Shown: one piece after another, positions 1 to 64,000 of the stretch
Position numbering within the stretch: the stretch's first letter is position 1
Layout of the letters: every line of letters starts with the position of its first letter
DNA from: Lachnoanaerobaculum sp. OBRC5-5
GTDB lineage: Bacteria > Bacillota > Clostridia > Lachnospirales > Lachnospiraceae
Length of the DNA: 64,000 bases
Assembly (NCBI RefSeq): GCF_000296385.1
Contig: NZ_JH815185.1
Span: forward strand, 2,360,021-2,424,020
Reading direction: 5' to 3'
Notes under the pieces: model-generated
The model's input: the letters and a program-made list of their open reading frames with translations, nothing else
Told to the model about the DNA's origin: nothing
Database searches by the model: none
Translations under genes and position numbers: made by a program

Positions 1-91
1 ACCCCTTGAAGACTACGAGGTAGATAGGGCCAAGATGTAAGTACAGTAATGTATTAAGTTGATGGTTACTAATAGGTCGAGGGTTTAACCA
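1..91 (+). rRNA. 23S ribosomal RNA, 3' end (partial)
   Basis: The first ~90 bases match the conserved 3' end of bacterial 23S rRNA: the segment reading CTTGAAGACTACGAGGTAGA followed by GGTTACTAATAGGTCGAGGG and the closing TTTAACC. The rest of the gene lies before the window. The exact 3' end is estimated at about 90-92 from the usual position of the terminal helix. It is followed by an AT-rich spacer and a tRNA gene rather than directly by 5S rRNA. Confidence 0.93.
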
Positions 92-187
92 AAAGATAGG
101 AAAAAATTTATAATAGCTCGGGATTTGGTAGGCAGTTTTGAAGGTACATCTTTACATTTTTTAATTCTAGTGATAGAATATATGTAT

Positions 188-260
188 GCGCGAGTGGCTC
201 AGTTGGTGGAGTACGACCTTGCCAAGGTCGGGGTCGCGGGTTCGAGTCCCGTCTCGCGCT
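188..260 (+). tRNA. tRNA-Gly (anticodon GCC)
   Basis: A 73-nt cloverleaf can be folded by eye. The acceptor arms GCGCGAG (188-194) and CTCGCGC (253-259) pair fully and the discriminator base is T260. The anticodon stem GACCT/AGGTC encloses the loop with GCC at 221-223. The T-arm reads GCGGGTTCGAGTCCCGT. CCA is not encoded, so it is added post-transcriptionally. It lies about 97 nt after the 23S end, so it is probably co-transcribed as the distal part of the rRNA operon. Confidence 0.97.
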
Positions 261-275
261 CTTTTTGTTTTAAAG

Positions 276-300
276 GTCTTGTTTTTACAAGGCTTTTTTT
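276..300 (+). terminator. Intrinsic terminator after tRNA-Gly
   Basis: A 7-bp stem GTCTTGT/ACAAGGC (one G-T pair, loop TTTT) is followed by seven T. It begins 16 nt after the tRNA and probably ends the rRNA/tRNA transcript. Confidence 0.85.
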
Positions 301-328
301 AGTGAATGAATAAATATTATAATCCTGA

Positions 329-368
329 AAATAAAAGATGTCGGCCTATTTTATAAGCCGACATCTTT
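329..368 (-). terminator. Intrinsic terminator of the broken exported-protein gene
   Basis: A perfect 12-bp inverted repeat, AAAGATGTCGGC (334-345) and GCCGACATCTTT (357-368), has a T-rich tract on the minus-strand side. It lies just beyond the inferred stop at 372-374. It could also work from the plus side, where TTTGTTTT follows. Confidence 0.8.
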
Positions 369-371
369 GTT

Positions 372-1321
372 TTAATAACCTCTAAGCACCGTATAATCCA
401 GATTATATTTTTGAGCTAATTCTTCCACAGTACCTTTATTTTTTTATAATCAACAGTGTTTGGAAAATAAACATAACCTAAATTTTTGAATAAGTTATAT
501 GTATAAAAAAGGTTTCTCTGTCTTCATAATCATCTTTACTTTCCAGATTATCCATATATGGAACTATAATGGTTGAATAGCTGTTGCAATAAAACCATTT
601 GTCAAAGACTAAATCTTCATAATAAAAACCTACTACTTTGCCTTTAAAGTTTTCTCTTAGATATGCTATAGGAATTGTATCGCCAATATTATAATATTTC
701 TTAAAGCCCGAGCCAAGTACTATAGGGAACTCACCGTTATATATAAAATCCTGCTCTGATAAATAATCCAGTCCCAATTTTTGCATTGTTTTTTGATTTA
801 AAATCAAAGCGTTTACCGGAGTTAGATACTCACTTTTTCCATTTATAGTTACTTCTTGATCCGTTAAATCTTTGTGACCATATCCGTTTGCTAAATCCTC
901 AGGCCTATTCCACTCACCTATAAAATCTACAGTCTGATATTTCATATCATAAAAATCTATAGTATTTGTTGAATTCAGCTCTGTATTAAAGCTTTGTAGA
1001 TTATTAATAAAGGAATCATTTCCTGTTATTTTTGAAAGCTCTGCCTCTGTATACTTATCCGTCTTATAATTATCAACAACCTCCTGTAACCTCTCTTCCA
1101 TGTGATAAGGTTCTACGCGTCTTCTTTCCTCTTGATACAGAAAACAGACTTACTCCTGATGTTCCACTGTTACCTTCATAAGTTGCAACATTATAAACAC
1201 TGTAATCCATAACAAAGCCGGGCTTTGGTTGAGCAGTAGTATATGCAAAAACCGGAATTGTTAAGTTTGACATAGCAACTGCTAATAATAGACCACCAAC
1301 TAATTTCTTCATGATACTCAT
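372..1321 (-). pseudogene. Exported protein with MacB/FtsX-like extracellular region, three frameshifts
   Basis: Translation starts at 1321 after an AAGGAGA site and gives a signal peptide (MKKLVGGLLLAVAM... cut near VFA-YTT). This frame closes at 1073. A second frame, open from about 1144 to 478, continues with a helical EERLQEVVDNY segment and a domain containing LGSGFKKYYNIGD and GKVVGFYYEDL, which resembles the extracellular domain of FtsX/MacB-type or bacteriocin-associated permeases (from memory, weak). A third frame (about 493-440) reads LFKNLGYVYFPNTVDYKK. A fourth reads GTVEELAQKYNLDYTVLRGY and stops at 372-374. Three separate shifts near homopolymers rebuild one ~316-aa protein. No ribosome-binding site precedes the internal ATG at 1101, so two genes are unlikely. 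Real decay is favoured over three sequencing errors, but this is unproven. Confidence 0.72.
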
Positions 1322-1730
1322 GTTTAGTTCTCCTTAAACAGTTAAAGTTTTATGTGCTAAATATATTTGTTGAAAGCATCTTATCATCAAGAAGAAAAAG
1401 TCAATTACCAAATATAATATTGGTAAATGTAAATAAAAACATGCTCATTTAATTAAATAATATTCATGTACTAAGAAAAAAACAATTTTTATAATCTCTT
1501 GTATGTGTGAAAATAATAAAAAAAAATCAAAAAATTTAACGGTTTAAAGATGTAAAGTAAAATGCGAATCGGCAAATTATAAAGATATAATTCTTTACAA
1601 TTCTTAAAAAGATAAATTTATTGAGTTTTCTATAAAACAGAAGTATGATATAACCTAAGTTAGCAAGAACTAACATAATCAGAATATATATATTTTTATA
1701 CCGCAGATATAGCGGTAAATGGAGGCTTTT
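1322..1730. other. 409-nt divergent intergenic region
   Basis: Very AT-rich, with no gene seen. On the minus side, TTGACT near 1398-1403 could be a -35 for the broken gene. Just beyond it lies an inverted repeat TTACCAA (1405-1411) / TTGGTAA (1420-1426), a possible activator or repressor site. On the plus side, GTTAG (1659-1663) / CTAAC (1670-1674) and TACCGC (1699-1704) / GCGGTA (1712-1717) are two further small inverted repeats in the leader of the methyltransferase gene. The regulators are unknown. Confidence 0.5.
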
Positions 1731-2528
1731 ATGAAGATAAAACTTGAAGGTGTTATGGAGACTATGCTTATAACTTTGGATGCAAGGGCAAGAGATTACA
1801 AATCTGAAAAATCTATATTAAAGGATAAAAAGTCGGCTGAAATGGTGGATATGATTGACTATGATTTTGGCTCTTTCAGTAATGAAAAGGTGAATCTTTT
1901 AGGTATTATTGCGAGAGCCAAGGTTATGGATGATGAGGTGAAAAAGTTTATAGACAAATACCCTGATTGTCATATAGTTTCACTTGGTTCAGGGCTGGAT
2001 ACAAGATTTTTCCGTGTAGATAACGGTAGAATACATTGGTATGATATAGATTTTCCGGAGATAATAAGTTTAAGAAAAAAATTCTTTGAGGAAAATGACA
2101 GAGTAAAAAATATCGAAAAATCAGCCCTTGATAAGTCATGGACAAAGGAGATAGATACAGAGGGAGAGAAGCTTTTGATTATTTCAGAGGGGATGATTAT
2201 GTATTTTTATCCTAAGCAGGTGAAGGAGTTTTTAAATATACTTACAGATAATTTTGAACATTTTGTACTTCATCTGGACTGTCTTTCCAAAAGACTTGTG
2301 AATAAGGCAAAAACGAACAAGGCTGTAAAACGAACCAAGTCCGAGTATCATTTTGGAGTTACGAACGGCAAAGAGATTATAGAACTTAATCCTAAACTGA
2401 AGCAAATCGGATTTATAAACTTTACAAAACAAATAGCAAAGCAGATGAAATGGTATGGTAAAATCTTTCTTCCAATCATATATCTTATGAATAACAGGCT
2501 TGTAATATGCAAATATGATGCAAAATAA
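1731..2528 (+). CDS. Class I SAM-dependent methyltransferase, LCM/TcmP-like family
   Basis: 265 aa, beginning at the ATG at 1731 because GGAGG at 1721-1725 is correctly spaced for it; the in-frame ATG at 1719 would overlap that site. The SAM-binding motif is seen as HIVSLGSGLDTRFFR, followed by the acidic WYDIDFPE and, later, KLLIISEGMIMYF. This pattern is that of the leucine carboxyl methyltransferase superfamily, whose bacterial members include TcmP-like O-methyltransferases. No polyketide or other biosynthetic gene lies nearby, so the acceptor is unknown. It is monocistronic, with two small inverted repeats in its leader. Confidence 0.82.
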   Translation: MKIKLEGVMETMLITLDARARDYKSEKSILKDKKSAEMVDMIDYDFGSFSNEKVNLLGIIARAKVMDDEVKKFIDKYPDCHIVSLGSGLDTRFFRVDNGRIHWYDIDFPEIISLRKKFFEENDRVKNIEKSALDKSWTKEIDTEGEKLLIISEGMIMYFYPKQVKEFLNILTDNFEHFVLHLDCLSKRLVNKAKTNKAVKRTKSEYHFGVTNGKEIIELNPKLKQIGFINFTKQIAKQMKWYGKIFLPIIYLMNNRLVICKYDAK

Positions 2529-2628
2529 TAACTGTTTGTAATGATTTATTGCGGTATGCTGAGATTATTGTTAGAATAAACTATGCTTAAAGTATTGTCG
2601 GCATAAATAACAAACAGGAGGAGAGTAG

Positions 2629-5025
2629 ATGGGTAGACCGTTATCACATGGAAGAGAGGTTACCGGAACAGGTAGAAGTATTTTGGGTAGAGGATCGTTT
2701 GTGGGAGGTTCCGGTGGAGGAAACAGGAATTCATCCGGAAGAGGTGGAGGCGGAGGACGTTCGCCGTTCAGCTTATTGATAGTTGTAGTTTTTGTAATAA
2801 TAAGTATTGTCACAGGTAATAAAAGCAATATATTAAGTTCAATACTCGGAGGATTAAGCAGTAGTACAAATAGTACAAATAGTACAAGTACAGGAACAAC
2901 ACCGATGATCAGTATCCCGACTTTGCCTTCATCAATCGGAAGCACAGCGGCATCAAGTATAAGCGGTGTAGGAAGTGCATGGAGCGGAGTTACCGATAAC
3001 AGAGGACAACTGGATACCTCAGTGCATGAAAGTGCCAGAGAGAAGTTTTACAGGCCCACAGGCGGTGACAGTGTAACCGTGATGGTATATATGTGCGGTA
3101 CCGACCTGGAGACTAAGCACGGAATGGCTACGAAAGATCTTATTGAGATGACAAAGGCCAATATTTCAAGTAATGTTAATCTGCTTGTATATACGGGAGG
3201 AACAAATACCTGGCAAAACTCGGTAGTATCATCATCAAACAATGAAATCTATCAGATAGCGGACGGAAAAATGAATAAGCTTGCAGATGACAATTCAAAT
3301 CCTTCAATGACAGATCCCAATACATTGGTTAGATTTATTGACTATTGTAAGAGTAATTTTCCGGCTAACAGATATCAGCTTATTCTCTGGGATCATGGCG
3401 GCGGTTCTGTAACAGGTTATGGATATGATGAAAAAAATCCCAACTCGGGATCAATGAATCTTGCAAAAATAAAAGCTGCTATTGCGCAAACCGGTATAAA
3501 GTATGACTTTATAGGATTTGATGCCTGTCTGATGGCTACTACAGAGACGGCACTTGCTCTTTCAGATTATGCGGATTATTTGATTGCATCCGAGGAGACG
3601 GAGCCGGGAACAGGATGGTATTATACCAATTGGCTGAGCAATCTTAGCAGTAATACTGCAATTTCCACTCTTGATCTTGGAAAGAAGATAGTGGATGATT
3701 TTATAGATGAGAGTAACAGAAGTGCAAGAGGGCAGTCTACAACTCTTTCTTTGGTGGATTTGGCCGAGCTTAAGGCTACAGTTCCAAGCAGCCTTTCAAG
3801 CTTTGCAAGGGATACCGCTTCATATATAGAGAATAATGAGTACAGCAAGGTGTCTTACGCGAGAACGGCAAGCAGAGAGTTTGCAAAATCTTCAAATATA
3901 GATCAGGTGGATTTGGTAAATCTTGTGTATAATCTTGAGCAGAATGAAAACGATCCTACAATCAGGTCAATACTCGGTGCGGTAAAATACAACAGGACAT
4001 CTTCAAATATGTCAAACTCATATGGGCTTTCAATCTATTTCCCATACAAGAAATTGTCAAAGGTTGACAGAATGGTTCAGACTTACGGTGACATCGGTAT
4101 GGACAGTGAGTACACCAAGATGATACAACAGTTTGCCACATTACAGGCGAGTGGACAGATTGCAGGTGGAGGAGAAACAACCCCTGCAAATACAGTAACA
4201 GGAAACTATCAAGGAAACAGTTCAGGTTCATTTTCAGCTGCAGATATTGACAGTTTGATAGCAAGTCTTATATCAGGAAGCTTATCATCAGAGAGCCTTG
4301 CAAATATAGGGCTTGATACTTCAAGTATAGGATTTTTGCAAAACAGAAATATGCCTGATGAAACAATAAGAAACTATGTTTTATCAAACAGACTTGACGC
4401 TTCAAAGCTTCAATGGACAGATCAGTATTCCACACCTAAGATTCATTTATCCGAGGATGAGTGGAATATGGTATCAAGTATAGAAGAGAATATGCTTTTG
4501 GACCAGGGAAGCGGATATATAGATATGGGACTTGACAATTTCTTTGAGTTTGATGAAAACGGAGATATGCTTGCAGATACTCAAAGAGCGTGGATTGCTA
4601 TAGATCAGCAACCTGTTGCATACTATCATCTTTCAACTACACAAAACGGAGATGAGACGGTTACTATAGGACGTGTACCTGTTATTTTAAACGGTGAGAG
4701 AGCCAATCTGATAATTATATTTGACGGCGAGCATCCTAACGGATATCTGGCAGGAGCAAATACAGATTATAAAGATACACAAACAGAAACCATCGCAAAG
4801 AATATAACGGATATAGTTGAGGGAGACAGAATACAGTTTATATATGCTTATTACGGATATGACGGTACATATCTTGATGATTATAAACTGGATGATGAGT
4901 ATGTGGTTGGAAAGACTGCTCCGAAGGTATCATATGTTCTTGTGAAGGATGACAATCAAATCACTTATAAATTCACAGATATATACAATAACAGCTATTG
5001 GACTCCGGCTTTAAAGAGTAAATAG
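2629..5025 (+). CDS. Clostripain-family (C11) cysteine protease, membrane-anchored
   Basis: 798 aa with a GGAGGAGAG ribosome site just upstream. The N-terminus is a Gly/Arg/Ser-rich stretch (residues 1-44) that includes LSHGREVTGTG, then one transmembrane helix (about 46-62, LLIVVVFVIISIV) and a Ser/Thr linker. The peptidase domain starts near residue 145 (VTVMVYMCGTDLE). The catalytic His is in LILWDHGGGS (His256) and the nucleophilic Cys in GFDACLMATTE (Cys300), the clostripain C11 dyad. The segment IASEETEPGTGWYY follows, as in the family. The C-terminal ~280 residues (from about 520) form an extra domain I do not recognise. The orientation predicted is type II, with the protease outside. 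C11 enzymes cleave after Arg or Lys; the physiological target is unknown. The gene stands alone. Confidence 0.88.
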   Translation: MGRPLSHGREVTGTGRSILGRGSFVGGSGGGNRNSSGRGGGGGRSPFSLLIVVVFVIISIVTGNKSNILSSILGGLSSSTNSTNSTSTGTTPMISIPTLPSSIGSTAASSISGVGSAWSGVTDNRGQLDTSVHESAREKFYRPTGGDSVTVMVYMCGTDLETKHGMATKDLIEMTKANISSNVNLLVYTGGTNTWQNSVVSSSNNEIYQIADGKMNKLADDNSNPSMTDPNTLVRFIDYCKSNFPANRYQLILWDHGGGSVTGYGYDEKNPNSGSMNLAKIKAAIAQTGIKYDFIGFDACLMATTETALALSDYADYLIASEETEPGTGWYYTNWLSNLSSNTAISTLDLGKKIVDDFIDESNRSARGQSTTLSLVDLAELKATVPSSLSSFARDTASYIENNEYSKVSYARTASREFAKSSNIDQVDLVNLVYNLEQNENDPTIRSILGAVKYNRTSSNMSNSYGLSIYFPYKKLSKVDRMVQTYGDIGMDSEYTKMIQQFATLQASGQIAGGGETTPANTVTGNYQGNSSGSFSAADIDSLIASLISGSLSSESLANIGLDTSSIGFLQNRNMPDETIRNYVLSNRLDASKLQWTDQYSTPKIHLSEDEWNMVSSIEENMLLDQGSGYIDMGLDNFFEFDENGDMLADTQRAWIAIDQQPVAYYHLSTTQNGDETVTIGRVPVILNGERANLIIIFDGEHPNGYLAGANTDYKDTQTETIAKNITDIVEGDRIQFIYAYYGYDGTYLDDYKLDDEYVVGKTAPKVSYVLVKDDNQITYKFTDIYNNSYWTPALKSK

Positions 5026-5118
5026 ATATTCTTATACATAATGTATGTAATTAGCAAATATTTTGTAAACACAATGTAAGATATAAAATACAAAATTGGT
5101 TTATACTATATAAAGACA

Positions 5119-5137
5119 GTTAATCTGTCAGATTAAC
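5119..5137 (+). promoter_or_regulatory. Perfect 9-1-9 palindrome in the leader of the wall-binding protein
   Basis: GTTAATCTGTCAGATTAAC is an uninterrupted palindrome with one central base, 23 nt before the start at 5161. It fits a dimeric repressor site near the transcription start or an mRNA hairpin close to the ribosome site. Confidence 0.5.
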
Positions 5138-5160
5138 GATGGTATAGGAGAGAAGGAGGA

Positions 5161-5538
5161 ATGATGAAAAAAGGTTTAATCAAATCAGCAGCAATTTTAT
5201 TTGCAGCATTCAGTCTTGGCGGTGCGGTAGTTCCCCCGGTGACAGCGCAGGCAGCAGTTTTAGAGCGTATGCCGGCAGACAGAGGTGAGTGGCGTAGAGA
5301 CGAGCATGGCTGGTACTATATGTTGAACGTTAATGCAGGTACTTCATATGTAGCAGACAGCTGGATCAAGGACAACGGTAAGTGGTATTACTTTGATCAC
5401 TGGGGCTATATGTACAGAAACGCTTGGATCAACTACCAGGGAAGTTCTTACTATGTAGGTGCTGACGGAGCAATGTGGTATAATGCCAGAACTCCTGACG
5501 GATACTGGGTAGACAGCAACGGCAAGTGGGTTAGATAA
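5161..5538 (+). CDS. Small secreted cell-wall-binding-repeat protein
   Basis: 125 aa with a strong AGGAGAGAAGGAGGA site. Residues 1-32 form a signal peptide (lysines, hydrophobic core, AQA-A cut). The mature part consists almost entirely of aromatic/Gly repeats: GWYYMLN, GKWYYFDHWGYMYRNAW, SYYVGADGAMWYN and GYWVDSNGKWVR. These are characteristic of choline-binding-type or glucan-binding wall repeats (PF01473-like). There is no catalytic domain, so the protein probably just binds the cell wall or a polysaccharide. It follows the clostripain gene in the same direction, but a 135-nt gap with its own palindrome suggests separate transcription. Confidence 0.85.
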   Translation: MMKKGLIKSAAILFAAFSLGGAVVPPVTAQAAVLERMPADRGEWRRDEHGWYYMLNVNAGTSYVADSWIKDNGKWYYFDHWGYMYRNAWINYQGSSYYVGADGAMWYNARTPDGYWVDSNGKWVR

Positions 5539-5556
5539 TCTATATTATAAAAATAA

Positions 5557-5586
5557 GAGCCTCAAGGATATCCTTGAGGTTTTTAT
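5557..5586 (+). terminator. Intrinsic terminator after the wall-binding protein
   Basis: The perfect inverted repeat CCTCAAGGATATCCTTGAGG (5560-5579) is followed by TTTTTATT. Confidence 0.88.
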
Positions 5587-5685
5587 TAGCATATAAGTAT
5601 AATTTGTGCTATAATGAAGGTGATAATATAGTGTTATATTTCTAATATGCTTTGGTAGAACTACTTATAAGCGGAAGGAGGAAAT

Positions 5686-6087
5686 ATGTTTTATTGGGGA
5701 GTTTTATTTGCTATATTTGCCATTGGAGAAATTATAATTCCCGGACTGGTTTCAGTGTGGCTGGCTCTTGCAGCACTCATTATGATGCCGATATCTTTGT
5801 TGGTTAAACCACTTGAGATACAGGTTATCATATTCTGTGTACTGTCACTGATTTTTATTGTGTTCTTTAGAAGTATTTTCAAATCCTTTATGAAGGGTAA
5901 GGAGAGTATGGATACTGAGAAGGTAAAGATAGTGAAGCTTACATCTGTTGAAGATAATAATTATATTTATGATGTAAGATTTAAAGGTGGCATATGGACA
6001 GCAATTGCAAATTTGGAGTTGAAGCCCGGAGATATTGCCAACATTGATAAATTTGAAGGCAATAAGATAATTATCGGCAGAAATTAA
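5686..6087 (+). CDS. NfeD-family membrane protein (short form)
   Basis: 133 aa after GGAAGGAGG. There are three hydrophobic segments (about 2-20, 26-44, 47-65) with a Pro/Gly-rich turn (EIIIPGLVSVW), typical of NfeD1b proteins. A soluble OB-fold-like domain follows (about 78-133), with the family's closing pattern of Gly-rich strands (ELKPGDIANIDKFEGNKIII). NfeD proteins form pairs with SPFH/stomatin proteins encoded next door, as here (23-nt gap). The role is thought to be membrane microdomain organisation or protein quality control; no enzymatic activity is expected in this short form. Confidence 0.88.
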   Translation: MFYWGVLFAIFAIGEIIIPGLVSVWLALAALIMMPISLLVKPLEIQVIIFCVLSLIFIVFFRSIFKSFMKGKESMDTEKVKIVKLTSVEDNNYIYDVRFKGGIWTAIANLELKPGDIANIDKFEGNKIIIGRN

Positions 6088-6110
6088 TTTATGTAAAGGA
6101 GACATAACAA

Positions 6111-7022
6111 ATGATAGGCTATGGAATTATTGTTGTTTTATTGGCTATTATATTCGTGATTACGGTAAAGGCAATAAAGATAGTACCTGAGTCAAAAGTA
6201 TATGTAGTTGAGAGACTTGGAAAGTATTCACAAGGACTTCGTTCAGGATTACATTTTGTCAACCCTTTCTTTGATAAAATATCAAAGATTATTTCATTAA
6301 AAGAGCAGGTGGTTGATTTCCCGCCACAGCCGGTTATTACAAAGGATAATGCTACTATGCAGATAGATACGATAGTATATTTCCAGATAACCGACCCTAA
6401 GCTTTATACTTACGGTGTTGAGAGACCTATATCAGCTATAGAGAATCTTACAGCAACTACTCTTAGAAATATCATAGGTGATATGACTGTAGACCAGACT
6501 CTTACATCAAGAGATACTATAAATACAGCTATGAGATCCGAACTTGATGAGGCTACAGATCCATGGGGTATCAAGGTAAATCGTGTGGAGTTAAAGAGTA
6601 TTTTGCCACCTGAAGATATCAGAGTTGCAATGGAGAAGGAGATGAAGGCCGAGCGTGAGAAGAGAGCAAATATTCTTGAGGCTCAGGCTAAGAAGGAAAG
6701 TGCGATTCTTGTAGCAGAGGGTAATAAGCAGGCTGCAATACTTAATGCGGAGGCTGAAAAGGAAACAGCTATAAAGAGAGCGGAAGGACAGGCACAGGCT
6801 ATACTTGAAATTCAGAAAGCTCAGGCAGAGTCTTTAAGAGTGCTTTCAGAGGCGGATCCAAGCCAGAAGGTACTTACACTTAAGGGACTTGAGGCATTCC
6901 AGAAGGTAGCTGACGGAAAATCAACAAAGATTATCATTCCTACAGAGCTTAGCGGACTTGCATCATTAGCTACAAGTTTTGCAGAGTTAAATCAAAAAGT
7001 AGAATTGAAAAAAGAACAGTAA
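6111..7022 (+). CDS. SPFH/band 7 (stomatin-like, QmcA-type) membrane protein
   Basis: 303 aa. One N-terminal membrane helix (about 2-20) is followed by the SPFH core beginning VPESKVYVVERLGKYSQGLRSG and containing PPQPVITKDNATMQIDTIVYFQ. A long Ala/Glu/Lys-rich coiled coil occupies about 180-250 (KAEREKRANILEAQAKKESA and following), and the C-terminal segment is ITPTELSGLASLA-like. Such proteins oligomerise into cages on the membrane and scaffold proteases or NfeD partners. The ribosome site is AAGGAGA. It is in one operon with the upstream nfeD-type gene. Confidence 0.92.
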   Translation: MIGYGIIVVLLAIIFVITVKAIKIVPESKVYVVERLGKYSQGLRSGLHFVNPFFDKISKIISLKEQVVDFPPQPVITKDNATMQIDTIVYFQITDPKLYTYGVERPISAIENLTATTLRNIIGDMTVDQTLTSRDTINTAMRSELDEATDPWGIKVNRVELKSILPPEDIRVAMEKEMKAEREKRANILEAQAKKESAILVAEGNKQAAILNAEAEKETAIKRAEGQAQAILEIQKAQAESLRVLSEADPSQKVLTLKGLEAFQKVADGKSTKIIIPTELSGLASLATSFAELNQKVELKKEQ

Positions 7023-7030
7023 TATATAAT

Positions 7031-7068
7031 AAAAGGGGCTTTTGTTTATGTACAAAAGTCCCTTTTTT
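7031..7068 (+). terminator. Intrinsic terminator after the SPFH gene
   Basis: Stem GGGGCTTTTGT/ACAAAAGTCCC with flanking A/T tracts and a run of six T. The A tract on the left means it could also end the convergent minus-strand kinase gene. Confidence 0.88.
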
Positions 7069-7075
7069 AAACATA

Positions 7076-8476
7076 TTAATTTTCTTTGCCGGCAGGTAAA
7101 GAGAAGATAAACTCGGTACCTACACCTACGGTACTTATAACATCTATATTCTCGCCATGAGTCTGTAATATTTCTTTTACTATTGCAAGTCCAAGACCTG
7201 TACCCTTCTTATCCTTACCTCTGGAGAGATCTGATTTATAGAATCTGTCAAATACCTTGGACTGCTCATTCTTAGCAATACCTATTCCCGTGTCCTTAAC
7301 TGAAATAAAAATTTTCTCCTTTTTTAAACTGGTCTGTACAATGATGGAAGAGTTTTGAGAGGAAAATTTTATGGCATTATCAATAAGATTATAAAGTACC
7401 TGCTGTATCTTTGTATAGTCACCTATAACATATTGGGAGACATTGGAAAATATCAGCTCAATGGTAATATTCTTACTGTTACACTGTACTTCAAAGCTGC
7501 CTGCGGTATCTCTGATCATCTTGTTTATATCAAAGCTTGTTTTATTCAGTTTTACACTTTCAATCGAATCCAGTGAAAGAATGTTTTCCGTAAGCTTTGT
7601 AAGTCTGTTTGTCTCATCAATAACTCTTGTAAGGTATTTTTCCTGCATCTCGGGAGGAATAGTACCGTCCAAAATAGCCTCAAGATAGCCCTTTATAGAT
7701 GTTAAAGGTGAGCGAAAATCATGAGATACATTTGAAATAAACTTTTTTTGATAATTTTCGGTATCATCAAGTTTATCGGACATATAGTTTAATGTCGCCG
7801 CCAGATAACCCATTTCGTCATTTGAATGTACTTTTATTTCATACTTTAAATCCCCTTCGGCATAGGCTTTGGCTCCATTTGTTATTTTCCTAAGCGGAGA
7901 GTAAACAATACGCTGAAATACTATTAAAATAATCAGTGAAAGTAAAAATACTATCAGAGAGGTCATATATACTATATTCAAGATATGGTACTGGCTCTTT
8001 GTAACATTTACCATAGGGAGGTGGATGACCACATAGCCGTAGGTACGAAAATTACCTGTAATAGGTGCGGAAACACTAAGATAATCCTCATCAAATGAGT
8101 TAAAGTAATTTCCGACCATATAGGACTTATTACCGGTAGCGGTAGGGTCAAAATCCGAGATAATATCCGACACTCTTTTATTTTCGGCATCCACTATTAT
8201 CTTTCCGTTTCTGTCCATTACCCATATCTTTGCATTCAGGAAAGTCGCTACGGCTTTCAGCTGAGGATAGCTTTCCGCCAGCGAGATATTTTGCCCCTCA
8301 TATACGGTAGAGTAGGTGGAGGCGATAAGATTAGCCTCATCATAAAGCGTCTGACTTCTGGAATCGACCAGATATGAATAGGTCAAATGGCTGGAAATAG
8401 TTGCTATTGCCACAAAGCCCGCTATACCGAAAACTATATAAGCTAAAATAAATTTCAGATATAGAGAGAGTTTCAT
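7076..8476 (-). CDS. Two-component sensor histidine kinase (HAMP-HisKA-HATPase)
   Basis: 466 aa. Transmembrane helix 1 spans about 7-29, followed by an extracellular sensor of ~135 residues and helix 2 at about 168-188. The HAMP linker covers about 189-241. The phosphoacceptor His252 lies in NVSHDFRSPLTSIKG. The ATPase domain shows the N box (QVLYNLIDNAIKFS), G1 (VKDTGIGI), F box (FDRFYKSD) and G2 (GTGLGLAIVK). The start overlaps the response-regulator stop by 4 nt (ATGA), so the two are translationally coupled. The stimulus is unknown. Architecture resembles the envelope-sensing kinases of Firmicutes, but there is no PAS domain, so it is not WalK. Confidence 0.93.
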   Translation of the reverse strand: MKLSLYLKFILAYIVFGIAGFVAIATISSHLTYSYLVDSRSQTLYDEANLIASTYSTVYEGQNISLAESYPQLKAVATFLNAKIWVMDRNGKIIVDAENKRVSDIISDFDPTATGNKSYMVGNYFNSFDEDYLSVSAPITGNFRTYGYVVIHLPMVNVTKSQYHILNIVYMTSLIVFLLSLIILIVFQRIVYSPLRKITNGAKAYAEGDLKYEIKVHSNDEMGYLAATLNYMSDKLDDTENYQKKFISNVSHDFRSPLTSIKGYLEAILDGTIPPEMQEKYLTRVIDETNRLTKLTENILSLDSIESVKLNKTSFDINKMIRDTAGSFEVQCNSKNITIELIFSNVSQYVIGDYTKIQQVLYNLIDNAIKFSSQNSSIIVQTSLKKEKIFISVKDTGIGIAKNEQSKVFDRFYKSDLSRGKDKKGTGLGLAIVKEILQTHGENIDVISTVGVGTEFIFSLPAGKEN

Positions 8477-9180
8477 TTTTTAACCTCAAATTTATATCCG
8501 ATACCCCATACGGTGGATATTGACCAGAACTTATTGTCATGTATTTTCTCACGCAATCTCTTGATATGCACATCTACGGTTCTGGTATCACCGATATACT
8601 CATATCCCCAGATATTATCAAGCAACTGTTCTCTTGTAAATACCTGATTGGGATGAGAGGAGAGGAAGTATAAAAGTTCCAGCTCCTTTGGCGGCATTTC
8701 AACATTCTTTCCAAGGTATGTTACCGCATAGTTTGTCATATTCACGTTTAAGTCGGGATATTCCACATATTCTCCACCTGTATGTACCTCAGGCAATGAG
8801 ATTGTACTGTTGTTGTATCGCCTTATTACAGCCTTTACTCTGGCGATAAGTTCTTTTGAGTCAAAAGGTTTGATCATATAGTCGTCGGCACCAAGCTCCA
8901 GACCGAGAACTTTATCAAACACTTCACCTTTGGCTGAGAGCATTATTATAGGGGTACCCGACTTTGCTCTTATCTCCCTGCAAACCTGATAGCCGTCAAT
9001 ACCCGGCAGCATAAGGTCAAGAAGAACCAAATGTGGTTTGAACTCATCAAAATCCGAAAGGGCCGATTCGCCGTCACCCACTATTTTTGTTTCGTAACAC
9101 TCCTTCATCAAATATAATGAAATAAGTTCCGCTATATTCTCATCATCATCTACAATTAAAATTCTTTGTTTTTCTGCCAT
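8473..9180 (-). CDS. OmpR/PhoB-family response regulator
   Basis: 235 aa. The receiver domain shows acidic residues Asp11-Asp13, the phosphoacceptor Asp55 (LVLLDLMLPG) and Lys in the MIKPFDSKEL segment. The C-terminal winged-helix domain is clear: PPKELELLYFLSSHPNQVFTR then TRTVDVHIKRLREKI. It is encoded first in the pair, directly before its kinase with a 4-nt overlap, and 14 nt after mutS2's stop, so it may be transcribed with mutS2. Targets are unknown. Confidence 0.94.
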   Translation of the reverse strand: MAEKQRILIVDDDENIAELISLYLMKECYETKIVGDGESALSDFDEFKPHLVLLDLMLPGIDGYQVCREIRAKSGTPIIMLSAKGEVFDKVLGLELGADDYMIKPFDSKELIARVKAVIRRYNNSTISLPEVHTGGEYVEYPDLNVNMTNYAVTYLGKNVEMPPKELELLYFLSSHPNQVFTREQLLDNIWGYEYIGDTRTVDVHIKRLREKIHDNKFWSISTVWGIGYKFEVKK

Positions 9181-9194
9181 TTTTCACCTATATA

Positions 9195-11552
9195 TTATTT
9201 AAAACGCACGATAGTTACAGCATTACCGCCTTCATTAAAATCTGCAAGAGAGTAGCTCTTGATAAAGGTCTGCCTTTTCAGATAGGCATGTATACCCTTT
9301 TGCAATGCACCTGTACCCCTTCCGTGAATAATTCTTACGCCCGGAAGATGAGCAAGCAGAGCATCATCCAGATATTTATCGAGTTCTGAACATGCCTCAT
9401 CCACATTTTTACCGATAACATTTATTTCTGTGGATATTGTAGCGGATTTTACCATTGAAGAACTTCTTGTTCTTGTCTTATTCTCAGGTTTATTGCCCGG
9501 CTCTTCAACCAAAGCCACATCGGATATATTTACCTGAGATCTGAGTATACCCATCTGCACAAAGAAATTACCGCTTTGATTTGGCAGAGAAGATACTATA
9601 CCGTCAAGATTAAGACTTATAACATGTACACTGTCACCAAGCTTAAGCTCTTTAGGCTTTTTGGCCTTTACAGTATTTTGCTTTATTCCGGCAGTCTTTG
9701 TATTTTTATTTATTGATTCTCGAAGCCTTGTTCTTTGCTCTTCAAGAGCCGAGCCCAGACCTGCGCCCGATGCTATTTTGTTGATATTTTTAATAGTGTC
9801 GTCAGCGGTTTCCTTTGCTTCCTCCAAGATTTTTCTGGCCGCTTCTTTGGCTTCTTCCAAAATCTTTTCTTTTCTTGCGGCAAGGTTTTCTTCCTGCTTA
9901 TCATAATGCCTCTTCAGGCTTTCAATTTCTCTTTTATATTTTTGAATGGATAATTTATCCTTCTCTATTATCTGTCTGTCATTTTCAAGTCTTGTAAGCA
10001 AATCCTCAAAGTCCTTTGCATCCTTTTCAAGATGTGTATCCGCCTCTGAAATTATATAATCAGGGAGTCCAAGCTTTCCGGCTATGGCAAAGGCATTTGA
10101 TTTACCCGGTACTCCTATAAGTATTCTGTAAGTAGGAGAGAGTGTGGCCACATCAAATTCACATGAGGCATTTTCAACACCGGGTTCATTCAGTGCAAAC
10201 ACTTTCAGCTCACTGTAGTGAGTAGTGGCAATACATCTGCTTTGCATTCTGTGAAGGAATGAGAGTATTGATATGGCAAGTGCCGCACCCTCTGTCGGAT
10301 CGGTACCTGCACAAAGCTCATCAAAAAGACAGAGTGAATTGGCATCCGCATGATTTAAAATATATACAATATTTTTCATATGGCCTGAGAAGGTGGAGAG
10401 GGATTGTTCTATACTTTGCTCATCACCTATATCAGCAAATACATCCGTAAATACTGAAAGTTCGCTTCCTTCAAAGGCAGGTATATGAAGTCCCGACTGT
10501 CCCATAAGTGTGAACAGTCCCACTGTTTTTAGGGATACCGTTTTACCGCCGGTATTAGGTCCGGTGATAATCAGTAAATCATAAGTATCACCTAATGATA
10601 TATTGATAGGTACTACCTTCTTTGCATCAAGTAAAGGATGTCTGCCTTCTTTTATATTTATATAATGCTTTGAGTTAAACTTAGGCTCACTTGCATTCAT
10701 CTTCTTTGAGAGATTTGCCTTGGCATATACAAAGTCAAGGAAGATAAGAGTCTTTGCATTTTCTCTGAGCTCTTCAATATATTGTGCAGCCAACAGACTC
10801 AAGTTTTCAAGTATTTTTTCTATCTCTTTCTTCTCGTCCATGGCTAAAGACTTCAGCTCATTGTTCATTCGGATTACAGCTATCGGCTCAATAAACACGG
10901 TGGAACCGGTAGATGACTGGTCATGTACAACACCTGAAACCTTGTTTTTATACTCACTTTTTATAGGAAGACAGTAAGCACCGTCTCTTTGAGTAATTAC
11001 GGCATCCATAAGATATTCTCTGTGCGCATTAAGAATATTGTTGAGTTCCGTATGCATTTTTGAGTTTATCTGCTTTATTTTTCTTCTGATATGACTAAGT
11101 TCGGGTGAGGCATTGTCTGCCATTATTTCTTCCGAAATTATACATCTTGAAAGTTCCTTTTTAAGATCTTTAATTTCATCAAGTGATCTGAAATACTCTT
11201 CGAGTACATCATAGTCATCCGCCTCCGAATGGAGACCATAAGTAATAGCTTTTGAAGCCGCATTGAGGATGGAAAGAACTTTCATAAGCTCAGGTTGAGA
11301 TAGTGATGATCCTATCTCAAGTCTTTTTAAAGAGTCCGATATATCCTTTACTTCCGATAAAGCAAGATTTCCTTTAAGTCTTATTCTGTCCACGGCAGCA
11401 GTGGTATAAGCCTGATTTTTTTGTATTTCCGATATATCTGTAGACGGCTGTAATTTATTACAAAGCTTTTTTGCAGGCTCACTGCTTGCCATATCTACAA
11501 GCATATTTATTATTTTTTCATATTCAAGTATTTTTAAAGTTTTTTTATTCAT
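9195..11552 (-). CDS. mutS2: Endonuclease MutS2
   Basis: 785 aa, the usual length. The core domain (1-300) lacks a mismatch-recognition domain, as expected for MutS2. The ABC-type ATPase has Walker A GPNTGGKT (331-338) and Walker B/signature motifs (LCLFDELCAGTDPTEGAALA). A long coiled coil follows (about 510-600). The C-terminal Smr nuclease domain ends the protein, with IIHGRGTGALQKGI. MutS2 suppresses recombination and, in Bacillus, resolves collided ribosomes; which role applies here cannot be read from sequence. The start ATG at 11552 has a weak upstream site (AAGGATA). Confidence 0.96.
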   Translation of the reverse strand: MNKKTLKILEYEKIINMLVDMASSEPAKKLCNKLQPSTDISEIQKNQAYTTAAVDRIRLKGNLALSEVKDISDSLKRLEIGSSLSQPELMKVLSILNAASKAITYGLHSEADDYDVLEEYFRSLDEIKDLKKELSRCIISEEIMADNASPELSHIRRKIKQINSKMHTELNNILNAHREYLMDAVITQRDGAYCLPIKSEYKNKVSGVVHDQSSTGSTVFIEPIAVIRMNNELKSLAMDEKKEIEKILENLSLLAAQYIEELRENAKTLIFLDFVYAKANLSKKMNASEPKFNSKHYINIKEGRHPLLDAKKVVPINISLGDTYDLLIITGPNTGGKTVSLKTVGLFTLMGQSGLHIPAFEGSELSVFTDVFADIGDEQSIEQSLSTFSGHMKNIVYILNHADANSLCLFDELCAGTDPTEGAALAISILSFLHRMQSRCIATTHYSELKVFALNEPGVENASCEFDVATLSPTYRILIGVPGKSNAFAIAGKLGLPDYIISEADTHLEKDAKDFEDLLTRLENDRQIIEKDKLSIQKYKREIESLKRHYDKQEENLAARKEKILEEAKEAARKILEEAKETADDTIKNINKIASGAGLGSALEEQRTRLRESINKNTKTAGIKQNTVKAKKPKELKLGDSVHVISLNLDGIVSSLPNQSGNFFVQMGILRSQVNISDVALVEEPGNKPENKTRTRSSSMVKSATISTEINVIGKNVDEACSELDKYLDDALLAHLPGVRIIHGRGTGALQKGIHAYLKRQTFIKSYSLADFNEGGNAVTIVRFK

Positions 11553-11647
11553 AATATATCCTTAAATTTTCACTGTAAGTGAGAGATAACAGCTTTAAAT
11601 ATCTTTTATAATCTCAGAAACATTATATCAAAAAATATTATTTATGA

Positions 11648-11692
11648 CAAAAAAACAGCCTTAAAATCATAAGATTTACTTATGATTTTAAG
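11648..11692 (-). terminator. Intrinsic terminator after the unknown membrane protein gene
   Basis: A 13-bp stem (11660-11672 pairs with 11680-11692, TTAAAATCATAA-type) is followed on the minus strand by GGCTGTTTTTTT. Confidence 0.85.
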
Positions 11693-11702
11693 ACCGGTTA
11701 AA

Positions 11703-12749
11703 TTATCTGTGTGATTGTTTAAACTCTCTATAAGCCTGCTGTGTTTCCGGTGTGAATCCGATAAGTGCATTCGGATAATTCATACCTATATAGGTTATAA
11801 GAGATACAACCGCATCCTCAGCTTTTTTATTATTTGTCAACATAACTCTTTGTTCACGGCATCTTCCGTCTTCAAACATATTTATCTGAAGTGCATAGTC
11901 GATACCTACAGTTATAACGGCATACATCTTATGTCTTGTTATATTGTGATATAACCAAACGAGATTATTTAAATTGAACATATCAAATCCGAACTTTGTA
12001 TTAAGTATCAAATGGTTCTTATATACATAAGCTCCAAGAGATTTATCCACATAGTCTGCGATATTGTCAAGTTCATTTATATTATCTCTAAGTCTTTCAT
12101 CAAGTTCACAAAGTTTCTCATATGTATCGGCATTTTTAGACTTTCTTGTGAAAGCAACTATTATCATTCCGACACCGACAGCCATTAAAACCAAAGTTAC
12201 AGCCAAATGGAAAGCTATATTCTTTGTAAGAGAGGTCTGTGAAATATAGAAGTCGTCATAGAGTTTTCCCTCTTCTCTATTTCTGAAAGTGGAATCAGGA
12301 TCTACTTTATCCGCTATAGTGGAGAGGATAGAGGTGCTGTCAGTGTGAGGCTCCACCATCAAATATCTTACAGGAAGCGGTTCATCATCAGGATGTTCTT
12401 CGCTTGCATATTTGTCAAAGAATTCCACCATTGATTTTATCTTTGCATTGTTTGGATTTGCCTCCAAAAAATACAATCCGTCATCTCCAAATACGGTGTA
12501 GACTTCCGACTTACCGTCATCAGTTCCATATCCTGTATCAAGCATATCGTATATGGCCAGTGAATAGATACTTTCCGTGTCGTTAGAGGCTGCAGAAGTA
12601 AAGTAGTAACCGTCATTGTACATCTTTTCAGCCGAGTTAAAGGTCAGTAAAACCTCTTTGTTGTACATGGCATAGAAAATACCGCCAAGTATCAGCGCAA
12701 TACCTATAAAGATATTGGCTATAAATGTTGATTTGCTTTTAAAATTCAT
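11703..12749 (-). CDS. Membrane protein of unknown function, two transmembrane helices
   Basis: 348 aa from the ATG at 12749, preceded by GGGAG; an upstream in-frame TTG at 12761 is poorly placed. Helix 1 (about 10-29) and helix 2 (about 183-203, LAVTLVLMAVGVGMIIVAF) enclose a ~150-residue acidic extracellular domain. The C-terminal ~145 residues are cytoplasmic and begin with a helical KLCELDERLRDNINELD segment. I do not recognise the family. It follows secA by 18 nt, so it is probably co-transcribed with it, which hints at but does not prove an envelope role. Confidence 0.75.
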   Translation of the reverse strand: MNFKSKSTFIANIFIGIALILGGIFYAMYNKEVLLTFNSAEKMYNDGYYFTSAASNDTESIYSLAIYDMLDTGYGTDDGKSEVYTVFGDDGLYFLEANPNNAKIKSMVEFFDKYASEEHPDDEPLPVRYLMVEPHTDSTSILSTIADKVDPDSTFRNREEGKLYDDFYISQTSLTKNIAFHLAVTLVLMAVGVGMIIVAFTRKSKNADTYEKLCELDERLRDNINELDNIADYVDKSLGAYVYKNHLILNTKFGFDMFNLNNLVWLYHNITRHKMYAVITVGIDYALQINMFEDGRCREQRVMLTNNKKAEDAVVSLITYIGMNYPNALIGFTPETQQAYREFKQSHR

Positions 12750-12767
12750 AATAACTCCCAAAAAATT

Positions 12768-15341
12768 TTATAATGTCATTCCTTTTCTACCATGGCATTG
12801 TTTATACTTCTTTCCGCTTCCACATGGACATGGGTCGTTAGGATAAACCTTTGCTTCGATACGAATAGGCTTCTTTACGGTACTGTCATCTTTGTTTGTA
12901 CCGGTTACTTTAGCAACAGATTCTCTCTCTACCTTCTGCTCCACCTTGACATGGTAGAGAATACGCACTGTATCTTCAGCGATACCGACAGTCATCTCAT
13001 CAAACATATCATAGGCGGCCATCTTGTATTCTACGAGAGGATCTCTTTGACCAAGTGCCTGCAATCCGATACCTTGACGAAGTTGTTCCATATCGTCAAT
13101 ATGATTCATCCACTTGTTATCGATAGCCTTTAATAAAACTACACGCTCAAGCTCACGAATCTTTTCGGCATCAGGGAATTCAGCTTCCTTGGCTTCATAA
13201 AGTTTAACAGCCTCTTCTTTCAGCTTATGAATAAGTTCATCCTTTTTCATATTGTCTACAGTACTGTAGTCAGCCGGAGTCAGAGGAATGATTGGCAATA
13301 AAATTTCATGTAACTCTGTAATATTCCACTCAGAAGAAGGTACTTCATCTGATATAGCCATATTTACAGAACGTTCTATTACATCATTTATCATACGAAG
13401 AATGGTATCGCGCATATTGTCGCCTTCAAGTACCTTGTTTCTTTCTTCATAGATAACTTCTCTTTGTTCGTTATTTACTTCATCATACTTTAAGAGGTTT
13501 TCTCTTATACCGTAGTTGTTGCTCTCGATCTTCATCTGAGCTTTCTCAATAGCTCTTGTAAGCATACTGTGCTGAATTTCTTCATTTTCAGGAACACCTA
13601 TGGCATTAAAAATCTTTATAAGTCTTTCTGAAGCGAAGAGTCTCATAAGGTCATCTTCAAGTGAAATATAAAACTTTGATTCACCCGGGTCACCCTGACG
13701 ACCTGAACGACCTCTAAGCTGGTTGTCGATACGTCTACTTTCATGTCTTTCAGTACCTATAATCTTAAGACCGCCTGCTTTAACAGATTCAGGATCAAGT
13801 TTGATATCGGTACCACGACCTGCCATGTTTGTGGCTATGGTAACGGCACCATGCAAACCTGCCTTTGCTACAATCTCAGCCTCTTTTTCATGGAATTTAG
13901 CATTAAGTACTTCATGATGTATTCCCTCTTTTTTAAGCATCTTTGAGAGCATCTCGGAAGTCTCAATTGTAATGGTACCTACAAGTATAGGCTGTCCCTT
14001 AGCATGAGTTTCTTTGATATCTTCAACAACAGCATTGAACTTCTCTTTTTTAGATTTATAAACCGCATCCTCGTGGTCAATTCTTGCTATAGGCTTATTG
14101 GTAGGTATAGCGATAACATCCATACCGTAAGTATTTCTAAACTCCTTCTCCTCAGTAAGAGCGGTACCGGTCATACCTGCTTTCTTTTTGAACTTGTTGA
14201 AGAAGTTCTGGAATGTTATAGTAGCCAAAGTTCTTGACTCTCTTTGAACATTTACATGCTCCTTAGCCTCGATAGCCTGGTGTAAACCGTCTGAATATCT
14301 TCTACCCGGCATTATACGACCTGTGAACTCATCTACGATAAGAACTTCGTCCTCTTTTACAACATAATCCTTATCTCTGAACATAAGATTGTTGGCTCTG
14401 AGCGCAAGGATAATACAATGCTGTATTTCAAGGTTTTCAGGATCTGCAAGGTTTTCTATATTGAAGTATTTTTCGACCTTTTTGATACCTTCCTCTGTAA
14501 GGTTTACTACTTTATCTTTCTCATTTACGATAAAATCACCGGTCTCTTCGATTTCATCGCCCATAAGAGCACCCATCTTTGTAAACTCGGCACTTGCCTC
14601 ACCTCTTTCAAGTTGCTTTGCAAGCATATCACAAATCTCATACAGCTTTGTGGATTTGCCTGACTGACCTGAAATAATAAGAGGTGTTCTGGCTTCATCT
14701 ATAAGGATTGAGTCAACCTCATCGATGATGGCGTAATCAAGTGAACGCAAAACCTGATCCTTCTTATATATAGCCATGTTATCACGAAGATAGTCAAAAC
14801 CAAGCTCATTGTTGGTTACATATGTGATATCACAGGCATACTGTTCCTGTCTTTGCTCTGAATTCATAGAGTTTAAGACACAGCCTACGCTAAGTCCCAA
14901 GAATCTGTGAATCTGTCCCATCTCATCGGCATCACGCTGTGCAAGATAGTCGTTAACTGTTACTATAAGTACACCGTTACCTGCAAGGGCATTCAAATAA
15001 GCCGGACAGGTAGAAACAAGAGTTTTACCCTCACCGGTTCTCATCTCGGCAATACGACCCTGGTGAAGTACCATACCACCTATAAGCTGTACTCTAAAGT
15101 GCTCCATACCTGTAACTCTTACTGAAGCCTCTCTTACAGCTGCAAATGCTTCAGGTAAGATATCATCAAGTGTTTCTCCGTCTGCCAGTCTTTGTTTGAA
15201 CTTTGGTGTAAGTTCTTTTAATTCCTCATCACTCATGGCCTGCATAGTGGGGCGTAAGCTTTCTATCTTATCAATAATAGGATCAATTATCTTAAGTTCT
15301 CTTTCACTATGTGTACCAAATATCTTTTCTATAAAATTCAT
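12768..15341 (-). CDS. secA: Preprotein translocase ATPase SecA
   Basis: 857 aa, full length. Walker A is RTGEGKT (101-107) and the Walker B/DEAD-type segment is [21 protein letters not shown]. The preprotein-binding and helicase motifs are present ([39 protein letters not shown]). The C-terminal zinc/SecB-type tail [14 protein letters not shown] is intact. It drives Sec-dependent export of proteins such as the lipoproteins and wall proteins in this window. A short TTTGGAGAAACC site precedes the start. This is the housekeeping SecA form, with no sign of the accessory SecA2. Confidence 0.98.
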
Positions 15342-15629
15342 TATGGTTTCTCCAAAAATAAATTAGACTACACTACAATAATACATCATATAAGAAGATA
15401 CATCAAATAGAGATTATTGTAAAAGCGCCTATCAATCAAGTTATTTTAGCACTTAGCGAATACTTTAGCAACTTTTAGGTGAAATATTCATATTATGTTC
15501 ACATATAGAGGGTGTAATGTAAAATAAAAGTAAAAAATAGAAGCTATAAAATAGGTAGAAAATAATTTTGCATAGAAAATTAAGGGGATACGTTGTACAA
15601 TAATAAGACAAACATTCTTAGGAGACGAT

Positions 15630-16988
15630 ATGATAGAGGAAAAAGAAAATCGTATGGGAGTTATGCCGGTAGGTAAACTTCTTTTTTCTATGAGTACGCC
15701 AATGGTAATCTCATTCTTGGTGCAATCACTTTACAATATAGTAGACAGCATATTTGTGGCAAGATACAGCCCCGATGCACTGGCGGCGGTATCTTTGGCA
15801 TATCCGATACAGATACTTATGATAGCTGTATCTGTAGGTACGGGAGTTGGTGTAAATGCATTGCTTTCAAGATTGCTTGGAGAGGGAAAAAAAGACAGGG
15901 CGAAAGTGACTGCCGATAATGCCGTATTTCTTGCAATAATAGCATCTATAGCATTTGCGATATTTGGAGCAATCGGTACAAAGGCATTTTTTGATGCACA
16001 GACAAACAGTGATAGTATAAGAAGCCTCGGATACTCATATCTTTCAATTGTAAGTATATTTTCCTTCGGACTTATTTTGGAAGTTACATATGAGAGAATT
16101 TTGCAGTCTACAGGAAAGACTATTTACAATATGATTACTCAGGGTATAGGAGCAATTATAAATATAATTCTGGATCCGATACTTATTTTCGGACTGCTTG
16201 GAGCACCGAAAATGGGAGTGGCAGGTGCGGCAATAGCTACTGTGGCAGGACAGATAGTTGCGATGATTTTATCATTTGTTTTTAACATGAAATACAATGA
16301 AGAGGTTGATATAACTTTCGGAAAGCATATATTTAAACCTGATTTCATCATAATAAAGGATATTTATAAGGTCGGAATACCTTCAATAGCAATGCAGTCC
16401 ATGTCAACTCTTATGATGCTCGGGTTAAACAAAATACTTGTAAGATATTCGGATATGGCGGTAAATGTACTTGGAATATACTATAAACTTCAAAGCTTTG
16501 TATTTATGCCTATATTCGGATTAAATAATGGAATGACACCGATTGTTGCATACAATTACGGAGCAAGAAATAAAGATCGAATCATGAAGGTGTTAAAATA
16601 TTCGTTTTTATCATCCTTAGTAATAATGGTGATAGGAACCGCAATCTTTTGGATTTTCCCTAAAGAGCTTATGATGCTTTTCAGTCCGAACGAGGAAATG
16701 CTTAGACTTGGAATACCGGCTCTTAGAATATGCAGCCTTTGCTTTATTTTGGCGGCATTTGATGTAATAGCTATTGCAAGCTTCCAGTCTCTTGGAAACG
16801 GTATGTATGCGCTCTATGCTTCATTCCTCAGACAATTGGTTTTAATACTTCCTCTTGCATATGTACTTTCAAATATGTTCGGACTTGAGGCTGTATGGTA
16901 TTCCATTCCTCTTGCCGAACTTGGATGTGCATTTTTGGATATCTATTTGATGAAGAAGATATATAAGCAGAAAATTGCAAATCTGTAA
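15630..16988 (+). CDS. MATE-family multidrug/Na+ efflux transporter
   Basis: 452 aa with about 12 hydrophobic segments. The family's N-terminal signature is clear: MSTPMVISFLVQSLYNIVDS then GTGVGVNALLSRLLGEGKK. The second half repeats the pattern (PSIAMQSMSTLMML, FVFMPIFGLNNGMTPIVAYNYG), the internal two-fold symmetry of MATE carriers. It is closest by eye to the MepA/NorM-like clostridial group. The ribosome site is TTAGGAGA. The gene is monocistronic and divergent from secA across a 288-nt AT-rich gap in which I see no other gene. The substrate is unknown. Confidence 0.92.
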   Translation: MIEEKENRMGVMPVGKLLFSMSTPMVISFLVQSLYNIVDSIFVARYSPDALAAVSLAYPIQILMIAVSVGTGVGVNALLSRLLGEGKKDRAKVTADNAVFLAIIASIAFAIFGAIGTKAFFDAQTNSDSIRSLGYSYLSIVSIFSFGLILEVTYERILQSTGKTIYNMITQGIGAIINIILDPILIFGLLGAPKMGVAGAAIATVAGQIVAMILSFVFNMKYNEEVDITFGKHIFKPDFIIIKDIYKVGIPSIAMQSMSTLMMLGLNKILVRYSDMAVNVLGIYYKLQSFVFMPIFGLNNGMTPIVAYNYGARNKDRIMKVLKYSFLSSLVIMVIGTAIFWIFPKELMMLFSPNEEMLRLGIPALRICSLCFILAAFDVIAIASFQSLGNGMYALYASFLRQLVLILPLAYVLSNMFGLEAVWYSIPLAELGCAFLDIYLMKKIYKQKIANL

Positions 16989-17035
16989 AGTATTATTATA
17001 AGTATGAAATTTTATTGTAATATAAAAAACATTTT

Positions 17036-17063
17036 GCCATCGGTTTTGCCGGTGGCTTTTTTG
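17036..17063 (+). terminator. Intrinsic terminator after the MATE gene
   Basis: Stem GCCATCGG/CCGGTGGC (one T-G pair) with a TTTTG loop, then six T. Confidence 0.85.
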
Positions 17064-17179
17064 CGTCTGCAAATACGATTTAAAGCAAGGAAAATTATAC
17101 AAATGTCTTGGATTTTTGCAAATACTTTCCGATAAAATTCGGATATAGTAAAGGATATCTGAAGGAATTCGTAAATAAC

Positions 17180-17212
17180 AAATAGTAGTAAATATAAAGA
17201 TATGTACTATTT
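17180..17212 (+). promoter_or_regulatory. Inverted repeat before the sugar ABC operon
   Basis: AAATAGTA (17180-17187) and TACTATTT (17205-17212) are perfectly complementary across a 17-nt spacer, 26 nt before the first gene. A second, smaller repeat CCGA/TCGG lies at about 17128-17141. Either could be an operator for the downstream YesN-type regulator; this is inference. Confidence 0.4.
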
Positions 17213-17237
17213 ATAAGAACTGATAGTAGGAGGTAAA

Positions 17238-18767
17238 ATGGAATCTTACTTATTGGAAATGAAAGAAATCAGCAAGTCATTCGGTGCCGTAAAGGCTCTA
17301 AAGGGGGCTTCTTTGAATCTAAAGAGCGGAGAAGTACTGGCTTTAATGGGAGAGAACGGAGCCGGAAAGTCTACTTTGATGAATGTACTTAGCGGTTCTT
17401 TACACCCGGATGAGGGTGAGATTTTACTTGAAGGTGTAAAAAGAGAGATAAAAAATCCTATTCAGGCAAGAAGCCTTGGAATAGTAAAGATTCATCAGGA
17501 ATTGCAGATCGTACCTGAACTTGATATTGCTGAAAATATTTTTCTGGGAAGATGGCAGACAGCAGGCATAGGATTTGTGCAAAAGAAAAAGATGCACGAT
17601 ATGGCTAAGGAATGCTTAAAGATGCTTGAGTGGGAGATAGATACAAGAACCAAGCTTAAGGATTTGCGCATCGGAGAGCAACAACTTGTAGAGATTGCCA
17701 AGGCTATTTCCTGTGAGGCAAAGATAATAGTAATGGATGAGCCGACATCGGCGCTGAGTGAACCTGAGGCGGGGAAGCTCTTCCATGTGATTGAAAAATT
17801 AAAGAAAAAAGGATGCGGTATTATTTATATTACACATCGTATGGAAGAAGTATTTAAAATTTCAGACAGACTAAGTGTAATGAGAGACGGAGAGTACATA
17901 GGTACCAAGGAAGCCGGTGAGACAAACAATGATGAAATCATTGCCATGATGGTAGGTCGCTCGGTGGAGGATCAGTATCCGAAAAGAAATGTGGAAATAG
18001 GAGATGTAGTTCTTGAAGTAAAAAATTTAAGCTTCACTCCTCCTAAGGGAAGCTTTAAGCGTTCTCTAAAGGATATTTCATTTAATGTAAGATCAGGTGA
18101 GGTGCTTGGAATTGCAGGTCTTGCAGGTGCAGGGCGTTCAGAAGTTTTTGAGAGTATCGTAGGAAAGCATGCTACTTGTACCACCGGAGAGATTTTGATG
18201 GATGGAAAGACAATGCAGATACGTTCACCTAAAGACGCTATCGCTGCAGGAATTTCTTTTGCAACAGAGGACAGAAAAGGAACAGGACTTATTCTTGGCA
18301 GAAGCATAGGAGATAATATTTCTCTGCCTTTGTATGATCGCTATGCAAGCTTCGGATTTATGAGAGACGGTAAACAGAAAAAAGACTGGCTGGAATATAT
18401 GAAAAAACTTCGTGTTAAGGCCAAATCTCCGGCGGTACCTGTGGGTTCACTCTCCGGAGGAAATCAGCAAAAAGTAATTCTTGCAAGATGGCTTTTGACA
18501 AAACCTAAGGTGCTTTTACTGGATGAGCCTACCAGAGGTATAGATGTAGGAGCAAAAGAGGAGATTTATCTTTTGATCAATGAGCTGGCGGCATCGGGAC
18601 TTGCTGTAGTGGTAATATCTTCGGAACTTCCTGAAGTAATAGGAATTTGTGACCGTATCATTACTCTTTGTGAAGGCAGACTTACAGGAGAGATTTCAAA
18701 AGAAGAGGCTACTCAGGAAATATTACTGGCGGCAGCCACCAATAGAAAGGAAGTAGTGGAGGCTTAA
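17238..18767 (+). CDS. Sugar ABC transporter ATPase (RbsA/MglA/YtfR-type, two NBDs)
   Basis: 509 aa carrying two fused nucleotide-binding domains. NBD1 has a canonical Walker A (GENGAGKST), a degenerate signature (LRIGEQQLVEIAKA) and Walker B (IIVMDEPTSAL). NBD2 has the non-canonical Walker A GLAGAGRSE typical of this subfamily, a good signature (LSGGNQQKVILARWL) and Walker B (LLLDEPTRGID). This arrangement is diagnostic for CUT2-class importers of ribose, galactose, xylose or galactofuranose. First gene of an operon, with AGGAGG upstream; the permease starts 3 nt after its stop. Confidence 0.95.
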   Translation: MESYLLEMKEISKSFGAVKALKGASLNLKSGEVLALMGENGAGKSTLMNVLSGSLHPDEGEILLEGVKREIKNPIQARSLGIVKIHQELQIVPELDIAENIFLGRWQTAGIGFVQKKKMHDMAKECLKMLEWEIDTRTKLKDLRIGEQQLVEIAKAISCEAKIIVMDEPTSALSEPEAGKLFHVIEKLKKKGCGIIYITHRMEEVFKISDRLSVMRDGEYIGTKEAGETNNDEIIAMMVGRSVEDQYPKRNVEIGDVVLEVKNLSFTPPKGSFKRSLKDISFNVRSGEVLGIAGLAGAGRSEVFESIVGKHATCTTGEILMDGKTMQIRSPKDAIAAGISFATEDRKGTGLILGRSIGDNISLPLYDRYASFGFMRDGKQKKDWLEYMKKLRVKAKSPAVPVGSLSGGNQQKVILARWLLTKPKVLLLDEPTRGIDVGAKEEIYLLINELAASGLAVVVISSELPEVIGICDRIITLCEGRLTGEISKEEATQEILLAAATNRKEVVEA

Positions 18768-18769
18768 TC

Positions 18770-19765
18770 ATGGATGCTGATAAATTAAAGATTCAAAAAA
18801 TAGAAAGTTTTTTAAAACAATTTCAAAGCTATATTGCGCTGATAATTATAGTAGTGGTGGCTACACTTATAAATATTAAGGATGGAGAAAATGTATTCTT
18901 AAGTGTCCCAAACCTTATGAATGTACTTCGTGCAGTTTCAGAAACCGGTATTATTGCCATAGGTATGACAATGATACTTATCTTAGGAGACATCGATCTG
19001 TCTGTAGGTTCGATTGTGGGACTGGTATCCACGGGCTGTGCCTCACTTATGGTAAGAAACGGACTTGGAATGTTTCCGGCAGTGCTTTTAAGTTTACTTA
19101 TAGGCGCTCTGTACGGTTTATTTAACGGATTATGTGTTACAAAGCTTAAACTTCAGGCTTTTATAGTTACGCTTGCAAGTATGAATATTGCAAGAGGTTT
19201 GGCAAGATTTTGGTCAAACGGAGTCGGAATTCCTTTGGCATATGGTGAAGGAGAGGGATTTGCACCTCCTGCCTTCGGATTATTGCAGGAAAAGGCCTTC
19301 GGAGTGATACCTGCACCTGTAATTATATTTATAAGCTTACTTTTGATCTTTCAATGTGTGCTTTCAAAGACATCTTTCGGAAGAAAGGTTTACGCAATCG
19401 GTGGAAACAAAAATGCGTCCTATCTTGCAGGTATACCTGTAGACAGAATAAAGATAATAGCATTTATGCTTTGCAGTATGTTATCTGCGGTAGCGGCTAT
19501 GATACATGCGGCACAGATAAGTCAGGGCGGACCTAATGAAGGTATAGGATATGAGCTCAATGCTGTGGCGGCCTGTGCTATAGGCGGAACTTCACTTGCC
19601 GGCGGAAAAGGAACAATGATAGGCACCTTGGTAGGTGCGATAATCCTCGGATTACTTGACAATGTGCTTGGACTTAAGGGAGTCAATTCAAATTTACAGT
19701 TGATGGTAAAGGGACTTATTATAATTGTTGCAGTATTTATGCAATCTGAAAGAAAATCTGATTAG
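18770..19765 (+). CDS. Sugar ABC transporter permease (CUT2 family)
   Basis: 331 aa with about 8-10 hydrophobic segments. The family motif GDIDLSVGSIVGL is present, as is the conserved loop GGNKNASYLAGIPVDRIKI with the downstream AACAIGGTSLAGGKGTM-type stretch. It would form a homodimer with the two-NBD ATPase, as only one permease gene is present. It lies between the ATPase (3-nt gap) and the binding-protein gene (73-nt gap). Confidence 0.95.
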   Translation: MDADKLKIQKIESFLKQFQSYIALIIIVVVATLINIKDGENVFLSVPNLMNVLRAVSETGIIAIGMTMILILGDIDLSVGSIVGLVSTGCASLMVRNGLGMFPAVLLSLLIGALYGLFNGLCVTKLKLQAFIVTLASMNIARGLARFWSNGVGIPLAYGEGEGFAPPAFGLLQEKAFGVIPAPVIIFISLLLIFQCVLSKTSFGRKVYAIGGNKNASYLAGIPVDRIKIIAFMLCSMLSAVAAMIHAAQISQGGPNEGIGYELNAVAACAIGGTSLAGGKGTMIGTLVGAIILGLLDNVLGLKGVNSNLQLMVKGLIIIVAVFMQSERKSD

Positions 19766-19838
19766 AACTCTTTATACCGGAAAACGGTATTATAAAATAC
19801 AGTCTGAAAAGGACAGACATAATAGGAAGGAGAATCGT

Positions 19839-20885
19839 ATGATGAAAAAAGGTTTTAAGAGAATGTTAGGACTCGGTTTGGCGGCAGTTTGTGCATTCGG
19901 ATTGACTGCTTGTGCCGGTGGAGGTCAGAGTGCTTCTACAACAGCGGCTCAAAGCGAGGAGGCAAAGAGTGAGGCCGGAGAGAGTAAGAGCGAGGGGGCA
20001 ACAGCACAGAAGAAGGAATTTGTGATAGGTATGTCACAGTGTAATCTTGGTGAGCCATGGCGTGTGGCAATGAATGACCAGATCAAGATGGCGGCTGAAA
20101 AGCATCCTGAATTCAAGGTTATCTATGCCGATGCGGCTCAGGATAACTCAAAGCAGATAGCGGATATTCAAAACTTTATACAGCAGAAAGTGGATCTTAT
20201 CATTACTTCACCAAATGAGGCAACACCGCTTACAAATGTAGTTAAGGAAGCTTATGAAGCCGGAATTCCCGTAATACTGTTGGATCGTAAGATTGACGGA
20301 GATACATATACTCAGTTTATAGGTGCCGACAATGTGGATATGGGTAGGGTTGCAGGAGAATATGTAGCCAATACTCTCTTAAAAGACGGCGGAAAAGTTT
20401 GTGAGATCAAGGGACTTGAGGGTACTTCAGGCGGAATCGACAGAGATAAGGGATTTAGAGAAGGTATTGCATCAAATCCTAAGGTTGAGATTGTTGCGGT
20501 AAACAATGCAGACTGGTTAAGAGAAAAAGCTATAACAGTGGCTGAAGAAATGTTACAGACAAATAAGGAAATCGATCTTTTCATAGCATTAAACGATCCT
20601 ATGGCTGAGGGTGCATATATCGCGGCAAAGCAGGCAGGAAGAGAGAAGGATATCATGTTTGTAGGATTTGACGGTTTGCCAACTCCTGACGGTGGAATAA
20701 AGAGTGTTATCGATAAGAGAATCAGCATGACACAGGTATATCCTACAGGTGGTGCAGAGGCTATTCAGAGTGCATATGAGTTACTCGTTGAAGGCAAGGA
20801 ACTTGAGAAAAATATTACTCTAAAGTCGGAGGTTGTAGTTCCTGAAAATGCTGAAGAGCTCTTGACAAAATACGGCGGAAAATAA
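19839..20885 (+). CDS. Sugar-binding lipoprotein (RbsB/YtfQ-type)
   Basis: 348 aa starting at the ATG at 19839 (AGGAAGGAG site); a longer in-frame reading from 19725 overlaps the permease and is rejected. A lipobox LTAC gives Cys anchoring after a ~25-residue signal, then a Ser/Glu-rich tether. The periplasmic-binding fold (peripla_BP_4) shows IGMSQCNLGEPWRVAMN, QIADIQNFIQQKVDLIITSP, IPVILLDRKIDGD and FIGADNVDMGRVAGEY. The WR and DRKI segments resemble the galactofuranose-binding YtfQ group more than RbsB. Ligand assignment is tentative. Confidence 0.92.
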   Translation: MMKKGFKRMLGLGLAAVCAFGLTACAGGGQSASTTAAQSEEAKSEAGESKSEGATAQKKEFVIGMSQCNLGEPWRVAMNDQIKMAAEKHPEFKVIYADAAQDNSKQIADIQNFIQQKVDLIITSPNEATPLTNVVKEAYEAGIPVILLDRKIDGDTYTQFIGADNVDMGRVAGEYVANTLLKDGGKVCEIKGLEGTSGGIDRDKGFREGIASNPKVEIVAVNNADWLREKAITVAEEMLQTNKEIDLFIALNDPMAEGAYIAAKQAGREKDIMFVGFDGLPTPDGGIKSVIDKRISMTQVYPTGGAEAIQSAYELLVEGKELEKNITLKSEVVVPENAEELLTKYGGK

Positions 20886-20926
20886 GAAAAGCGTGACGGT
20901 TTAAAAGTAAATAATGAATCCAAAAA

Positions 20927-20960
20927 GGGGGAGCAGATTTTGATATGCTCCTCTTTTTTG
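20927..20960 (+). terminator. Intrinsic terminator between the ABC operon and the sensor genes
   Basis: Stem GGGGAGCA/TGCTCCTC (one G-T pair) around a GATTTTGATA loop, then six T. It separates the transporter transcript from the kinase/regulator genes, or permits partial read-through. Confidence 0.85.
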
Positions 20961-21046
20961 TATCCTCGGTTTTGCTGTCATATTCAGTGCTTAAAAACTG
21001 ATATAAATTTACGGTTCATATGATACAATTAATAAGAGGTGGTAGT

Positions 21047-22771
21047 ATGAAAAGAGATCTTCTGATATTTCAGGGGGCCATGATTTTATTTGTGGCGGTA
21101 ATGCTGACTTTGGCAGGAAACTATATTTACAAAAAAGAGATGCTCCGTTCAAGGATGGGCTATATTACAGAATTACAAAGGCAACTTGCGCATTCTTTTG
21201 AGGTGAAGATACAATCTGTGGATGATACATTACAGATTCTGTCGGAAACATCAGAGATTAAAAATTGTCTTTACACAAAAGATAAAGAAACCAAAATCTA
21301 TCGTGAGCAGGCTGTACGTGATATTTTTGATGCTTATGAGAAAATTCATGGTGATTATTTAAATATGATCCTTGTATATGGGGACGGAGAAGATTATATC
21401 TCAAATGATATGTACAGGCCGGTGCATGAAAGTTTCTATGGAGAGGATTGGTTTTTACAGGCGATACAGGAGGGAAGTGCCTACCGCTTTGACAGTGGAC
21501 TTAGAAATCTCCAAAGCTGGAAGCATTATGACAGTGACAGTTATATTTCAATTGCAAGATCGGTACAGGAGGGTGACAGGACTCTTGGAGTGCTGATGGT
21601 GGATGTTTCTGTGGGAGATTTCAAAGAGGCCTATCAGAATCTGGAAGCCGATACTGAAAACTTTTTCTTTTTAATGGATGACAGCGGAGAGATAATTCTA
21701 AGTCCTGTAAACAGGATAGTATATAGAGTTGATCCGAAGTGGTTTAAAGGTAATGAAGGCGTTGTGGTTTCCTCAATCGGTGATAAAAACTATAAATTTG
21801 TGTTTAATCGTTTTCGTGATAACAAACTTTTGATAGTAGGGGCATATGATATGGAGGAGGAAAGTAAAATTCCTCTTCGTATGACCAGGATTTCAATATT
21901 TATGGCGGGAGTCTGCTTTGTGGCTGCTATGATATGGTCGGTGTGTTATCTTTTGGAAATAACTAAGCCTTTAACAGAGCTTTCGGATTTGATGCAGTCG
22001 GCTTCTGACGGAAATCTTGATGTCAGATTTAAGAGAGAATCCAAAGAGGATATAAGAATCCTGGGAGATGCTTTCAATAAGATGGTGGAGAAGCTTAAAA
22101 CTCTGATGGAAATGATGAAGCTTGAACAAAAGCAAAAGCGTGAAGCGGAACTTTTGGTAATGCAGGAACAGATAAAACCTCATTTTTTATATAATACCTT
22201 GGATATGATTGCCTGGATGGCAAGAAAACATGGAGCAGGGGATATAGTGCATCTGATTGAAACCATGTCCGAGTTTTTCCGCATAAGTCTCAGCAAGGGC
22301 AAGGAGATGATTCCTTTAAAAGAGGAGCTTAAAATGATACAGGCTTATTTGGAGATTCAAAGTATGAGATATCAGGATCTTTTTTCCTATGAGATTTTCT
22401 GCTCACCGGATATAAGAGATGAGCTTATACTCAGGATGTGTCTTCAGCCATTGGTTGAGAACTGTTTGTATCACGGTATTAAAGAATCGGACAATCCACA
22501 TGCAAAAATAATGATATCTGCAGAGGCGGTTAGAGGAGGAATGCGTATACAGATAAGAGATAACGGATGTGAGATGGGAGAGGAGGTCATGGAGCAGCTA
22601 AACTCTTGTTTAAAGGCAAATGACTGGGAAAACTGGAAGGGCGGATTCGGTGTAAAAAATGTAGGAAGAAGGCTGTGGCACAGCTTTGCAAAGGGTAGCG
22701 GATTGCATTACTCAAAAGATGAAAACGGTTATACAGTGGCAACTTTACTGATTTTAAAAGAAGATGAGTAA
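21047..22771 (+). CDS. YesM-type sensor histidine kinase
   Basis: 574 aa from the ATG at 21047, which is correctly spaced from GAGGTGG. Helix 1 spans about 10-28, an extracellular Cache-like sensor about 30-280, and helix 2 about 283-304. HAMP follows. The His_kinase domain (PF06580) has the acceptor His379 in QIKPHFLYNTLDMIAW. The ATPase lobe shows QPLVENCLYHGI and a slightly altered G1 box, RDNGCEMGEE in place of the usual DNGxGM. With the next two genes it forms a sensory set that adjoins the sugar importer and probably controls it. Confidence 0.93.
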   Translation: MKRDLLIFQGAMILFVAVMLTLAGNYIYKKEMLRSRMGYITELQRQLAHSFEVKIQSVDDTLQILSETSEIKNCLYTKDKETKIYREQAVRDIFDAYEKIHGDYLNMILVYGDGEDYISNDMYRPVHESFYGEDWFLQAIQEGSAYRFDSGLRNLQSWKHYDSDSYISIARSVQEGDRTLGVLMVDVSVGDFKEAYQNLEADTENFFFLMDDSGEIILSPVNRIVYRVDPKWFKGNEGVVVSSIGDKNYKFVFNRFRDNKLLIVGAYDMEEESKIPLRMTRISIFMAGVCFVAAMIWSVCYLLEITKPLTELSDLMQSASDGNLDVRFKRESKEDIRILGDAFNKMVEKLKTLMEMMKLEQKQKREAELLVMQEQIKPHFLYNTLDMIAWMARKHGAGDIVHLIETMSEFFRISLSKGKEMIPLKEELKMIQAYLEIQSMRYQDLFSYEIFCSPDIRDELILRMCLQPLVENCLYHGIKESDNPHAKIMISAEAVRGGMRIQIRDNGCEMGEEVMEQLNSCLKANDWENWKGGFGVKNVGRRLWHSFAKGSGLHYSKDENGYTVATLLILKEDE

Positions 22772-22789
22772 AAAAGCCCGGAGGTGAGA

Positions 22790-23500
22790 ATGAAAAAAGT
22801 ATTGATTGCGGATGATGAACCTATGATCAGAGAAGGATTGGCAGAAATGCTTATGTCCTTTGATCTTGGATTAAATATTGTAGGTAAAGCAAAGAACGGA
22901 GTGGAAGCCCTCAGTATGGCCAAAACTTTAGGACCGGATATTATACTGGCGGATATTTGTATGCCTAGGCTTTCAGGACTGGATTTTATAAGCAAGCTTC
23001 GTGAAGTCGAACAGACCAAAACAGACATTATTATTATCTCGGGATTTCATGAATTTGAATATGCCAGACAGGCTATTTCTCTGGGTGTAAGGGAGTATCT
23101 TTTAAAGCCTATCAAAGAAGAGGAGTTAAAATCCGTTCTTGAAAGATTGCAAGTTCCTTTTAAGGAGATAAAAAAGCAGAAGAAAGGTTTTGTGTCGGAC
23201 TGTTTGGAACTTTTAAAAGAGCAATATACAAACAGAGATATGGACTTAAAATATGCGGCGGAAAAGCTTTTTGTAAGTCCTGATTATCTTTCACATAAGC
23301 TGAAGGAAGAAACGGGACTGCCTTTTTCACAGTGGCTGGTAAAGCTTAGGATTCAAAGAGCGGCTGAACTTTTAGAGACCGGAGAGTATTCCGTAAATGC
23401 GGTTGCCGATATGGTGGGATTTGCAAACCAGCATTACTTCTCAACGGTATTTAAACAGTATATGGGGAAATCACCGAAGCAATACGGAGGAGGAGTATGA
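22790..23500 (+). CDS. YesN/AraC-type response regulator
   Basis: 236 aa from the ATG at 22790, which has CGGAGGTGAG at the right distance; the GTG at 22784 lies inside that site. The receiver domain shows DDE at 9-11, phosphoacceptor Asp55 (IILADICMPRLSG) and LLKPIKEEEL. The C-terminal AraC domain has both helix-turn-helix motifs (LKYAAEKLFVSPDYLSHKLK and VNAVADMVGFANQHYFSTVF then KQYMGKSPKQY). It follows the kinase by 18 nt. The likely target is the upstream CUT2 operon. Confidence 0.95.
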   Translation: MKKVLIADDEPMIREGLAEMLMSFDLGLNIVGKAKNGVEALSMAKTLGPDIILADICMPRLSGLDFISKLREVEQTKTDIIIISGFHEFEYARQAISLGVREYLLKPIKEEELKSVLERLQVPFKEIKKQKKGFVSDCLELLKEQYTNRDMDLKYAAEKLFVSPDYLSHKLKEETGLPFSQWLVKLRIQRAAELLETGEYSVNAVADMVGFANQHYFSTVFKQYMGKSPKQYGGGV

Positions 23501-24393
23501 GAAAGATTCTTGCCCGTCCAAAAGAGCTGATACTTTTAGCTTTTATACTTGTTTGCATTTTAGGATTGTTTTTATCGGAAAAATTATACGGTGAAACTTA
23601 TGAAAAGGTGGAATCATACTCCTGCCTGATAGGACTTAGCTTGCCTGAGGTGGAGAATCCTTCACATGGAGCTTTGATGGAAGAATTACATTCTGAAATG
23701 AAGAATCGTGATCTTAATATGATAATGAAAGAAGCGGGAGGAGATTTCCTGCAACAATGTAAGGATATTAAGCAGCTGGCTGCCTACGGTGTGGATGTGA
23801 TGGTCATTTCACCGATAGATTCGGAAGCGGTAAGAGAGGCTATAAAGGAACTAAATATGCCGGTGATTATCTTGGAAAATCCGAAATTTTTTGATGCAGG
23901 CAGTGTGTATATGGAGTATGACGGCATTTGGGGCGGAAGAGCTCTGAGTCATATGATTTTTAATGAACATTCTGATGGAATTTTACTGCTTAGAGGTCCT
24001 GATTATGATCCTGTAAGCAGACAAAGGGAGGAAGCTTTTTTAGCCGGTCTTACTAAGGAGCAGAGAGAAAGCTTGACGATACTTGAAGTCGGACAAAACA
24101 GAGACGAGGCGGAGAGAGCCATGAAATATTTTCTTATTTCAAATACAGGTATAAAAGCGGTGGCGGGGCTGAGTTCACAGACATTATACGGTGCATATCT
24201 GGCGGCTGTAAAATTCAGAAATTTTGATATGGAATTTTACGGCATAGATAATGAGATGAGTATAAATAAGATTAGTGACGGAGACTTTCATTGGGTAGTA
24301 TATAACAGCATGGCAAAGAAAATACTTGATGTGGGAGAAGAGCTGTATCTTGGAAAAGAAGTTGAAAAAAAGATTGAAATAGGGGGGATGTAA
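23497..24393 (+). CDS. Membrane-anchored sugar-binding protein, probable sensory partner of YesM
   Basis: 298 aa, overlapping the regulator stop by 4 nt with a GGAGGAG site inside the regulator gene. An N-terminal helix (about 10-27) has no lipobox Cys, so the protein should be tethered by an uncleaved anchor. The rest is a periplasmic-binding fold (peripla_BP_4-like): LIGLSLPEVENPSHGALMEEL, VDVMVISPIDSEAVREAI, MPVIILENPKF, FYGIDNEMSINKI. It is not part of the transporter operon. In the known XylFII-LytS type of system a binding protein hands its sugar signal to the kinase; the same job is inferred here. Confidence 0.82.
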   Translation: MRKILARPKELILLAFILVCILGLFLSEKLYGETYEKVESYSCLIGLSLPEVENPSHGALMEELHSEMKNRDLNMIMKEAGGDFLQQCKDIKQLAAYGVDVMVISPIDSEAVREAIKELNMPVIILENPKFFDAGSVYMEYDGIWGGRALSHMIFNEHSDGILLLRGPDYDPVSRQREEAFLAGLTKEQRESLTILEVGQNRDEAERAMKYFLISNTGIKAVAGLSSQTLYGAYLAAVKFRNFDMEFYGIDNEMSINKISDGDFHWVVYNSMAKKILDVGEELYLGKEVEKKIEIGGM

Positions 24394-24577
24394 GCTGATA
24401 ATACCTGTATTCAATCAAAATGTAAATTTAGAATAAATAAAGGTTTATTTATAATTCATTTTTTTTGTTACAGATATATTGAAAATAAAACTTAAATATA
24501 AAGCAACAAAATAAATTAATAAAAACATGAAAATAATATACAAAACAGCAAGTTGTATATGTGGTCGTTGTGTAAGA

Positions 24578-24606
24578 TTGCGTTACGGATTTATTTAATT
24601 TATAAT
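24578..24606 (+). promoter_or_regulatory. Promoter of the PTS gene
   Basis: TTGCGT (24578-24583), a 17-bp spacer, and a perfect TATAAT (24601-24606), 50 nt before the start. The remaining upstream sequence (from 24394) is very AT-rich and contains no gene I can see. Confidence 0.7.
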
Positions 24607-24655
24607 ATACAAAGAAATTTAAGAAAAATGATAGTTTAGAATATGGAGGATATCT

Positions 24656-26605
24656 ATGGATTATCGCAAATCCGCCACAGAAGTACTGGCGGCGATAGGA
24701 GGAAGTTCAAATATTGCTTCAGCCGCACATTGTGCTACAAGATTACGTCTTGTAATTGTTGATAACGGTAAGGTTGACAAAAAGACCATTGAAAACATTG
24801 ACGGTGTAAAAGGCGTGTTTGAAGCTTCAGGACAGTTACAAATCATCTACGGTACAGGTACTGTAGATAAGGTTTATGATGAGTTCATACAAGTGGCCGG
24901 AATATCCGGAGCTACAAAAGAAGAGGCTAAGGCGGCTGCTGCAGCCAATACAAATATATTTCAGAGATTTATAAAGACTCTTGGAGATATTTTTGTTCCG
25001 ATAATACCTGCAATCGTTGCTTCAGGATTTTTGATGGGAATCATGAATGCATTGGACTTCATGGTGGCTAACGGATTTTTGAATATTGATACTTCATCAT
25101 CAATATATGTGTTTGCAAATCTGTTTTCTAATATTGCCTACATATTCCTGCCTATACTTATAGGATATTCGGCAGCGGGAGTATTTGGTGGAAATCAGTA
25201 TCTTGGTGCGGTTATCGGTATGATAATGATTCATCCGAATCTTACAAACGCATGGAATGTGGCAACGGCTACAGATATAGCAACTCAAAGTGTATTTTTC
25301 GGTCTTTGGAAAATCAAGATGGTAGGATACCAGGGACATGTTATTCCGATTATGATATCGGTGTGGGTAATGTGTCAGATAGAGAAGAGACTTCACAAAG
25401 TTGTACCTGCAATGTTTGATTTGTTTGTTACACCTCTTGTTTCGGTATTTGCAACAGGTTATCTTGCACTTGCAGCTATCGGACCGGTATTTGTGTTTGT
25501 TGAGAACGGATTTTTAAATGCGGTACAGCTTCTTATAGCAATACCTCTTGGAATCGGTTCATTTATAATGGGTGCTTTGTATGCTCCTACGGTTGTTATG
25601 GGTATTCATCATATGTATACCATTATAGACCTCGGACAGATTGCAAAATACGGTGTAACCTACTGGTTACCTCTTGCATCTGCAGCCAATATAGCACAGG
25701 GCGGTGCTTGTCTTGCAATAGCTGTTAAGTCAAAGGATCCTAAGATAAAGAGCCTTTGTTTCCCTTCATCACTTTCAGCATTTATGGGTATAACGGAGCC
25801 GGCTATATTCGGTGTTAACCTCAGATTCTTCAGACCTTTCCTTGCAGGATGCCTCGGAGGTGCTGTAGGTGCTATGTTTGTTTCCATTATTAAGCTTGGA
25901 GCAACAGGAACAGGTGTTACCGGAATATTCGGAATTTTACTTACACTCTCAAATCCTGTAGGATATATACTGATGTTTATTATATCAATGGCGGTTGCAT
26001 TTGCGGCAAGCTGGGTACTTACTCCGTCAAGCCTGATAGATGCAAATCTTGCTACTGAACCTGTGAAAGAAAATAAGAATGCCAAAGCTCTTGGAAGTGT
26101 AAATTCTGCAGAAGTGGATACAGGAGTAAGAGTAGAGATTAAGAAGGATGAGAATGCACCTGTAGAAGTTGAATCACCGCTTAGCGGAAAGATAGTTTCT
26201 ATGGAAGAGACCAAGGATGAGACTTTTATAGCAGGAATACTTGGAAAGGGTATATGTATTATACCTGACGGTGATACTGTATATGCACCTGATGACGGTA
26301 CTGTAATCGCCCTTATGGGACATGCTGTAGGTATGAAGCTTGATAACGGTGTGGAGCTTATAGTGCATGTAGGTGTAAATACGGTTGAACTTGGCGGAAA
26401 GCATTTTGAAGCATTGGTTGCAAACGGAGATAAGATAAAGAAGGGTCAGGCACTTATGAAGTTTGACTCAAAAGCAATTTCAGAGGCCGGATATCTTATG
26501 ACCACACCTGTACTTGTAACAAACAGTTTTGAATACAGTGATGTAACTTGCGCTCCTTTTGGGGATGTGTCAGTGGGTGATAAAGTGTTGACTGCAGTAA
26601 AATAG
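24656..26605 (+). CDS. PTS permease EIIBCA, sucrose/glucoside family
   Basis: 649 aa, a complete single-chain B-C-A permease. Domain IIB (1-80) has the phosphocysteine Cys26 (AAHCATRLRL). Domain IIC (about 105-465) carries the sucrose-branch segments MIHPNLTNAW, ALYAPTVVMGIHHMY, ANIAQGGA and FMGITEPAIFGVNLRF. Domain IIA (about 500-649) has the phosphohistidine in ELIVHVGVNTVEL. The segments around HHMY and GITEPAIFGVNLR look most like clostridial ScrA; trehalose or another glucoside is possible. No sucrose hydrolase, fructokinase or antiterminator is adjacent, so substrate identity is open. Confidence 0.88.
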   Translation: MDYRKSATEVLAAIGGSSNIASAAHCATRLRLVIVDNGKVDKKTIENIDGVKGVFEASGQLQIIYGTGTVDKVYDEFIQVAGISGATKEEAKAAAAANTNIFQRFIKTLGDIFVPIIPAIVASGFLMGIMNALDFMVANGFLNIDTSSSIYVFANLFSNIAYIFLPILIGYSAAGVFGGNQYLGAVIGMIMIHPNLTNAWNVATATDIATQSVFFGLWKIKMVGYQGHVIPIMISVWVMCQIEKRLHKVVPAMFDLFVTPLVSVFATGYLALAAIGPVFVFVENGFLNAVQLLIAIPLGIGSFIMGALYAPTVVMGIHHMYTIIDLGQIAKYGVTYWLPLASAANIAQGGACLAIAVKSKDPKIKSLCFPSSLSAFMGITEPAIFGVNLRFFRPFLAGCLGGAVGAMFVSIIKLGATGTGVTGIFGILLTLSNPVGYILMFIISMAVAFAASWVLTPSSLIDANLATEPVKENKNAKALGSVNSAEVDTGVRVEIKKDENAPVEVESPLSGKIVSMEETKDETFIAGILGKGICIIPDGDTVYAPDDGTVIALMGHAVGMKLDNGVELIVHVGVNTVELGGKHFEALVANGDKIKKGQALMKFDSKAISEAGYLMTTPVLVTNSFEYSDVTCAPFGDVSVGDKVLTAVK

Positions 26606-26614
26606 TATTATAAT

Positions 26615-26655
26615 AAAAGAGGCTGTCGAAATTATTTTTCGACAACCTCTTTTTA
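26615..26655. terminator. Bidirectional intrinsic terminator
   Basis: GAGGCTGTCGAA and TTCGACAACCTC pair with one mismatch; A and T tracts flank both sides. It serves the PTS gene and the convergent minus-strand gene, whose stop codon (26653-26655) lies inside it. Confidence 0.88.
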
Positions 26656-27141
26656 CATAAATGCCCTCGGAGCTACACGCTTTATCATATCGAGCATATG
26701 ATCATCAGGTGTGACAAACAGCAAAATATTCTCACCGTTATTCGGGAAGATAAGACAATAGGAAGATGCCATATCTCCTGTGGAGCAGTCTGTTTTCTTA
26801 CCGTTTCTTTGGCCGTTCATCTTAGGTGATGAAGTAGGGAAAGCTGTTTCCAATGTCTTAAGATCGACATTAAGTACATTCTTTCTCTTTGTCTTATTGT
26901 ATATAGCATCAATAGTCAGATCGGCATTCAATAAAGAATATTCATACTCTACGGATATTCTCGGATAAACCATATAATAAAATACAAAACCGAGTCCTAC
27001 GGCAAGTATTAGGGCAAACTGGATATATAGTGAGAGTATAAGTGTGAATACTATTGCAACAATATTGACTGCCGAGAGAATAATTGCTGTAGTATCAGGT
27101 TTATTCTTTTTTATAAGTAATTCATAAAATGTATCATTCAT
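26653..27141 (-). CDS. Small membrane protein of unknown function
   Basis: 162 aa. Two adjacent hydrophobic segments (about 16-36 and 39-58, AIILSAVNIVAIVFTLILSL then FALILAVGLGFVFYYMVYP) are followed by a soluble C-terminal domain with strand-rich EYEYSLLNADLTIDAIYNKTKR and FPNNGENILLFVTPDD. It resembles conserved uncharacterised Lachnospiraceae proteins (I recall a DUF6106-like pattern, not verified). The start overlaps the regulator stop by 8 nt, so it should be translated from the same mRNA. Confidence 0.75.
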   Translation of the reverse strand: MNDTFYELLIKKNKPDTTAIILSAVNIVAIVFTLILSLYIQFALILAVGLGFVFYYMVYPRISVEYEYSLLNADLTIDAIYNKTKRKNVLNVDLKTLETAFPTSSPKMNGQRNGKKTDCSTGDMASSYCLIFPNNGENILLFVTPDDHMLDMIKRVAPRAFM

Positions 27142-27988
27142 TGTTTTTCACCTTCAAAAAATTTGTAATAAGTATGGCGGTATTAAATATATTTGCACCT
27201 TCAAAGGTCTTTATATCAATACCGTATTTTTTTTCTATTTGCTCTATTCTGTAAACAAGAGTATTTCTATGCATATGCATATATCTTGCGGTTTCCGCAA
27301 TACTTAAATTGTGACGAATAAAAGTATTCACAAGCTGCATTGTATCATCATCTATTACTTCACCTATATGATTTTTCAGAAACTTTTCACATACGGATTT
27401 CGGAATATTATAAATAAGCTCACCGGCTCCAAGATCACCGGGACCGATTATTTTTTTGTCCGAATAAAAGATCCGGCTTATAGTCAGGGCCTGACTGAGC
27501 TCTGAATATTCCTTTGTCAAAAGAGATAAATCGGTAAATATATCACTATATGCAATATATGCTCCGGTCATTCCTTCCGTCTCTATAACATCTATAAGAG
27601 GGTGTGCAATATTGTCTTCGCCAAGATATAAAAAGCATATATGAGTGGAATCCGTTATACAAAGATATTCGGAGCTCTTTCCGGGATATAGTGAGGTGAT
27701 TATCTTTGTAATATTATCATCGACTTTTGTCGGCACATATATAAGATACAGGCGCATTTTGGTTTCAGGTTTTATACCCAGTGCCTTTATGGCGTTTACC
27801 TGTTCCTTATAGGGATAAAAGCCGCTAAGTATATTCAAAAGAAGATTTGCACTTGAATATTTCTCCTTGTATGCAGCGGAAAGTTTTTTTAAATCTATAA
27901 GATCTATTTCATCTTCATTCTCAATACGAAGCTTTATTCCCGTCAGTTTATATATTTTATTTAATTCGTTTTTAAAGTCATTATTCAT
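27134..27988 (-). CDS. PucR/CdaR-type transcriptional regulator
   Basis: 284 aa. The C-terminal helix-turn-helix (PucR HTH_30) is clear: FIRHNLSIAETARYMHMHRN then TLVYRIEQIEKKYGID. The N-terminal ~200 residues resemble the GGDEF-like/sensor part of CdaR-family proteins but no ligand motif is recognisable. The start is placed at 27988 rather than 27994 because no ribosome site is present and the promoter's predicted start point falls at that ATG. It is encoded next to msmK and between two sugar-uptake loci, so control of one of them is a reasonable but untested guess. Confidence 0.85.
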   Translation of the reverse strand: MNNDFKNELNKIYKLTGIKLRIENEDEIDLIDLKKLSAAYKEKYSSANLLLNILSGFYPYKEQVNAIKALGIKPETKMRLYLIYVPTKVDDNITKIITSLYPGKSSEYLCITDSTHICFLYLGEDNIAHPLIDVIETEGMTGAYIAYSDIFTDLSLLTKEYSELSQALTISRIFYSDKKIIGPGDLGAGELIYNIPKSVCEKFLKNHIGEVIDDDTMQLVNTFIRHNLSIAETARYMHMHRNTLVYRIEQIEKKYGIDIKTFEGANIFNTAILITNFLKVKNNE

Positions 27989-27994
27989 AAGCAT

Positions 27995-28023
27995 ATTATA
28001 GCTTTAAATAATGACTTGGTCAA
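27995..28023 (-). promoter_or_regulatory. Promoter giving a leaderless mRNA for the PucR-type regulator
   Basis: Reading the minus strand: TTGACC (28023-28018), exactly 17 bp, then TATAAT (28000-27995). Six bases later comes ATG at 27988, the usual start-point distance. No Shine-Dalgarno sequence can fit. Confidence 0.75.
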
Positions 28024-28040
28024 AAGCATTTTGCCATAAT

Positions 28041-28066
28041 AAAATAAAGGGGTAATAATTACCCCC
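28041..28066 (-). terminator. Intrinsic terminator after msmK
   Basis: The palindrome GGGGTAATAATTACCCC (28049-28065) is followed on the minus strand by CTTTATTTTATT. It sits between msmK and the regulator promoter. Confidence 0.8.
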
Positions 28067-28082
28067 TTATCATAAAAACAAA

Positions 28083-29195
28083 TTAGTTTGTAATTGTAAG
28101 CTCTGTTTCCTTATCAAAGATATGAACCTTTTCCATATCAAGAGCGAACTTGGCATGGTCGCCTGTTCTAAGATTTGTTCTTGGATTTACTCTTGCTGTC
28201 ATCTGGAAGCCTTCTACATCAAAGTATAGGAATACTTCTGCACCTAAGAGCTCATAAACTTTGATATCGGATTCGATAACGCTGTCAGGTGAGCTGTTGA
28301 TAAAGAGCTCGGAATCATGCATATCCTCAGGACGAATACCTATTACTACAGTCTTACCGTTGTAAGAACCGTCTTTGAACTTGGCAATCTTTGAGATAGG
28401 AAGCTTAAGTGTATTTGCTCCGACCTTTAAGAATACATCCTCACCTCTGTTCTCAACAACTGCATCCATGAAGTTCATCTGTGGTGAACCGATGAATCCT
28501 GCAACGAAGAGATTGCAAGGAGCATTGTAAAGATTTGCAGGAGAATCAACCTGCTGTACAATACCGTCCTTCATAACTACGATTCTTGTACCGAGTGTCA
28601 TAGCCTCTGTCTGGTCATGAGTAACGTAGATGATAGTAGCACCGAGTCTCTGATGAAGCTTTGAAATCTCGATACGCATCTGTACTCTAAGTTTTGCATC
28701 AAGGTTTGAAAGAGGCTCATCCATAAGGAATACCTTAGGATTACGAACGATAGCACGTCCCATCGCAACTCTCTGTCTCTGACCGCCTGAAAGAGCCTTT
28801 GGCTTTCTGTCAAGGAGCTTCTCAAGGTCAAGTATTCTTGCAGCTTCACGAACAAGTCTGTCTATCTCATCTTTAGGTCTCTTACGAAGCTTAAGGCCGA
28901 ATGCCATATTGTCATATACTGACATATGTGGATAAAGAGCATAGTTCTGGAAAACCATGGCGATATCTCTGTCCTTAGGCTCAACATCGTTAACTACCTT
29001 GCCGTCGATCTCAAGTGTACCGCCTGAGATATCCTCGAGTCCTGCAATCATACGAAGTGTTGTAGACTTACCACAACCTGAAGGTCCTACAAAGATGATG
29101 AACTCTTTGTCTGCGATTTCAAGGTTGAAATCCTGAACAGCCTTAAAACCGTTAGGATAAACTTTTTCAATATTCTTTAATGATAAACTAGCCAT
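28083..29195 (-). CDS. msmK: Carbohydrate ABC transporter ATPase (MsmK/UgpC type)
   Basis: 370 aa, full length for CUT1 ATPases. Walker A is GPSGCGKST, the Q loop MVFQNYALYPHMSVYDN, the signature LSGGQRQRVAMGRAI, Walker B VFLMDEPLSNLDAKLR, and the H loop YVTHDQTEAMT. The C-terminal OB/TOBE domain carries GIRPEDM and the family's closing strands. The CUT1 operon that diverges from it (29441-34536) has permeases but no ATPase, so this protein very probably energises it and may serve other CUT1 importers. The ribosome site is TAGGAGGC. Confidence 0.95.
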   Translation of the reverse strand: MASLSLKNIEKVYPNGFKAVQDFNLEIADKEFIIFVGPSGCGKSTTLRMIAGLEDISGGTLEIDGKVVNDVEPKDRDIAMVFQNYALYPHMSVYDNMAFGLKLRKRPKDEIDRLVREAARILDLEKLLDRKPKALSGGQRQRVAMGRAIVRNPKVFLMDEPLSNLDAKLRVQMRIEISKLHQRLGATIIYVTHDQTEAMTLGTRIVVMKDGIVQQVDSPANLYNAPCNLFVAGFIGSPQMNFMDAVVENRGEDVFLKVGANTLKLPISKIAKFKDGSYNGKTVVIGIRPEDMHDSELFINSSPDSVIESDIKVYELLGAEVFLYFDVEGFQMTARVNPRTNLRTGDHAKFALDMEKVHIFDKETELTITN

Positions 29196-29231
29196 ATTGC
29201 CTCCTAAAATTTATACGAATTTTATGTCTCA

Positions 29232-29260
29232 AGTATATTAGATAAAGCGTAGGCTTTCAA
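29232..29260 (-). promoter_or_regulatory. Promoter of msmK
   Basis: On the minus strand TTGAAA (29260-29255), 17 bp, then TATACT (29237-29232). Confidence 0.65.
29244..29257. promoter_or_regulatory. Inverted repeat within the msmK promoter
   Basis: AAAGC-GTAG-GCTTT is a 5-4-5 palindrome lying in the spacer and touching the -35 box of msmK, the position expected for a repressor site. No LacI/MalR-type gene is in the window. Confidence 0.4.
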
Positions 29261-29291
29261 TCGCATGCATGACCAAAAATACATAGCTTCT

Positions 29292-29308
29292 TTCGTTAAA
29301 ATAACGAA
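29292..29308. promoter_or_regulatory. Palindrome between the divergent msmK and GH13 promoters
   Basis: TTCGTTA-AAA-TAACGAA is a perfect 7-3-7 repeat. It is ~31 bp upstream of the msmK -35 and ~21 bp upstream of the GH13 -35, well placed for one protein to control both directions. Confidence 0.55.
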
Positions 29309-29329
29309 TTGAAAAAGTGCCCTATATGA

Positions 29330-29358
29330 TTTACATAAAATCGGCATTGTGCTATGCT
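29330..29358 (+). promoter_or_regulatory. Promoter of the maltodextrin operon
   Basis: TTTACA (29330-29335), 17 bp, TATGCT (29353-29358), about 82 nt before the GH13 start. Confidence 0.55.
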
Positions 29359-29440
29359 AAGAAAAATATATCGACCGTAAAAAACTTAATATGATAAAGG
29401 AAGTATACGATAGGTGTAAATAATATAGCGAGGTAAGAAA

Positions 29441-31105
29441 ATGAAGAAGGCATGGTGGAAGGAAGCGGTAGTATACCAGATATATCCGAGAAGCTTTTGT
29501 GACAGCAACGGAGACGGAATAGGCGATTTAAACGGTATTACAAGTAAACTTGACTATTTAAAAGAGCTTGGAATAGATGTGATATGGCTCTCACCCGTAT
29601 ATAAGTCACCAAATGATGACAACGGATATGATATCAGCGATTATGAGGATATAATGACCGAGTTCGGTAATATGGACGACTTTGACAAGATGCTCGCCGC
29701 TGCGCATGAGAGAGGCATCAAGATAGTGATGGACCTTGTGGTAAATCATACATCGGATGAGCATCCATGGTTTGTGGAGAGCCGCAGTTCAAAGGATAAT
29801 GAAAAGAGGGATTATTATATCTGGAAGGAAGGCAAAGACGGTAAAGAGCCTACCAACTGGGGTTCCGCATTCTCCGGCCCGGCATGGAAGTATGATGAGA
29901 AAACGGATATGTATTATCTGCATCTTTTCTCTGTAAAGCAGCCGGATTTGAATTGGGAAAATCCTAAGGTCAGAAAAGAAGTATTTGATATGATGACAAG
30001 ATGGTGCGAAAAGGGCATCGATGGTTTCAGAATGGATGTTATAAGTCTTATATCAAAGCCTGAAGGATATCCTGATGCAAAGGTAGTCGGACTTTACGGA
30101 GATATGAACATCTGTGCAAACGGACCTAAGGTACATGATTATCTCAAAGAGATGAATGAAAAGGTGCTTTCAAAGTTTGATATTATGACTGTCGGAGAGA
30201 CTGCAGGCGTTACGCTTGATGAGGCGAAAAAGTATGCAAACAGTGAGGGCAGTGAGCTCAACATGGTATTCCAGTTTGAACATATGGGGCTTGACGGTGA
30301 AGGAGACTTCAAATGGTCAACAAAGCACATCCCGCTTGTACCTTTAAAGGAGAATCTTACAAAGTGGCAGCTGGGACTTGATGAAGTGGCATGGAACAGC
30401 TTATATTTTTGTAATCATGACCAGCCGAGAATCGTATCAAGGCTTGGTGATGACAGTGACGAGTTCAGAGAGGTTTCTGCAAAGTGCATAGCTACCTGTC
30501 TACATATGATGCAGGGTACACCTTATGTATATCAGGGTGAGGAGCTCGGTATGACAAATACCGTGTTCAAGTCTGTAGACGATTTCAGAGACCTTGAATC
30601 AATCAATGCATATAGGGAGCTTATAGAGAGCGGTCTATATACTAAGGAAGATATGTTCCCGAAGATTGCACACAAGAGCAGAGACAATGCAAGAACTCCT
30701 ATGCAGTGGGATGCAAGCGAGAATGCAGGTTTTACTACAGGAACACCTTGGATAGCCGTTAATCCGAACTATAAAAAGATCAATGTGGCGGATCAGTTAA
30801 AGAGAGAAGACTCCGTATTTAACTATTATAAGAAACTCATCAGACTCAGAAAAGAAAATGAGATAATAGTATACGGAAATTATGAACTCTTACTTCCGGA
30901 AGATGAAAATATTTTTGCATATGTAAGAAGTCTTGACGGAAAGAAACTTTTAACAGTGTGCAACTTCAGTAAGAGCGAGCAAAAATTTGACTTCCAAGGC
31001 TATGAAAATGCCGAGGTTCTGATATCAAATTATAACAGAGATGCCAGGAAAGACGGCATATTAAAGCCATATGAGGTGACTGTTTTATTACTTGAAAATA
31101 CATGA
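29441..31105 (+). CDS. GH13 oligo-1,6-glucosidase / dextran glucosidase type
   Basis: 554 aa, the normal length for GH13 subfamily 31 enzymes. The catalytic triad is the nucleophile Asp199 (GFRMDVI), acid/base Glu253 (MTVGETAG) and Asp327 (FCNHDQPR). Conserved region I is MDLVVNHTSDEHPW. The residue after the nucleophile is Val200, which in characterised relatives goes with alpha-1,6 cleavage (isomaltose, panose, isomaltooligosaccharides). No signal peptide, so it is cytoplasmic and acts on imported sugars. First gene of the ABC/GH77 operon, reading away from msmK. Confidence 0.93.
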   Translation: MKKAWWKEAVVYQIYPRSFCDSNGDGIGDLNGITSKLDYLKELGIDVIWLSPVYKSPNDDNGYDISDYEDIMTEFGNMDDFDKMLAAAHERGIKIVMDLVVNHTSDEHPWFVESRSSKDNEKRDYYIWKEGKDGKEPTNWGSAFSGPAWKYDEKTDMYYLHLFSVKQPDLNWENPKVRKEVFDMMTRWCEKGIDGFRMDVISLISKPEGYPDAKVVGLYGDMNICANGPKVHDYLKEMNEKVLSKFDIMTVGETAGVTLDEAKKYANSEGSELNMVFQFEHMGLDGEGDFKWSTKHIPLVPLKENLTKWQLGLDEVAWNSLYFCNHDQPRIVSRLGDDSDEFREVSAKCIATCLHMMQGTPYVYQGEELGMTNTVFKSVDDFRDLESINAYRELIESGLYTKEDMFPKIAHKSRDNARTPMQWDASENAGFTTGTPWIAVNPNYKKINVADQLKREDSVFNYYKKLIRLRKENEIIVYGNYELLLPEDENIFAYVRSLDGKKLLTVCNFSKSEQKFDFQGYENAEVLISNYNRDARKDGILKPYEVTVLLLENT

Positions 31106-31161
31106 AAAACGTGATAAAATGTTGACAAATATAATAAAGATACTCAATGGAGGAGAATAAA

Positions 31162-32514
31162 ATGAAAAAAAGATTCTTGAGTGTTGCGGCAGGTGTTTTA
31201 GCCGTATCTGCTATCTTGGCAGGTTGCGGTTCAGGTGCTGCAAAGAGCGACGGCGGTGCAGATAATCAGAGCAGTGCTGCAGAGACTAAGGCAGGCGAGA
31301 GCAAGGCCGACAGTGCTGCAAGCGGAGATGCCCTTAGACTTATCAACGGTAAGATTGAGATCGATGCGCAGTTAAAGAAGGCTGCAGAGAAGTTCAAAGA
31401 GAAGACCGGACAGGAAGTTGTTATCGAGTCACTTGGTGGCGGTGTTGATATCCAGGGTCAGATAAAGAGCTACAAGGCTGCCGACAATATGCCTGATTTG
31501 TTCGTTATCGGTGGTGACGGAGATTACGCTAACTGGACAGATATGGTTGCGGATCTTAGCGATACAGAGTTTGCAAAGAATACGGACTTTGCTTACAAGG
31601 ATAAGACAACAGGTAAGGTTGTAGGTTTCCCATATGCAGTAGAGGGATATGGAATCACATACAATGCCGATATCTTGGAGAAGGCAGGTATCGATCCTGC
31701 AACACTTAAAAACTATGATGCTTTCAAGGCCGCTTTTGAGAAGCTTGACGGCATGAAGGATGAGCTTGGTATTCAGGCTGTAGCATCAGTTGCCGCAGAG
31801 GCAGGACAGATGTATTGGTCAACAGGTAACCACTTATTCGGTTATTACTATACAGGTGGTCTTGAGAGAGGCGACAACAAGTATTTTGATATGGCAATGA
31901 AGGGTGAGCTTGATGATGAGAGACTTGGTGAGTTTGCCGATATGACAGAGCTTCTTTTCAAGTATGCAGATCCACAGGTACTTGTTTCAGGAACATATGA
32001 TGACCAGTTGGCACTTTGGGCACAGGGTAAGACAGCATTTATTACACAGGGTAACTGGATTGATCCTTCACTCCCAACATACAATGTGTCATTTAAGGCA
32101 GGTCTTTTACCGCTTGCTTTCACAAAGTCAGATATGACAAGAATCCTTGCTGACTGCCCGTCATGGTGGTGTGTATATAAGGACGGTAAGAATGTAGAAG
32201 GTGCTAAGGCTTTCCTTGACTTCCTTGCTACAGATCCTGATGCACAGGAGATTCTTGTAAAAGAAGCAGGTATGATTTCACCATATAAGACAAGTACAAT
32301 AGAGCCTGAGACTCCACTTGCGGTTAGCCTTAAGAAGTATGTAGATGCAGGTGAGACATCTTCATGGGCATGGTCAAATATGCCTGAAGGACTTGCACAG
32401 AACGCACTTGGACTTGTATTTGATTCATTTGCAAAGGGAAGCATTACAAGAGATGATTTTGTAACTTTGATGAAGTCAACAATGGCTGACTACATAGCAA
32501 ACAATAAGAAATAA
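31162..32514 (+). CDS. Maltodextrin-type ABC substrate-binding lipoprotein (CUT1)
   Basis: 450 aa from the ATG at 31162, which follows GGAGGAG; the ATG at 31147 overlaps that site. A lipobox LAGC anchors it, then a Ser/Ala/Glu-rich tether (about 24-60). The SBP_bac_1 fold is visible: KFKEKTGQEVVIESLGGG, VGFPYAVEGYGITYNADILE, GKTAFITQGNWID and the C-terminal AKAFLDFLATDPDAQ. Neighbours (GH13, two permeases, GH77) point to malto- or isomaltooligosaccharides. A strong terminator follows and should make it the most abundant product of the operon. Confidence 0.93.
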   Translation: MKKRFLSVAAGVLAVSAILAGCGSGAAKSDGGADNQSSAAETKAGESKADSAASGDALRLINGKIEIDAQLKKAAEKFKEKTGQEVVIESLGGGVDIQGQIKSYKAADNMPDLFVIGGDGDYANWTDMVADLSDTEFAKNTDFAYKDKTTGKVVGFPYAVEGYGITYNADILEKAGIDPATLKNYDAFKAAFEKLDGMKDELGIQAVASVAAEAGQMYWSTGNHLFGYYYTGGLERGDNKYFDMAMKGELDDERLGEFADMTELLFKYADPQVLVSGTYDDQLALWAQGKTAFITQGNWIDPSLPTYNVSFKAGLLPLAFTKSDMTRILADCPSWWCVYKDGKNVEGAKAFLDFLATDPDAQEILVKEAGMISPYKTSTIEPETPLAVSLKKYVDAGETSSWAWSNMPEGLAQNALGLVFDSFAKGSITRDDFVTLMKSTMADYIANNKK

Positions 32515-32565
32515 TATTTTTAAAATGCTTCGCAAATTATAGAACAGCGAGTCTTTGAAGTTTTG

Positions 32566-32595
32566 ATGGCGACTTTTTAAAGTCGCCATTTTTTT
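32566..32595 (+). terminator. Intra-operon intrinsic terminator between binding protein and permeases
   Basis: ATGGCGACTTT/AAAGTCGCCAT is a perfect 11-bp stem with a TT loop and seven T. Some read-through must reach the permeases, since I see no clear promoter in the 43 nt left before the next start. Confidence 0.88.
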
Positions 32596-32638
32596 ATAGA
32601 AAGATTTTTTAAACTAAGTTTATTGAAAGGAGTGAAAA

Positions 32639-33676
32639 TTGAATACAGATAAGAAAATAATTCCTTTGGCAATGCTGGCTCTTGGAGCAATACTTACAAT
32701 TTATGCATTGATTTTAGACTTGACCGGGGCTACAGGAGAGCTTAGAGGATATATACTTATTTTGGGTGTTATTTTACTCATATTGGGCGTATTTAAAATG
32801 CCACATAAGAAGCACACAAAGATAGTAAATATGGTATTTTTATTTCCGATGGTATTTACTTTTGCAGTGACGGTTATAATTCCGTTTATTTTGGGTATTA
32901 TATATTCATTTACAGATTGGAACGGAATACAGGTTACAAGATTTGTCGGATTTGAAAATTACATTACAATGTTTAAGCAGTCGGACTATGTATATTCATT
33001 TGTAATTACACTTATATATACAGTTATAAATATGGTTTTGGTTAATGTTGTCGGATTTGTGCTGGCACTTGTATGCTCATCAAAGATAAAGGGTACATCA
33101 TTTTTCCGTTCAGCTTACTTTTTACCGAACCTGATTGGTGGTCTTGTACTCGGTTATGTATGGCAATTTATCTTCAATAAGGTATTTACAACGATATTTG
33201 CAGGTTCATTGTCAATGCTTACAGATGCCAACCTTGCACTGCTTGCGATTTTGATAGTAAATACATGGCAGTATGCCGGATATATAATGCTTATTTATCT
33301 TACAGGTCTTCAGACTGTACCGAAGGATGTACTTGAGGCATCCGGTGTTGATGGAGCTTCAGCACTTACAACACTGTTTAAAATAAAAATACCGATGATT
33401 GCAAATACATTTACAGTATGTATATTCCTTACATTGGTAAACTCATTTAAGCAGTTTGACTTAAACCTTGCGATAACAAACGGTGCACCGAGCCGTATTA
33501 TGGGACCGAAGATTATTCAGGCTACAGAGCTTTTGGCTCTTAATATTTATAATACAGCTATCAGAAAGAACAATTATGCTCTTGGTCAGACCAAGGCGGT
33601 TGTATTCTTTATAATACTTGCAGCAGTATCTTTGACACAGGTTGCAATCAGTAAGAAGAGGGAGGTAGAGTTATAA
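32639..33676 (+). CDS. CUT1 sugar ABC permease, MalF-like (TTG start)
   Basis: 345 aa. The start is a TTG at 32639, 7-8 nt after GAAAGGAG; no in-frame ATG or GTG is better placed. Two additional N-terminal helices (about 9-28, 37-54) precede the six-helix permease core. The EAA loop is DVLEASGVDGASALTTLFKIKIPMI. The 1-nt overlap with the next permease (TAATG) implies coupled translation. With the MalG-like partner it should form the heterodimeric channel for the adjacent binding protein. Confidence 0.92.
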   Translation: MNTDKKIIPLAMLALGAILTIYALILDLTGATGELRGYILILGVILLILGVFKMPHKKHTKIVNMVFLFPMVFTFAVTVIIPFILGIIYSFTDWNGIQVTRFVGFENYITMFKQSDYVYSFVITLIYTVINMVLVNVVGFVLALVCSSKIKGTSFFRSAYFLPNLIGGLVLGYVWQFIFNKVFTTIFAGSLSMLTDANLALLAILIVNTWQYAGYIMLIYLTGLQTVPKDVLEASGVDGASALTTLFKIKIPMIANTFTVCIFLTLVNSFKQFDLNLAITNGAPSRIMGPKIIQATELLALNIYNTAIRKNNYALGQTKAVVFFIILAAVSLTQVAISKKREVEL

Positions 33677-34536
33677 TGAAGGCACAGAAAACAAGAAATT
33701 TAATCGGCAGTATTATAGGCTTTATTATCGCATTCTTTATACTATGCCCTTTCTTCCTGGTAATTATAAACTCTGCAAAAACCAGTGCGGATATAGTAAT
33801 AAGTCCTATATCTTTACCTAAGAACTGGGGACAGATGCTTGCAAACTTTAAGGGTGTTATAAACAATGACAACTTCAGTTATTGGAGCTCTTTCAGAAGC
33901 TCTTTGATAATTACAGTGGTTTCACTTGTGCTTTTGACATTGTTCTCATCAATGGCTGCATGGGTACTCAGCCGACATCATAAAGAGGGTTGGTCAAACT
34001 TCATCTTTATGATGTTTGTAGCGGCTATGGTTATTCCTTTCCAGGTAGTTATGCTTCCTATACTTACAGTTTTCAAGAATATAGGAAACTTTACAGGAAT
34101 ACAGATGCTTTCAAGCTATAAGGGTGTAGTATTTGCTTACCTCGGCTTTGGAGGTTCCATGTCAATATTTGTATTGCACGGATTTATAAAGGGTATTCCA
34201 AAGGAGCTTGAGGAGGCTGCATGGATTGACGGTTGCTCTCCTGAAGGCACATTCTTCAGAATAATAATGCCTCTTCTTCGTCCGGTACAGATGACGGTTC
34301 TTATACTGAACGGGTTGTGGATATGGAATGACTATTTGCTTCCGTCCATTATGCTTGGACTTAACGGTAAGATTAAAACACTGCCTATCGCGGTAAGCAG
34401 CTTTGTAGGCTCTTATGTAAAGCAGTGGGATTTGATTCTTAGCGCCGCATTCCTTGCTATGATTCCTATAGTATTATTATTCCTGATTGCTCAAAAGCAG
34501 ATTATTCAGGGAATGGTAGACGGAGCTATTAAATAA
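33676..34536 (+). CDS. CUT1 sugar ABC permease, MalG-like
   Basis: 286 aa with six hydrophobic segments. The EAA loop is KELEEAAWIDGCSPEGTFFRIIMP, followed by NGLWIWNDYLLPSIML. Its start overlaps the MalF-like stop by one base. The C-terminal KQIIQGMVDGAIK is the standard end of MalG relatives. No ATPase is encoded downstream, hence the proposed dependence on the divergent msmK. Confidence 0.94.
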   Translation: MKAQKTRNLIGSIIGFIIAFFILCPFFLVIINSAKTSADIVISPISLPKNWGQMLANFKGVINNDNFSYWSSFRSSLIITVVSLVLLTLFSSMAAWVLSRHHKEGWSNFIFMMFVAAMVIPFQVVMLPILTVFKNIGNFTGIQMLSSYKGVVFAYLGFGGSMSIFVLHGFIKGIPKELEEAAWIDGCSPEGTFFRIIMPLLRPVQMTVLILNGLWIWNDYLLPSIMLGLNGKIKTLPIAVSSFVGSYVKQWDLILSAAFLAMIPIVLLFLIAQKQIIQGMVDGAIK

Positions 34537-34564
34537 GATTTTAAATGGGTAAACCCTAAATATG

Positions 34565-34592
34565 AGCCATGCGAATCCGATTTTGCATGGCT
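34565..34592 (+). other. Hairpin between malG-like gene and malQ
   Basis: AGCCATGC/GCATGGCT, an 8-bp perfect stem with a 12-nt loop. It has no U-tract, so it is more likely an mRNA-stability or processing element than a terminator. Confidence 0.5.
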
Positions 34593-34612
34593 TAAAAAAT
34601 AAGGAGGAGAAA

Positions 34613-36106
34613 ATGAGAAAAAGTGGAATATTACTTCATATAAGCAGCCTTCCCGGTAAATATGGAATAGGAAGTTTTGGAAAAGCTGCATATCACTTTG
34701 TTGACAAGTTAAAAGAGGCAAAGCAATCATTCTGGCAGATACTGCCTCTTGGAGCCACAGGATACGGAGATTCGCCATACCAGTCATTTTCTACATTTGC
34801 AGGAAATCCGTACTTTATAGATCTTGAACAGCTTATAGAAGAAGGACTTTTGACCAAAAAGGAATGTGACGGTGTAGATTTCGGTACAGACTTAAAGAGA
34901 GTGGACTATAAAAAGCTTTATGACGGCAGATTTGATCTTTTACATAAGGCATATGAGAGAGCTAAAGTTTATGAAGATGATAAATTTGCAGATTTTGTTT
35001 ATGAGAATTCCAAATGGCTCTGGGATTATGCACTCTTTATGGCGATTAAAGACTATTTTAACGGAGAGCCTTTTAGTACCTGGCCTAAGGATATAAGAGA
35101 AAGATATGATTATGCTATCAATTATTATAGGGAGAAGCTTTACTTTGATATAGAATTTTATCAGTTCCTACAATATAAATTTGATGAACAGTGGAAGAAA
35201 TTAAAAGCATATGCCAATGAAAACGGTATAGAGATTATCGGCGATATTCCGATTTATGTGGCTATGGACAGTGCGGACACCTGGGCGCACAGAGAGCTGT
35301 TCCAGATGGATGAAGAGGGTAAGGCTGTAGCGGTGGCAGGTTGTCCGCCTGACGGTTTTGCTCCTGACGGACAGCTTTGGGGAAATCCGCTTTATAATTG
35401 GGGATATCACAGAGATACAGGATATAAATGGTGGATAAAGAGACTTGGAAAAAATTTTGAAAACTATGATGTTATCAGAATAGATCATTTCAGAGGATTT
35501 GATGAATACTATTCCATCCCTGCAGAGAATGAGACTGCGGCAGGCGGTCACTGGGAGAAGGGTCCGGGTATTGAACTTTTCAATAAGATAAGGGAAAGAC
35601 TTGGTGACTGTAAGCTTATAGCGGAGGATCTTGGATATGTGACGGACAGTGTAAGAAGACTTGTAAACGACAGCGGCTATCCCGGAATGAAAGTCCTTGA
35701 ATTTGCTTTCGATTCCAGAGATACGGGAAGCGCAAATGACTACTTACCTCACAATTATACAAGAAACAGCGTGGTATACACCGGAACTCATGACAATGAG
35801 ACTGTGATGGGATGGCTTGATGATATTACGGAAAAAGAGTATGATATGGTGCTTGCATACTTTAATTTAAAGAAGTCCGACAAGAAGACTGAAGTCTGTG
35901 ATGCACTTATCAGAGCGGCAATGGGAAGTGTCTCGGATACCTGCATTATACCTATACAGGACTATCTTCACTATGACCACAGGTACAGAATGAACACACC
36001 TTCCACAATAGGTAAGAACTGGATGTTCAGACTTACAGAGAATGAGATAGATGAGAATACCTGGAAGAATATCAAGTATCTGACAGAGTTATATGGTAGA
36101 GGGTGA
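34613..36106 (+). CDS. malQ: 4-alpha-glucanotransferase (GH77, amylomaltase)
   Basis: 497 aa from the ATG at 34613, which follows AAGGAGGAG; the earlier in-frame ATG at 34562 precedes the hairpin and is rejected. GH77 catalytic motifs are intact: nucleophile Asp in VIRIDHFRGF, Glu in LIAEDLGYVT, Asp in GTHDNETVMGW. The N-terminal RKSGILLHISSLPGKYGIG and PLGATGYGDSPYQSFS are standard. It disproportionates maltodextrins in the cytoplasm, releasing glucose and longer chains. Last gene of the maltodextrin operon. Confidence 0.96.
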   Translation: MRKSGILLHISSLPGKYGIGSFGKAAYHFVDKLKEAKQSFWQILPLGATGYGDSPYQSFSTFAGNPYFIDLEQLIEEGLLTKKECDGVDFGTDLKRVDYKKLYDGRFDLLHKAYERAKVYEDDKFADFVYENSKWLWDYALFMAIKDYFNGEPFSTWPKDIRERYDYAINYYREKLYFDIEFYQFLQYKFDEQWKKLKAYANENGIEIIGDIPIYVAMDSADTWAHRELFQMDEEGKAVAVAGCPPDGFAPDGQLWGNPLYNWGYHRDTGYKWWIKRLGKNFENYDVIRIDHFRGFDEYYSIPAENETAAGGHWEKGPGIELFNKIRERLGDCKLIAEDLGYVTDSVRRLVNDSGYPGMKVLEFAFDSRDTGSANDYLPHNYTRNSVVYTGTHDNETVMGWLDDITEKEYDMVLAYFNLKKSDKKTEVCDALIRAAMGSVSDTCIIPIQDYLHYDHRYRMNTPSTIGKNWMFRLTENEIDENTWKNIKYLTELYGRG

Positions 36107-36157
36107 GAGGTTGGTTTAATAATTCCAATTTAATACTACTAATTATCATATAATTAT

Positions 36158-36170
36158 GGTATAATATACC
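36158..36170 (+). promoter_or_regulatory. Operator palindrome overlapping the antitoxin -10 box
   Basis: GGTATA-A-TATACC, a 6-1-6 palindrome, contains the TATAAT (36160-36165) of the antitoxin gene. Autorepression by Phd/YefM-type antitoxins through such sites is established for the family. Confidence 0.6.
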
Positions 36171-36199
36171 TCATAATATTAAAAAAGGGGGTGAAGATT

Positions 36200-36460
36200 A
36201 TGCCACAAATTATTCCTATTAAAGATTTGAAAAACACTTCAGAGATTTCAGATTTATGCCATAGTACATCAGAACCTGTTTTTATAACAAAAAACGGATA
36301 TGGTGATATGGTAATTATGAGTATTGATACCTTTGAAGGAATATCCAATAAGATGAATATGTATCAAAGTCTTATAAACTCAGAACAGCAAATCAAAGAG
36401 GGAAAAGTACGTGATGCAAGAGAGGCTCTTAATACAGTGAGGAATAAGTATGATTTATAA
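36200..36460 (+). CDS. Phd/YefM-family antitoxin
   Basis: 86 aa from the ATG at 36200, after AAGGGGGTG. The N-terminal DNA-binding/dimer domain is typical (IIPIKDLKNTSEISDLCHST then EPVFITKNGYGDMVIMS). The C-terminal helix (QQIKEGKVRDAREALNTVRN) is the toxin-neutralising tail. The overlapping toxin gene is deleted, so this is an orphan antitoxin that may still repress its own promoter. It lies between malQ and the convergent second GH13 gene. Confidence 0.88.
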   Translation: MPQIIPIKDLKNTSEISDLCHSTSEPVFITKNGYGDMVIMSIDTFEGISNKMNMYQSLINSEQQIKEGKVRDAREALNTVRNKYDL

Positions 36461-36628
36461 TATTATTTTATGAAATCGTTCGAGTATCATGAAGCCAAGG
36501 TCACGGGAATGGATTATGTAATCATATATAAGATCGTTGATAAAAATGTCTATATATTAGGAATTTTTCATACTTTAGAAAATTATGAAAATAAAATAAG
36601 ACTCTTTTGGAAAAAAGATATTTTTTAG
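36450..36628 (+). pseudogene. RelE/ParE-type toxin remnant with internal deletion
   Basis: An ATG overlapping the antitoxin end begins MIYNIIL and stops at 36471-36473. In another frame, 36470-36628 encodes 52 residues ending DYVIIYKIVDKNVYILGIFH then LFWKKDIF. These correspond to the first residues and the last two beta-strands plus tail of a ~95-residue RelE/ParE toxin. The middle ~35-45 codons are missing and the frame is lost. Active-site residues of the deleted part are absent, so no toxin activity is expected. The 52-codon piece could still be translated but has no ribosome site. Confidence 0.75.
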
Positions 36629-36636
36629 CATTAAAA

Positions 36637-36677
36637 AAGAACCTGTCGGGAGGCGTTTATTCCGACAGGTTCTTTTT
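36637..36677. terminator. Bidirectional intrinsic terminator
   Basis: AAGAACCTGTCGG/CCGACAGGTTCTT stem with A and T tracts on both sides. It ends the antitoxin transcript and the convergent GH13 gene. Confidence 0.9.
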
Positions 36678-36684
36678 AATATTT

Positions 36685-38361
36685 TTAAATCTCAATAATC
36701 AAAGCCTGGTATCCTTCAAGCCTTATCTCGGTATCTGAAACAAAATCAACATTTTCCACATTGTTTAAAACAACCTTTTTACATTTTGAAGGAAGTTTTA
36801 CAGTTTGTGGCTTGATCCCGAAGTTGCCGAGTACAAGCAAGGTTTGATTGTCTGTAACTCTCTTAAATGCCATAAGCTTCTCTACCTCAGGGAGATATGG
36901 CACGGTCTTACCATATACTACAGTCTCAGTATACTCAGGGTCTTTTCTGAGAGCGGTGAGCTTTTTGTAGTGTGAGAGAAGCGAATTAGGATCATTTATT
37001 TGTGATGCCGCATTGATTCTCTTATAGTCGGGGCTTACCATAAGCCATGGTGTGCCTGTGGTAAATCCGGCATTTTTGCTGTCATCCCACTGGAAAGGAG
37101 TGCGGCTGTTGTCACGGCTGTAATGCTTTACGGCTGCAAATGCCTCTTCGGGAGAAAGTCCGGCTTCTATTGCTACTTTATACTGGTCACGGGTTGATAT
37201 ATCATCTATCTGGTCCATAGAGGTGAAGTTTACATTCTCCATACCTATTTCCTGGCCTTGATAGATAAACGGAAGTCCACGAAGCATAAACTGCATTGTA
37301 CCGAGGAACTTCTTTGCGGTTTCGCTAAGCTCGTCTGCAGGGATATAGTGGCTCACACCTCTTGGCTCGTCATGGTTTTCTATAATGGTGGAAATCATTC
37401 CGATATCACCGATCTTTTCCTGAGTCTCAAAGCAGCATCTCTTATAGTCATCAGGGGTGATAGGCTTGCAGTCATACCAACCGTTTTTACTCTTTCCGAA
37501 TATTGTCTCATTGAAGTCAAACATACTTGAAAAATACCCGTCATCACCGATGAAAAGCGGGATATCCTCTTCACGCTCGTCAAATACTTCACCGACTGTG
37601 AAAGCGTCATGCTTAGCAAATGTCTCGTTTTTAAGTTCTGTAAGAAAGTCACCCACACCTATAGCGTCCTTGAGCATTCTATGTGTCTCCACAAAGCCGT
37701 CTTCTCTATCGGGTGGGTAGCAATAGTCAATTATAGGTAGAGCCTTCTTTATATTTATAATGGCATCAATTCTAAAGCCTGCAAGTCCTCTTTCAAGCCA
37801 CCAGTTTATCATTGTATATATTTCTTCACGAACTTTTTTGTTTTCCCAGTTTAGATCAGGTTGCTTTTTATGGAAGAGGTGAAGATAGTATTTGTTTGTA
37901 CCCGGTATCTTCTCCCATGCGCTTCCACCAAAGTAAGAACGCCAGTTGTTAGGTTCTTTGCCGTCCTTACCTTCTTCGATATAGAAATACTTTCCATATT
38001 CACCGTCAGGATCTTCCATAGCTTTTTTAAACCACTCATGCTCGTCTGAGCAGTGATTTACTACAAGGTCCATAAGTATGTACATATCTCTTTTTTTAGC
38101 TTCTGCCAAAAGTTCGTCCATATCGTCCATATTTCCGAATACGGGATCTATATTGTAATAGTCTGAAATATCATAGCCCTGATCCGCAAAAGGAGAGCAG
38201 TAACAAGGAGACAACCATATTATGTCAACTCCGAGATCTTTTAAATAGTCAAGTTTTTCTGTAATACCTCTCAGGTCACCTATACCGCTTCCTGTAGTAT
38301 CATTAAAACTTTTTGGATATATTTGATAAGCAACTTTACCATGCCACCATTTTTTCTTCAT
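36685..38361 (-). CDS. GH13 alpha-glucosidase, second paralogue
   Basis: 558 aa from the ATG at 38361, after TAGGAGG; an in-frame upstream extension is rejected. The triad is Asp199 (GFRIDAI), Glu258 (FTVGEVFDE) and Asp331 (IENHDEPRG). It aligns along its length with the GH13 enzyme at 29441, but has Ala200 after the nucleophile where that one has Val. In characterised relatives Ala or Thr at this place favours alpha-1,4 bonds, so a maltose/maltodextrin glucosidase is inferred. Cytoplasmic, monocistronic, convergent to the maltodextrin operon. Confidence 0.9.
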   Translation of the reverse strand: MKKKWWHGKVAYQIYPKSFNDTTGSGIGDLRGITEKLDYLKDLGVDIIWLSPCYCSPFADQGYDISDYYNIDPVFGNMDDMDELLAEAKKRDMYILMDLVVNHCSDEHEWFKKAMEDPDGEYGKYFYIEEGKDGKEPNNWRSYFGGSAWEKIPGTNKYYLHLFHKKQPDLNWENKKVREEIYTMINWWLERGLAGFRIDAIINIKKALPIIDYCYPPDREDGFVETHRMLKDAIGVGDFLTELKNETFAKHDAFTVGEVFDEREEDIPLFIGDDGYFSSMFDFNETIFGKSKNGWYDCKPITPDDYKRCCFETQEKIGDIGMISTIIENHDEPRGVSHYIPADELSETAKKFLGTMQFMLRGLPFIYQGQEIGMENVNFTSMDQIDDISTRDQYKVAIEAGLSPEEAFAAVKHYSRDNSRTPFQWDDSKNAGFTTGTPWLMVSPDYKRINAASQINDPNSLLSHYKKLTALRKDPEYTETVVYGKTVPYLPEVEKLMAFKRVTDNQTLLVLGNFGIKPQTVKLPSKCKKVVLNNVENVDFVSDTEIRLEGYQALIIEI

Positions 38362-38429
38362 AAATAACCTCCTAAGAAAATATTTTTCTAAAGTCATAAT
38401 TTATCACAATATCAAATTATATGCAAATA

Positions 38430-38466
38430 TAAAAATAAGGTGTGAGTAAGCTACATACACCTTATT
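38430..38466 (-). terminator. Intrinsic terminator of the V-ATPase operon
   Basis: AATAAGGTGT/ACACCTTATT, a 10-bp perfect stem, is followed on the minus strand by TTTATATTTG. Begins 9 nt after the last stop of the operon. Confidence 0.75.
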
Positions 38467-38474
38467 CTAAAAAA

Positions 38475-39161
38475 TTATTTAAAAATTTTCTTTAAAACCA
38501 CACCGCTACCTATCATAGACAGGATAAAAGCGAAAAATACTATCATAATTCTTTCAGACATATCCATAAAGAAGCCCTGTGGCACTATATTTATCAAATT
38601 GTCGGTAGCCGGGTCAAGCATCCACAAATCATTGTTAAAAAAGATATGGTGGAATATTATAAAATATTTCTCAAAATCTCCGGAAATAAGAAATACCAAA
38701 ACTGCGGTTATGGCCAGAGTAATTAAAGTGCCGAATATAAGTACATTTGACAGAAAGCAAAATACTTTACCCCTTAATAATTTTACCGCTATAATGCAAA
38801 GAATACTGACCACTATAAGTATATATCGAAGATAAACAGCTCCAACAAAAAGACCTCGTACGTCCTCCATATGCGCAACCTCTCTATCATTAAAGAAAGC
38901 CGTGTCGGGGATTCCTGCGATATTTGCCTTTATATCGGAGAGCTTTTCTCTGTCACCTTTTAGATAGCTCATCATATCCTTTGTCACATTCATAAGATCG
39001 GACATTGAAATATCCACATAATTTGTTACGGCATATTTCTTATATTCTTTTTCATAAAATGAAAAATCTGAATATGCCGCAATTTCGATGGATGTAACCA
39101 GCACGATAAACATCAGTGAAAAGCTTAAAATAATTCCTAAAAAGAATCTAAGTATTTTCAT
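38475..39161 (-). CDS. TIGR01906-type integral membrane protein
   Basis: 228 aa from the ATG at 39161, whose A is the last base of the V-ATPase subunit D stop (TAATG); GGAAGGA within subunit D supplies the site. About four hydrophobic segments: 5-25, about 105-125, 134-157, 198-220. An extracellular-looking acidic loop lies after helix 1 and includes FYEKEYKKY and DLMNVTKDMMSYLKG. This pattern fits the TIGR01906/DUF1461 family of Firmicute membrane proteins, function unknown. Translational coupling to the ATPase is noted as odd. Confidence 0.8.
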   Translation of the reverse strand: MKILRFFLGIILSFSLMFIVLVTSIEIAAYSDFSFYEKEYKKYAVTNYVDISMSDLMNVTKDMMSYLKGDREKLSDIKANIAGIPDTAFFNDREVAHMEDVRGLFVGAVYLRYILIVVSILCIIAVKLLRGKVFCFLSNVLIFGTLITLAITAVLVFLISGDFEKYFIIFHHIFFNNDLWMLDPATDNLINIVPQGFFMDMSERIMIVFFAFILSMIGSGVVLKKIFK

Positions 39162-39778
39162 TATGCATCCTTCCAAGACTTTATAACCTTCAACCTGGTG
39201 AATTCCTCACGATCCTTTTCTTCCAAAGCATTCGTGATATTCTTTGTGAGATTTTCATAGGTTGGAATAGTGATATTCTTTAAGGCATTGGCTCTTTTTT
39301 GAGTCTTTTTAATATTTCTCGCCAGACGATAAGCGGAATTTTCTATCATGGAAAGTCTTACAGTAAGTCTTTTTACTTCATTGAAGCATTCTCTGGCTTT
39401 ATCAAGTGATTCTCTTGTAGCGTAATAAGCATATGTAGGCTCCATGGGAGAATCATCAAATCTTACAAGAGGTATTTCAGTACCCATTACCGACCTGGTC
39501 TTTATCTGTATACTGTCTTCAACAGGCACCGAACCTGCGATATCCGATACGAAGTCGATACCCAATTCGATATTTGCATACATCAGTGCCTTGTAAGCGG
39601 CACCAAAGGTAGTATCTATTTGTTTTTGGATTTCCTTAGCCTCATCAATCAATCCCATAAGCTCGCGGATAAGAATATTTCTCTTCTTATCCATCAAGCC
39701 ATAGCCCTGTCTTGCCAGTGCCAGAGAGTTTTTTGAGGCTATCAAGTTACCCTTTGTCGGGAATGTATTAATATTCAT
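39161..39778 (-). CDS. ntpD: V-type ATPase subunit D (central rotor stalk)
   Basis: 205 aa, normal length. The N-terminal INTFPTKGNLIASKNSLALA and the two long coiled-coil helices at each end are those of subunit D, which with F forms the rotor axle inside A3B3. It starts 2 nt after subunit B's stop. Confidence 0.93.
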   Translation of the reverse strand: MNINTFPTKGNLIASKNSLALARQGYGLMDKKRNILIRELMGLIDEAKEIQKQIDTTFGAAYKALMYANIELGIDFVSDIAGSVPVEDSIQIKTRSVMGTEIPLVRFDDSPMEPTYAYYATRESLDKARECFNEVKRLTVRLSMIENSAYRLARNIKKTQKRANALKNITIPTYENLTKNITNALEEKDREEFTRLKVIKSWKDA

Positions 39779-39780
39779 AA

Positions 39781-41208
39781 TTAATCCTCTACTGCAGCAG
39801 GAACTATATCACCGTTTGCATCAAGTACTGTCGGCTTATAATACTGATCAAGTACCTTTGTATCTATTCTGTCAAGCTCGCCTCTTGGCATCAGACCGAG
39901 AAGTTTCCAACCGATTTCCAAAGTATCAAATATTGTTCTGTTATCATTAACAGACTGACCGATAAACATCTTCTCAAAGGCTCTACCGAATATAAGGTAT
40001 TGTTTATCTGTATCGGACAATTCATCCTCACCGATAACTGATGCAAGCGCTCTGGCATCACCTACTTTAGAGTAGGAAGAGAAGAGCTGATTTGCCACAT
40101 CCTGATGGTCCGCTCTTGTAAAGCCTTCACCAATACCGTCCTTCATAAGTCTTGAAAGAGAAGGAAGTACTGAGATAGGAGGATAGATTGACTGACCGTT
40201 TAGGTCTCTGTCCAGAACTATCTGGCCCTCGGTTATATATCCTGTAAGATCGGGAATCGGGTGAGTGATATCATCATTCGGCATGGTAAGTATCGGAATC
40301 TGTGTAACGGAACCGTTCACACCTTTTACAATACCTGCTCTCTCATATATAGTAGCAAGCTCTGAATAAAGATATCCGGGGAAACCTTTTCTTGAAGGAA
40401 TCTCACCCTTTGAAGATGAAACCTCACGCATTGCCTCCGCAAAAGAAGTCATATCAGTAAGTATTACAAGTATATGCATGCCCTTTTCAAAAGCAAGATA
40501 CTCGGCAACGGTAAGAGCCACCTTCGGAGTAATAAGTCTTTCAACCACAGGATCGTTTGCAAGATTGATGAATGTGATAACATGGTCACTAACACCGCTC
40601 TCTGCAAATGTTCTCTGGAAGAAATCAGCCACATCATGCTTTACACCCATAGCCGCAAATACAACCGCAAACTTCTCATCATCATTGTTGCTGTCACCCA
40701 AAGAAGATTGGCGAACAAGCTGTGCCGCAAGTTCATCATGTGGAAGGCCGTTTCCTGAGAAAATAGGTAACTTCTGACCTCTGATAAGTGTCATAAGTCC
40801 GTCGATAGCGGAAATACCGGTTCTGATATAGTTTCTCGGATATTCCCTTGTGACGGGATTTAAAGGTTTTCCGTTTACATCTATGGTCTTTTCCGCCTCT
40901 ACACTTCCAAGTCCGTCGATAGGTTCTCCGATACCGTTGAAAGTTCTTCCGAACATTGCCTCGGAAACGCCTATTTCCATAGGCTTTCCTGTAAGTTTGG
41001 TATGTGTATTTCTAAGTGCCATACCGTCGGTTCCTTCAAAAACCTGTATTACCGCTTTGTCACCGTTTATTTCAATGATTCTGCCAAGACGTCTTTCCTT
41101 ACCGTTTACGGTCATTTCTACAATCTCATCATAGGCAGCACCCTTGACACCCTCAAGAACTACCAGTGGTCCGTTTATGGAACTAAGTCCAAGGTATTCT
41201 ATTGACAT
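39781..41208 (-). CDS. ntpB: V-type ATPase subunit B (non-catalytic)
   Basis: 475 aa. Family signatures: [38 protein letters not shown] and [18 protein letters not shown]. It lacks a Walker A lysine, as expected for the regulatory subunit. A strong AGGAGG site precedes the start, 10 nt after subunit A's stop. Confidence 0.96.
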
Positions 41209-41218
41209 GTTTTACCTC

Positions 41219-42985
41219 CTATGCATTCTTTTCAAGTACTTTTTCGTAGAATGTGTCAATATCTTTTTTGTATTGATCCAACATCTCAAGCTTATCATTA
41301 GGAACATCATACTTTATGGAAGAAACTTTGTCCCAGATACTGTCCTGATGCAAAACACTCATAGGCATGCCCTGATGAACAAGCGCTTTTGATTTCTGAT
41401 AGAGATAGAGTATAACATCCATCATTTTGTACTGCTTTATCAGAGGAACACAAGTATCATCCTTGTGGAAGGCGTTTTGCTGAAGGAAACCTACTCTTAT
41501 AACCTTAGCTATATCAAGTACAAGTTTCTGATCGTCAGGCAAAACATCCGCACCGATAAGTTTTACTATTTCCATCAGAGATGCTTCCTGATTGAGTATA
41601 TATACAAGCCTGTTTCTGTATTCTACAAAGTTCTTATCTACATGCTCCGCATACCAAGGCGCAAGATCTGTCAGGTATTCCGAATAGCTGTCAAGCCACT
41701 GTATAGCAGGGAAATGTCTTGCATATGCAAGTCTCTTATCAAGTCCCCAGAAACAGCGTACAAATCTCTTTGTATTTTGTGTTACAGGCTCAGAGAAATC
41801 ACCACCCTGTGGAGATACCGCACCGATAATTGATACCGAGCCTTCACTTCCGTTTAAGTTTTGCATCATGCCGGCTCTCTCATAGAATGCTGAAAGTCTG
41901 GAAGCCAGATATGCCGGGAAACCTTCCTCGGCAGGCATTTCCTCAAGTCGTCCTGAGATCTCACGAAGAGCCTCAGCCCATCTTGATGTTGAGTCCGCCA
42001 TGATTGCAACATCATAACCCATATCACGGTAATATTCTGCAAGTGTCAGCCCTGAATAAAGAGATGCCTCTCTGGCGGCAACCGGCATATTTGAAGTGTT
42101 TGCGATAAGAGTTGTTCTGTCCATCAAAGGATTGCCGGTCTTAGGATCGATAAGCTCGGAGAACTCCTCAAGAACCTGAGTCATCTCATTTCCACGCTCA
42201 CCGCAACCGATATAAATAATAATATTTGCATCGGACCATTTTGCAATCTGGTGCTGTGTCATAGTCTTACCTGTACCGAAACCGCCCGGAACAGCTGCAG
42301 TACCTCCCTTTGCAAGAGGGAAGAGGGTATCAAGAATTCTCTGACCGGTAATAAGCGGAACGCTTGCCGGGAATCTCTTCTTTATAGGTCTCGGAACACG
42401 AATAGGCCAGTGCTGTGTCATGGTGATCGGAATCTCACTGCCGTCTTCAAGCTGTAAAGTGAGAATCTTGTCATTTATCGTATACTCACCGTCTTCAACC
42501 ACATCCAAAACATAACCCTTAAGGTTTGGAGAGAGCATTACTCTATGTAATATTGCCGGTGTTTCAGGCACCTCGGCAATTATGGTTCCGCCGTCTATAG
42601 CCTGTCCCGGTTTTACGGTTATATGTGTTTTCCAAAGTTTCTTTGTATCAAGTGAATCCACACTTACACCTCTGGAAATATAGGTTCCGTCAACCTTTGC
42701 TATCTCACTTAAAGGCCTTTCAATACCGTCAAAGATATTGTTAAGGATACCCGGTGCAAGAGTTACGGAAACGGGAGCACCTGTACCTGTTACAATTTCA
42801 CCGGGCTTAATTCCGCCGGTTTCCTCGTAAACTTCTATGACGGTTGCATCGGAAGTAAGTCCGATCACCTCGCCTACAAGATTTTCTTCTCCTACATATA
42901 CCATCTCATGCATTTCAAAACCGGAATCATTTGATGTCTTCACTATAGGTCCGTTTATTGCAAATATAATACCTGTAGCTGCCAT
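41219..42985 (-). CDS. ntpA: V-type ATPase subunit A (catalytic)
   Basis: 588 aa. Walker A is GGFGTGKT (234-241), slightly unlike the common GPFGAGKT. The catalytic stretch [18 protein letters not shown] holds the essential Glu, and [19 protein letters not shown] is diagnostic. The ~90-residue bulge domain that separates A subunits from F-type beta subunits is present (about 110-200). Its start overlaps subunit E's stop by one base. Confidence 0.97.
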
Positions 42986-43566
42986 TATAGTACCTCCATA
43001 TCTACATCAAATTTTTCCTTTGCTTCTGAAATCTTTTTTTCAAAAGAATTGTCAATCAGAATATTTTTTGCCGGTATAACGGCTCTCATACCGCCATGAA
43101 AAGGATATTTACTGATGGCTATATCAATATCATGCTTTACGGAAAGATCATGTGCGAGAGATTCATCATTAGGGTCTATGTATATTTTCACCTCATCATT
43201 TCCCGCAAATTTCAATGCTCTTTCAATTTGTGAATCTATCAAAGCTATATATTCGGGAGTTTCCTGATACTTTGCGAGTCTTTCCTCAAGCTGTGCAAAA
43301 ATCTTTTCCTTGAGCTCGGCAGCCTTTTTGCCAAGCTCCATTCGTAGTTTTATCTGTTCAAGAGCGAGCTCTTTGTTCATCTCTTTGTCAATCCTTGTGG
43401 TTTCAGTTTTGACTTCCATATCAGCAAGTCTCGTCTCACTGTTTTGGTAGTCTAAAAAGTCCTTCTCTAAAGCATTTTTATAATCTGAAAGTATTTTTTC
43501 AGCGGCGGCAATGGCATCAGCAGTGCAAGCCTCTTTAAAATGCTGTAGTTTTTCTTCTATTGTCAA
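42985..43566 (-). CDS. ntpE: V-type ATPase subunit E (peripheral stalk)
   Basis: 193 aa. A charged N-terminal helix (about 1-110, rich in Glu/Lys/Ala) and a C-terminal alpha/beta part (DEVKIYIDPNDESLAHDLS, GGMRAVIPAKNILIDNSFE) match subunit E. It pairs with the coiled-coil subunit at 47403. A 65-nt gap separates it from subunit F. Confidence 0.88.
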   Translation of the reverse strand: MTIEEKLQHFKEACTADAIAAAEKILSDYKNALEKDFLDYQNSETRLADMEVKTETTRIDKEMNKELALEQIKLRMELGKKAAELKEKIFAQLEERLAKYQETPEYIALIDSQIERALKFAGNDEVKIYIDPNDESLAHDLSVKHDIDIAISKYPFHGGMRAVIPAKNILIDNSFEKKISEAKEKFDVDMEVL

Positions 43567-43631
43567 GATAATACCTACCTTTTTAATCTTAATCTAAAGT
43601 TCATTTTGCAAGATTGTAATCATGCAAACTG

Positions 43632-43940
43632 TTACAGTTTCAAGCCGATAGCCTCATTTACATAGTCTGTAATGAAGTTTTCGGATCTTCCGGTACCATG
43701 TCGATCCGGTATATCAATAAAGAGTGGTATATGTGATTCCATCTTATATTTATTTACAAGCTCGGGATAATCCTTTGAAAACTTTTCCGTGAGAAGCACA
43801 ATGCCGATATCTTTGCTCTTTATAACAAAATCAAGGGCATTTGCAAGTTCATGCTTTTCATGAACCACCACTCCTTCCACCCCTGCAAGCCTCATACCTG
43901 TAAGAGTATCCACATTATCACTTATAAGATACATTTTCAT
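43632..43940 (-). CDS. ntpG: V-type ATPase subunit F (rotor)
   Basis: 102 aa from the ATG at 43940; a longer in-frame reading from a TTG at 43964 overlaps subunit K and is rejected. The MYLISDNVDTLTGMRLAGVE start and the DIGIVLLTEKF strand are characteristic of subunit F, which joins subunit D in the rotor. The symbol follows Enterococcus hirae naming. Confidence 0.88.
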   Translation of the reverse strand: MKMYLISDNVDTLTGMRLAGVEGVVVHEKHELANALDFVIKSKDIGIVLLTEKFSKDYPELVNKYKMESHIPLFIDIPDRHGTGRSENFITDYVNEAIGLKL

Positions 43941-43950
43941 AAAATCGCCT

Positions 43951-44376
43951 TTATAAACGACCAAGAATCATGAATGCAACTACAAGTCCGTAAAGACAAA
44001 CACCCTCTGCAAGACCTACGAAGATAAGTGACTTACCAAGGATTGAACCGTCCTCACTAATAGCACCAAGTGCTGCTGAAGCTGCTGCAGATACGGCGAT
44101 ACCGCCACCGATACATGCAAGACCTACTGAAAGAGCTGCTGAGAGATATCCTAAACCTGTAGCTGATGAAGCTGCTGTTTCAGAAGCCGCGTAAGCATTT
44201 CCAGATAAGAAAAATACGCATGTAATTGCCATAACACCGAAGAACATAACAACATTTCCTGCAAGGGCTTTTTTATAACGACCCTTTGTCTTTTCACCTA
44301 TCATAAATGCGATATAAGGAACTGCGATACTTAAAATAAGGGCTGCTGCAAGTGTTACTTTTACTAATGTATTCAT
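43951..44376 (-). CDS. ntpK: V-type ATPase subunit K (membrane c-ring)
   Basis: 141 aa with four hydrophobic segments. The second hairpin is a clear c-subunit: Gly-rich helix GLGYLSAALSVGLACIGGGI (74-93) and helix 4 with the ion-carrying Glu124 (VGLAEGVCLYGL). The first hairpin (about 5-25, 40-58) has no Gly-rich motif and no carboxylate. Residues that make the Na+ site in NtpK-like and F-type c-rings (a Gln in the preceding helix, Ser/Thr after the Glu) are not seen, so H+ coupling is inferred. Confidence 0.9.
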   Translation of the reverse strand: MNTLVKVTLAAALILSIAVPYIAFMIGEKTKGRYKKALAGNVVMFFGVMAITCVFFLSGNAYAASETAASSATGLGYLSAALSVGLACIGGGIAVSAAASAALGAISEDGSILGKSLIFVGLAEGVCLYGLVVAFMILGRL

Positions 44377-44410
44377 TTTTTTCTCCTAACTAAAACATAA
44401 AAATTATTTA

Positions 44411-46336
44411 CTATGAATAAGGTTTAAATTCTCTTCCGTCTCCTGTATAAAATCTTGAGAACAACTCATAATACTCAAGACGTAATACCTGTATACCTAC
44501 AATTAAACCTTCCATACCCATTACAAAGATATTACCGAGGACAACAACTATCCAGTTGATATTGCCGCTTTCAACACCTGAAAGCATAAGTACTACTTCC
44601 ATCATTGCCGCATGGCTGACTGCAAATGCACCCACTCTGACAAAGGAAAGAGAGTTTGAAAAGTAGCTTAAAAGCACTTCAAAAAGCTCAAAGAATCCCT
44701 GCAGGATAAACATGCCTACACCTCCTTCGAGATGTATCTTTTTCCTTTCCAATACAGCCGATAAAGGCTCTTTTAAGAAAATTAAAATTAAAGGAAGTAC
44801 AAACATTATAAACAGCACAATTGCCGCCGGCATATGATTACCTGTCATAAAAAGTATTATGGTAATAAGTGCCGATGCATAAAATACAAGTCCTGCAACA
44901 CCGTTTGCATCAAATAATGCTTCACCCGGTTCATTAAACCTAAGCTTTGTCAAAATACTTAAGATCATCATAAGTATTATTATGAACATACCCAGAGTTA
45001 TTGTTACCACAAAGACTGTATTTAAATTTCCGATAACGGGAAGTGCAGTCATTGCTTTTGCAGGTCTTACCCAAATAGGGCTTATTATATCTTCAAATCC
45101 GAATATTGAACCGAATAAGAATCCGAATATTGTAGAGAAGAATCCGCATCTGGCAATAATTGCCGCAAGCCTTGATTTCTTCTTATGGGCTATAATACTT
45201 CCGAGGATTAAAAGCACAAGACCCTGTCCGACATCTCCGAACATAAAACCGAATAAAACGGAATATGTCAGAGCTATAAGTATTGTAGGATCAAATTCCT
45301 TATAATTCGGCAAGCCGTACATTTCAACAAACATTTCATAAGGTTTGAAAAGGGCATTGTTCTTTAACTTTATAGGCGGAGTACTGCTTATTTTTGATAA
45401 GTTTCTTTCCGCAAGGCAGAAAGTACTCGGCTCATTTTCAAGTTCTTTTGCCAGTTTTTCGGCATCATCTTTTTTAAGCCATCCGCATATGATATAGAAG
45501 ACTTTCTTATCTTTTCTGTTATCTCTGGTGGCTGCCGCATACTTTCTGACTTCAAATACCTTGTTGAATCTATAAAGTACCTGATTTGCCAAAAGAAAAT
45601 CTTCACGGCTGTTTTCAAGTACACTTAGTATCTTATTGTCGATATTAAGTATATTATCCTGTAACTCTTTAATTTTTTCCTGAAGCTTGGCACTTGAATA
45701 TTCAGGTGTACCATGGTACTCATCAGGCAGGAAAAATCTTTCAAAATGCATTGAAGCATATATAGCGTCTATTTGCTCCGAAATGGCATCCGGTACAAAA
45801 TACACACCCCAGACCTTATCATCTATTTCTCTTGCCTTGTAAAAAATAGTGTCAATACTTTCATACACAAAAGTCATAAACTTTTCGTAATATTCCGTCG
45901 GCATGGAACCGAATCTGAAGTTTACATACTTAAAGTGCAGAATCTTTTCGGTGTCATAATCCAGTCCTATAAAATAGTGGACATTTTTAAGCTTTTCCTC
46001 GTATCCCGCAAGTTCCGATTCAAGTTCACTCTTTTTTTGTGATAAAGAATAGACCTTATCTGAAATACTCCGGGTTATTTTGTCGGCCTCCTCGATACTC
46101 ATGTGACGATTCGTGTGTAAACCGGTATCTTTAAAGTATTCTTTCAGTTCCTGCGATCTTGCCAAGATGTCCTTATAAGGATTGCTTTCATTGAAGGCAT
46201 GCAATTCTTTGACATTTTTCAGCTCTGAAAGAGCATTTTCCAACTGAAAATCATACTTACTGATATAAGTTTCTATGATTCTGTCAATATCGTCTTTCGG
46301 GCCTGTGATATTCAAGAATTCCATTCTCTCAATCAT
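44411..46336 (-). CDS. ntpI: V-type ATPase subunit I (a-subunit, stator channel)
   Basis: 641 aa, near the usual 640-660. The N-terminal half is cytoplasmic and coiled-coil (FLNITGPKDDIDRIIETY start). The C-terminal half carries about seven to eight helices with the family motifs GFMFGDVGQGLVLLILG and NSLSFVRVGAFAVSHAAM, the latter containing the essential Arg of the ion half-channels. Its start overlaps subunit C's stop by 4 nt. Confidence 0.95.
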   Translation of the reverse strand: MIERMEFLNITGPKDDIDRIIETYISKYDFQLENALSELKNVKELHAFNESNPYKDILARSQELKEYFKDTGLHTNRHMSIEEADKITRSISDKVYSLSQKKSELESELAGYEEKLKNVHYFIGLDYDTEKILHFKYVNFRFGSMPTEYYEKFMTFVYESIDTIFYKAREIDDKVWGVYFVPDAISEQIDAIYASMHFERFFLPDEYHGTPEYSSAKLQEKIKELQDNILNIDNKILSVLENSREDFLLANQVLYRFNKVFEVRKYAAATRDNRKDKKVFYIICGWLKKDDAEKLAKELENEPSTFCLAERNLSKISSTPPIKLKNNALFKPYEMFVEMYGLPNYKEFDPTILIALTYSVLFGFMFGDVGQGLVLLILGSIIAHKKKSRLAAIIARCGFFSTIFGFLFGSIFGFEDIISPIWVRPAKAMTALPVIGNLNTVFVVTITLGMFIIILMMILSILTKLRFNEPGEALFDANGVAGLVFYASALITIILFMTGNHMPAAIVLFIMFVLPLILIFLKEPLSAVLERKKIHLEGGVGMFILQGFFELFEVLLSYFSNSLSFVRVGAFAVSHAAMMEVVLMLSGVESGNINWIVVVLGNIFVMGMEGLIVGIQVLRLEYYELFSRFYTGDGREFKPYS

Positions 46337-47400
46337 GCGAAAGACCTCCTTGTTTCAAGTTTTAAAATATTAGAGACAATATCTTCCGGAGGAAGCGAAT
46401 ATCTTATGGATTCTATTATCTCTATAACTCTGCTTATCTCAAGTTCCCTGGAATACAGATAGTAGCTGAGGCTTGCCAAAGAATACGGATTATCCTTCTT
46501 ATGTTTATTATACAGATATTCCAATGTCCTCATATAAAATTCTTCCAGTCCGGGTTTGTACTTGAAAAGCTTTGCAGACAATTTCCCATAGTATGAATTG
46601 TCAAATATTACAAAAAACTCATCAAGATTTTGGGCCTCAACCATTTGCTTTATTTCATCTACGCTTATCTTGTAATAATGTGGGATGAGAGTGGCATATA
46701 CCCTTGTATTACTTACTTTATAATACTTCTTGGTTCTGTATATCCATTGCATATTAAGGAAATCACATCTTGTTCCAAGGATTGAGAGTACTTCTTTGCT
46801 TTCATCACCTTTAAGCTCTTTTTGCGCAAATTTGAAGCAAATCTCAAAATAATAAGAGTCAAGAGCAAGTGCATAGTCAAATATATTGGTACTTCCGGTA
46901 GACAATACCTGATTTGTACAATCATAATATTCCGTATTTTTCAGTGAATCAACGAATTGTGATACATCTTGTGCAGATATAAGCTCATCGATGTTCAGAT
47001 TTGTTTTTGTACCCATATACTTGGAATATGATTTTAAATCCAAAGATGTCGGTCTATGACTGAGAATGTCTCGCAGTATACGCTTTAAGACATAGATCGT
47101 ATTGTACATAGATACTAAATTCAGATATTTTCTTGGAGTACCCGAGTTGAATTTGCAGAGTCTTGAAAACTCTTCCAGACTACTTAACAATAATATTTGC
47201 TCGATATCCTCACGATGTAATGTATTGATGTCGACTTTTTTAAATGCATCACGGTAGTATTTATAATGCATAAGCTCATTCATTGCATCAGTGATGGTTT
47301 CACATTCACATAATGATTTGAAACCGTCAATACTTATTAAATCACTTGACATCGAACGAATTTTAGTGGTAAGGGAAGAGTATTTAAATAAATTTCCCAT
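46333..47400 (-). CDS. ntpC: V-type ATPase subunit C/d (rotor-to-ring coupler)
   Basis: 355 aa, all-helical, with recurring aromatic helices (YKPGLEEFYMRTLEYLYNKH, PYSLASLSYYLYSRELEISR) typical of subunit C (d), which links the central stalk to the c-ring. It starts 2 nt after the coiled-coil subunit's stop. Confidence 0.85.
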   Translation of the reverse strand: MGNLFKYSSLTTKIRSMSSDLISIDGFKSLCECETITDAMNELMHYKYYRDAFKKVDINTLHREDIEQILLLSSLEEFSRLCKFNSGTPRKYLNLVSMYNTIYVLKRILRDILSHRPTSLDLKSYSKYMGTKTNLNIDELISAQDVSQFVDSLKNTEYYDCTNQVLSTGSTNIFDYALALDSYYFEICFKFAQKELKGDESKEVLSILGTRCDFLNMQWIYRTKKYYKVSNTRVYATLIPHYYKISVDEIKQMVEAQNLDEFFVIFDNSYYGKLSAKLFKYKPGLEEFYMRTLEYLYNKHKKDNPYSLASLSYYLYSRELEISRVIEIIESIRYSLPPEDIVSNILKLETRRSFA

Positions 47401-47402
47401 GG

Positions 47403-47714
47403 CTACTCCTTAATCATATTTGAGAATAGCATATCCACATATTTATCATGGTGAGTGTCATACATGTCTTGCAGATTCCTAAAGGCCTTCTCAGACTGTT
47501 GTTTGAGTTCTGAAATCTTTTTTTCTTTAGACAAATTCATAGATTTCTGCAACTCGGCAATTCTTGCCTTTGTCTTAGCATCAAGATCTTGCTTCCAAAG
47601 CTCTTTCCTGGCGTTAATCTCAGCAGCGATTTCCTTTTTCTTTTGAACGGCATCATCAACGTAAGCTTGAGATGAGTCTTCTATTTCAGAAAGCCTGCTT
47701 ATTATATCATCCAT
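47403..47714 (-). CDS. V-type ATPase peripheral-stalk coiled-coil subunit (G/H type)
   Basis: 103 aa, almost one continuous charged helix (about 15-85, KKKEIAAEINARKELWKQDL onward), as in subunit G/H, which pairs with E in the stator stalk. First gene of the nine-gene ATPase operon; TAAGGAGG precedes it. Confidence 0.82.
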   Translation of the reverse strand: MDDIISRLSEIEDSSQAYVDDAVQKKKEIAAEINARKELWKQDLDAKTKARIAELQKSMNLSKEKKISELKQQSEKAFRNLQDMYDTHHDKYVDMLFSNMIKE

Positions 47715-47971
47715 AAAACCTCCTTAGTAAATAGTATTATGTGATATACCATGTAAGGCAAACCACTCAAATATATTTCAGTCTACTTATGTGGTACATT
47801 TAATAGGAAGAAACACATTTGTCTAAATATCATATACCTTTTTTGAAAAAAGTAAAGGGATATATTGCATAAAGAAGATAAAAAAATATAAAGAAATATA
47901 AAGCTAAAATTACAAAAAAAATATCATGTATTTTATCGACAAACATAAGTGCACGCTATACGAACAGAGTC

Positions 47972-48000
47972 TTGAAAAAGATAATAGAATAGTGTATAAT
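47972..48000 (+). promoter_or_regulatory. Upstream promoter of the opp region
   Basis: TTGAAA (47972-47977), 17 bp, TATAAT (47995-48000). The predicted transcript meets a terminator after about 43 nt. Confidence 0.72.
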
Positions 48001-48009
48001 TGTGCAGGA

Positions 48010-48050
48010 AGTAGGCAATATTTAGCAACGGTGCTTGCCTACTATTTTTT
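48010..48050 (+). terminator. Promoter-proximal intrinsic terminator / attenuator
   Basis: AGTAGGCA/TGCCTACT outer stem with an inner AGCA/TGCT helix capped by ACGG, then TATTTTTTG. It lies 100 nt before oppB. The minus strand has no T-tract, so it acts on plus-strand transcripts. Confidence 0.8.
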
Positions 48051-48096
48051 GTACAAGCTTTTATTTCTATGTGAAAATATCTAAAAGCATAAAATA

Positions 48097-48124
48097 TTGG
48101 CAAAATACTTTAATAACTTATAGA
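48097..48124 (+). promoter_or_regulatory. Second candidate promoter of oppB
   Basis: TTGGCA (48097-48102), 16 bp, TATAGA (48119-48124), beyond the terminator and ~28 nt before oppB. Confidence 0.45.
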
Positions 48125-48152
48125 AAAAATAAAAAGTAAAGGAGAGGAAATC

Positions 48153-49070
48153 GTGTTAAAGTATATTATCAAAAGGTTGATATTCGGAATAGCAACAATA
48201 TTCATCGTATCAACCTTGACTTTTTTCCTTATGCAGCAAGTTCCGGGTGGACCTTTCGCTGCGGATAAGTCAATTTCAAAAGCGGCTCAAAAAGCATTGG
48301 AGGTAAAATATGGCCTTGATAAGCCTATTACAGTGCAGTATATCAATTATTTTAAAAATGCATTGAAAGGTGATTTTGGAATAAGTATAAAGCAAAGGGG
48401 AAGAGATGTAGCTCAGATAATATCCACAAAATTTCCTGTTTCTGCCAGAGTAGGTGGAATATCTATAGTCCTTGCATTAATATTCGGAGTGCCTTTGGGT
48501 TCCATTGCCGCACTTAACAGAGGAAAGGTACTTGACAGACTTATTATAATGTTTGCAACTTTGGGAATAGCGGTACCGAGTTTCGTTGTTTGTACTATTC
48601 TAATGTACTTTTTAGGCGTAAAGCTTGAACTTTTGCCTACATATGGTCTTACATCACCGTTAAACTACATCATGCCGGTACTGGCACTTTCGTTTTATCC
48701 TACAGCTTATATTGCAAGACAGATGAGATCTTCAATGCTTGACGTACTTGGACAGGACTATATGAGAACAGCAAGAGCAAAGGGTCTTTCAGAGAATGTT
48801 ATTTTGTTTAAGCATGCACTCAGAAATGCTATTTTGCCTATCATTACATATATGGGTCCGCTTGTAGCATATACACTTGTAGGAAGCTTTGTTGTAGAGA
48901 AGATATTCACCATTCCGGGACTTGGAGGTGAATTTGTAAGTTCTGTTATAAATCAGGACTATACAGTTATCATGGGAACCACCATATTCCTGGCAACTCT
49001 TATTATTTTTATGAATGTAGTGGTAGATATTGCATATACTATCGTAGATCCTAGAATAAAACTTAAGTAA
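48153..49070 (+). CDS. oppB: Oligopeptide ABC permease OppB (GTG start)
   Basis: 305 aa starting at a GTG, 8-9 nt after AAAGGAGAGG. Six helices; the family opening LKYIIKRLIFGIATIFIVST, the QQVPGGPF loop and the EAA segment DYMRTARAKGLSENVILFKHALRNA are clear. It begins an operon B-C-D-F-A-A. Confidence 0.95.
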   Translation: MLKYIIKRLIFGIATIFIVSTLTFFLMQQVPGGPFAADKSISKAAQKALEVKYGLDKPITVQYINYFKNALKGDFGISIKQRGRDVAQIISTKFPVSARVGGISIVLALIFGVPLGSIAALNRGKVLDRLIIMFATLGIAVPSFVVCTILMYFLGVKLELLPTYGLTSPLNYIMPVLALSFYPTAYIARQMRSSMLDVLGQDYMRTARAKGLSENVILFKHALRNAILPIITYMGPLVAYTLVGSFVVEKIFTIPGLGGEFVSSVINQDYTVIMGTTIFLATLIIFMNVVVDIAYTIVDPRIKLK

Positions 49071-49093
49071 AGCCTATAAGAAAGGAGAAGGTT

Positions 49094-49112
49094 GTCACAA
49101 GTATTTTGTGGC
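49094..49112 (+). other. Hairpin between the ribosome site and start of oppC
   Basis: GTCACAA/TTGTGGC (7 bp, one G-T pair, GTATT loop) lies between AAGGAG (49082-49087) and the oppC start. It may bring the distant site nearer or regulate initiation. Confidence 0.45.
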
Positions 49113-49125
49113 ATCCCTATATATA

Positions 49126-50172
49126 ATGAGCAAACATATTATTTCAGGGCATTTAAATTTATCGCCTGAAGATTTTTTGCCCGCCAGCAAAGAAGAAAAA
49201 GAAAGTCTGGTAGTGATGCGTCAGAGTGTCAGCTTCTGGCAGGACGGATTTCGAAGACTTTTAAAGAATAAAGTGGCACTTGCATCTTTGGCAGTATTTT
49301 TTGTCATATTGATACTTGCATTTATAGTGCCGATATTTTACCCATATAACTACGCAATACAGTTAAAGGGTAGTGAGAGACTTATGCCTATGCAGTATTC
49401 TGCAGGAGAACTTGCAAGAATTGCCGCAGGAGAAAAGGTATTTCCACATATACTCGGAACTGACAGTCTTGGAAGAGACTATGCCATAAGAGTAATGATG
49501 GGAGCCAGAATTTCACTTATAGTAGGACTTTTGGCATCATTTATCGTGCTTATAATCGGTTCGATTTACGGTTCCGTTGCGGCATTTACCGGTGGATGGG
49601 TTGACCTTATAATGATGAGAATTGTAGATATAATATATACAGTTCCTGATATATTACTTATAATACTTCTTACATTTGCGCTTAAGAAGCCGATGAAGCT
49701 TTTGGCGTCCGCACCGGGATTTGCTTGGATCAATGTTCTGGGTATAAACCTTATAAGTATATTTATAGTTTTTGCCCTTCTTTACTGGGTAGGTATGGCA
49801 AGAATTGTCCGTGGACAGATACTTGTATTAAAAGAGCAGGAGTATGTTACAGCTGCAAGAGCGCTTGGTGCAAAGAGCGGTCAGATTATCAGAAAACACT
49901 TGCTTACAAATACTATCGGTACATTGATTGTTACAACTACATTGCAAATACCTTCTGCTATCTTTACAGAAAGTTATTTGTCATTTTTGGGACTTGGTGT
50001 GGCTGTTCCTATGCCGTCTCTCGGTTCACTTGCTTCCGATGCAATAACAGGATTGCAGTCGTATCCACATCTTTTGTTCGCACCGGCAATACTTATCAGC
50101 TTGATAATACTTAGTCTTAACCTTTTGGGAGACGGACTCCGTGATGCATTTGACCCTAAGCTAAAGAATTAA
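49126..50172 (+). CDS. oppC: Oligopeptide ABC permease OppC
   Basis: 348 aa from the ATG at 49126. Start is uncertain: a GTG at 49108 is in frame but sits in a hairpin, and the only ribosome site is 38 nt before the ATG. The N-terminus LSPEDFLPASKEEKESLVV and SFWQDGFRRLLKNK are typical of clostridial OppC. Six helices and the EAA loop EYVTAARALGAKSGQIIRKH are present. It pairs with OppB. Confidence 0.92.
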   Translation: MSKHIISGHLNLSPEDFLPASKEEKESLVVMRQSVSFWQDGFRRLLKNKVALASLAVFFVILILAFIVPIFYPYNYAIQLKGSERLMPMQYSAGELARIAAGEKVFPHILGTDSLGRDYAIRVMMGARISLIVGLLASFIVLIIGSIYGSVAAFTGGWVDLIMMRIVDIIYTVPDILLIILLTFALKKPMKLLASAPGFAWINVLGINLISIFIVFALLYWVGMARIVRGQILVLKEQEYVTAARALGAKSGQIIRKHLLTNTIGTLIVTTTLQIPSAIFTESYLSFLGLGVAVPMPSLGSLASDAITGLQSYPHLLFAPAILISLIILSLNLLGDGLRDAFDPKLKN

Positions 50173-50184
50173 AGGAAGGTAATT

Positions 50185-51201
50185 ATGAGTAAACATCTTG
50201 TAGATATAGAACATGAGAGACTTTCCTTCTTTACTCCGGCAGGAGAGGTGAAAGCCTTAGATGATGTTTCCTTCTATGTAAACGAAGGAGAAGTGCTGGG
50301 AGTAGTAGGAGAGTCAGGCTCCGGAAAGAGTGTTACAAGCTATTCTCTTATGGGGCTTATAGCAAATCCGGGAAAGATCATAGGTGGAGATTTATACTTC
50401 AACGGATATCATATCAATGAAATGAGTGAAAAAGAAATGAGAAAAATCCGTGGAAATGAAGTTTCAATCATTTTCCAGGATCCTATGACAAGCTTGAACC
50501 CGGTATATACTATCGGAAACCAGATAATGGAAGTTATACTTCTGCATACAGATAAGAATAAAAAAGAGGCAAGGGAGAGAGCAAGAGAGCTTCTTACTTT
50601 GGTAGGTATAAACGAGCCGGATAAGAGACTTAAGCAATATCCTCATGAGCTCTCCGGAGGTATGAGACAGAGAGTTATGATTGCGATGGCGCTTGCCTGC
50701 GAGCCTAAGCTTTTGATTGCGGATGAGCCTACAACAGCGCTTGACGTTACTATTCAGGCACAGATTATAGAGCTTATGATTGAGCTTAAAAACAAGCTGG
50801 GCATGGCAATTATTATGATTACACATGACCTTGGTGTAGTTGCAAATATTTGTGACAGAATAGCGGTTATGTATGCGGGAAAAATTATAGAGAGCGGTCT
50901 TACAGACGATATTTTTTACAATCCTAAGCATGAATATACAAAGGGGCTTTTAAAGAGTATTCCTAAGATGTATGAGGCTGATTATGAAAGACTTGTACCT
51001 ATTGAAGGTACACCGGTGGATATGCTTAATCCGCCGAAGGGTTGTCCTTTTGCCTCCAGATGTGATTCATGTATGAAGATATGCTTAAGAGAAATGCCGC
51101 CTGTTAAGAATTTCAGTGAAACTCATTATTCACAGTGTTGGTTAAATGAGTTGGAAGAAGATAATAATACAGAGGGAGAATCAGTATGTCTGAAAAAATA
51201 A
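50185..51201 (+). CDS. oppD: Oligopeptide ABC ATPase OppD
   Basis: 338 aa. Walker A GESGSGKS, signature LSGGMRQRVMIAMAL, Walker B LLIADEPTTALD. The C-terminal oligo_HPY domain has the Cys-rich PKGCPFASRCDSCMKICLRE then QCW, which binds an Fe-S cluster in some relatives. Its end overlaps oppF's start by 16 nt. Confidence 0.95.
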   Translation: MSKHLVDIEHERLSFFTPAGEVKALDDVSFYVNEGEVLGVVGESGSGKSVTSYSLMGLIANPGKIIGGDLYFNGYHINEMSEKEMRKIRGNEVSIIFQDPMTSLNPVYTIGNQIMEVILLHTDKNKKEARERARELLTLVGINEPDKRLKQYPHELSGGMRQRVMIAMALACEPKLLIADEPTTALDVTIQAQIIELMIELKNKLGMAIIMITHDLGVVANICDRIAVMYAGKIIESGLTDDIFYNPKHEYTKGLLKSIPKMYEADYERLVPIEGTPVDMLNPPKGCPFASRCDSCMKICLREMPPVKNFSETHYSQCWLNELEEDNNTEGESVCLKK

Positions 51202-52238
51202 TTAGAGTTGAACATTTACAACAATTCTTCCCTGTTGGAGGTTTTGGTAAAAATAAAAAATATGTAAGAGCTGTGGATGATGTTTCTTTCCATATTGAAA
51301 AGGGAGAAACTCTTGGACTTGTAGGAGAGTCCGGTTGTGGTAAAACTACAACAGGTAGATCTTTACTTAGACTCTATGAGCCTACTGACGGAAGAATAAT
51401 ATACAAAGACCAAGTGCTTTTTGACAGCGGAAAAGTACCTCTTGTAGATGAGAACGGTAACGATATCATCGAAAACGGTGTACCTAAGCTTGGAAAAAAG
51501 ACTGCGGTAAATATGTATCCTTACAGAAAAAAACTTCAGATAGTTTTCCAGGATCCTTACGCATCACTTGACCCTAGAATGACGGTCGGAGATATTATCG
51601 GTGAAGCTATCGATATCAATAAGATTGCGGCTTCAAAACAGGACAGACATGATAAAATCATTGAGGTTTTAAAGACTGTAGGTCTTAACTCCGAGCATGC
51701 CAACAGATATCCTCACGAGTTCTCAGGAGGACAGAGACAAAGAGTAGGTATTGCAAGAGCGCTTGTAGTAGATCCCGACTTTATCGTTGCAGATGAGCCT
51801 GTATCCGCACTTGACGTTTCCATTCAGGCTCAGGTTGTAAATATGTTTGAGGATTTACAAAAGGAAAGAGGGCTTACCTATCTGTTTATCGCCCATGACC
51901 TTTCTATTGTAAATCATATAAGTAACAGAATAGGTGTTATGTATCTTGGAAGAATGGTCGAGCTTGCAGAGTCCGGAGAGATTATATTCAGACCGCTTCA
52001 TCCATATACAAAGAGTCTTATCTCCGCGATACCTGTAGCAGATCCTAGGGTATCAAGAGAAAGATCGAGAATTGTACTTGAGGGAGAAGTACCTTCACCT
52101 CTTAATCCGCCAAGCGGATGCCATTTCAGAACCAGATGTAAATATGCTACAGAGCAGTGTGCAATGGAAGTTCCGAAGTGGAGAGAAGTGGAAAAGGGAC
52201 ATTTTGTAGCCTGCCACAATATTGAGAGGATAAACTAG
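51186..52238 (+). CDS. oppF: Oligopeptide ABC ATPase OppF
   Basis: 350 aa. Walker A GESGCGKT, signature FSGGQRQRVGIARAL, Walker B FIVADEPVSALD. The C-terminal CHFRTRCKYATEQCAMEVP matches the paired Cys pattern. A small insertion near 75-100 (LFDSGKVPLVDENGNDIIEN) is seen in clostridial members. It forms a heterodimer with OppD. Confidence 0.95.
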   Translation: MSEKIIRVEHLQQFFPVGGFGKNKKYVRAVDDVSFHIEKGETLGLVGESGCGKTTTGRSLLRLYEPTDGRIIYKDQVLFDSGKVPLVDENGNDIIENGVPKLGKKTAVNMYPYRKKLQIVFQDPYASLDPRMTVGDIIGEAIDINKIAASKQDRHDKIIEVLKTVGLNSEHANRYPHEFSGGQRQRVGIARALVVDPDFIVADEPVSALDVSIQAQVVNMFEDLQKERGLTYLFIAHDLSIVNHISNRIGVMYLGRMVELAESGEIIFRPLHPYTKSLISAIPVADPRVSRERSRIVLEGEVPSPLNPPSGCHFRTRCKYATEQCAMEVPKWREVEKGHFVACHNIERIN

Positions 52239-52282
52239 AAATTAGAACCTGTTGGTTTTGATAAAAATATTTAGGAGGATTT

Positions 52283-53944
52283 ATGAAGAAACAATTGGTT
52301 TTAGCTACATTGGTTCTTACCGGTGCACTTGTACTTGCAGGTTGCGGCGGTGGCGGATCAAAGTCGGCTACAAAGTCGGGAGGCAAGATTCTTACTATCG
52401 AATTGGGACCGGAAGTGGAATCAATTGACCCTGCACTCAATACAACAAACGACGGAGCAAATTATCTCACATATCTTTTTGCCAACTTGTTAAGAGTTGA
52501 CAAGGAAGGTAAGGTGGCTCCAAGTTTGGCTGAAAAATATGAAGTAAGCGATGACGGACTTACATGGACATTCCACTTAAGAGACGGATTAAAGTGGTCG
52601 GACGGTTCGGATCTTACAGCTAATGACTTCGTATACAGCTGGCAGAGAATGATCGACCCTGAGGTTGCCGCACCATATGCGGAGATAACTCTCGGAATGT
52701 TGGAAGGTTATGAGGAGGCTATAGGTTTACCTGATGCCGACGGTAATCCTACAATAGATCCTGATGTTACAAAACTTGGTGTTGAGGCAACCGATGACAA
52801 GACTTTGGTAGTTCATATGTCATCACCTACACCTTATTTTGACAAGCTTGCAACATTTCCCGCACTTTCACCTGTAAAAAAGGATGTAGTAGAGGCAAAT
52901 CCTGACGGATGGACACTTGATCCTAAGACATATATATCTTCAGGTCCGTTCAAGCTTACAGAGTGGAAATCGGGAAGCTATTTAATGCTTGAGAAAAATG
53001 AGAATTATTGGAACAAGGATGCCGTAAAGCTTGACAGTATCAAATGTCTCCTTATGCAGGATCAGAACGCCGCATTCAGTGCATATGAGTCGGGAGATGC
53101 TTTAATGATTAAGGATATTCCTACACAGGAAATCACAACATTGCAAAAGAGATCCGACTATCACCTTGATCCACAGCTTGGAACATATTTCATCGACTTG
53201 AACAATACATTGGATGAGTTTAAGGATGCGAGAGTTCGTCAGGCATTTTCACTTGCACTTGACAGAAAGTATATTTCAGAGACTATTACAGCAGGTACAT
53301 ATACTCCTGCAACAGGTTTTGTAAGTGCCGGTACATCAGACTGGGACGGATCACTTTGGTCAGATAATATTACAGATCCTTCGGTATATATAAATGTTGA
53401 CGATTTCGCAGGTAACCTTGCAAAGGCTAAAGAGCTTTTGGCTGAGGCGGGACATCCGAACGGCGAAGGACTTCCTACACTTACATATTCAACAAATGAT
53501 TCAGCTTATCACAAGAAGATTGCCGAGTATTTACAGCAGGCATGGAAAGAGCTTGGAGTTAATGTAGAAGTTAATATAGTTGAGTGGAAGTCATTTACAC
53601 CACAGAGAAGATCCGGAAACTATCAGATAGCAAGAGACGGTTGGGCAATGGATTATAACGATCCTTCAAATATCCTTCAGCTTACACAGACAGGAAACGG
53701 AAACAACAGCTCAAAGTATTCAAATCCTGAGTATGATGCACTCTTAGAGAAAGCCGCTAAAGAGGTGGATCCACAGACAAGATTCGGATATTTCCATCAG
53801 GCCGAGGAGATGCTTATGAGAGATATGGGTGTAACACCGCTTCTTTACTACAATGAGATGTATCTTCAGAGCGATAAGGTAAAAGACAGCTATCATACAG
53901 CTGACGGTATCTATCACTTCGAGTATGCCGATATTGCAGAATAA
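52283..53944 (+). CDS. oppA: Oligopeptide-binding lipoprotein OppA, copy 1
   Basis: 553 aa, TTAGGAGG site. Lipobox LAGC, then a Gly/Ser/Lys tether. SBP_bac_5 motifs: VESIDPALNTTNDGANYLTY, KYEVSDDGLTWTFHLRDGLKW and QRRSGNYQIARDGWAMDYND. It is 29 nt before the second copy and very similar to it in both protein and DNA. Confidence 0.95.
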   Translation: MKKQLVLATLVLTGALVLAGCGGGGSKSATKSGGKILTIELGPEVESIDPALNTTNDGANYLTYLFANLLRVDKEGKVAPSLAEKYEVSDDGLTWTFHLRDGLKWSDGSDLTANDFVYSWQRMIDPEVAAPYAEITLGMLEGYEEAIGLPDADGNPTIDPDVTKLGVEATDDKTLVVHMSSPTPYFDKLATFPALSPVKKDVVEANPDGWTLDPKTYISSGPFKLTEWKSGSYLMLEKNENYWNKDAVKLDSIKCLLMQDQNAAFSAYESGDALMIKDIPTQEITTLQKRSDYHLDPQLGTYFIDLNNTLDEFKDARVRQAFSLALDRKYISETITAGTYTPATGFVSAGTSDWDGSLWSDNITDPSVYINVDDFAGNLAKAKELLAEAGHPNGEGLPTLTYSTNDSAYHKKIAEYLQQAWKELGVNVEVNIVEWKSFTPQRRSGNYQIARDGWAMDYNDPSNILQLTQTGNGNNSSKYSNPEYDALLEKAAKEVDPQTRFGYFHQAEEMLMRDMGVTPLLYYNEMYLQSDKVKDSYHTADGIYHFEYADIAE

Positions 53945-53973
53945 AAAATTATTAGAATTTTAGGAGAAGAATT

Positions 53974-55626
53974 ATGAGAAAAAGATTGTTTTTGGCTACA
54001 CTGACAATTGCTGCAGCAGTAGCACTTTCAGCATGTGGAGGTTCAAAATCCGCAAGTAAGAGCGGAAAGATTCTTACTATCGAGGAAGGACCTGATGTTG
54101 AAACAATTGACCCTGCACTTAATCAGTCAGCTGACGGTGCAAACTATATCACAATGATATCAGACAACTTGCTTAGACTTGATAAGGACGGCAAGATAGC
54201 CCCAAGCTTGGCTGAAAAATATGAAGTAAGCGATGACGGACTTACTTGGACTTTCCATCTAAGAGACGGGCTTAAGTGGTCAGACGGTTCAAAACTTACA
54301 GCTAATGACTTTGTATATAGCTGGCAGAGAATGGTTGACCCTGAGGTTGCCGCACCATATGCAGAGACTGTACTTGGAATGGTAGAGGGGTATGATGAGG
54401 CTATCGGTAAGCCTGATGCAGACGGTAATCCTACAATAGATCCAGATATCACAAAGCTTAATGTAGAGGCACCGGATGACAAGACTTTGGTAGTTCATAT
54501 GTCACATCCTGCACCTTATTTTGACAGACTTGCGGCATTTGCATCACTTTCACCTGTAAAGAAAGATGTAGTAGAGGCAAATCCTGACGGATGGAGTCTT
54601 GATCCTAAGACATATATCTCTACAGGTCCTTTCAAGCTTACAGAGTGGAAGCAGGGAAGCTATTTGTTGGTTACAAAGAATGAAAATTACTGGAACAAGG
54701 ATGCCATAAAGCTTGACGGTATTAAATGTCTCCTTATGCAGGATCAGAATGCCGCTTTCAGCGCATATGAGTCTGGAGATGCATTAATGATTAAGGATTA
54801 CCCTGTACAGGAGATAACAACAATGCAGAAGAGACCGGATTATAAGTCCAGTCCTAAGCTTGGAATATCATATATCGATATCAACAATGATTTGGATGAG
54901 TTTAAGGACCCTAAGGTGAGAGAGGCACTTTCACTTGCACTTGACAGAAAGTATATGGCGGATACTATTACTGCAGGTATAAATTCACCTGCAACAGGCT
55001 TTATCCCTGATGGTGTAGTGGATTGGGACGGAAGCGCATGGGCTGACAATATCACAGATAAGTCTGTATACTACGATAATGACAATTTTGATGCAAACCT
55101 TGCAAAGGCTAAGGAGCTTTTGAAGGAAGCAGGACATGAGAACGGAGCAGGTCTTCCTGCTATGTCATATACAACAAATGATGCAGGTCTCAACAAGAAG
55201 GTTGCAGAGTACTTACAGCAGGCTTGGAAAGAGATTGGAATAAATGTTGAAGTAAATATCGTTGAGTGGAAGTCATTTATACCGCAGAGAAGATCCGGAA
55301 ACTATCAGATAGCAAGAGACGGATGGGTAATGGACTACAACGATCCTTCAAATCTTCTTGAGTGTGCATACAGCTCAAACGGAAACAACAGCTCAAGATA
55401 CAAAAACCCTGAGTTTGATGCACTGCTTGATAAGGCTGCAAATGAGTCTGATGCAAAGACAAGATTCGGATATTTTCATCAGGCTGAGGAACTTCTTTTA
55501 AAAGATACAGGGGTTATTCCGCTGATGTATCAAAATGAGACATATCTTCAGAGCGATAAGATAAAAGACAGCTTCTATACTTCAGACGGTATTTGGCACT
55601 TTGAGTATGCCGATATAGCAGAATAA
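53974..55626 (+). CDS. oppA: Oligopeptide-binding lipoprotein OppA, copy 2
   Basis: 550 aa, TAGGAGAAG site. Lipobox LSAC. The same fold and motifs as copy 1, differing mostly around the ligand region (for example KRPDYKSSPKLGISYIDIN against KRSDYHLDPQLGTYFIDLN). A terminator follows, ending the core operon. Confidence 0.95.
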   Translation: MRKRLFLATLTIAAAVALSACGGSKSASKSGKILTIEEGPDVETIDPALNQSADGANYITMISDNLLRLDKDGKIAPSLAEKYEVSDDGLTWTFHLRDGLKWSDGSKLTANDFVYSWQRMVDPEVAAPYAETVLGMVEGYDEAIGKPDADGNPTIDPDITKLNVEAPDDKTLVVHMSHPAPYFDRLAAFASLSPVKKDVVEANPDGWSLDPKTYISTGPFKLTEWKQGSYLLVTKNENYWNKDAIKLDGIKCLLMQDQNAAFSAYESGDALMIKDYPVQEITTMQKRPDYKSSPKLGISYIDINNDLDEFKDPKVREALSLALDRKYMADTITAGINSPATGFIPDGVVDWDGSAWADNITDKSVYYDNDNFDANLAKAKELLKEAGHENGAGLPAMSYTTNDAGLNKKVAEYLQQAWKEIGINVEVNIVEWKSFIPQRRSGNYQIARDGWVMDYNDPSNLLECAYSSNGNNSSRYKNPEFDALLDKAANESDAKTRFGYFHQAEELLLKDTGVIPLMYQNETYLQSDKIKDSFYTSDGIWHFEYADIAE

Positions 55627-55637
55627 TATATTATATG

Positions 55638-55667
55638 GAGTCGGAACTTGGTTTCCGGCTCTTTTTT
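55638..55667 (+). terminator. Intrinsic terminator of the opp operon
   Basis: GAGTCGGAA/TTCCGGCTC stem (one T-G pair) followed by six T. Confidence 0.85.
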
Positions 55668-55781
55668 AATGCTCCACATTGGGGATATAGGTAGTGAGAC
55701 AGCACCTTTAACGGTGGTGGAAAAGATGCCGTAAAATGCTATAATATAAATAATATTCAGAGAGAAAAAAGGTGGTTAGGT

Positions 55782-56348
55782 ATGAATAGAAAATTAGAGG
55801 AAATGAGCTTAAAAGAACTTTGGCAACTGTTTCCGATATTTTTAGTTAAATATAATAAAGCGTGGATACAATGGTATGAAGAAGAAAGAAAATCGATTTT
55901 ATCAATAGTTCCGAATAAAAATATAAGAAGAATATCTCATATCGGCAGCACAGCCATATCAGGAATATGGGCAAAAAATATTGTGGATATATTGGTTGAA
56001 GTGAGAAATAAGGAAGACTTAAATATTGTAAAGAATATTCTTATAGATAATGGTTGGCTATGTATGAATATGTCTGAAACTCGTATTATTTTAAACAAAG
56101 GGTATACAGAACAAGGATTTGCAGAAAAAGTATTTCATCTTCATATTAGAATTGCAGGAGATAATGCTGAATTGTATTTCAGAGATTATTTGAAAGAGCA
56201 TAGTGAAACAGCTAAAGAATATGAAATTTTAAAATTATCTCTTTGGAAAGAATTTGAACATGATAGAGATGGATATACAAATGCAAAAACAGATTTTATC
56301 AACAAATATACGAATTTAGCAAAAAGTGAATATGTAGGAAAATATTAA
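55782..56348 (+). CDS. GrpB/UPF0157-family protein
   Basis: 188 aa. The GrpB nucleotidyltransferase-like core shows ISHIGSTAISGIWAKNIVDI and the later FHLHIRIAG, as in the family. Its codon use is more A/T-rich than the flanking oppA genes. It separates oppA copy 2 from copy 3 and has its own leader (AAAAAGGTGG). Cellular function is unknown; a recent insertion between paralogues is possible but unproven. Confidence 0.88.
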   Translation: MNRKLEEMSLKELWQLFPIFLVKYNKAWIQWYEEERKSILSIVPNKNIRRISHIGSTAISGIWAKNIVDILVEVRNKEDLNIVKNILIDNGWLCMNMSETRIILNKGYTEQGFAEKVFHLHIRIAGDNAELYFRDYLKEHSETAKEYEILKLSLWKEFEHDRDGYTNAKTDFINKYTNLAKSEYVGKY

Positions 56349-56540
56349 ACAGCTTCCGTTTAGCCTAGCTTAAAAACTAAATATAAGCTATAACAGGGCA
56401 GTTGACAAAACAGTAAATCAAATCAATCGGTTTAATGTTTTTTGTTCAAATATAAAAAGGAAAAGTGGCTATAAAAGGTAATTTAGAAAACACTCCCCGG
56501 TAAATATTTTTTGGATTATAGCAGGCGGATTATTTAGGGG

Positions 56541-56569
56541 TAGACAAATATATTTTATTATAGTATAAT
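56541..56569 (+). promoter_or_regulatory. Promoter of oppA copy 3
   Basis: TAGACA (56541-56546), 17 bp, TATAAT (56564-56569). Confidence 0.6.
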
Positions 56570-56618
56570 TATACATATGTTTGAATAAACTTAAGATTTA
56601 TATAGTTATTTAATAAAT

Positions 56619-56640
56619 AGATTTGTACAAATCTTATAAT
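56619..56640 (+). promoter_or_regulatory. Perfect 16-bp palindrome abutting a TATAAT
   Basis: AGATTTGTACAAATCT (56619-56634) is followed directly by TATAAT (56635-56640). It fits an operator at a second promoter, or a roadblock for the upstream one. The -35 for this TATAAT is poor (AATAAA), so an activator would be needed. Confidence 0.55.
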
Positions 56641-56821
56641 TTCAAGTATGGATACAAATTGCATATAAAATGCATAAAGTATATAAAGCTGAAGTTGATA
56701 CCGGAGGTATAGTTAAAACATTGCTTGGGTGTTTAGAGTTTTTAAGCTAAATGCTCTGAGGATTGTAATTTCAAGTATCAGATTCTGCTTAAAAAATGTA
56801 ATTGAAATGGAGGAGGATTTA

Positions 56822-58519
56822 ATGAAGAAAAGATTTATTGTTGTGGCATTGGCAATAGCCGGTGCAGTGGCCCTTTCAGGGTGTGGCGGCGCAAAGTCGG
56901 GAAGTGATTCGGCTGTTGACAGTAAGAGTGCGCAAAGTGACGGTACAAAAACAGGTAAGAAGATACTTACAATTCAGCTCGGACCTGATGTAGAGTCAAT
57001 TGACCCTGCACTCAACTCTGCCGTAGACGGAGCAAACTACATATTGTTTGCCTTTGACAATCTTTTAAAGATGGACAAAGACGGAAAAGTTGTACCGGGA
57101 CTTGCCGAGAAGTATGAAATAAGTGACGACCAGCTTACATGGACATTCCACTTAAGAGACGGCTTAAAGTGGTCCGACGGTTCAGCTCTTACAGCTGATG
57201 ATTTTGTATACAGCTGGCAGAGATTGGTTGATCCGAGTGTTGCCGCACCATATGCACAGACAGTGCTGGGAATGGTGGAAGGTTATGATGACGCTGTCGG
57301 AAAACCTGACGCTGACGGTAATACCACAGTAGATCCTGATCCTACAAAGTTAAAAGTAGAGGCACCGGATGATAAGACTTTGATTGTACATATGGCAAAG
57401 CCTACACCATACTTTGATAAGCTTGCTGCATTTGCTTCACTTTCACCTGTAAAGAAGGAAGTGGTAGAGGCAAATCCTGACGGTTGGAGTATCGACCCTA
57501 AGACATATGTTTCAACAGGTCCTTTCAAGCTTACAGGATGGGAACCGGGAAGTTACCTTATGTTTGAGAAAAACGAGAACTATTGGGATGCGGATTCCAT
57601 AAAGCTTGACGGTATCAAATGTCTTCTTATGCAGGACCAGAATGCGACATTCAGTGCATATGAATCAGGTGATGCTTTAATGATTAAGGATGTTCCTACA
57701 CAGGAGATTACAACATTAAAGGATAGATCGGATTTCCATATAGATCCTATACTTGGAACATATTATCTTGACTTAAATACTACCTTAGATGAGTTCAAGG
57801 ATCCTAAAGTAAGAGAGGCGCTTTCACTTGCTTTAGACAGAAAGTATATTTCAGAGACAATTACAGCAGGTACATATACTCCTGCAAGCGGCTTTGTAAG
57901 TGAAGGTGTAACAGACTGGAACGGCACAGCATGGCAGGATAATATAACAGATAAATCAGCTTATATAAATATTGATGATCATGCAGGTAATCTTGCAAAG
58001 GCTAAAGAGCTTTTAAAAGAAGCAGGATATGAGAACGGTGTCGGTTTACCTGAGATGGTTTACTCAACCAATGATGCAAGTTATCACAAGAAGATTGCCG
58101 AGTATTTACAGCAGGCATGGGGTGAGCTTGGTCTTAAGGTACAGGTGAATATCGTTGAGTGGAAGTCATTTACACCACAGAGAAGATCGGGTAACTATCA
58201 GATAGCAAGAGACGGTTGGGTAATGGATTATAATGACCCTTCAAATATCTTGGAGCTTGCATTAACAGGAAACGGAAATAACAATGCCAAGTACAGCAAT
58301 CCTGAGTTCGATGCTCTTATGGGCAAGGCGGCTACAGAGAAAGATCCGCAGACAAGGTTCGGATACTTACATCAGGCTGAAGACTTCATAATGAAGGATA
58401 CAGCTATGGTTCCGCTTCTTTATTACAATGATTTCTATCTTCAGAGTGATAAGATAACAGGCAGCTGGCATTCACCTGACGGCTTCTGGCACTTTGAATA
58501 TGCCGATATAGCTGAGTAA
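56822..58519 (+). CDS. oppA: Oligopeptide-binding lipoprotein OppA, copy 3
   Basis: 565 aa from the ATG at 56822 (GGAGGAGG); a longer in-frame reading from 56729 lacks a site and is rejected. Lipobox LSGC. A longer Ser/Asp/Lys tether than copies 1 and 2 (about 20-45), then the same SBP_bac_5 domain. It has its own promoter region and no permease or ATPase of its own, so it presumably feeds the same OppBCDF with different peptides or under different conditions. Confidence 0.94.
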   Translation: MKKRFIVVALAIAGAVALSGCGGAKSGSDSAVDSKSAQSDGTKTGKKILTIQLGPDVESIDPALNSAVDGANYILFAFDNLLKMDKDGKVVPGLAEKYEISDDQLTWTFHLRDGLKWSDGSALTADDFVYSWQRLVDPSVAAPYAQTVLGMVEGYDDAVGKPDADGNTTVDPDPTKLKVEAPDDKTLIVHMAKPTPYFDKLAAFASLSPVKKEVVEANPDGWSIDPKTYVSTGPFKLTGWEPGSYLMFEKNENYWDADSIKLDGIKCLLMQDQNATFSAYESGDALMIKDVPTQEITTLKDRSDFHIDPILGTYYLDLNTTLDEFKDPKVREALSLALDRKYISETITAGTYTPASGFVSEGVTDWNGTAWQDNITDKSAYINIDDHAGNLAKAKELLKEAGYENGVGLPEMVYSTNDASYHKKIAEYLQQAWGELGLKVQVNIVEWKSFTPQRRSGNYQIARDGWVMDYNDPSNILELALTGNGNNNAKYSNPEFDALMGKAATEKDPQTRFGYLHQAEDFIMKDTAMVPLLYYNDFYLQSDKITGSWHSPDGFWHFEYADIAE

Positions 58520-58554
58520 GAATTGAATAAAAAAGTATACATTTTAGTATAAAA

Positions 58555-58594
58555 GGTGGGTTGTCGTTAATTTTAAACGACAACCCGGTTTTGG
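58555..58594. terminator. Bidirectional intrinsic terminator
   Basis: GGGTTGTCGTT/AACGACAACCC stem with AAAAGG before and GGTTTT after. Serves oppA copy 3 and the convergent repair operon. Confidence 0.8.
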
Positions 58595-58606
58595 ATTTCG
58601 GTATTG

Positions 58607-59371
58607 TCATTCATCTATAAATTCGGTCATATACTTTCTTTTTCTTAGAGGACAATTTTGTCTTTGTAGATTTACATTTCCCCTTTCCTCTATTGAAATG
58701 TTTTCAAAGAATACTTTCCACAGTTTTGAATAAGGATTTTTAATGTCATTTAATTTCGTAGCAGCTTCAAGTTCATTTTTTTCAACGATTTGCAGATAAC
58801 ATTCACTGTCCTTTGGGTGAATCAGAGCAATACTTCTTGAAGAATCTATAATGATCCAGTTAAGAGAAGGCATTCTATCTTTAAAATGATAGGAGAGCTC
58901 GGCAAGTATATTATGCTTCGGTTCTATAGTTGCCAAAAACATATCCTTATCCACTTCTTTAAATCTTGTCACCTCCTTATAGGAATGAATCTCTCGACTT
59001 ACTGCTGTTTGAAACTTTAAAAGTTTCATAACAGCTTCCTCACCCGACATATAATTGATTTTTTTACCATATTTAAAAGCAAGCCTTAGATAATTATAAA
59101 TATCATTTCCCGTATCTTTATAATATAAAAAAGCCATATAAACAGTCTCATATGCTTGTATGGAAATCTTGTGCTTAACACTTTCTATAACCTTTTTTGC
59201 TTTAGTAATATCTGTGCTTACATATACAATTTCCGAAAACAGACTTTGCTGTGTAAATAAATGCTTCTGCAGTATTATATTTTCATCCTTATGGCAAAGA
59301 CTGTATTCCCAAGTTGTGTATATACATGATGCCAAAGCGTAGAAGTTATCATCGTATGTAAATATTTTCAT
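58607..59371 (-). CDS. TIGR03915-type DNA metabolism protein (radical-SAM partner)
   Basis: 254 aa. The opening KIFTYDDNFYALASCIYTTW and the C-terminal YSKLWKVFFENISIEERGN and CPLRKRKYMTEF are those of the TIGR03915/DUF4130 family, always found beside the radical-SAM protein encoded upstream. The start overlaps that gene's stop by one base (TAATG). The family is predicted to work in DNA repair or modification; the reaction is unknown. Confidence 0.85.
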   Translation of the reverse strand: MKIFTYDDNFYALASCIYTTWEYSLCHKDENIILQKHLFTQQSLFSEIVYVSTDITKAKKVIESVKHKISIQAYETVYMAFLYYKDTGNDIYNYLRLAFKYGKKINYMSGEEAVMKLLKFQTAVSREIHSYKEVTRFKEVDKDMFLATIEPKHNILAELSYHFKDRMPSLNWIIIDSSRSIALIHPKDSECYLQIVEKNELEAATKLNDIKNPYSKLWKVFFENISIEERGNVNLQRQNCPLRKRKYMTEFIDE

Positions 59372-60774
59372 TATTTTAACCCAAAATCATCAAATAGAGA
59401 CAACTGTTTTTCGGTGCTGTATTGACGGTTCTCATTACCGTTTAATCCGATAAGTCTATTTGTTATATATTTTTCATCCAATAAGGTTTTGTACATCATT
59501 TTTCCGTTGCAGGTTAAAAAGTACTGTGCCCTTTTTAAGACTACACCCATCTTGGCAATGAAATTAAAGTCAAGCAGTGAGTATCTGCGAGAAGTTACAA
59601 TTCTTCTTGCCGCCTTAGGGCCGATACCGGGTACCCTAAGTAAACTTGCCATATCGGCTGTCTGTACCTCGACAGGGAAAAACTCCAAATGCTTAACAGC
59701 CCAATTGCATTTAGGATCCATATAGGTGTTGAAGTCCGGATTATCTTTACTTAGAAGCTCCTGTGCATTAAAACCGTAAAATCTAATAAGCCAGTCAGCT
59801 TGATAAAGTCTGTGCTCTCTTAAAAGCGGCACAGGTGTGTCGGGATTTGGCAGTGATGAATCCTCATTAATAGGAATATATGCGGAATAAAATACCCTTT
59901 TTAAATCAAAGCTTTTATACAGATTTTGTGCAGTCATAAGTATAGTATAATCGCTGTCATCACCGGCACCGATAATCATTTGTGTACTCTGTCCTGACGG
60001 TACAAAGGGGCGAATATCAGCCTGTTTGGTGATGAGTGACGATTTTAAAATATTATCCCCTTCAATTTGGGCTACATCATTAAATATACTTCCGGGAAGA
60101 TATTTATTTATATTGCTTCTTGGGAGCTTCGAACTCTTTCCGGTACTTAACCTATTCATCTCTATGGAATCCTTTATTTTTTTCATAGGATCTGATATAA
60201 GATTAAAGCTTTTATTGGGAGCATATTTTTTGAGGCTTGATTCGCTTGGAAACTCAATATTAACACTCATTCTGTCTGCAAGAGAGCCGGCCTGTAAAAG
60301 TAATTCATCAGAGGCACCCGGTATTGCCTTAACATGGACATAGCCGTTAAACATGTATTCGCTTCTTAACAGAATAAGAGTTTCGCAGATCCTTTCCATA
60401 GTAAAGTTCGGACTGTTAATTATACCGGAACTTAAAAACAACCCTTCAATATAATTCCTTTTGTAAAATTCCACAGTCAACTCGCAGATTTCTCTTGGAG
60501 TAAAGCATGCACGGCGTATGTCATTACTTTTTCTGTTGATACAGTATTTACAATCAAAAATACAATGGTTTGTCATAAGTATCTTAAGCAAGGAAATACA
60601 TCTTCCGTCACCACTGAAAGTATGGCATATTCCTGAGGCTACGCTATTGCCAAGCATTCCTCCCTTTCCCTTTCTATCCACTCCGCTTGAGGTGCAGGCA
60701 ACATCATATTTAGCGGCATCTGAGAGTATTTCAAGCTTTTTAAAAATATCATCATTAGAACATATGTTTATCAT
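59371..60774 (-). CDS. Putative DNA modification/repair radical SAM protein (TIGR03916 type)
   Basis: 467 aa from the ATG at 60774; the in-frame TTG at 60810 is the promoter's -35 box. The radical-SAM cluster is Cys71-x3-Cys75-x2-Cys78 (NHCIFDCKYCINRK). A C-terminal helix-hairpin-helix, LLRVPGIGPKAARRIVTSRR, suggests DNA binding. The pairing with the downstream TIGR03915-type gene is the standard arrangement. An SOS box in the promoter supports a damage response. The chemistry (SAM-dependent base or lesion processing) is not established. Confidence 0.9.
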   Translation of the reverse strand: MINICSNDDIFKKLEILSDAAKYDVACTSSGVDRKGKGGMLGNSVASGICHTFSGDGRCISLLKILMTNHCIFDCKYCINRKSNDIRRACFTPREICELTVEFYKRNYIEGLFLSSGIINSPNFTMERICETLILLRSEYMFNGYVHVKAIPGASDELLLQAGSLADRMSVNIEFPSESSLKKYAPNKSFNLISDPMKKIKDSIEMNRLSTGKSSKLPRSNINKYLPGSIFNDVAQIEGDNILKSSLITKQADIRPFVPSGQSTQMIIGAGDDSDYTILMTAQNLYKSFDLKRVFYSAYIPINEDSSLPNPDTPVPLLREHRLYQADWLIRFYGFNAQELLSKDNPDFNTYMDPKCNWAVKHLEFFPVEVQTADMASLLRVPGIGPKAARRIVTSRRYSLLDFNFIAKMGVVLKRAQYFLTCNGKMMYKTLLDEKYITNRLIGLNGNENRQYSTEKQLSLFDDFGLK

Positions 60775-60780
60775 AAATAA

Positions 60781-60810
60781 ATTATACACAAACATACGTT
60801 CGTGTGTCAA
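60781..60810 (-). promoter_or_regulatory. SOS-type promoter giving a leaderless mRNA
   Basis: On the minus strand: perfect TTGACA (60810-60805), 18 bp, perfect TATAAT (60786-60781), then six bases and ATG at 60774, the expected start point. No Shine-Dalgarno sequence. Confidence 0.85.
60789..60802 (-). promoter_or_regulatory. LexA (DinR) box
   Basis: CGAACGTATGTTTG fills the spacer between -35 and -10 and matches 13 of 14 positions of the Gram-positive SOS consensus CGAACRNRYGTTYC. Bound LexA would block RNA polymerase. Confidence 0.8.
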
Positions 60811-60861
60811 CAGGGGTTTTTATGGATATTTAAGGCGGTATTTTCTTCTCAAATATTTATC

Positions 60862-60900
60862 CAAAAAAGAAGCTACTCGGATATGATATCCGGTAGCTTC
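60862..60900 (-). terminator. Intrinsic terminator after the activase gene
   Basis: A GAAGCTAC...GTAGCTTC long stem with inner CGGATA/TATCCG is followed on the minus strand by six T. Confidence 0.88.
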
Positions 60901-60906
60901 CCTTCT

Positions 60907-63900
60907 TTATGATATGCTTTTCTTATTTTGTTCTTTCAAATTCTTCTGTGCTGTTGCAAGCATCAGCTTAATTCTGTTCAGCTGGTTAACTTCTGAAGCA
61001 CCCGGATCATAGTCTACCGCTATGATATTTGCTTCAGGATGTGAACGGCGAAGCTCTTTTATAACACCTTTACCCACGACATGGTTTGGCAGACAACCGA
61101 AAGGCTGTGTACAAACAATATTTGGAGTACCGGTCTCTATAAGTTCAAGCATCTCTCCGGTAAGGAACCAACCCTCACCTGTCTGATTTCCGACAGATAC
61201 ATAATCCTTTGCCATATTTGCAAGATGATCGATTCTTGAAGGAGCGATGAAATGCTTACTCTTTTCAAGTGCCTTTCTTGCATCACTTCTTAGTGCCTCA
61301 AGTACCTTGATACCTACATTTGCCATAAATGCAGATTTCTTTGACATACCGAGGTTCTCAGCTTTAAAGTTACTGTTATAGAAACTGTAAAGTAAAAAGT
61401 CCAAAAGGTCAGGCATTACAGCCTCAGCACCCTCTTTTTCAAGCAAATCAACTATATGGTTGTTTGCAAGAGGAGAGAATTTAACAAGGATTTCTCCTAC
61501 AATACCTACTCTAGGCTTTTTGATATTGAGTCTTGGAAGATTATCAAAATCCTTTACAATAGCTCTTATATTTCTTTTAAACTCACCGAAGTTCGGCTTT
61601 CTTACAGAAAGTGAATCAATAACACGATTTCTCCACTTTTTATGAAGTCTGTTGGCGGCGCCTTTTTCCTTTTCATAAGGCCTTGTAGCATACAAGACTC
61701 TCATAAATAGATCGCCGTATACAACAGCCTGCATTGCTTTTATTATCATTGCAGGAGTCATTTTGAAGCCCTCATTTGTCTCCATGCCGTTGGCATTTAC
61801 TGAGATTACCGGGATCTGTTCCATATCCACTTTTTCAAGAGCTCTTCTGATAAAGCCGATATAATTGCTGGCTCTACATCCTCCACCGGTTTGGCTCATA
61901 AAAATGGCAGTCTTATTCGGATCGTATTTTCCTGAAAGAAGTGCCTCCATTATCTGTCCTACAACTATAAGTGAAGGATAGCAGGCATCATTGTTTACAT
62001 ACTTTAATCCGCAGTCTATAGCGGAACGTGAATCATTTTGGAGTACCTCTACATGGTAGCCGAAGGCATTGAGCGCCGGCTCCAAAAGGTCAAAATGTAT
62101 AGGAGACATCTGTGGACAAAGAATTGTATATTCATCCTTCATCTCCTTTGTAAACACTTTTCTGTGATAAGCGGAAGAGTGTATTTTTCTCTCAAAGTTC
62201 TTTTTATCTCTTACACGAAGTGCAGCGATAAGCGAACGTATACGAATTCTTGCGGCACCGAGATTGTTCACCTCATCGATCTTAAGTACCGTATAGATCT
62301 TTCCTGAACCTGTAAGTATATCACTTACCTGATCTGTGGTAACGGCATCAAGTCCGCAACCAAAGGAGTTTAGCTGTACAAGGTCAAGGCAATCATCCTG
62401 CTTTACCAGACTTGCAGCAGCATAGAGTCTGGAATGATACATCCACTGATCGCTTACGATAACAGGTCTTTCTATCTTGGCAAGATGAGAAACCGCATCC
62501 TCTGTAAGTACGGCAATACCGAATGAAGTGATCATATCAGGAATACCATGATGTATTTCAGGGTCCACATGATATGGTCTTCCGGCAAGAACTATACCGT
62601 GGCGGTTGTTCTTATGAAGCCACTCTATAGTCTTTTCACCTTCTCTTTCGATATCTTTCTTTGACTGAATAAGCTCTGTCCATGCCGCATGTGCAGCGAA
62701 CTTTACTTCTCTTTCATTTATGTCAAATTCCTGCTTCATTACCTTGATAAGCTGATTTGTAAGTACCTCTTCATTTGTAAATGCCATGAAAGGATTCAAG
62801 AATCTGGTATTTGTCTCTCGGATTTCTTCCACATTATTCTTGATATTCTCAGCATATGAAGTAACGATAGGGCAGTTGAAATGGTTTCCGGCATCCGGCT
62901 GCTCATTTCTTTCATAAGGTATACATGGATACCATATAGTACGAACACCATTCTTTATAAGCCATGAAATATGTCCATGTGTAATCTTTGCAGGATAACA
63001 TTCAGACTCACTTGGGATTGATTCAATACCAAGCTCATATATCTTCTTTGTTGACATAGGAGAGAGCACTGTTCTGAATCCGAGGTTTCTAAAGAATACA
63101 GCCCAGAACGGGAAGTTCTCATACATATTTAAAACTCTCGGTATACCGATAGTACCTCTGAATGCCTTGTCGGCTGTAAGCGGATCATAGCCGAACATAC
63201 GATTATATTTATATTCATAGAGGTTTGGAACATCCTTTTTAACTCTGTCCTTACCAAGACCTCTTTCACATCTGTTTCCTGATATGAAGTTTCTTCCACC
63301 TTCAAATTTGTTTACCGTCATTACACAGTTATTGTTACAGCCACGGCATCTGGTCATGGATGTGTCATACTGCAGTGCTATGATATCATCAAGAGAGAGC
63401 ATGGTGGTCTGCTTTCCTTCATATCTTTCTCTGGCTATAAGTGCCGCACCGAATGCACCCATTATTCCGGCAATATCAGGTCTTGTAACAAAACCGCCTG
63501 AAATCTTTTCAAGTGCACGGAGTACTGCATCATTGTAGAATGTACCACCCTGTACAACTATATGTTTTCCAAGATCTGCCGCATTTGAGATTTTTATAAC
63601 CTTAAATAAAGCATTTTTTATAACCGAATATGCAAGACCGGCTGAAATATCGGCTACGGTAGCACCTTCTTTTTGTGCCTGCTTAACATTTGAGTTCATG
63701 AAAACGGTACATCTGGTACCAAGGTCTACAGGATTCTTTGCAAACAATGCTTCCTTTGCAAAGTTTTGAACCGAGAAGTTCAACGAACCTGCAAAGGTCT
63801 CGATAAATGAACCGCAACCTGCTGAACAGGCCTCATTTAACTGTACGGAGTCTACTGTACCGTCCTTGATACGGATACATTTCATATCTTGACCTCCGAT

Positions 63901-64000
63901 ATCAAGTATACAGTCGACCTCAGGCTCAAAGAATGCAGCTGCATAGTAGTGTGCAATTGTTTCAACTTCACCTTCATCAAGCATGAAGGCGGCTTTTAGA
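60907..64000 (-). CDS. 2-hydroxyacyl-CoA dehydratase activase-type protein, giant form (partial)
   Basis: At least 1030 residues; the frame stays open through the window edge, so the N-terminus (an additional activase half) is missing. The ASKHA ATPase part shows [15 protein letters not shown] and the cluster-binding [13 protein letters not shown], with [13 protein letters not shown] later. A Cys-rich segment follows ([20 protein letters not shown]), then the DUF2229-type region ([26 protein letters not shown]). HgdC-like activases inject one electron, driven by ATP, into a dehydratase. No HgdAB partner genes lie within the window, so the client of this giant form is unknown. Confidence 0.88.

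Follow-up and report, generated by a model that had tools for sequence, protein, structure and literature searches.

The closest described systems pair a sensor kinase and its response regulator with a second, sensing solute-binding protein (SBP) in addition to the one that serves the importer. In Clostridium beijerinckii, XylFII-LytS/YesN-XylFGH has been termed a hexa-protein module (PMC7017829); its six proteins make up a CUT2 importer, a kinase, YesN as the regulator and an additional SBP for sensing. The sensor domain of LytS is described as a four-helix bundle in PMC9769921. For CuaDSR of Ruminiclostridium cellulolyticum, PMC10384115 reports that CuaD binds the kinase CuaS in a two-hybrid assay, that the system controls an importer, and that CuaD improves the cellobiose response; strains carrying plasmid-borne CuaSR without CuaD were still cellobiose-responsive. 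The outer domain of CuaS was modelled there as rod-shaped, with two sheets of five strands each, and alone had no affinity for the tested sugars.

Against the generality of such arrangements stands XydS/R, a two-component system for hemicellulose that, according to PMC5815224, has no extra binding protein. PMC13068155 mentions, for another organism, a PF13407 protein that is no lipoprotein and is encoded at a YesM-YesN locus, where it may interact with the kinase, and through this single similar case the idea of an accessory protein is already in print. Among the titles and abstract openings searched, subscription papers aside, no paper on the helix-anchored group described below was found.

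A sensor set beside a CUT2 importer

The window, a 64,000-nt stretch from the 2.93 Mb genome of Lachnoanaerobaculum sp. OBRC5-5, carries on its + strand three importer genes followed by three sensor genes. We suggest that the latter encode a three-component sensing unit, which most likely controls the adjacent CUT2 importer. The anchored binding protein would be located on the external side of the membrane and pair there with the kinase's dCache domain; a bound ligand, or some other change in this protein, would alter the kinase via its HAMP domain, the kinase would phosphorylate the receiver domain of YesN, and YesN would in turn activate the importer promoter 5' of 17238. We infer the contact between binding protein and kinase, the ligand, the direction of the signal and the target promoter alike. 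This reading is supported by gene order, by loss of the genes as one block, and by a family-wide association.

The kinase gene (21047..22771, + strand) starts with an ATG at 21047 preceded by aagaggtgg, with an alternative in-frame start at 21020 giving a longer ORF, and encodes a YesM-type protein of 574 aa with two TM helices, a dCache-like outer domain, HAMP, His_kinase and HATPase_c. It is followed, after 18 nt (22772-22789), by the ATG-initiated gene for a YesN-type response regulator (22790..23500, +; 236 aa), in which Pfam recognises a receiver (Response_reg) and an AraC HTH (HTH_18), and this in turn overlaps by 4 nt (23497-23500) with the gene for a membrane-anchored sugar-binding-protein homologue (23497..24393, +; 298 aa, helix at about 11-28 and a Peripla_BP_4 domain). 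The coupling of the three genes that the earlier note had described is thus borne out, as is its statement that the binding protein is encoded after the regulator, carries an N-terminal helix and lacks a lipobox (coordinates and pattern search). Having the genes for a kinase, a regulator and a binding protein of their own side by side is one mark of SBP-dependent three-component sugar sensors in general; the locus shows it, and five of the six Lachnoanaerobaculum genomes searched keep it.

The PF06580 His_kinase and HATPase_c domains with HAMP, together with the receiver and AraC HTH of the regulator, place the pair in the YesM/YesN family. In the kinase, His_kinase scores 3e-25 and HAMP is present, HATPase_c (3.1e-5, 24.8 bits) falls just below its cut-off of 26.4, dCache_1 (5.3e-8, 33 bits) is below the curated cut-off of 45, and the motifs PHFLYNTL, LVENCLYHG and GFG can be read. 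Cache domains of chemoreceptors lead the solved relatives of the outer domain (taken as about residues 29-283), and the 32 listed do not include LytS. A structure model of residues 1-318 built from 3 alignment rows had a pLDDT of 36.6 and was unusable.

The importer consists of an ATPase (17238..18767, +; ABC_tran in Pfam), a permease (18770..19765, +; BPD_transp_2, 4.6e-43) and an SBP (19839..20885, +; Peripla_BP_4, 8.7e-53), whose LTAC lipobox agrees with the earlier claim of an upstream CUT2 importer with its own lipoprotein. Xylose, ribose and arabinose importer ATPases are the top NCBIfam matches of the ATPase among the best 25 of 198, all under cut-off. The best PDB match of the SBP is 2x7x, the fructose-binding domain of BT1754, at 215 bits (next, 141), which offers a furanose-type sugar as a lead, no more.

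The gap between importer and kinase contains a terminator-like hairpin with a T run (about 20921..20959, +; -21 kcal/mol, z -4.43), a feature absent from the earlier note. By eye in the alignment, it is kept in two other genomes (G253 and G088) and altered or gone in two more (G252 and G251). A consensus terminator scan did not list it because its loop exceeds the length which that scan permits. Given its position, the importer and sensor halves are probably transcribed separately. Upstream of the importer, a conserved block (17085..17150, +) contains GGATTTTTNCAAATAC in 5/5 aligned orthologous regions and two CAAAT words 19 nt apart, with a TATAGT-like element following at 17144; it could, at a guess, be a candidate site for the regulator.

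In a search of six genomes of Lachnoanaerobaculum, the anchored protein was found in five (100, 92, 91, 72 and 58% identity), in the same gene order, and the importer SBP of the other four holders was 95-98% identical to that of the window. The sixth genome (G250) has neither the anchored protein nor any match to the importer SBP better than 30%: the MATE and PTS genes, which elsewhere flank the block on its left and right, are direct neighbours there, MATE first, with the PTS upstream region still partly recognisable. All six genes of importer and sensor are therefore together in five genomes and lost as one block in the sixth, which indicates that, in these six genomes, they behave as a single presence/absence unit.

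The anchored protein is the least conserved of the block, yet its gene is clearly under purifying selection. Its omega is 0.13-0.17, compared to 0.017-0.075 for the other block genes and 0.042-0.098 for the flanking MATE and PTS genes, and its dN, the highest of the block, exceeds those of the other five genes by a factor of about 1.6 to 11.

The anchored protein and its pocket

The anchored protein matches Peripla_BP_4 at 4e-13, above the Pfam cut-off. Its N-terminal helix has a mean hydropathy of 2.75 across 18 residues; the pattern search found no lipobox and there is no AxA after the helix, and the helix is predicted to stay uncleaved. With a weak structure model (pLDDT 67.5, pTM 0.51, only 4 alignment rows), Foldseek retrieved binding proteins of the ribose type (E 9e-12, TM about 0.34), a result which, coming from a low-confidence model, supports the fold family only. 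In the tree, the anchored proteins of this locus are on a long branch (2.5), of a kind the tree tool warns about, among importer and double-domain proteins and away from the main sensing group. Profile comparison places them nearest to the first halves of double-domain proteins and to the importer's own SBP.

The motifs EPWR, DRK, LNDP and FDG of the importer SBP are replaced by NPSH, ENP, LSSQ and IDN in the anchored protein, and those motifs that the importer SBP shares with the known fructose sensor (2x7x) are mostly gone. At 12 positions which we take to be the ribose contacts of ribose-binding protein, the same residue is present at only 3 (N, R and D), with the positions mapped by eye on the alignment and the equivalents of S9, N105 and Q235 uncertain. 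The likely 'three-component sugar sensor' of the earlier note holds up in so far as order, block loss and association tie the unit to the importer; with these replacements, 'sugar' is not established.

This replacement of motifs and contacts is what would be expected if, within the three-component reading, the anchored protein were a tethered adaptor that has lost small-sugar binding and reads either another partner (e.g. the importer's loaded lipoprotein SBP) or a different ligand, relaying it to the kinase. The highest dN of the block and an invariant stretch of 15 residues (NRDEAERAMKYFLIS, 201-215), the longest shared by 5/5 anchored proteins of the genus and possibly a contact surface, also point this way. 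At the same time, 9/12 of the contact positions are invariant in the genus versus 134/257 overall (p 0.09, not significant), leaning towards a pocket that may be kept but different, and no particular partner is indicated. We consider such an adaptor possible, though not probable. Rather unlikely is the wider scenario in which sugar binding was given up in Lachnoanaerobaculum, leaving a membrane-tethered adaptor through which the kinase would read another partner, perhaps the importer's loaded lipoprotein or a non-sugar ligand, while relatives would keep sugar-type pockets, some carrying two binding domains per chain.

Related sensor sets in Lachnospiraceae

A search of 250 Lachnospiraceae genomes with the anchored protein alone gave matches in 14 at 1e-10: its own genome, one further Lachnoanaerobaculum (91%), and members of other genera at 20-30%. 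Judged from these matches, close orthologues are confined to the genus within the 250 genomes. Likewise, a search with the single outer domain of the kinase matched 4/250 genomes (two of the genus, plus G099 and G179). A profile built from eight outer domains of kinases reached much further, giving 132 rows in 101/397 family genomes. Six rows were profile members, and 53 of the other 126 were opened: rows 7-38 in order (32), 20 hand-picked from rows 39-131, and row 132, from the window's own genome.

A Peripla_BP gene was present downstream of the kinase in 49/53 opened rows (30/32, 18/20 and 1/1, respectively), a count that includes two weak matches, L105 (row 132; 32 bits against a cut-off of 35.1) and L122 (25 bits, custom profile). 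It overlaps the kinase gene or lies within 11 nt of it, except in L086, where YesN intervenes. All scanned neighbours matched Peripla_BP_4 (32/32) and all scanned kinases dCache_1 (36/36; both E <= 0.001). A CUT2 ATPase is also encoded in 28 of the first 32 opened stretches, to which this count is confined. As a contrast within the window's own genome, 6/9 YesM kinases (L106, L108-L112) lack any neighbouring Peripla_BP gene within the extracted stretches, by a profile that is blind to SBP_bac_1-type proteins; the neighbour of L107, another YesM of this genome, is the lipoprotein SBP of a CUT2 importer.

Four opened rows have no anchored protein. L117 was rejected as a YesM relative, being a GGDEF/EAL protein, and the L123 stretch stops at a contig edge 113 nt past the kinase. 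L129 and L138 encode a dCache YesM-YesN pair with no adjacent binding protein, so that a dCache YesM kinase can evidently do without one. Further to that, dCache domains often bind their ligands directly. That the kinase's own dCache domain senses the ligand here, with the anchored protein as an accessory or an alternative binding protein of the importer, nevertheless seems quite unlikely to us, in spite of these two loci and of the cellobiose-responsive CuaSR strains: the gene overlaps that of the regulator here and of the kinase in most opened relatives, rather than transporter genes, it is present in nearly all of the opened rows, the importer already has its own lipoprotein SBP, and the isolated outer domain of CuaS showed affinity for none of the sugars tried.

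A link between kinase and binding protein is also suggested by their distances. Beyond the kinase core, those of the outer domain and of the anchored protein show a partial rank correlation of 0.51 in 29 pairs and 0.46 in the 24 that remain without L118, L122 and the three pairs of the genus; 0/1000 permutations were as high. The test excluded double-domain and truncated pairs as well as some near-duplicates. In turn, the binding protein still correlates with the kinase core once the outer domain is controlled for (0.34 and 0.27), and shared history thus accounts for part of the signal.

Anchoring was inspected in 38 binding proteins neighbouring kinases (5 of the genus, 5 double-domain and 28 others). 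In 36 of them the N-terminus forms a hydrophobic helix and the pattern search detects no lipobox, the other two being double-domain proteins with a lipobox (G206 and G332). Cleavage is possible in three proteins, given a borderline YIGC in G099 and an AxA close to the helix end in G204 and G254. In the hand-picked set, 17/18 have no lipobox, and L125 matches the pattern only within the helix. By comparison, the pattern was found in 37/51 other binding-type proteins of the opened stretches, a set that seems to contain a few LacI-type regulators and a pattern that misses some cysteines. By these patterns, helix anchoring is usual in the inspected relatives and not peculiar to the window locus.

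Two Peripla_BP domains in one chain of 620-672 residues as read occur in G099, G179, G206, G365 and G332, detected by Pfam in four and by a custom profile in G332, which is cut at the stretch edge. By outer domain of the kinase, these loci are the closest to the window. In the tree, the second halves cluster with SBPs of importers from G099, G179 and G206; the first halves join the SBP of the window's importer with moderate support (90/94). A second SBP gene about 1 kb 3' of the kinase is found in 15/18 hand-picked positives, and 7/15 of its products match the lipobox pattern.

The three-component reading is tempered by the few ribose contacts retained, by the highest dN of the block and by the dCache-like sensor in place of the LytS bundle. 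Against it are further the largely replaced pocket motifs, the hairpin that parts importer from sensor genes, the L129 and L138 kinases, and the confinement of close orthologues to the genus; correlated distances, purifying selection and the analogy with CuaD-CuaS would speak for it.

Comparison with described systems

The locus resembles XylFII-LytS-YesN in having a second SBP beside a CUT2 importer that has its own. The profile built on the sensing proteins picks up XylFII (5xsj_X) at 134 bits, although the 24 matches to the anchored-protein sequence alone do not include it. The earlier note's comparison with XylFII-LytS-type systems stands as far as the plan goes; it does not extend to the outer domain of the kinase, which is dCache-like rather than the four-helix bundle reported for LytS. 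From sequence, the link to XylFII-LytS is thus a likeness of plan.

AraPST and GanPST are systems of Geobacillus, and AraP (6sw4) and GanP (6gq0) are among the structure and profile matches. With CuaDSR (PMC10384115), the locus shares a second SBP, a two-TM HAMP kinase and a YesN/AraC regulator, and the model of the CuaS outer domain is more like the window kinase than is the LytS bundle. CuaD differs in being a 410-residue lipoprotein that is cleaved, has its gene ahead of those for kinase and regulator and is associated with a cellodextrin importer, whereas the window has a helix-anchored Peripla_BP_4 protein without a lipobox by pattern, encoded last.

In other Lachnospiraceae, comparable sets place a helix-anchored Peripla_BP protein after a dCache YesM, usually next to CUT2 genes. 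They differ in that the SBP mostly comes directly after the kinase, YesN is longer, the pocket motifs are unlike those of the window, and some have two SBPs or a double-domain SBP. The best solved relative of their SBP profile is 3brs from Clostridium phytofermentans (360 bits). An orphan binding protein is now tied to a sizeable Lachnospiraceae group of CUT2-linked sensors whose sensing proteins are tethered by a helix and are not lipoproteins, which suggests a simple rule for separating sensing from transporting binding proteins in Lachnospiraceae genomes and offers many candidate ligand-kinase pairs. With the gene in 49 of 53 opened relatives and a helix without lipobox in 36 of 38 inspected proteins, the anchored protein is a regular feature of a group whose plan comes near that of XylFII-LytS-YesN and CuaDSR, and we conclude that a dCache kinase with a helix-anchored binding protein is a variant of this known kind of sensing, common among the opened relatives.

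Loci with two binding-protein genes or domains

Among the Lachnospiraceae stretches opened around dCache YesM-type sensor-domain matches, the gene order YesM, anchored binding protein, second binding protein recurs in 15 (L126, L128, L130-L137, L139 and L141-L144), with the second binding-protein gene ~1 kb downstream of the kinase; 7/15 second binding proteins match the lipobox pattern. Kinase-linked proteins carrying two Peripla_BP domains in a single chain are encoded at L039:7579-9462, L040:8385-10253, L041:8061-10079, L085:7424-9286 and L086:1-1566, adjoining a CUT2 importer and a dCache YesM.

Another YesM-YesN set in the window's genome

Besides that of the six-gene block, the window's genome (G000) holds a further set at C1, about 2087900-2093300 (L105:6426-11814), comprising YesN, a dCache YesM, a helix-anchored Peripla_BP protein (weak) and an additional lipoprotein binding protein.

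Block surroundings and importer

The region upstream of the flanking PTS gene (window 24495-24655) is partly conserved within the genus and probably belongs to that gene, since G250 partly keeps it despite missing the six-gene block. No catabolic genes lie within the block, although the importer's substrate-binding protein (window 19839-20885) most closely resembles 2x7x, BT1754's fructose-sensing domain.
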